IMG/VR virus record: IMGVR_UViG_3300025087_002182
Span: 1 to 22,201 of that record
Reading direction: 5' to 3' (one strand)
Length of the DNA: 22,201 nt
Origin: a virus
In this document: piece after piece, positions 1-22,201 of the stretch
Layout of the letters: every line of letters starts with the position of its first letter
Numbering within the stretch: the stretch's first letter is position 1
Translations under genes and position numbers: made by a program
The notes under the pieces: model-generated
Told to the model about the DNA's origin: nothing
Database searches by the model: none
Seen by the model: the letters and a program-made list of their open reading frames with translations, nothing else

Positions 1-1917
1 TCTATCTAGTTCGCTACCCTTTGTTGTTACTGAGTCTAGCGCGTTAATCCAAGCCATCTCGAAGTCCTCCTTGACGGACTTCTTGAGTTCTTGCAGATCG
101 TCTATGGCCTTCTTGATACGCTTGCCCGATTCGTCGCTTGCCTTCTGAGTCGCTCTTTCCTCCGAGGCTGATATTTCAGCTAATTTCTCAGCTTCGTTTG
201 TTACAAGACGATCCATCTCCTTCTTATGTCTTGCATCGAGTGAGGCAATCTCGTCTTCAATTATCTTGACTCTAGCTTTGTTCTGTTCATCAGTGACTAT
301 CTGTTGCAGTTGAGCAATTCTTTCTATCAATACTGGCTTTAAACGTTCAATTGTACTTGCTCCGCCTAATCCGAGAATAGTAGACAGTCCCGCTGGAGCA
401 TTGCCACCTGCCTCAATCTGCGTTAAGGCATCTTGGAATTGCTTCAATTGTTTCGCTGCGTCAGTTGTCAGCGTTGCTTCAAGGCCTAACTCTTGCTTGA
501 GTCTATGAAGTTTCATTTCAAGATCGGCGCGATTGGTGTAGTATTTCTCGTTCAAATCCTCTGATTGCTGATTGAAGTTTGTGTCAATCTCGATACGCCG
601 TCGGGCGGCATCATCATGTATTTGGGTAACTCTGTCTTGGAAGTTTGTGGCTTCGTCAATGAGCCTCTGGCTGATGTCGGCAGTTCCCTCAAGGAGTTTC
701 TGTTGACCCTTGACATACTTCTCACCAAAAGTACCTATTGCGTCGTTCCATTTTGAGGCATATTCATCTACAGCGTAGGAACCACTGTTTAGCTCTTCTA
801 CTAAACTAGAAGTTGCATTTGCTAATCTATCGGTTTCATCAGAGAAGTCTCTAAGTATTATTCCTGCTCGTTCTAGTGTCTTTACGTAGTGAGTTGAGGG
901 AGTTATTGCATCACCTAGAATATAGTTGAATTTTAATAGCTTGGGAGCAACCTCTTCCCATGTGGCGCCAAGAAATTTCCACCATTTAGGATCAAACCAG
1001 AAATTAGAAACGGTACTAGGTTCCTTTCCAGTCTTTAGAAATGTATCAAATGAATCAGAGGCTTCATTCAAACTTCGTATTAGTGGCCTAATTGCTTGAT
1101 CGGTAAATTGTGCTATTGATTCTCTTCCTTCTTCTACATTTACTCGGAGTTTTCCATAGTCGTCTGTTAGGCTCTCGACGTTCCCGCCGACTTGCGCCAG
1201 AAGCCTATCGTGTCCTTCCAATACGGCGTTGAGATAAGCCAACTGCTTTTCTTCTTCATTTAGATCAGCAACATTCTTTCCAATTGTTTTAGCATAAGCC
1301 TCATTTGCCACTCCAGACCGAACGATGATGTTTAGGTTGTCTACCCATCGCACTGACTGACGCTTGATACCAGTAGATAAGCTCTCCATTGCAAAATCTA
1401 CTGACTTGATACTTGGGTCTAACTTTACTGCTGCTCGCGCCATTTCAATCAATGTCGGGGAGGCTAATGCCATTGCTCGCCCAACTTCTTCTGTTTGTCC
1501 AGCTACCAGTCTTTGTACTCTTAGCTGAGTTTCGTAGTCTGTTGCAAGTCCACCAGAAGCCTCACGCAACTTATCCATTATGTCTAGGCTGATACCCATT
1601 CTCTGCATGAGGAAATTGAAACTCTCACCAGTTTGCGTTACCTTCGCGCCAAGTTCGCCTAGTTTGAATAATCCCTCTATTGCTCCTATTAAGTTTCTGG
1701 CCCCAACCTGAAATAGATATAACTTTGCGGCTACATCTACAACATTAATTCCGAATAGACGGAAACTACCACTCGATTTGTCTGTAGTATCGCTTACTTG
1801 CTTCACCGAAGTTACCGTATCACCAAGAGACTTCTTGATTGTATTAGAGACAGCAGCTAATTGTGCTTCACCTTCAGTCTTGATTTTAACAAGAAGAGTA
1901 GCAGTAGTCGTTGACAT
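1..1917 (-). CDS. Tail tape measure protein (N-terminal 639 residues; runs off left edge)
   Basis: The frame is open from ATG at 1917 to base 1 with no stop, so 639 codons are present and the C-terminus lies outside the window. The start is fixed by a TAATG overlap with the stop of the frameshifted chaperone. The family sets tail length inside the siphophage tail. Residues of roughly 85-230 carry the usual tape-measure pattern: MGISLDIMDKLREASGG, then a stretch with NEAYAKTIGKNV followed by LNEEEKQLAYLNAVLEG. From about residue 400 onward the protein is rich in Glu, Lys, Arg and Gln with heptad-like spacing, which suggests a long coiled coil. Position directly after the chaperone pair is the standard place for this gene. 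Identification is confident; full length is unknown. Confidence 0.9.
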   Translation of the reverse strand, partial: MSTTTATLLVKIKTEGEAQLAAVSNTIKKSLGDTVTSVKQVSDTTDKSSGSFRLFGINVVDVAAKLYLFQVGARNLIGAIEGLFKLGELGAKVTQTGESFNFLMQRMGISLDIMDKLREASGGLATDYETQLRVQRLVAGQTEEVGRAMALASPTLIEMARAAVKLDPSIKSVDFAMESLSTGIKRQSVRWVDNLNIIVRSGVANEAYAKTIGKNVADLNEEEKQLAYLNAVLEGHDRLLAQVGGNVESLTDDYGKLRVNVEEGRESIAQFTDQAIRPLIRSLNEASDSFDTFLKTGKEPSTVSNFWFDPKWWKFLGATWEEVAPKLLKFNYILGDAITPSTHYVKTLERAGIILRDFSDETDRLANATSSLVEELNSGSYAVDEYASKWNDAIGTFGEKYVKGQQKLLEGTADISQRLIDEATNFQDRVTQIHDDAARRRIEIDTNFNQQSEDLNEKYYTNRADLEMKLHRLKQELGLEATLTTDAAKQLKQFQDALTQIEAGGNAPAGLSTILGLGGASTIERLKPVLIERIAQLQQIVTDEQNKARVKIIEDEIASLDARHKKEMDRLVTNEAEKLAEISASEERATQKASDESGKRIKKAIDDLQELKKSVKEDFEMAWINALDSVTTKGSELDR

Positions 1918-2488
1918 TAATCTATTTCTCTCTCAGCGTCCACTATCTTCTTATATAGTTTCATATCGGTAGCGTCAATTGGAGTCTTTCCAATAGAGCC
2001 TAACCAAGCCTTGATGCGGTCAATTCTGTCTCGGACGTTCTGCAAGCTGTACATAAGGTTTATTCTATCCTCGTCCTGTTCGTCTAGCTCCGTAAACGTC
2101 CAGCCGAACCTCTCGCAGATGTCGCCCTCAGTTACTTCGGGGGGCAGGCCGCCCTCGCCTCTTAGGTATCTTGCGAGGGCGGCGAGGAGTTTTTTGGAAT
2201 AGGGGCGTAGTTACGTTCTCCGCGAAACTCGTAGAACTGGTAGATAATCTGAGCAGCGGTGCGTTCCTCCACATCGGCCAGATCGTCTACTGAAGTCAGT
2301 TTATCTAACACGGTTCCACCGATAGTCGGAATATGGATACTAACAACATACGGCAGGACGAGTGCTAACACCGCCTCATCATTGTTTGCCTCTTTGAGTT
2401 GTTTCCTCAGCTTGAACGGATAGCCACTCGGCTTAAATACAACCCAAGCTTCGCCGTCCTCGCTGAGTAGGCGTTTGATGTCCGTCAT
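1917..2488 (-). CDS. Tail assembly chaperone, -1 frameshift product (gpGT-like), 190 aa
   Basis: If ribosomes slip by -1 at 2195-2189, reading continues in a second frame for 90 codons to TAA at 1917-1919. That frame starts LLAALARYLRGEGG and includes CERFGWTFTELDEQDEDR, a typical pattern for the second domain of these chaperones. The remainder is helical and charged and ends IVDAEREID. The second frame lacks a convincing start codon of its own near the junction, which favours expression by frameshift. Its stop overlaps the tape-measure ATG as TAATG, so translation of the two is probably coupled. In lambda-like phages the long form recruits tube subunits to the chaperone-coated tape measure. 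The frame and heptamer are seen directly; slippage itself is inferred. Confidence 0.85.
2162..2488 (-). CDS. Tail assembly chaperone, short form (gpG-like), 108 aa
   Basis: This gene lies between the tail tube gene and the tape measure, where siphophages encode a chaperone that coats the tape measure during tail assembly. The sequence begins MTDIKRLLSEDGEAWVVF and contains DEAVLALVLPYVVSI, a compact alpha/beta protein of normal size for the family. Codons 99-100 read AAA AAC, preceded by A, making the slippery heptamer A AAA AAC. Only eight codons follow before the TAA stop, so the short form ends just past the slip site. A purine-rich AAGAGG lies about 10 bases before the ATG. The family call rests on context plus the frameshift rather than on strong sequence motifs. 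Confidence 0.8.
   Translation of the reverse strand: MTDIKRLLSEDGEAWVVFKPSGYPFKLRKQLKEANNDEAVLALVLPYVVSIHIPTIGGTVLDKLTSVDDLADVEERTAAQIIYQFYEFRGERNYAPIPKNSSPPSQDT
2189..2195 (-). promoter_or_regulatory. Programmed -1 ribosomal frameshift site (A AAA AAC)
   Basis: On the minus strand the bases read AAAAAAC, in phase as A AAA AAC with the zero frame of the short chaperone. This is a canonical X XXY YYZ slippery heptamer of the type used by gpG/gpT in lambda-like phages. The zero frame stops nine codons after the AAA codon, and the -1 frame stays open for 90 codons. Confidence 0.85.
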
Positions 2489-2510
2489 AGTTTTTGGCCT
2501 CTTTCTTGAA

Positions 2511-2942
2511 TTACGCTACAGTTCCTCGGGTTAGTGAACCAGCGGCAGCTTGCAACGAGAACGATATTGCCGTTGGGCCGGTCAGCGGGCCAGTGATGGA
2601 GAAGTTGGTCAGCAGACCGCAACCGGAATAGATTGGCGAACCCGTGATGCTGGCTGGACAAATAAGGATCAATCCATTCTTTGACCCCGCCATCTCGGTT
2701 ACGAATACGCCTTCCGGGACAATCGTTGCCGTGCCACTGTTCCATATCCCGGCAAAGTCCATTGACCAGTCTCTTAGACCAGCAAGGCGCTCGACCGTGT
2801 ACGGCGCTCCAAATGTGGTCACGTCCTGATTGGCTCTATCCCAACGCAGTGCCGCTGAGGTCAAGTCCCCCGTGAGGTTGACCGATGCAGCACTATCCGG
2901 GAAGAAATGCACAGTCATATTGAAACCGTTTATTTGTGACAT
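2511..2942 (-). CDS. Major tail (tube) protein, 143 aa
   Basis: A 143-residue protein encoded just upstream of the chaperone frameshift pair, the standard place for the tail tube subunit. It is rich in Ser, Thr, Gly, Ala and beta-forming residues and shows the features seen in tube proteins: a central DVTTFGAPYTVERLAGLRDWSMDF-type region (residues about 40-63) and a late ITGPLTGPTAISFSLQAA segment. The ATG is preceded by GAGGAG at 2958-2953, ten bases away. It has a separate promoter at 3041-3033 and a leader terminator at 2991-2965, which fits a protein needed in large amounts. A longer frame antisense or offset to it (2485-2745) is a shadow. Function is inferred from family pattern and position. 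Confidence 0.75.
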   Translation of the reverse strand: MSQINGFNMTVHFFPDSAASVNLTGDLTSAALRWDRANQDVTTFGAPYTVERLAGLRDWSMDFAGIWNSGTATIVPEGVFVTEMAGSKNGLILICPASITGSPIYSGCGLLTNFSITGPLTGPTAISFSLQAAAGSLTRGTVA

Positions 2943-2964
2943 TGTTCTTTATCTCCTCAAATAA

Positions 2965-2991
2965 AAATGCGCCCAAACTTCGGGCGCATTT
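2965..2991 (-). terminator. Intrinsic terminator in the leader of the tail tube gene
   Basis: A 10-bp perfect stem (arms 2965-2974 and 2982-2991, loop of seven) is GC-rich in the middle. On the minus strand it is followed by TTTTTATTT (part in the stem foot), a proper U tract. The ribosome-binding site GAGGAG of the tail tube gene starts right after the U tract. It could end upstream transcripts, attenuate the promoter at 3041-3033, or protect the 5' end of the tube mRNA. Confidence 0.75.
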
Positions 2992-3032
2992 ACTCCGACA
3001 ATCCCGCCGAGAACGCGGGACGCTAATACTAG

Positions 3033-3041
3033 ATTATACCA
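3033..3041 (-). promoter_or_regulatory. Extended -10 promoter for the tail tube gene
   Basis: The minus strand reads TGG-TATAAT at 3041-3033, a perfect extended -10. No good -35 is visible at 16-18 bases upstream. It lies between the stop of the 151-residue gene and the tube gene. A GC-rich inverted repeat (CCCGC / GCGGG at about 3003-3020) and the terminator hairpin lie between it and the tube ATG. Confidence 0.6.
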
Positions 3042-3053
3042 TAGTAAGTAAGT

Positions 3054-3509
3054 TTATCCGCCTCGGTCAATCTCCTGTTCTTGGAAAGAGAATGTCAGCA
3101 AACCAAACTCAACTCCATCGAGATCGAAGCCAGCGTCTATGTTATAGTTGAATCCTGTCAATCTCAGCATACTCGCTGTAGTCCCTTCCCCTTTCTCGCT
3201 CTTGGCGAATGTCTGTTGCACGTCATCTATACCTTGATAGACTCTACTTAGCATACACGGCGCATTTCCAGTGAATTTGATAAACAGATTGCCGCGAAAG
3301 TTCCAAGTGTTGAGTTGATCGCCTGCTTGAGCATTTCCCGCAAAGCCCAGTTGTTCAACCGTGCTATCTCCGTCTGGATGAAAGATTAGTGCGCAACCTG
3401 TAACGCCTGCGAGGATTCCGTAGTCACAACTACTGACTTCTTTAGCCAACCAAGGGCCGCAGGATGTAAGCAGAGAATAGGTAGCATTGCGAACAGTGGT
3501 AATACTCAT
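3054..3509 (-). CDS. Tail terminator-like / minor tail protein, 151 aa
   Basis: This 151-residue protein sits between a gp10-like tail completion protein and the tail tube protein, the slot normally held by the tail terminator that caps the tube and binds the neck. The sequence begins MSITTVRNATYSLLTSCGPW and ends FQEQEIDRGG. It has a mixed alpha/beta appearance and four cysteines in the first half. Its ATG overlaps the TGA of the upstream gene as ATGA, so the two are translationally coupled. I do not recognise a specific motif; the role is inferred from order and size. Confidence 0.6.
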   Translation of the reverse strand: MSITTVRNATYSLLTSCGPWLAKEVSSCDYGILAGVTGCALIFHPDGDSTVEQLGFAGNAQAGDQLNTWNFRGNLFIKFTGNAPCMLSRVYQGIDDVQQTFAKSEKGEGTTASMLRLTGFNYNIDAGFDLDGVEFGLLTFSFQEQEIDRGG

Positions 3510-4042
3510 TGCGTTGCCGCTACCCCAATCACGTCCTTACCCGCAATAGCTTGCGCCGCAATACTTACTCCGAGTCTATTCGCCGTATCTTCCAACGCCA
3601 TCTGGAAACTCGCTTGGTTCATAGTCTCCATTAGGAAAGGAGCTTTCTTTACCCCGTGTAAGGCTATTACTTTTCTGGCGTGACTAGCTAGTGCTCTAGG
3701 AGTATTGCTTCTTTTACTTGCCCAAGCAAATAGAGGTTTCCACGGAACATTCTTTATCGGCCTCGTTCCTGTTTGTGCAATCATGCCAGCGTCGTAGTTT
3801 CCCCTCTTGGCATATGGCCCGATAGATAGTTGCCTTAGTGCTAAGTCGTAACTCCAGTTGACACTATCTTCTAATGTGCCAGTGTAGCGTCTCGGGCGTA
3901 GAACAGATTTCATGATTGGAACGACCTTACCACCAAGAAGTCTCATTTCCTTGTCGATGGTTGGCGGAAGCCATTGATTGACTCGTCCCATATTGGAGAT
4001 AACTCTAGCTATCTCTTTGGTATCAACTATGATCTGAACCAT
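3506..4042 (-). CDS. HK97 gp10-like neck / tail completion protein, 178 aa
   Basis: The protein has the features of the HK97 gp10 family: an N-terminal helix region, then a central segment RRYTGTLEDSVNWSY followed by IGPYAKRGNYDAGMIAQTG, where a substrate-like loop with a Tyr-Ala start is common. The C-terminal third (KAPFLMETMNQASFQMALED) matches the usual final helix that starts with a P-F-L pattern. The family joins the head connector to the tail. The ATG at 4042 follows directly after the TAG stop of the upstream glycosyltransferase gene, without a gap, so it probably depends on translation arriving from upstream. Length is normal for the family. Confidence 0.75.
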   Translation of the reverse strand: MVQIIVDTKEIARVISNMGRVNQWLPPTIDKEMRLLGGKVVPIMKSVLRPRRYTGTLEDSVNWSYDLALRQLSIGPYAKRGNYDAGMIAQTGTRPIKNVPWKPLFAWASKRSNTPRALASHARKVIALHGVKKAPFLMETMNQASFQMALEDTANRLGVSIAAQAIAGKDVIGVAATQ

Positions 4043-4831
4043 CTATAGACAAATCTCCATGACTTCCTTTACAATCCTCTCACAAGCATTCCCCTCAGGG
4101 TGAGCATCATTGGACAGTTTCGCAAACGGTTCCCACGTCTTTGTCGCATCTAATTTCATTGCTAGTCTAGCCGCGTAAGTCGTATTATCTCCTGCCATCA
4201 CCGGGCCGGGTAAGGGAAACGCATAATCCTCGGTTGGGATGTAACAACTTGGTACATTCCAAGCTGCTGCGTGACAACATATGTTACTCGGCCCATGCGC
4301 CACAAGCACATCTGTCGCTGCCAGAATGTACTGATTGAACATTCTTGTCACACACCCCTCTAGGTTATTGTCCTTGAGCGCCTTCAAGTATATCTGCTCT
4401 TGATTAGCTGGTTCTCCTGGGTGCATCTTGATAACTAGCGTAGCGGGCAACTCCTTCGCTGTCTCGATCATCATCCGCAAACTATTCTCAAATTCCTTGT
4501 TGAACTCGCCACGCGCACTTGTCAACTGTGCCCAACTTGAAGCATAGACTAGAACAGTCTCATCATCCGTCTTTATCCCTAGTGCTCTCCGCGACTCGCT
4601 TCTTCTCGGTCGGCCCAAGTCGCCGTAGAATGAGTCCCACTGCGGTACACCCACCACTCGTATCCTCTCTGGATTATACCCCCACCTAGTATACCAGTCT
4701 TTCATGTATACTCCTGCCGCGAGGATGTAGTCCGAGATACACTCCGTATGAATGTCCCACTTCTCTCCAACATACCAATCATTAGCATGAGGGATGTGTA
4801 TTGTCGGTATCCCTTGCGCCTTGCAGAACAT
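4043..4831 (-). CDS. C-terminal part of an amber-split GT-B glycosyltransferase-like protein
   Basis: The 262-residue frame from ATG 4831 is the catalytic C-terminal part of a CDP-glycerol glycerophosphotransferase-like or related GT-B enzyme. Visible motifs are IPTIHIPHAND at the start, RIRVVGVPQWDSF, LVIKMHPGEPA and DVLVAHGPSNICCHAAAWNVP, the usual nucleotide-donor side of such folds. The same frame continues upstream of 4831 with protein-like codons (EDVTPDARAIV) to a TAG at 4870-4868, beyond which lies the 140-residue frame. No Shine-Dalgarno sequence precedes ATG 4831, so independent translation is doubtful. It ends in TAG, next to the ATG of the gp10-like gene. Substrate is unknown; it may act on virion proteins or a host polymer. 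Confidence 0.75.
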   Translation of the reverse strand: MFCKAQGIPTIHIPHANDWYVGEKWDIHTECISDYILAAGVYMKDWYTRWGYNPERIRVVGVPQWDSFYGDLGRPRRSESRRALGIKTDDETVLVYASSWAQLTSARGEFNKEFENSLRMMIETAKELPATLVIKMHPGEPANQEQIYLKALKDNNLEGCVTRMFNQYILAATDVLVAHGPSNICCHAAAWNVPSCYIPTEDYAFPLPGPVMAGDNTTYAARLAMKLDATKTWEPFAKLSNDAHPEGNACERIVKEVMEICL

Positions 4832-4867
4832 GACAATTGCTCGTGCGTCCGGCGTTACATCCTCATG

Positions 4868-5290
4868 CTAATGATTACCAGAAATCTTCCTATCTTTGAC
4901 TGCCGTCTCTAGCATCCCGATTACCGCCATCGAGTTTCGTACTCGCTCCCCCAACATCCCCGGCCACCACTCGTTGACTTGTGGTGATTGAAGGTTGGTT
5001 GGAATAGTCGAGCCGTTGAACGCTTCGGCAATGTGTCTCGTTAGCTCGTCTGCTCTATCTGGTTCGTGTAGTCTAGCAGCTAGAGCATATGCTATATTTA
5101 TTGCTGTCTCTTGCACCTCGGCGCTCATATATTTCTGTATTCCATACCCGCCGAGGATATTCATGTCGGTCATCATCTGCGACATCTGCGGATGGATGAG
5201 GCAGATGTCAAAGTGTTCAGCTAGGGGCTTCCACAGGGATTGAGTCGTGTGATTCCCCGACATTAATAGAACTGGCCTCTGTTCTTCCAT
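4868..5290 (-). CDS. N-terminal part of the amber-split glycosyltransferase-like protein, 140 aa
   Basis: The frame starts MEEQRPVLLMSGNHTTQSLW, a beta strand and Gly-rich turn typical of a GT-B N-terminal Rossmann domain, and continues through LAEHFDICLIHPQMSQ. It stops at TAG 4870-4868 after KISGNH. The frame of the 262-residue protein is the same (4870 and 4831 differ by 39 bases), and the codons between are coding-like. Without the TAG the gene would encode 415 residues. GGGAG lies 13 bases before the ATG, longer than usual. The start codon lies next to the promoter and leader of the plus-strand HNH gene. This is either a nonsense mutant, a split gene, a readthrough gene or a sequencing error. 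Confidence 0.7.
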   Translation of the reverse strand: MEEQRPVLLMSGNHTTQSLWKPLAEHFDICLIHPQMSQMMTDMNILGGYGIQKYMSAEVQETAINIAYALAARLHEPDRADELTRHIAEAFNGSTIPTNLQSPQVNEWWPGMLGERVRNSMAVIGMLETAVKDRKISGNH

Positions 5291-5293
5291 CTA

Positions 5294-5302
5294 TGATATA
5301 AT
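5294..5302 (+). promoter_or_regulatory. Extended -10 promoter of the first HNH gene
   Basis: The plus strand reads TGA-TATAAT, a perfect extended -10, about 104 bases before the HNH start codon. No good -35 lies 16-18 bases upstream. It is opposite in direction to, and only four bases from, the ATG of the glycosyltransferase gene at 5290. Confidence 0.65.
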
Positions 5303-5308
5303 ACTCCC

Positions 5309-5399
5309 GTCTAGGCAAATCTGAATCTGTGATAAGATTGGGATTCATTCCCCATCGGCGGGTTTGCCTAGACAACAAACTCACAGACTGATGGGGAAT
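5309..5399 (+). other. Structured leader: predicted H-type pseudoknot covering the HNH ribosome-binding site
   Basis: Two long exact inverted-repeat pairs interleave. Stem A pairs 5309-5319 with 5363-5373 (11 bp). Stem C pairs 5347-5356 with 5390-5399 (10 bp). The order A-C-A'-C' is that of an H-type pseudoknot. A shorter pair, TCTGTGA at 5326-5332 with TCACAGA at 5381-5387, would join the two loops. The 3' strand of stem C contains GGGGA at 5393-5397, the probable ribosome-binding site of the HNH gene. The leader could therefore repress translation until the fold is opened. The repeats are seen directly; the fold and control are inferred. Confidence 0.6.
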
Positions 5400-5405
5400 T
5401 TCTTT

Positions 5406-5855
5406 ATGAAAACCAAAGTATGTTCACATTGTAAAGTAGAAAAAGAACTTAGTCAATTCTATAATTCAAAGGTTGGAAGGCTTGGCGTGACGCACCAATG
5501 TAAGTTTTGTATGCGAGAATACCGGCGAACGGAAAAGTTTCTTTCCAAAAGACGAATGCGCTCTAGAGAGTTTAGAAAGAATCATAAGAAAGAACATCTA
5601 GCTATACGAGCCAGAAACTATACTAAAGACTATGCTAAAATATCAGCAAGAAATTACTTGAATAGACAAGTAATTCGCGGAAAATTTCTCTCTGCCAAGA
5701 CACAGATATGCCTTCTAAAAGACGATGAGTGTCGAGGCAAAATGGAATATCATCACTATCTTGGCTATGATAAAAAACATAGAATGGATGTTATTCCTTT
5801 ATGTGTTTATCATCATCGCTTTGTTGATTTCCGCTCAAAATGGGATTCTCTCTAA
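5406..5855 (+). CDS. HNH homing endonuclease, plus strand, 149 aa
   Basis: The N-terminus holds a zinc-ribbon-like pair CSHC at residues 5-8 and CKFC about 28 residues later, a common DNA-binding start in phage HNH proteins. The middle is very basic (many Arg, Lys). The C-terminus has the HNH core: EYHHYLGYD, MDVIPLCVYHHRFVD, with the His pair as catalytic and metal-binding candidates. I chose ATG 5406 because GGGGA lies eight bases before it; the in-frame TTG at 5364 lies within the leader stem and the ATG at 5391 would put the ribosome site out of reach. The gene runs against all its neighbours and has its own promoter, typical of a free-standing mobile endonuclease inserted between structural genes. 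Confidence 0.85.
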   Translation: MKTKVCSHCKVEKELSQFYNSKVGRLGVTHQCKFCMREYRRTEKFLSKRRMRSREFRKNHKKEHLAIRARNYTKDYAKISARNYLNRQVIRGKFLSAKTQICLLKDDECRGKMEYHHYLGYDKKHRMDVIPLCVYHHRFVDFRSKWDSL

Positions 5856-5991
5856 GACTCAATATTGATCTGTTTATTACTTGGAGAGTGTCGTATTCCA
5901 TGCACTTGCCGAAGTCTACTCCGACATAGATCAAGTTCATTCCAATGTACCAGTTGCGAGCGATGTATTCAGCAGGATCAATATCAAGCAT
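5791..5991 (-). CDS. Small protein of unknown function, possibly truncated, 66 aa
   Basis: The ATG at 5991 overlaps the end of the 434-residue glycosyltransferase gene by eight bases, so it could be translated by coupling. The first 45 residues look protein-like and contain NLIYVGVDFGKCMEYDTL. The last 20 residues lie antisense to the 3' end of the HNH gene and look random, so the original C-terminus may have been lost when the HNH gene inserted. The YVGVDFG stretch is the same as that at the first catalytic Asp of the TerL nuclease in this window, but the surrounding residues differ. I do not recognise the family. It may be a remnant. Confidence 0.45.
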   Translation of the reverse strand: MLDIDPAEYIARNWYIGMNLIYVGVDFGKCMEYDTLQVINRSILSLRENPILSGNQQSDDDKHIKE

Positions 5992-7288
5992 TTACCGTAG
6001 CCTCTACTCGCCTGTTCCAAAATATGTTTGGCAGACTTCCACTGCCTTTTGCTTTCTTGACATTCCCGATCCGCTCAAATGTCTCAGCGTACTGTTGCAC
6101 ATTAGCCTCCATTGACCACTTCTTCAAGGCCCATTTCTTCTTCTCGGAGGCAAGAGTCTTTCTAGCGATGATGTTAGTAATAGCTAAGTCAAGGGCTTTG
6201 TACCAGTTGGCAGTACGTTCGTCTTGGCTGAGATCGTTTTCGTTTTCAACTATCGTTCCATGTCGGGATAACTCGTTATAAGTTGCACTTCGAGTTCCAA
6301 GCCACGGCACACCCGCGCATAGATACTCCACACCTTTAAGCCATGATCTACGCTCATCGTAACTGTATTTCCGTTGCTTTGGGTTCTTACCATGTCCCAT
6401 CTCCTCTGGTACGGGCCGCATATCTAGTGGCGCGAGTCCTAAGTCAAATGTGCTTACTACAAACGGCCAATGTTCCGGCTTCACCCCACTCTGTCTAACT
6501 ACCTTATCTCCCCAACGGTTGATGATGTAATCCAACCGCGTCTCATGGCCGCAGAACTTCAATCTCACGTTGGGATGCTTCTCGAAAATCTTATCCAACG
6601 CCTCTATCGCGCCAGAGTAAATCCAACTGTCTACATGGCTGATGCTCCCGCCCCAGCCGAGATAGATCAACCCCTCGGTTCCCTCGACAAAGTGACCCTC
6701 AAAGTTTATCCCCTTGACACCCTCGTTCTCTATCTCTCTGTAGCCAAAGACTATATCCTTTGCGCCAACGGGTTTAGGGTTAGCTTTAGCATACCACTCG
6801 CCACGAGGATAGTTCGGTATCCAGAAACCGGGAACGATGTGCTCCCAATCCGCCAAGAGAACTTTAGAGGGTGAAGTCAGCGCATCAGCAGAACGAAGTC
6901 CCTCGGCTAATGCCTCGACTGGTTCAATTTCCATTCCTCCCTTATTCCGTATCCAATAATTATGCGCTGGATTAGAAGGCGGCAAATAATCATACCCGTC
7001 ATCGCCGCTACAGAGGTCTACAGTAACGATTTTGCCAAGGGCACGCCAATATCGCATTGCGTCATGCACGTCGGGAGTAATGACGTTTCTCTGGAAAGCT
7101 AAAACATCAGCCTTGCCAAGTATTTGCTGAACCGATGGATGGTGGAAATCTAATGCGGAGGGCAGATAGATTAGTTGCATTGTATGTGGTGTTCTGCCCG
7201 CCTCGTGTTCACTGTTCATAGCATTTGAGGGAATATGACATCTCCACTCAAATTCAAGAACAGTTCCACTCACTGTCACTGTCTGCAT
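5984..7288 (-). CDS. GT4-like glycosyltransferase, up to 434 aa
   Basis: The sequence has the features of a phage-encoded GT-B glycosyltransferase. The N-terminal domain has LIYLPSALDFHHPSVQQILG, then KADVLAFQRNVI and ALGKIVTVDL and a PPSNPAHNYW element. The C-terminal domain has IYLGWGGSISHVDSW, FEKHPNVRLKFCG and WLKGVEYLCAGVPWLG, the usual donor-binding end. It would transfer a sugar from a nucleotide donor; the acceptor is not shown. The start is uncertain: ATG 7288 and ATG 7180 (MQLIYLPSAL) both lack a good Shine-Dalgarno sequence, and the fold seems to begin at 7180. It stands between a head-tail connector and tail genes, with a second glycosyltransferase-like gene downstream. Confidence 0.8.
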   Translation of the reverse strand: MQTVTVSGTVLEFEWRCHIPSNAMNSEHEAGRTPHTMQLIYLPSALDFHHPSVQQILGKADVLAFQRNVITPDVHDAMRYWRALGKIVTVDLCSGDDGYDYLPPSNPAHNYWIRNKGGMEIEPVEALAEGLRSADALTSPSKVLLADWEHIVPGFWIPNYPRGEWYAKANPKPVGAKDIVFGYREIENEGVKGINFEGHFVEGTEGLIYLGWGGSISHVDSWIYSGAIEALDKIFEKHPNVRLKFCGHETRLDYIINRWGDKVVRQSGVKPEHWPFVVSTFDLGLAPLDMRPVPEEMGHGKNPKQRKYSYDERRSWLKGVEYLCAGVPWLGTRSATYNELSRHGTIVENENDLSQDERTANWYKALDLAITNIIARKTLASEKKKWALKKWSMEANVQQYAETFERIGNVKKAKGSGSLPNIFWNRRVEATVNA

Positions 7289-7401
7289 ATAAATGTGCTA
7301 TGTGCATTCCTTGACTTCGTGAAACTGTAGACATCTTTGACCACCCCCTCTCTATTCTCAGATTTAGTCATTGACTATTGAGGTTTATCAAGGCATAGAA
7401 T

Positions 7402-7917
7402 CTAACTCGAACTCGTCCCCAACGGTTCTCCCGCTTCTGGATTTCGGAACTGGCCCTTCTTGAAACGACTCTGAACAATATCTGTATCCGCCTCGTTCTC
7501 GTCCTTATTACTTTGTAGTATTCCACCCGCATAGGGAAACGGCGAGTGCCTACTCCTCGTCACGCCCAGTCTGGACAAGTCTAATCTATCTAACATCTGC
7601 ATCTGAGTTTCAAAGGCGCGTTTGAACCTGTCATCGCGGGTGTTCTCATCTCGGCTAACTCGGGCAGAGATGATAGAAAGCTCTGCCAACCACGCTGCGT
7701 AAAAAGCGTTGGCCTGTCGAGCGAAGTCGTATGCGGGGGACGTAATGGGTATCGCGCCATAGCCTCTTGAACCGATGCGCGACTCTATTATAGCACATCC
7801 TGAGGAAAGCCATGTGGCTACGTCTGCCGAGGCGGGGTTAGTGTCGCCAGTAAAGGCCGAGTTGGAAGTTAGAGATCGGGTGAGGATCGAAACATCAGAC
7901 GGACTTGCATAGGCCAC
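7402..7917 (-). CDS. Head-tail connector / adaptor-like protein, 171 aa
   Basis: The protein begins MAYASPSDVSILTRSL and continues with PASADVATWLSSGCAIIES, then GYGAIPI; this pattern (first residues naming a position or layer, a W-L helix, and a Gly-Tyr turn) is seen in small head-tail connector proteins that form a ring under the portal. The later half is helical and charged (RDDRFKRAFETQMQMLDRLD), and the C-terminal 40 residues look disordered. The start is GTG at 7917, set by AAGGAG seven bases upstream, which overlaps the stop of the preceding gene. It ends in TAG. The call rests on pattern, size and order, between capsid and tail genes. Confidence 0.6.
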   Translation of the reverse strand: MAYASPSDVSILTRSLTSNSAFTGDTNPASADVATWLSSGCAIIESRIGSRGYGAIPITSPAYDFARQANAFYAAWLAELSIISARVSRDENTRDDRFKRAFETQMQMLDRLDLSRLGVTRSRHSPFPYAGGILQSNKDENEADTDIVQSRFKKGQFRNPEAGEPLGTSSS

Positions 7918-7921
7918 AGCT

Positions 7922-8650
7922 TTACTCCTTCTCTATTCTCTCACGTATCCATTCTGGCATGGGTTTTTCTCTATCCCATGTTTCTACTTCACTCTCGGGT
8001 AACTGTCGCAGATAGATAAATTGTTGTCCTGATAATTTCTCCACTGCTCGTATCAGACCGTACATATCTACTTCTATCTCTAGGCCAAGATATGCGTTTT
8101 TGGAACGATAAACGTAGGGAAACTCATATTCTTTCTTTGGAGTAAATAGAGTAAAGGAGTGTGGCGTCTGCTGAGTAACATTTCCCGCCTCGTCTATGGT
8201 AAATAGTTCTGCCGTTGCAGTGACATTCTTAGCGTACAGTCCTGCCGTATTGGAGGGTAGCCCAGTCGGGTCAGTATCAGCAGGAGTCTGTTGCGCGAAG
8301 ATCATTACTGGAGAACCAGTAGTAGGTTCTGTCGCAACGCCAACGAGGAGATTTCCCTTTGTCGTTACTCGGAGTGAACAACCGGAGAGTTTTACACTGC
8401 CGGCGGTATGATCTATCGCTCCATTGACGAGCAAGCTACCAGCTATGCTTGCCGCACCGCCAGTAATCAAACTGCCAGTAACTACAATGCTTCCGGCAAA
8501 TCGCTTCGCACCGAGGATAGACGGTGATTCATCAGCGTCATTCGTGGAAACAAACGAGGCAAACAAGTCAGCAAAGTCTGTTGCCGTGGGACGATCTCCG
8601 GTTGCGTATTGGCTTTCGAGGTAGGAACGACCTCTAACTGTTCCGGGCAT
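7922..8650 (-). CDS. Fibre-like virion structural protein, 242 aa
   Basis: Near the N-terminus is YLESQYATGDRPTATDFADL, a pattern shared by many phage fibre and appendage proteins. Residues of about 50-130 are a Gly/Ser/Thr/Val-rich beta repeat region (SIVVTGSLITGGAASIAGSL), and NTAGLYAKNVTATAELF then TIDEAGNVTQQTPHSF leads to a more globular, charged C-terminus ending WIRERIEKE. This fits a trimeric fibre or a fibre base. It is encoded with two other unknown structural genes between capsid and connector. AGAGG precedes the ATG by about six bases. A catalytic function is not visible. Confidence 0.6.
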   Translation of the reverse strand: MPGTVRGRSYLESQYATGDRPTATDFADLFASFVSTNDADESPSILGAKRFAGSIVVTGSLITGGAASIAGSLLVNGAIDHTAGSVKLSGCSLRVTTKGNLLVGVATEPTTGSPVMIFAQQTPADTDPTGLPSNTAGLYAKNVTATAELFTIDEAGNVTQQTPHSFTLFTPKKEYEFPYVYRSKNAYLGLEIEVDMYGLIRAVEKLSGQQFIYLRQLPESEVETWDREKPMPEWIRERIEKE

Positions 8651-8659
8651 AGAAGCCTC

Positions 8660-8962
8660 TTATTTATTCTGGTTGCCGAACATCCAGAATGCGCTCCCGC
8701 CACTGATACATCCAGCGAAGATGCCTAAACTCTGTGCCTGATGGATGGGATACGGGAAAAGCGTGAACGTCATAGGGGAAGATACAATAGACATCATGAT
8801 ACTGCCGGCGACTTCACTTGCGCCCCAGAAGTATGTAACACTGCCGCTGGAAGTTGGTGGAGTCGTGAAGCCTAACCATACATCCCGACAAGTGCTGTTA
8901 GGTAATGAGCCAGATACAGTTGTCTGAGAACCACTTGAGGGAACCCTTAGTGTGATTGCCAT
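8660..8962 (-). CDS. Small virion-associated protein of unknown function, 100 aa
   Basis: I place the start at ATG 8962 because GGAGG lies four bases upstream. A GTG at 9013 extends the frame but lies inside a perfect 13-bp hairpin and is unlikely. The protein begins MAITLRVPSSGSQTTVSGSL and is rich in Ser, Thr, Gly, Phe and Met, with a more hydrophobic second half (IMMSIVSSPMTFTLF, then GIFAGCISGGSAFWMFG). It lies among structural genes and may be a small beta-rich capsid or appendage component. No family recognised. Confidence 0.6.
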   Translation of the reverse strand: MAITLRVPSSGSQTTVSGSLPNSTCRDVWLGFTTPPTSSGSVTYFWGASEVAGSIMMSIVSSPMTFTLFPYPIHQAQSLGIFAGCISGGSAFWMFGNQNK

Positions 8963-8982
8963 ATAGCCTCCATCTGCGGAGA

Positions 8983-9015
8983 GAGTGAGTCTAGTTTTGG
9001 GGACTAGACTCACTC
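8983..9015 (-). other. Perfect 13-bp hairpin in the gap between structural genes
   Basis: Arms 8983-8995 and 9003-9015 are exact inverted repeats with a seven-base loop. On the minus strand no U tract follows (TCTCCG), so it is not a classical intrinsic terminator. It lies between the 259-residue gene and the 100-residue gene and could be an mRNA processing or stability element. Confidence 0.6.
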
Positions 9016-9031
9016 ATTTGTATCGCAGTGC

Positions 9032-9811
9032 TTACTCAGTAGATTGTACGCCACGCGCATTGCTCAAGTAGCGTAAACGAACGTTGAGAACGAACGTACA
9101 AGCCGTGGGCAACTTACCGCTATCCGCGCCCGCCGATGCTCCGATTTGTAGCGCCAAGATACCAGCACTGTCGGAAGCGGAAAACGAGGGGAGTTTGCCC
9201 ACACACGTGCTTTGGAACAAGCCACAAGCTGTTCCGTTGTACGAAGCTACACCCACACCGCCTACTGAGGCCGCAGTCCTTACCGCACATGGCGTAGTGG
9301 CAAAGCCTCCGAGGTACCCAAGCGCAACTTGGAAAGCTATCTTCGAGCCGGTCGTGGTCGGCGTCTGTCCACTTGTCCACTCTATATAGGCGGTAAGTGA
9401 ACCAGTGGTATCGACATCGAGAGGCTTGGGGAAGAAGGCTATTGCAGTTAACGGACTGGCCGGAGACGCCCCTACACCCATGTTTAGTGCTGGGACACCC
9501 ATATCCGAACCAGCCGCAAAGATAGTGAACGCCGATCCGGTGATGTCAAACGTCACGCATGACGAGAACAACGAGCCAGAATTACACGCGCCAAGTACGC
9601 CCGACGCGCCGACACCAGAGGCGTTCGCCGTCTGGACATTGAAAGCCACTGGCCCAAGATAGATTTCTTTATACGCTCTCGCACAACCCGTGGTGGTCAG
9701 CCAGCCATTGTTCGTACCATCAAGCTGAGTGTACGCCCCAGAAGCGCCGACTCCGCCAACTCGAACGCGAGAGACAAAGTTCTGTTGTCTACGATCTTTT
9801 TGTGCAGGCAT
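9032..9811 (-). CDS. Putative virion structural protein, Gly/Ala/Ser/Thr-rich, 259 aa
   Basis: A 259-residue protein directly downstream of the major capsid gene, preceded by a strong AAGGAG nine bases before the ATG. After a basic start (MPAQKDRRQQNF) it is built of Gly/Ala/Ser/Thr/Val-rich beta stretches with recurring GVGAS and VGGVG elements (SGVGASGVLG, NMGVGASPAS, SVGGVGVASYN), and eight cysteines. It ends LRYLSNARGVQSTE. The composition suggests a secreted-type beta structure such as a head fibre, decoration or appendage protein. I do not recognise the family and no catalytic motif is visible. Confidence 0.6.
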   Translation of the reverse strand: MPAQKDRRQQNFVSRVRVGGVGASGAYTQLDGTNNGWLTTTGCARAYKEIYLGPVAFNVQTANASGVGASGVLGACNSGSLFSSCVTFDITGSAFTIFAAGSDMGVPALNMGVGASPASPLTAIAFFPKPLDVDTTGSLTAYIEWTSGQTPTTTGSKIAFQVALGYLGGFATTPCAVRTAASVGGVGVASYNGTACGLFQSTCVGKLPSFSASDSAGILALQIGASAGADSGKLPTACTFVLNVRLRYLSNARGVQSTE

Positions 9812-9845
9812 TGAGATTACTCCTTGTTGATGCGTCTCACTTGTA

Positions 9846-9896
9846 TTCGATTGTCACGCATCGCATCTCGCTTGCGCGAGAGATAGTACAATCGAA
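9846..9896 (-). other. Nested hairpin downstream of the major capsid gene
   Basis: An outer 9-bp stem (9846-9854 with 9888-9896) encloses an inner 6-bp stem (9866-9871 with 9876-9881, four-base loop). It lies in the 175-base gap after the capsid gene, just before the ribosome site of the next gene. It lacks a U tract on the minus strand. Confidence 0.5.
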
Positions 9897-9910
9897 GTTG
9901 CTAGTGGTAG

Positions 9911-9950
9911 AGCCGCCTCGGGTAAGAGGCCGAAGAACCGCGAGGCGGCT
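9911..9950 (-). other. GC-rich 10-bp hairpin downstream of the major capsid gene
   Basis: AGCCGCCTCG at 9911-9920 is the exact inverse of 9941-9950, with a 20-base loop. It begins 37 bases after the capsid stop. There is no U tract after it on the minus strand, so it may be a processing or stability element, or a weak or factor-dependent terminator, that sets the capsid gene apart from downstream genes. Confidence 0.5.
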
Positions 9951-9986
9951 ACATACCCATTTGTGGATATTATTGTACTACGCAAC

Positions 9987-10910
9987 TCACGCGGCGCTCT
10001 TTATTAAATATGCCGCATCGCTCGCCGTTACCTTCGAGTCAAAATTCTCCTCGCAAGTAATGATCCACTGCTTCTCCTGATCTTCGCGGAAGCGTTCCAC
10101 TACACGGGTTTTCCAGGTGAACACGTAACCCGCAGTGGCAGTCATCAGAGCCGGAGAACTTGTCACATATGCAACGAGCAAGTGATTGCCCCAGACGTTC
10201 GAGCGTGACGAGGTTGCGCCCTCTGCGCCAGTTTCCTTGACCGCTGTTCCAACTAGGATAGTCTCTAGTTCAAACAAGGCTGCGATAGCCTGCTTGGTCA
10301 AGATGGCGGGACTGCCTGGGCCAGCCGCGCCCTTGATACGGTCGATCAGGTCTGGATGCTTCACCACGTGCCGCCACAAACCGCGCCCGACGACTCCCTT
10401 GTTTGGTTCGCGCCCGATAGCCTGAGCTACGGTGTCCACGGCCAAGTTTACGTCCCCGATTGGGTCGCTGGTGTCATTCGACCACAATGTTGCAGGAGTG
10501 GCTGAAGACGACCAACCTGTACCAAAGGCATCATCCGATACGAGAATTTCTTTCTTCAAGAACAGTTTCTCGGTGACAAACTCTGTCGCCTCCATCTCTG
10601 GTCGAAGGGGGTTATCAGAGTTGTCTACTGTCTCATCCGGCAGGGGCTTTCCAGCCGCCCACGGGAAGCACAGATAGTTGCTGGTCGAGATACCGTACTC
10701 TACCCGTGGTGCTCGTGTACCGGGGGCACGAGGGCCAGCCTCGTCCCGATACCAGTCAGCCTTATTGAAGGTAAAGTATTTGTCAGTCTGCTTCTGCACT
10801 GACACATTGGGGAACACCTGCTCCGCAATGTAGGCCGCATTACGATAGGCAATGCTGATATTTGTAAGCGGCTGATCGACATGCACTTGCTGTTGAGTTG
10901 GGCTAGGCAT
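9987..10910 (-). CDS. Major capsid protein (HK97-fold type), 307 aa
   Basis: The N-terminus, with QVHVDQPLTNISIAYRN then YIAEQVFPNVSVQKQTDKY, is the pattern of a large family of phage major capsid proteins in which the shell protein starts by naming the arm and the VFP-V-V element. Later NPLRPEMEATEFVTEKLFLKKE, GVVGRGLWRHVVKHPDLIDRIKG and WGNHLLVAYV continue the pattern, and the C-terminus has a beta strand near WIITCEENFDSKV. The length is normal. AAGGAG lies eight bases before the ATG. It directly follows a decoration protein and a protease/scaffold gene, the normal order of a head module. Confidence 0.9.
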   Translation of the reverse strand: MPSPTQQQVHVDQPLTNISIAYRNAAYIAEQVFPNVSVQKQTDKYFTFNKADWYRDEAGPRAPGTRAPRVEYGISTSNYLCFPWAAGKPLPDETVDNSDNPLRPEMEATEFVTEKLFLKKEILVSDDAFGTGWSSSATPATLWSNDTSDPIGDVNLAVDTVAQAIGREPNKGVVGRGLWRHVVKHPDLIDRIKGAAGPGSPAILTKQAIAALFELETILVGTAVKETGAEGATSSRSNVWGNHLLVAYVTSSPALMTATAGYVFTWKTRVVERFREDQEKQWIITCEENFDSKVTASDAAYLIKSAA

Positions 10911-10927
10911 CGTTTATCTCCTTATCC

Positions 10928-11371
10928 TTATGATGCGGGCATGAAACCGCACACGCCTTCTATCTTGAAGAAGATTTGAACTTGTGCGATAGCCGAGCCG
11001 CTAGAAACCGTGCCACTGTCCATGTATCGCGCGGCAATCGGAGAACCACCATGAGCGGTCACTCCCTCAGCAGCAGTTGCGGCTGGTTCAGTCTGACCGT
11101 CTGACGCACAAACGAGCCATGCGCCCCATCGGTGGGAACAAGCATTTGCTTCCACAACTGCCTTTGAAAAGCCTAAGACGCGAACCGTTGCTTCTTGGCC
11201 CGAAGAGGGTGTATTCTGCAACAGGCCAATGGGCCACGGATTACCACTCGGCCCGACAGCTACGATGACCTCGCCCGCAATGCTACCGGGAGCAACCCAG
11301 TAATATTGTTTAGCGGTCAGGTCTACGCCAGCGATAAAAGGAACGTCAATTCCCGTGCGATAGTTAGCCAT
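10928..11371 (-). CDS. Capsid decoration (cement) protein, 147 aa
   Basis: A 147-residue protein between protease/scaffold and major capsid gene, the normal place for a decoration protein. The pattern VDLTAKQYYWVAPGSIAGEV, then PWPIGLLQNTPSSGQEATVRVLG and a closing VQIFFKIEGV, is that of small beta-barrel cement proteins of the DUF2190-like type, which bind the outer surface of expanded capsids and stabilise them. A strong GAGGAG lies eight bases before the ATG. The family assignment is by recognised pattern; binding is inferred. Confidence 0.75.
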   Translation of the reverse strand: MANYRTGIDVPFIAGVDLTAKQYYWVAPGSIAGEVIVAVGPSGNPWPIGLLQNTPSSGQEATVRVLGFSKAVVEANACSHRWGAWLVCASDGQTEPAATAAEGVTAHGGSPIAARYMDSGTVSSGSAIAQVQIFFKIEGVCGFMPAS

Positions 11372-11384
11372 TGTTCATCTCCTC

Positions 11385-11918
11385 TTATCGGGCATTCTGT
11401 CGAGTCTGAGCTAGATCGGGGCGCAGTTGGCCCGCCGCGATAAAGGCTTCGCTATACTTCGAGCGGTCGCCGTCAAACTTCTCTGTCAGAACTTTCTCGG
11501 TGATAGACTCTAGAGTTTCAACGCCAACTTTAGCGTTAGGACGAGCTATCTGCGAGAACAGAGACGCTTGGGCAAGCAAGGTCTCGAAGTTAGCAAACTT
11601 CTCGATAAACCACTTTGCATCTTCTGGCAAAGAAGTCTCAAGCACATAGAACTTCTCGGCAAACTCGTCGCGCTCAATCGGCAGGTGAGCAAACGTATCT
11701 GCTTGCGTCTTGAGCAAGTCGAGCCGACGCGCCTTGACAGTCTCGGCCAGTTTCTCCGACTGTTTCTTGTTCTCGGCTTCGAGGGTATCGGCGCGAACTT
11801 TCGCCGTCGCCAGTTCAGCCGCGAACTTCTCAGCCTCGGCCTTGCGCTCCGCAGACAGCGTTTCCATCTGAGTCTTTAGAGCGTTGAAGTCCTCGACCTT
11901 GACAATAGGTTCGGTCAT
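11385..11918 (-). CDS. Nested in-frame scaffold protein, 177 aa
   Basis: Within the protease/scaffold gene, ATG 11918 (residue 240, MTEPIVKVEDF) is preceded by AAAAGGAG at 11935-11928, nine bases away, a better ribosome site than that of the full-length gene. The product would be the coiled-coil region alone, matching the free scaffold made from the 3' part of protease genes in lambda (C/Nu3) and Mu (I/Z). It would fill the prohead during assembly and leave on maturation. The signal is seen; use of the start is inferred. Confidence 0.6.
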   Translation of the reverse strand: MTEPIVKVEDFNALKTQMETLSAERKAEAEKFAAELATAKVRADTLEAENKKQSEKLAETVKARRLDLLKTQADTFAHLPIERDEFAEKFYVLETSLPEDAKWFIEKFANFETLLAQASLFSQIARPNAKVGVETLESITEKVLTEKFDGDRSKYSEAFIAAGQLRPDLAQTRQNAR

Positions 11919-12635
11919 TGTTTCACTCTCCTTTTCCTTTACTTTGACTTCTGATTTGAAGTCTTTGAATAATTCGGTAATGCTAGATTTGACCTCAGAT
12001 AGAATGTCAGTGATTAGATTTCCCTCCCGTGCTAAGGATTCGTCCGAACTAAACAATGCAGTTTTACTTCCAAAATATGGGCGATTTGTCAAAGCCAGGT
12101 GATCTAGTACATTGTCAAATTCATTCCCCTGCTCGTCTGTATACGCAGCACCGGCCAGTTTCCACAACACACCAGGAGAAACATATTGGTAAGACTCATC
12201 GCTAATCAGCCTTGTTCCACTATCGTTGTATTCTGGTAAAGCATAGAGTCCATCATCCCGAAGTTCAAGACTGGATACGTTGCCCAACTTTGGCGGATCG
12301 GGCTGTGTCTCAGTTGGGTGTCCCCCATAGATAGGAGCTTTCCAACGAGGCCGATTGGCCTCATAGTTTGACTTCATCTCCGCGAGGCGTTCTTTGGTAA
12401 GATCGAGTGTTCTATCCCCTCGCTTGAACTCGCCTACTGGGAAGATGCGAAATGGCGCACCGGCAACATACTTGAACGGATCAACCCATGTTAGATTGGA
12501 CATAGACTCATTTGCCATAACCGCTTGCATCTGTTTCATTGCCGCTTCGCGTGTTGGGTGACAGCCAAGTTTCTTTCCATCTGACTTCTTGACCACACAA
12601 TGTTTGTCACCCTCTGCCATTATCTTGTACGGCAC
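11385..12635 (-). CDS. Mu I-like prohead protease fused to scaffold, 416 aa
   Basis: The start is GTG at 12635, with GAGAGGA upstream. Residues 11-43 (HCVVKKSDGKKLGCHPTREA, then MKQMQAV) are an N-terminal element frequent in phage head proteins. Residues of about 50-195 resemble phage Mu protein I-type proteases: GEFKRGDRTLDLTKERLAEM, GGHPTE with H106, DGLYALPE, and SYQYVSPGVLW with S153 as likely catalytic-site elements. From about residue 200 it is a charged, heptad-like scaffold (KTQMETLSAERKAEAEKF, AENKKQSEKLAETVKARR). In the family the protease cleaves scaffold and capsid during maturation. An internal start at 11918 probably yields free scaffold. Catalytic residues are proposed, not proven. 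Confidence 0.8.
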   Translation of the reverse strand: MPYKIMAEGDKHCVVKKSDGKKLGCHPTREAAMKQMQAVMANESMSNLTWVDPFKYVAGAPFRIFPVGEFKRGDRTLDLTKERLAEMKSNYEANRPRWKAPIYGGHPTETQPDPPKLGNVSSLELRDDGLYALPEYNDSGTRLISDESYQYVSPGVLWKLAGAAYTDEQGNEFDNVLDHLALTNRPYFGSKTALFSSDESLAREGNLITDILSEVKSSITELFKDFKSEVKVKEKESETMTEPIVKVEDFNALKTQMETLSAERKAEAEKFAAELATAKVRADTLEAENKKQSEKLAETVKARRLDLLKTQADTFAHLPIERDEFAEKFYVLETSLPEDAKWFIEKFANFETLLAQASLFSQIARPNAKVGVETLESITEKVLTEKFDGDRSKYSEAFIAAGQLRPDLAQTRQNAR

Positions 12636-12825
12636 TTTGATTTCCTCTCATTATCAGAGCAAACGTAATCGTATCGCGTAGTCTCTCAAAGAATCCCGGC
12701 CCGTCAGTAACCTTAACGCCCAATTCCTTAATTGCCTCACCTAAGCGACTTTCATTTGCTCTGAGCCAAGCAAAGAATGGGTCGCTTGAATCTATAGACC
12801 GATTTGCTGTTTCGATTTGTCCCAA
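12607..12825 (-). CDS. Small protein of unknown function, 72 aa
   Basis: The frame overlaps the end of the FmdB-like gene by 34 bases and the start of the protease gene by 29 bases. The only reachable start is TTG at 12825, with GGGGA about eight bases upstream. The sequence DPFFAWLRANESRLGEAIKELG followed by TDGPGFFERLRDTITFALIMRG looks like a compact helical protein rather than noise, and it fills a gap that would otherwise lack a gene in a tightly packed operon. Overlaps at both ends suggest translational coupling. Family unknown. Confidence 0.5.
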   Translation of the reverse strand: MGQIETANRSIDSSDPFFAWLRANESRLGEAIKELGVKVTDGPGFFERLRDTITFALIMRGNQSAVQDNGRG

Positions 12826-13040
12826 ATCTGTTTCCCCTTTGGCGATAACTGACGAGTGAACCTATCCTCGTTGTAAATCACGACCTTCGGCATAGAGTAA
12901 ATGCGGCGGAGTTCAGTCGAGCCACATGCTGAACATTTGGCACGGCTCAAAGCCGAGATGGGCATGGTTATCTCGAATGAAACGCCGCAAGTCTTGCACG
13001 AAAAGTCGTAAGTCATAAGAAAAAGAAAAGGCTCCGTCAT
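12792..13040 (-). CDS. FmdB-type zinc-ribbon protein, 82 aa
   Basis: The protein has two CxxC-type pairs, CKTC and CSAC, about 20 residues apart, in the pattern YDFSCKTCGVSFEI and KCSACGSTELRRIYSMPKVV, which is the FmdB/CxxC-CxxC zinc-ribbon family. Phages often carry one in the head module; its role is unproven, perhaps as a regulator. I chose ATG 13040 because GGGGA lies six bases upstream (13051-13047); ATG 13016 would give the family's usual start (MTYDF) but follows a T-rich tract with no ribosome site. With the 13040 start the protein gains MTEPFLFL, encoded by the terminator's U tract. The ribosome site sits in the loop of a terminator hairpin. Confidence 0.75.
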   Translation of the reverse strand: MTEPFLFLMTYDFSCKTCGVSFEITMPISALSRAKCSACGSTELRRIYSMPKVVIYNEDRFTRQLSPKGKQIWDKSKQQIGL

Positions 13041-13067
13041 CAGTTTTCCCCGACGATGACGGAGCCT
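13029..13067 (-). terminator. Intrinsic terminator overlapping the FmdB start
   Basis: A perfect 13-bp stem pairs 13055-13067 with 13029-13041, with a 13-base loop. On the minus strand it is followed by TTTCTTTTTCTT. Its loop holds the GGGGA ribosome site and its 3' arm holds the ATG of the FmdB gene. It lies about 65 bases downstream of the promoter at 13164-13137, so it is placed as a leader attenuator for the capsid operon. Confidence 0.8.
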
Positions 13068-13136
13068 CCCAGAGAGGATGCGTTGCAACCCATGTTACAG
13101 CGACTTAGCGAGACGGGTTACTTTATCTAGTAGAAC

Positions 13137-13164
13137 ATTGTAGCATGTTATGTCTAGTTGTCAA
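13137..13164 (-). promoter_or_regulatory. Sigma70-type promoter for the FmdB-protease-capsid operon
   Basis: On the minus strand TTGACA (13164-13159) is followed after 16 bases by TACAAT (13142-13137), with TGC just before the -10, giving an extended -10. The start of transcription would be near 13130. The leader of about 90 bases to the FmdB ATG contains a short AACCC/GGGTT pair (13119-13115 with 13091-13087) and the terminator hairpin. Confidence 0.7.
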
Positions 13165-13196
13165 ACTTTATCGAATACTCGGTGACTAATGTGGAC

Positions 13197-13400
13197 TTAC
13201 ATGAGGAGAATAAACGTTTCCTCATCTTCTATACGATTGGCCTCGGCTATCATGTCTCCAATTTGCAACCCGCGTCGAGGCCGCCGACCGAGGAGTCCAA
13301 GACCGGGGATTGTAGAAATCGTCGGAGTAACATCTGGTGTCGGAGGAGCGACTTGGGCTCCTCGACTTGGCCCGCCGAGAGGGAAGAGCAATATAGGCAT
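13197..13400 (-). CDS. Small Pro/Gly-rich protein of unknown function, 67 aa
   Basis: Starts at ATG 13400, two bases after the stop of the LamG-like gene, with AGG six bases upstream. The sequence MPILLFPLGGPSRGAQVAPP, then PTISTIPGLGLLGRRPRRGL and IGDMIAEANRIEDEETFILLM, is like many small phage proteins that close a structural block. A competing frame starts at the TAATG overlap (ATG 13404) and would give a basic 60-residue protein; its composition is less protein-like. The promoter at 13164 lies just downstream, so this gene ends the fibre block. Confidence 0.55.
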   Translation of the reverse strand: MPILLFPLGGPSRGAQVAPPTPDVTPTISTIPGLGLLGRRPRRGLQIGDMIAEANRIEDEETFILLM

Positions 13401-13403
13401 ACA

Positions 13404-14069
13404 TTACCTGCCACAACCTAGCATGCTACAATAGTTGCGTTGTACTCGCGGCAAACTGGCTACTGTTGTTCCAGTTGCAGTTCCATTAGCAGTTGCCGTA
13501 CCCTCATTAGTTAGTTTAGTTGTTACTAGGGGATGATACACAGCCTGTGCTCCACCGGGTCTACCCCACCATCTTGCACGATTGGCTTGAGCGGCAGTCC
13601 ACAAGCCATTAATATAACTTAAGAATCCTAGTCTACCATTGAAGTCTTGTGCGCCGCCACCCGTCTCGCCCATGATCAAGTTGGGCGTAGCATCTGAAAC
13701 TGCCGTTCCGTCTGGTGCAGTGCTACGTGTTACTGTTACACTAACGCCATCAATATAGATCGTCGGGTCGTTAGCACTGCTAGTGCCATCGTACACAAAA
13801 ACAATATAATGTAACGTGGCAGCAGGCATACCGTTGCCTGGAGAAACCCATGCACCATCAGTAGTAGTAAAATCACGAGTATAGCGTAATTCATTCCCAG
13901 TTGTGAGAAGCCCCCATTGGGCAGCGCCTCGGTCTTTTCCAATAAGGAAAGCTGTAACACCCGCATCGTCAAATATCCAAAGGGATATTGTATGTGCAGT
14001 AAACGCATCAATTGTATCATTTGAGCCAAATCCAATACTATCATTTGCGCCGTCAAAATCTCTTGCCAT
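13404..14069 (-). CDS. LamG / concanavalin-like domain protein, probable appendage, 221 aa
   Basis: The sequence has the LamG jelly-roll pattern: MARDFDGANDSIGFGSND, AHTISLWIFDD, then LHYIVFVYDG, PTIYIDGVSV and GRLGFLSYINGLWTAAQ, covering about residues 1-170. Such domains in phages often bind sugars or surface polymers and form part of fibres or head decorations. The rest of the protein ends in a Thr/Ala-rich part and CSMLGCGR. The ATG overlaps the stop of the upstream gene as TAATG. The presence of the fold is fairly sure; the ligand is unknown. Confidence 0.75.
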   Translation of the reverse strand: MARDFDGANDSIGFGSNDTIDAFTAHTISLWIFDDAGVTAFLIGKDRGAAQWGLLTTGNELRYTRDFTTTDGAWVSPGNGMPAATLHYIVFVYDGTSSANDPTIYIDGVSVTVTRSTAPDGTAVSDATPNLIMGETGGGAQDFNGRLGFLSYINGLWTAAQANRARWWGRPGGAQAVYHPLVTTKLTNEGTATANGTATGTTVASLPRVQRNYCSMLGCGR

Positions 14070-14407
14070 TAGAATTCTATCTCTTCATATTTGGCACGCG
14101 GATCGTCTCGGCAACTATACTGTTCTTCTGGCGGATCATCGTGTGGGCAGATATGATAACTTACCTTTCCCGATACAGATAGAGACAATGTAGCAATCTT
14201 ATCTTTGATAAGTTGCAATACTTCTTTTGAACCAATTAAGCTATTCAAACGGATATGGAGAATAGAATTACCTTCGTCCTCCGTCCAATCGAAGGGTTTG
14301 TCAAATACACTGCGTCGTCTGAATAGATCGTCAAAGAACAGCTTGGTGACGATCTTCCCATCTAGCTGTTTGTCTCTAAGATAGATTTGGATACGCGGCT
14401 TTGCCAT
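14069..14407 (-). CDS. Conserved-looking phage protein of unknown function, 112 aa
   Basis: The start is ATG 14407, which overlaps the TAA stop of the fibre gene as TAATG; a longer version from 14428 would run into that gene. The protein starts MAKPRIQIYLRDKQLDGKIV, a beta strand and basic region, has an acidic middle (DWTEDEGNSILHIRLNSLIG), a helix (KEVLQLIKDKIATL), and a C-terminal HICPHDDPPEEQYSC with possible metal-binding His/Cys. It is coupled on both sides by TAATG overlaps to the repeat fibre and the LamG-like protein, suggesting a shared role, perhaps as a fibre accessory protein. No family recognised. Confidence 0.65.
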   Translation of the reverse strand: MAKPRIQIYLRDKQLDGKIVTKLFFDDLFRRRSVFDKPFDWTEDEGNSILHIRLNSLIGSKEVLQLIKDKIATLSLSVSGKVSYHICPHDDPPEEQYSCRDDPRAKYEEIEF

Positions 14408-17403
14408 TATGCTACTATCTCGAAGCACGTTACGCGCACAACGACCGCTCCTGTTGTTGGAACTTCGCAGGTAAAGCGTATCGCCTCATTGTTTAGCCCA
14501 GCGCCGAGGATGCCATTCCCGTCGCCTATGGTGATACCACCGCCCGGAACTAGACCGGGATGAGACAAGACTAATCCCGATGCGCCTCCTGTTCCAGATG
14601 CAGAAAGAGTATTTGTCCCAAAGCCAAGTCTTACTCCCACGCCCACCGTAACTGCTTCGTCCAGTGTTACCTCGGCCTTTGTGATAACAAGTTTATTGGT
14701 CGTACTTGCGGCCCACAATGCTTGATCGTTCTGCGCGGTGGTAAAGGCAAACTCTTTACTACTCGCCGCCATGTGCCCACCGAGAACGAATGGAATGCCG
14801 TCAACATTGCCATACCAGTTAGAACGGTCTGCATGAGCGACTGCGGTTGGCTTTACCCCAAACGAGGCAGAACGAATACCTACCTTGACTGGATTACCCG
14901 CATCTGCCGCGTCGTGGGCCAAGTCACCAGAAACGAGAGCCGAGGGAGCATTACTGATACTGGCGGAGACTCCGAGGTTAATCTTATCTACCGTGATCGA
15001 CCCGCTACTAACAGACGCCGAAACTCCCAGATTGATCTTATCTACAGTGATGGAGCCACTAGAGATAGACGCAGAAACAGGAGTGTTGACTTTTTCTACG
15101 CTGCCGAGAGAACCGCTTACCGCAACCGTGTTAGAGATAGAGGCCGACACAGGAGTATTGATTTTCTCAATGCTCCCCAACGACCCGCTACTGATTGAGG
15201 CCGAGACGGGAGTGTTTATCTTCTCCACACTCCCTAACGACCCGCTGCCGATAGACGCTGAAACTACATTATAGATACTGGATAAACTCCACCCATCCGT
15301 CACTTGTTGGATGACAGAGGCTATACCTATGTTGTTTGCTCCAGCAAGTAGCGCAACCGAGCCTCCCGATACCGAGGCCGATACCTGTAAATTTACCTTA
15401 TCAACTGTAATTGATCCACTACTAACGGAGGCCGAAACTTGAGTATCAACTTTGTCAACCGTGATAGACCCAGAAATGATTAACGGAGAACCGATAGCGC
15501 CAAGCTGTAAACCACTTGCATCACGAAGATTAACATGTAGCGCACGCGAGGCAGTCATTCGTAACACGCCAAGTTGGCACGCCGTCAGAGATGCCGCAGT
15601 CTCAAAGTACATCCCCCCAACTGGCACAAGGGGAGATGCACCCTCTGAGTAGGATGTGTAATCAGAGTAGGCAATATTGCTTATGCTGGCTGAGACTTGG
15701 AGATCAATTTTATCTACAGTGATAGAACCACTACTTATTGAGGCTGAAACAGTATCGTCAATCTTGCTAACGGTAAGTGAACCACTACTAATGGAAGCCG
15801 AAACAGGGGTATTAATCTTCTCTATACTTCCCAATGAGCCACTAACTCCGACAACATTCGAGATCGAGGCCGAGATAGGTGTATTGATCTTCTCTACCGC
15901 TCCTAGAGAACCACTAGAGATCGAGGCGGAAACAGGGGTGTTTATCTTCTCCACAGAGCCAAGTGATCCGCTTCCAATAGATGCAGATACCACATTGTAG
16001 ATACTAGACAGACTCCAACCGCTAGTAACCTGTTGTATAACTGAAGCTATGCCAATAGCATTTACTCCAGCGAGCAATGCAACGCTTCCGCCGGCAACGG
16101 AAGTAGAAACTACAAGATTGACCTTATCTACTGTAATCGACCCCGCACTTACAGAGGCAGAAATCTGGTTAGAGATATTGTTGATAGTCCCCGCCGCGAT
16201 GCTGGCTGAGATTTGCAAGTTGACTTTATCAATGGTGATAGAGCCACTGCTAATTGAAGCAGAAACAGGAGTGTTGATCTTCTCTACTGTACCCAGAGAA
16301 CCACTAGAGATTGAGGCTGAGACAGGAGTATTGATTTTCTCAATGCCTCCCAATGACCCGCTACTAATAGACGCTGATACTACGTTATAGATACTAGATA
16401 GACTCCAACCGCTCGTTACCTGTTGAATGACAGAAGCAACTCCAATAGTATTTGTGCCAGCAAGCAGAGCAATGCTACCTCCTATAACGGAGGTAGAAAC
16501 CACAAGATTGACTTTGTCAACCGTAATAGAACCACTGCCTATTGAGGCTGAAACTTGATTAGAGATGGTGTTAATTGTTCCAGAGGAGATGGAGGCTGAA
16601 ACTTGAAGGTTTACTTTGTCAACCGTGATTGACCCACCAGATACACTAGCAGAAATCTGGTTGGAAATAGTGTTGACTGTACCCGAGGTAATCGTGGCGA
16701 CAATCGGTGAGCCAGTGACGCCAAGTTGTAATCCGCTGGCGTCGCGCAGGTTTACGTGCAGAGCACGACTGGCGGTGATACGGAACATTCCCACTTGGCT
16801 TGCCGTAAGTGAAGCAGTAGTCTCAAGGTATACACCACCCGCCGGAGTGAGACTCGTTACTCCTTCCGCAAATGCACCAGCGTCAGCAATATTGGTTCCG
16901 CCCGCTCCGCCGGTGACATACATCGGGGAAGCCGCTGAGATACCATATTGATTGCCCGCTGTGTCTACGATATTCACGCTGGCAGCCGCGACGGCGACCA
17001 GAAGTTGACTAGAGGAGTTTATCCCTACAATGTCAACTCCATCAGTAATCTTTATCGGCCATGCGTTCCCGATCCCGGTCGGGGTAGACTGAATTACACT
17101 GGCCGAACCAAAGACATTCGCTCCGGCCAGAAGTGCTACACTGCCACCGGAGACCGAAGCTGAGATTTGTAAATTGATCTTATCTACTGTGACCGACCCG
17201 CTGGCAATAGACGCCGAGAGGAGATTTGAGACTATCGTGACGATAGGCGATGCGCCAAAGCCCGAGGCGGAGAAGAAGTTCTCATCCACGTCTGCAAGGA
17301 TGATCTCCTGTGCGTGTTCTCCGCCGCCGAACTGTTTTGTGGCAACGACAGTGTTTGCCGGAGGAGTAGAGTCTGCGGAAGCTGTAAAGGTTATATTGTC
17401 CAT
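14407..17403 (-). CDS. Long repeat-built fibre-like structural protein, 998 aa
   Basis: Residues 1-60 form a non-repetitive start with KQFGGGEHAQEIILAD, an N-terminal element frequent in phage structural proteins. Residues of about 62-820 consist of short beta repeats with consensus SASISSGSITVDKINL or SASISSGSLGSVEKINTP (about 18 residues), suggesting a long solenoid or triple beta fibre. Larger units are repeated too: GGSVALLAG with SVIQQVT and GWSLSSIYNVV occurs three times, plus one degenerate copy, and SRALHVNLRDASGLQLG with its flanks occurs twice. Residues of about 822-998 form a globular end with DLAHDAADAGNPVKVG and SNWYGNVDGIPFVLGG, a pattern often seen at fibre ends. Encoded between portal and LamG gene. 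The fibre role is inferred. Confidence 0.75.
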   Translation of the reverse strand: MDNITFTASADSTPPANTVVATKQFGGGEHAQEIILADVDENFFSASGFGASPIVTIVSNLLSASIASGSVTVDKINLQISASVSGGSVALLAGANVFGSASVIQSTPTGIGNAWPIKITDGVDIVGINSSSQLLVAVAAASVNIVDTAGNQYGISAASPMYVTGGAGGTNIADAGAFAEGVTSLTPAGGVYLETTASLTASQVGMFRITASRALHVNLRDASGLQLGVTGSPIVATITSGTVNTISNQISASVSGGSITVDKVNLQVSASISSGTINTISNQVSASIGSGSITVDKVNLVVSTSVIGGSIALLAGTNTIGVASVIQQVTSGWSLSSIYNVVSASISSGSLGGIEKINTPVSASISSGSLGTVEKINTPVSASISSGSITIDKVNLQISASIAAGTINNISNQISASVSAGSITVDKVNLVVSTSVAGGSVALLAGVNAIGIASVIQQVTSGWSLSSIYNVVSASIGSGSLGSVEKINTPVSASISSGSLGAVEKINTPISASISNVVGVSGSLGSIEKINTPVSASISSGSLTVSKIDDTVSASISSGSITVDKIDLQVSASISNIAYSDYTSYSEGASPLVPVGGMYFETAASLTACQLGVLRMTASRALHVNLRDASGLQLGAIGSPLIISGSITVDKVDTQVSASVSSGSITVDKVNLQVSASVSGGSVALLAGANNIGIASVIQQVTDGWSLSSIYNVVSASIGSGSLGSVEKINTPVSASISSGSLGSIEKINTPVSASISNTVAVSGSLGSVEKVNTPVSASISSGSITVDKINLGVSASVSSGSITVDKINLGVSASISNAPSALVSGDLAHDAADAGNPVKVGIRSASFGVKPTAVAHADRSNWYGNVDGIPFVLGGHMAASSKEFAFTTAQNDQALWAASTTNKLVITKAEVTLDEAVTVGVGVRLGFGTNTLSASGTGGASGLVLSHPGLVPGGGITIGDGNGILGAGLNNEAIRFTCEVPTTGAVVVRVTCFEIVA
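14945..17225 (-). repeat. Coding tandem and higher-order repeats inside the fibre gene
   Basis: The region holds dozens of imperfect repeats of about 54 bases, each coding SAS(I/V)xxGS plus an eight- to ten-residue linker. On top of these, a block of about 80 residues recurs with centres near 16425, 16030 and 15305, and a module of about 55 residues recurs at about 16870-16695 and 15640-15480. Copies differ mostly at synonymous positions, which argues for selection on protein and for old rather than very recent duplication. Confidence 0.8.
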
Positions 17404-17432
17404 TTGATATCCATGTCAGATAATGTTATAAT
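17404..17432 (+). promoter_or_regulatory. Sigma70-type promoter of the second HNH gene
   Basis: TTGATA at 17404-17409, a 17-base spacer, then TATAAT at 17427-17432, preceded by TGT, so it has both a near-consensus -35 and an extended -10. It begins right next to the ATG of the minus-strand fibre gene at 17403. The transcript would begin around 17439. A short hairpin (CCAAT 17436-17440 with ATTGG 17447-17451) overlaps the ribosome site GGAGG at 17450-17454. Confidence 0.8.
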
Positions 17433-17459
17433 GCCCCAATCTCATAATTGGAGGTTGAT

Positions 17460-17972
17460 ATGGCAGCTTTTCAAGATTTGATCGGAAAGAAGTTTGGAAG
17501 ACTTACCGTACTTTGTCGTAATAACAAGCGCGGAACAAGACCCATTTGGAAATGCAAATGTGAATGCGGAAAAGAGAGTCTTGCACGTCCCTATGACTTG
17601 ATTCATGGAAAACATAGAAGTTGTGGTTGTCTACACATAGAATCTATTACCCATCATGGACATACCAAGAATGGTGGATACAGAACTCCAGAATATGGGA
17701 CTTGGATAAATATTAAGTCTAGATGCTATAACTCTAAGTCGGCATCGTATTTCTGGTATGGCGGAAAGGGAATTACTGTTTGTGAAAGATGGAAAAATTC
17801 CTTTGAAATGTTCTTTGCCGATATGGGAAAACGACCATCTAGGAAACATTCGATAGAACGCATCGACAATTCTAAAGGATACTCTCCAGATAACTGTGAA
17901 TGGGCTACACGAGAAAAGCAACATTTCAATCAAGCCCATTATAACCAATTTACCAATCCCAGAAAGAGATAG
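17460..17972 (+). CDS. HNH/AP2-type homing endonuclease, plus strand, 170 aa
   Basis: The protein starts MAAFQDLIGKKFGRLTVL, followed by WKCKCECGKES and HRSCGCLH, a zinc-ribbon-like CxCxCG and CGC pair. Next comes YGTWINIKSRCYN, YFWYGGKGITVCERW, then FFADMGKRPSRKHSIERIDN and GYSPDNCEWAT, the recognised pattern of phage HNH-type endonucleases with an AP2-like DNA-binding part. It starts at ATG 17460, five bases after GGAGG (17450-17454); an in-frame TTG at 17448 is inside the ribosome site. The gene runs opposite to all structural genes between portal and fibre, ends six bases from the portal stop, and has its own promoter, so it is a free-standing mobile gene. Confidence 0.9.
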   Translation: MAAFQDLIGKKFGRLTVLCRNNKRGTRPIWKCKCECGKESLARPYDLIHGKHRSCGCLHIESITHHGHTKNGGYRTPEYGTWINIKSRCYNSKSASYFWYGGKGITVCERWKNSFEMFFADMGKRPSRKHSIERIDNSKGYSPDNCEWATREKQHFNQAHYNQFTNPRKR

Positions 17973-17978
17973 TGCAAC

Positions 17979-20168
17979 TTATTCCCCGTATTTCGTTTTC
18001 TCTGTTACGCTATCAATACGTCCCATCTCATCGCGGTTGACCTTGCGCGTGACACTTTTCTCTTGTGGCAGATCAACAGTAACATTAGCTGGAGGAACAT
18101 TGACTATAATGTTCGGCGGGTCTTGTTTCGGAAGATTGATTTCAACCTTTGGCTGAGGCGTAGTTATGTTGACGATTGGCGTTGGTTGAGTTGGAACCTG
18201 CACGTTGATAACTGGCGTCATGGAATGAACCGCATCGGCAAATTTCTCGATGCCTTCTTTAAATCTCTCCATGCCAGGGACTATCATCTCCGAGTCAATA
18301 TTTACCTCAGGAGTATTGATAACTACGCCGGAGGCAGTAGGCTTACTATCTCTAACTGCTGCCTCTATTTTGTCAAATCGAGTGTTTAGAGCCTCGAATT
18401 GTTCTGGTGTCATATCGTCCTCACTTGCCCGCATAGGCTTTCTAGCCTCAGGCTTATATGGTTCCTGTGGCTTCTCTACGGTCGGACTCTGATTGCGCTG
18501 GTTGTTGGCAGACGATGCTTTTTCTTTTCGGGAGATGCGCGTTCCGCCGTCTCCGTCAAGCTCGTTCATTACGGGGCGAGCGGTAGCATCGTCTTTATCT
18601 GGGAAGCCAGCGATACGTCGTAGGGCTTCTTCAAGATGGTCGTCGGGGGTAATGACCTGTGCGCCGACGGTCTTGTTAATGTAGTCACCAACAGTCTTGA
18701 GGTCTGGTGTAGAGATGTCGCCATGATCAATTACTGGATGATCCTCGGTACTCATTCCGTTTAGCAACATCAACGGTTCTACGAGGAAGCGGTTGATTGT
18801 ATCTTCCAGACTATCTGCCCACGCTGAAACTGCGAGTTGGAAAAAGTCAGTCGTCACAGTCGCTAAGGCTTGACTACCCTGTTGATCCATACCAAGATGG
18901 ATAAACTGTGCCAGTCCCACCATTGCCATGCGCTTCTCATGGCGCTGGATGATCTGTCCGAAGTCTATCCCGCCTTTTGCTGGCGGACTGACTAGCTCAA
19001 ACAGAACTCCTTCGCCCTCCCTCGCCATTCCTTGTCCCATCTTGGCGAATGGAATGACGAGTCCCATCTGCTCGTCCACTCGGATGTTCCGCATGATCTT
19101 GTTGAACTCGTTGATGTCCGAGTCCTCAGTATCGCCCTTAGCCACGTTCTCTCCGAGGTAGATTACGGGAAAGCCGCTGCCGAGGCGTTCAGCAGAAATA
19201 GCTTCAATTTCCTCCATGTTTTTCTTGTACCAGAAATCGGCATAGCAGGGTCGTATTACTGATTTTCCTTCGGGTGAGTCTCTCTCAATTGTCGTCCGAA
19301 ACAGGATCATCTTCTCAATCGGTACGGCGATCGGATGCGCCATCTTCATCACTGTTCCCATTGGCGGTTGCTGATTGAGTCCTCTGAGTGATCCATCGTC
19401 GTCAAATATCCAACTGTTGCCGGGAACGAGGGTGTCCTGTCCGATAAAGACCAACTTCTTCCAGCCCACCTTGCCGTCCGTATAACGAGAACGGGATGTA
19501 TGTGGGCCGGGCCGAGGTATATTGCCACGTCTGGCTTTATAGACGATCTCAAACGGAGCAAAGCCATACTGCAACATAGATAAGGCTTGATCGATAAAGT
19601 CTGACCAAGATAAACTCATATCTTCCATGCAAGTTTCGAGAAAGTCCAAGTCCTTATCTCCAGTGTCCGGATCAGTCTTGGCTGTCTTGTTCTTTTCCTT
19701 TCTCGGGCTTTTATCGGCGTACCAATGGACTCGGCGTAGAGTCATCTTGATTGCGGAGAGTACGGCTGCAATGATTGAGTCATTCCCCATCTCGCGGTAG
19801 ATTTGAACCCCACGAGAACCTTGCAACTCGCGTAGATATTCCTCGGCTACATCTCCCCCGTGACGGCGGAGAGAAGATACGACAAGTTGAGAATAGGGAG
19901 AGGGAACAGTAGAGTTGTGCGAGGCAAAGCGTTCGGCAGACAGACCAGAGTTGAACTGTGCCATTGGCCCAATGCGGCGAACGGGCTTGGCAACCTCAGG
20001 CTTGGGAGTAGCGTCTACAATCTTAGCCCGCTTCGCTTCCCTAACTTGCTTGCCGAGCTTATAGATGTAACTCGGAGTGACGGGAAACTCAGCGGCAAGA
20101 ATGAGCGGGTCTGCGCCAGCAGAGAGACGGTCTAAGATTGCTTGCTTGTACTTTGCGCGTCTAGCCAT
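17979..20168 (-). CDS. Portal protein (Mu gp29 / DUF935-like) with HTH-like N-terminus, 729 aa
   Basis: The core (about residues 70-520) has portal features: DVAEEYLRELQGSRGVQIYREM, DSIIAAVLSAIKMTLRRVHW, QALSMLQYGFAPFEIVYK, then FVIYLGE-like and GLAQFIHLGMDQQGSQALAT, followed by NRFLVEPLMLLNG. It forms the dodecameric ring through which DNA enters. Residues 7-40 (KQAILDRLSAGADPLILAAE then PSYIYKLGKQVRE) look like a helix-turn-helix, uncommon for portals. The C-terminal 110 residues are Pro/Val-rich (IIVNVPPANVTVDLP) and end in a KVNRDEMGRIDSV element seen in several phage portals. AGGTGA lies about seven bases before the ATG, ten bases after the terL stop. Confidence 0.85.
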   Translation of the reverse strand: MARRAKYKQAILDRLSAGADPLILAAEFPVTPSYIYKLGKQVREAKRAKIVDATPKPEVAKPVRRIGPMAQFNSGLSAERFASHNSTVPSPYSQLVVSSLRRHGGDVAEEYLRELQGSRGVQIYREMGNDSIIAAVLSAIKMTLRRVHWYADKSPRKEKNKTAKTDPDTGDKDLDFLETCMEDMSLSWSDFIDQALSMLQYGFAPFEIVYKARRGNIPRPGPHTSRSRYTDGKVGWKKLVFIGQDTLVPGNSWIFDDDGSLRGLNQQPPMGTVMKMAHPIAVPIEKMILFRTTIERDSPEGKSVIRPCYADFWYKKNMEEIEAISAERLGSGFPVIYLGENVAKGDTEDSDINEFNKIMRNIRVDEQMGLVIPFAKMGQGMAREGEGVLFELVSPPAKGGIDFGQIIQRHEKRMAMVGLAQFIHLGMDQQGSQALATVTTDFFQLAVSAWADSLEDTINRFLVEPLMLLNGMSTEDHPVIDHGDISTPDLKTVGDYINKTVGAQVITPDDHLEEALRRIAGFPDKDDATARPVMNELDGDGGTRISRKEKASSANNQRNQSPTVEKPQEPYKPEARKPMRASEDDMTPEQFEALNTRFDKIEAAVRDSKPTASGVVINTPEVNIDSEMIVPGMERFKEGIEKFADAVHSMTPVINVQVPTQPTPIVNITTPQPKVEINLPKQDPPNIIVNVPPANVTVDLPQEKSVTRKVNRDEMGRIDSVTEKTKYGE

Positions 20169-20178
20169 AGTGTTTCAC

Positions 20179-21609
20179 CTAAAACTTTCTGTGCCTCTGT
20201 ATTCTGCCTGCGCCACTGTAGCCGAGGGGCTGTGCTACTGCTCGTGCCCGCGCCCAACGCGAGGTGTACGCTTGAGAGAGAAGGGGAAGTATCTCGCTAC
20301 CGACACGATTGCGGAGATTGTAGATTGCCGCAACCATGACCCGTTCCGCGTCCATGAGGTGATAGTCGTTTTTGTTTTCTATCTCCTCAGTGGCACTATT
20401 TGATTCGTCTAGCTTACGGGAATAACGTCCCTTCTCGTCAAGGTACTTGCGAAGATGAGGAAAGACAAATATTTTATTGTTCTTGTGATAGGAGTATACA
20501 CGAGAGATACCTACCTCTACATCTGAGATAGGCGGGGGGATTAATGGGATGCCCTGTTGACGAAACTCGTAGCGCCACTGATCTTCTGGCTTCGCCCCGC
20601 CAACCCAGATTAGGGGACGAGTACCGACGAGTTTACGGAACGCTTCCGCATGTTGCTTGATAGACTTCTCCCCTTCGAGGTACTCTGCGAAGTGGTAGAG
20701 AACTCCGTTCTCTGGGTTCTCTGCGGTGAATAGCGCCGCCATGTGTACCCCGCCAAAGTCCACGCCGACGTACATCGGCCAGATGCCGGGAATGTCCATC
20801 GGCTCAGATAACTTGCAGAGGTCTTCGTTGAACGAGTCATAGATCATCCCCGCCGGACGAGCGTAGATGCCTCGATACTGCATATTGAACTTCCACGAGG
20901 GTAAGTCTCGCCGTGCTCTCTCAAACTCCTCTGACGGGAACATGGGGTTCATGACAGACTCGAATTGGATTACGTCTATGTCATCTCTGTCGCCACGTAC
21001 CCACGGATCGTATAAAAGTTGCTTCATCCAGCCGAAATTGTAAAGTGTACTGGTCAGTAACACTCGTCCTCTTGCAAGGGAGAGACGGCGCAACACTGCT
21101 TCCCATGCAGAGACACCAAAATTATCCATGCCACACTCGTCAAGCACGGCAGCTTTTGCTGTGGCGGATTCTAACGAGTCGGCATTCTTGGCTGAACCGA
21201 AAATGATTCTTCCCCACATCGGGTCAGAGGAACGATCTGCTACCTTGCCCGTCTCTGGGTTCGCCAGTTCAAATATCTTGTTCGCTCCCCACCAGCGCCC
21301 AGCTTTTAGAGTAGTCTGAAATACGCGCAAGAACTCAGGCAACATCTTAAGATTGAGTAGTGGAAAGGTTGATGTAACAGCTAGGTAATCTCCTGCACCA
21401 AGTCGCTGTATCTCACGCCACAACCACCAAGGAATCATCGAAGTTTTGCCTGATTGTGATCCAGCTGTCACCAGAACAAATCTCTTTTTGCTATCCCATG
21501 TCTGCATCTGTCCCCTGTGAAAGTGCAACTGCGCCTTGCCCGTTTCTGGGTCAACGGTGAATAGGTCAGACGCAACCACGTTGCCACGAGTCATGCTAGA
21601 AGGGTACAT
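20179..21609 (-). CDS. terL: Terminase large subunit, 476 aa
   Basis: The packaging motor has all its key motifs. Walker A is TAGSQSGKT (residues 48-56, K55), Walker B is AVLDE (D157, E158), and the coupling motif is LLTSTLYN (S187, T188). The C-terminal RNase H-like nuclease has YVGVDFGG (D284), WVGGAKPEDQW (E342 or D343) and HLMDAERV (D420) as metal-binding candidates. The length is normal. The ATG overlaps the stop of the small upstream gene as TAATG. The first ten residues, MYPSSMTRGN, are nearly the same as those of that small gene because of a 31-base direct repeat. The gene ends in TAG. Confidence 0.95.
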   Translation of the reverse strand: MYPSSMTRGNVVASDLFTVDPETGKAQLHFHRGQMQTWDSKKRFVLVTAGSQSGKTSMIPWWLWREIQRLGAGDYLAVTSTFPLLNLKMLPEFLRVFQTTLKAGRWWGANKIFELANPETGKVADRSSDPMWGRIIFGSAKNADSLESATAKAAVLDECGMDNFGVSAWEAVLRRLSLARGRVLLTSTLYNFGWMKQLLYDPWVRGDRDDIDVIQFESVMNPMFPSEEFERARRDLPSWKFNMQYRGIYARPAGMIYDSFNEDLCKLSEPMDIPGIWPMYVGVDFGGVHMAALFTAENPENGVLYHFAEYLEGEKSIKQHAEAFRKLVGTRPLIWVGGAKPEDQWRYEFRQQGIPLIPPPISDVEVGISRVYSYHKNNKIFVFPHLRKYLDEKGRYSRKLDESNSATEEIENKNDYHLMDAERVMVAAIYNLRNRVGSEILPLLSQAYTSRWARARAVAQPLGYSGAGRIQRHRKF

Positions 21610-21611
21610 TA
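21581..21611 (-). repeat. Direct repeat, copy at the terL start
   Basis: This 31-base copy and the one at 21766-21796 differ at two positions only (GG against AA in the plus strand near the start codon). It spans the TAA stop of the small gene, the overlapping ATG of terL and the first nine to ten codons of terL. The two copies are 185 bases apart and flank the 61-residue gene. Confidence 0.9.
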
Positions 21612-21794
21612 CTTCTTTCGTAGTCCATAGACTTTATCATAATGATATTTGCAACAGAAGGAAACAATGGCTATTTCGTTTTCTATCTTGTGAATTACAA
21701 AGTGATCGGCTACTTTTCCGCATTCTCGATTATCCTTCCCAACATAGGCGGAGCAAGTATTAGAATTGCCACGAGTCATGCTAGAAGAATACAT
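21609..21794 (-). CDS. Small Cys/His-rich, probably zinc-binding protein, 61 aa
   Basis: A 61-residue protein with C14, C25, H31, H35, C47, C48 and H51, arranged so that a zinc site such as C-x10-C with a later FCCKYH element is plausible. Similar C..C/FCxxH layouts occur in small phage zinc proteins. Its first ten codons (MYSSSMTRGN) come from a duplicate of the terL start. Both junctions are TAATG: with the gene before it (21796-21792) and with terL (21611-21607). The gene thus looks like a cassette inserted between terS-like gene and terL, using a copy of the terL start. No specific function can be stated. Confidence 0.65.
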   Translation of the reverse strand: MYSSSMTRGNSNTCSAYVGKDNRECGKVADHFVIHKIENEIAIVSFCCKYHYDKVYGLRKK

Positions 21795-21796
21795 TA
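21766..21796 (-). repeat. Direct repeat, copy at the start of the 61-residue gene
   Basis: Matches the 21581-21611 copy at 29 of 31 positions. It contains the stop of the upstream 135-residue gene, the overlapping ATG and the first nine to ten codons of the small Cys/His gene. Confidence 0.9.
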
Positions 21797-22201
21797 GAAT
21801 GGAACCGAGTCCTCTTGCTTAACCTCAGCTACTTCCTCTACTTTATCTTCTAGTTTCGGTGATGGTTCTATTTGTTCCTCTTTCCCAACAGGCAATCCGC
21901 GCATGACTTCAATCACGGTGATGGGAACTTGCCTGTCACTCTGTTGTGCTGTCATCTGCGCTGGTAGGCCAAAGCGATACTTAGCTAAGAACTCCATCGC
22001 TTTTACTCCGACTTGTCCGCCGGAGAACGCCATATCCTTTGCTTTCTGGAACAAAGCTACCCAGTCACTTTCAGTAACGGCGCGGTCGAGCAAGATGCGG
22101 AGGTCGCGGTCGTCGGGACGGTAGATGTCTGGGAGAAGGGATTGCTCCTCCGAGATGATGACTAGTCCATCGGTGCGCTTTTTAGTAGAGAGTTTTGGCA
22201 T
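21794..22201 (-). CDS. Putative terminase small subunit-like protein, 135 aa
   Basis: This complete gene (ATG at the last base of the window) lies one small gene upstream of terL. It has a helical middle with ESDWVALFQKAKDMAFSGGQ, then VKAMEFLAKYRFGLPAQM, a layout seen in small proteins encoded just before terL, where a helix pair is followed by an alanine-rich helix ending in a G-x-P turn. The C-terminus is acidic (KLEDKVEEVAEVKQED) and may be disordered. No helix-turn-helix is evident, which is notable as the portal carries one. It could be a terminase small subunit or an accessory protein. Upstream signals lie outside the window. Confidence 0.5.
   Translation of the reverse strand: MPKLSTKKRTDGLVIISEEQSLLPDIYRPDDRDLRILLDRAVTESDWVALFQKAKDMAFSGGQVGVKAMEFLAKYRFGLPAQMTAQQSDRQVPITVIEVMRGLPVGKEEQIEPSPKLEDKVEEVAEVKQEDSVPF

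Follow-up and report, generated by a model that had tools for sequence, protein, structure and literature searches.

What is the function of the roughly 100 nt that separate a plus-strand endonuclease gene from a minus-strand neighbour in a phage genome, and do they form an RNA that restrains the gene into which they lead? The window analysed here is an entire IMG/VR virus record (IMGVR_UViG_3300025087_002182, 22,201 bases), in which the majority of genes, including those for a Mu-type portal, a terminase and a major head protein, lie on the minus strand. The endonuclease gene (5406–5855, plus strand, start ATG at 5406) encodes an HNH / endonuclease VII-like protein of 149 amino acids that matches the PHROG endonuclease VII and endonuclease families (E values of 9e-10 and 1.2e-9); Pfam gave no match. 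Relatives of this protein have an identity to it of only 25–32% and the same opening, MKTKVCSHCK, and a genome scan with the protein found none.

Three interleaved helices ahead of the endonuclease gene

Upstream of the start codon are two exact inverted pairs, of 11 bp (5309–5319 with 5363–5373) and 10 bp (5347–5356 with 5390–5399), and a third of 7 bp (5326–5332 with 5381–5387); as the preliminary description had claimed, all three are in place; they are mutually interleaved. That description took the fold for an H-type pseudoknot, which has to be revised: with the third interleaved helix included, it is a three-way junction of the order ABCABC. Counting G-U pairs, the plus-strand RNA has a stem A of 15 bp (5309–5323 with 5359–5373; core GUCUAGG/CCUAGAC), a stem B of 7 bp at the coordinates of the third pair, and a stem C of 12 bp (5347–5358 with 5388–5399). 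In the resulting order A-B-C-A′-B′-C′ the junction linkers are 2, 0 and 0 nt long. Judged by these positions, the three helices are predicted to meet at one nearly gapless three-way junction, because C is followed by A′, and B′ by C′, without a gap, and just 2 nt (two A) lie between A and B. The third pair, previously considered a possible chance match, belongs to this design, being flush with C′ and recurring as 8 bp, in other letters, in a homologous leader (L168, below). Bridging the outer helix ends are 7 nt from A′ to B′ (the linker AACAAAC, 5374–5380) and 14 nt from B to C.

In a coarse three-dimensional test using A-form phosphate traces, 4,293 of 400,000 random placements of B met the linker and clash limits, and in this model the three-helix arrangement can be built sterically. 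The separate duplex energies in the window are −23.0 for A, −8.2 for B and −18.8 for C; on account of these the full pseudoknot is the predicted end state, expected to be more stable than both nested folds even with a large penalty applied. The leader structure is well supported, and we infer that the pseudoknot forms in solution.

Long exact pairs had been called improbable by chance, a claim supported by counts in the window, in phage DNA and in shuffles. Elsewhere in the window, exact pairs of at least 8+8 bp are interleaved just once, in an 8/8 case. Under a flush ABCABC descriptor the leader has 31 Watson–Crick pairs; the same descriptor applied to 1.47 Mb of other phage DNA on both strands (~2.9 Mb) returned 116 sites with at most 22 such pairs, and the best of 200,000 first-order Markov versions of the leader had 24.

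Just upstream of the structure is an extended −10 promoter, TGATATAAT (5294–5302, plus strand), with its predicted +1 at G5309, where stem A starts. The exact motif TGnTATAAT occurs four times in the window, and two of these occurrences lie just upstream of two plus-strand nuclease genes (starting at 5406 and at ATG 17460); from the sequence we infer that the promoter at 5294–5302 is used. At the other end of the leader, the 3′ strand of stem C (5388–5399) contains the likely Shine–Dalgarno, a modest GGGGA at 5393–5397, in agreement with the earlier placement of the ribosome site within the 3′ strand of the second stem.

The second of the two nuclease genes (17424–17972, plus strand; PHROG 374, E value of 4e-60) encodes an HNH protein and is antisense, between the portal gene and the gene for a 998-amino-acid protein. 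A separate TGTTATAAT and a strong GGAGG ribosome site precede it, but its leader is short and has no comparable structure. The 998-amino-acid protein (14407–17403, minus strand) is made of many SASISSGSITVDKINL-like repeats, and its gene adjoins structural genes.

The structure might instead act on the minus strand, as the 5′ untranslated region of the gene that starts at 5290: the start of that gene adjoins it, and shuffled sequences fold less well than either strand. However, the G-U pairs that close the junction, at the flush A/C contact, exist on the plus strand only, the plus strand likewise carries the promoter, the Shine–Dalgarno and the start-codon register, and the constant neighbour in homologous leaders is the downstream plus-sense nuclease gene, all of which makes a minus-strand role very improbable. 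Between 5290 and 5309 the plus-strand nuclease promoter overlaps the ribosome site of this minus-strand gene, so that mutual interference is possible. The minus-strand gene itself (5290–4043) is glycosyltransferase-like and is interrupted by one in-frame TAG (4868–4870), which falls within an arm of an exact 16-bp inverted repeat (4777–4792/4861–4876) and has the appearance of a template-switch mutation or else of an artefact of assembly.

Homologous leaders in other phages

Pattern scans that fixed B, C or the loops gave chance matches only, because these parts vary; the matches examined (two members of a 44-nt group and one 26-nt member) were unrelated. The productive viral pattern scan, TATAATN{3,9}GTCTAGGCAAA, matched 14 contigs, two of them also with the matching TTTGCCTAGAC. 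Homologous leaders are present, as a single copy in each record, in IMGVR_UViG_3300022680_000054 (L166) and IMGVR_UViG_3300029183_000003 (L168). Pattern matches in a Mycobacterium phage and an uncultured phage lacked the second half of stem A, a Vibrio match lay inside a helicase gene, and the leaders of the protein relatives of 25–32% identity (L001–L003 and L005–L009) are not homologous to that of the window. Leader scans of phage, E. coli and plasmid collections gave no match, and a search with model R1 of 1.68 Mb of loci and 50 more virus records yielded no additional copy.

The search pattern fixed the first 11 nt of stem A and left the A′ strand free; several shared features lie outside it. 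In all three leaders the spacing from TATAAT to the G of stem A is exactly 6 nt, where the search had allowed 3–9 nt. After A′ all three read A(A/C)CAAA, the linker of L168 being ACCAAAU (alignment A2). The C′ strands of the homologues carry purine-rich, Shine–Dalgarno-like runs (AAGGGGG in L166, AGAGAGG in L168), and in every leader C′ is followed by a U-rich spacer and then the start codon, which is 97, 101 and 104 nt from the +1 in the three copies.

Pairing at A and C, the loss of which in homologues the preliminary description had named as grounds for abandoning its proposal, is retained in both, for C through compensatory changes. L168 has the geometry of the window leader: A of 16–19 bp, a 2-nt gap, B of 8 bp (GUCAAUGG/CCAUUGAC, in the same alignment columns as the window B), zero gaps at the other two contacts and a 7-nt linker, with a stem C of 16 bp. 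In L166, A has 13 bp and C has 16 positions with one A-A mismatch; stem B is essentially absent, and L166 alone would fit a two-stem form.

Covariation was assessed on an alignment that MAFFT made of the three leaders from sequence only, without fitting the structure; in it the window and L168 pairs of A, B and the inner ten of C fall on the same columns. For A, B and C together, 90.6% of pair cells are paired, as against 31–47% when partners are slid by 1–3 columns; 11 pairs are changed on both sides, with 14 doubly changed cells, and none of 500 shuffles scored as high. For stem C alone, 7 of 10 pairs are changed on both sides (8 of 11 on a second alignment, A3). The covariation concerns C in all three leaders and B in two (window and L168). 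Stem A varies at its inner end only and has almost no covariation of its own, because its 5′ strand was part of the search pattern; for this stem the presence of A′, and not covariation, is the proper measure. The changes in B and C appear far from what shared ancestry without pairing would produce, although only three sequences are compared. They also bear on a reading at the level of DNA, as a recombination or cleavage site or the end of a mobile element, or as chance repeats. Stem A is indeed a constant inverted repeat of 11–12 bp beside mobile-type genes, but B and C change letters and still pair, including by G-U, and the junction geometry is kept; chance repeats are excluded by the descriptor and shuffle counts and by the geometry of L168. 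We consider a DNA-level or chance origin extremely unlikely.

The three leaders precede genes of three different families. The preliminary description had placed its leader ahead of an HNH gene, which holds for the window gene and does not extend to the other copies. The L166 gene encodes a T5orf172/MUG113 protein with a GIY-YIG-type domain (E value of 5e-17); given its hydrophobic N-terminus, it may not be a mobile endonuclease. Downstream in L168 is a DUF559 gene (E value of 2e-12) with a weak Vsr match and an uncertain start codon (TTG 6476). Protein similarity between the window phage and the L166 and L168 phages was not detectable; the latter two have a terminase in common, at 41% identity. 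In the window and L168 the nuclease gene is antisense to its neighbours, and orientation against neighbouring genes is common for inserted free-standing endonucleases.

Lying at about 6342–6353 in L168 is GAACGTGCGTTC, a palindrome resembling a Gram-positive-type SOS box (GAACN4GTTC), which falls within the 17 nt that separate ATGACA from TATAAT in the leader promoter; three further such sites are present in the 59-kb record. Going by this motif, DNA damage might control the L168 nuclease.

The leader could also be the binding site of an autoregulating protein, either the nuclease or another phage protein. The stem A core together with the ACAACAAA linker is the most constant part of the leader, and there is a precedent in T4 and T2, where the gene 32 leader forms a two-stem H-type pseudoknot upstream of the ribosome site and is bound by gp32, which thereby represses its own translation (PMC3014915). 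The downstream proteins belong to three different families, however, which makes a single self-binding mode unlikely, and the 5′ strand of A owes some of its constancy to the search; we regard autoregulation as improbable.

Predicted competing folds and closure of the ribosome site

Part of stem A has an alternative partner. The segment GGGUUUG (5360–5366) can pair with CAAACUC (5376–5382) in a hairpin D with the loop CCUAGACAA, which sits on top of C, excludes distal A and overlaps B. Its CAAA partner is present twice, in the 5′ strand of A and in the linker, and across the three leaders 95% of D cells are paired. As regards a riboswitch, in which a ligand-binding aptamer would be coupled to an expression platform, competing folds are predicted in all three. 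For nested folds with the ribosome site free or sealed, the energies are −32.3 and −34.5 kcal/mol in the window, −34.8 and −36.9 kcal/mol in L168, and −32.2 and −34.6 kcal/mol in L166. Without pseudoknots the gap between free and sealed is thus 2.2, 2.1 and 2.4 kcal/mol, respectively, and so small a difference in every leader suggests, in these models, a tuned switch. Folding of the growing transcript has A forming before C′ is made, and both stable end states seal the ribosome site.

Taken together, we estimate a probability of about two in three that the segment is a conserved leader RNA of ~100 nt that forms a three-helix pseudoknot, is made from its own promoter, restrains synthesis of phage nucleases and can be shifted by a trigger. 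The RNA would start at the leader promoter and end at the start codon of the nuclease-type gene. Its 5′ end would pair with a distant segment to form A, after which the loop and the tail would pair as B and C to give the compact pseudoknot. As C′ holds the Shine–Dalgarno, the ribosome site would be closed both in the pseudoknot and in the alternative C+D hairpin, and it would be open only in the interval between the formation of A and that of C, the two helices being transcribed in this order. Such a leader would keep nuclease synthesis low or transient, and a protein, ion, metabolite or host state could act as the trigger that shifts it. Repression of translation by the leader, and switching, would presumably follow from these folds.

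The main rival is a transcription attenuator, in which the C+D hairpin and the U-rich run form an intrinsic terminator before the start codon and A serves as the antiterminator. C+D does fold as one long hairpin (z of −4.3 in the window, −4.6 in L168 and −2.9 in L166), the run that follows it is UUUUU in both homologues and, in the window, UUCUUU, and D and distal A compete for a shared GUUUG strand. Yet the U-run of the window is interrupted, the Shine–Dalgarno lies inside the stem, as in translational control, the start codon comes immediately after the U-run, which is unusual for attenuators, and a simple terminator scan did not list the C+D hairpin. An attenuator is accordingly rather unlikely, and restraint of translation is the reading that we prefer.

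Within the A–C loop, both homologues contain an exact TATAAT (in L168 as part of an extended −10, TGGTATAAT), the spacing of which puts a +1 at the first base of stem C in L168 or 1 nt before it in L166; the window has only TAAGAT, within a weak −10-like element (TGATAAGAT, 5330–5338, plus strand). Such elements make possible a second, internal promoter that would yield a short RNA beginning at stem C. Transcripts from it would retain the whole of stem C, with the ribosome site sealed. A broader proposal is that these leaders represent an undescribed class of RNA switch, passed among phages as a cassette that is not bound to the nuclease it controls (HNH, GIY-YIG-like or Vsr-like), bistable between A and C+D, with an ABCABC end state and possibly with an internal promoter that makes a small RNA from stem C; we offer this only tentatively, as a possibility that is more doubtful than the restraint of nuclease synthesis itself.

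Relation to known phage RNA structures

The preliminary description knew of no RNA class that the leader matches, and our searches support this. Against Rfam 15 (4227 families), nothing in the window reaches the gathering score, and for the three leaders and their neighbourhoods relaxed thresholds gave chance matches only, none of them meaningful. A literature search that covered only a minority of subscription journals found no description of such a phage-nuclease leader. Two kinds of known element were considered and rejected: HEARO / IscB omega RNA, as there is no HEARO match and the 149-amino-acid open reading frame matches only endonuclease VII-type families, and a group I intron with its encoded endonuclease, as no intron model matches and the flanking genes are antisense.

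In T4-like phages, RNA structure seals the ribosome sites of endonuclease genes (PMC2988022). The structures described for I-TevI, I-TevII, I-TevIII, segB and Aeh1 mobE are simple hairpins on long early or middle transcripts, escaped through a late promoter placed inside them (PMC2988022). Common to these leaders and to those described here is closure of the Shine–Dalgarno of a phage endonuclease gene, here by prediction and covariation, with C holding the G-run in all three copies. In contrast to the T4-type hairpins, the present leader has its own predicted promoter and would form an interleaved three-helix pseudoknot, and it occurs ahead of three gene families. The window and L168 do not fit the T4-type formation of the structure on long read-through transcripts from upstream genes: the neighbouring genes are antisense there, and the structure begins at the predicted +1. 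The gene 32 leader, by analogy, is likewise a pseudoknot in a phage mRNA leader, but in the present leader the ribosome site lies within the third helix. The ABCABC order of its helices appears in a survey of known RNA structures as the ‘pseudotrefoil’, primitive class 1C (PMC3390330), which is a topology and not an RNA family. The leader would thus be a further form of a known kind of element, RNA structures that close off the ribosome sites of phage endonuclease genes, its closest known counterparts being the T4-like hairpins and the gene 32 pseudoknot.

The interleaved three-helix fold with a flush junction is a rare topology, of which these leaders offer natural, compact examples for structural work. 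If the proposed restraint is correct, they would provide a small, testable model for how phages hold back DNA-cutting genes. It would also mean that unrelated selfish nuclease genes in unrelated phages have one RNA control cassette in common, and hence that the cassette itself has been exchanged or repeatedly recruited.
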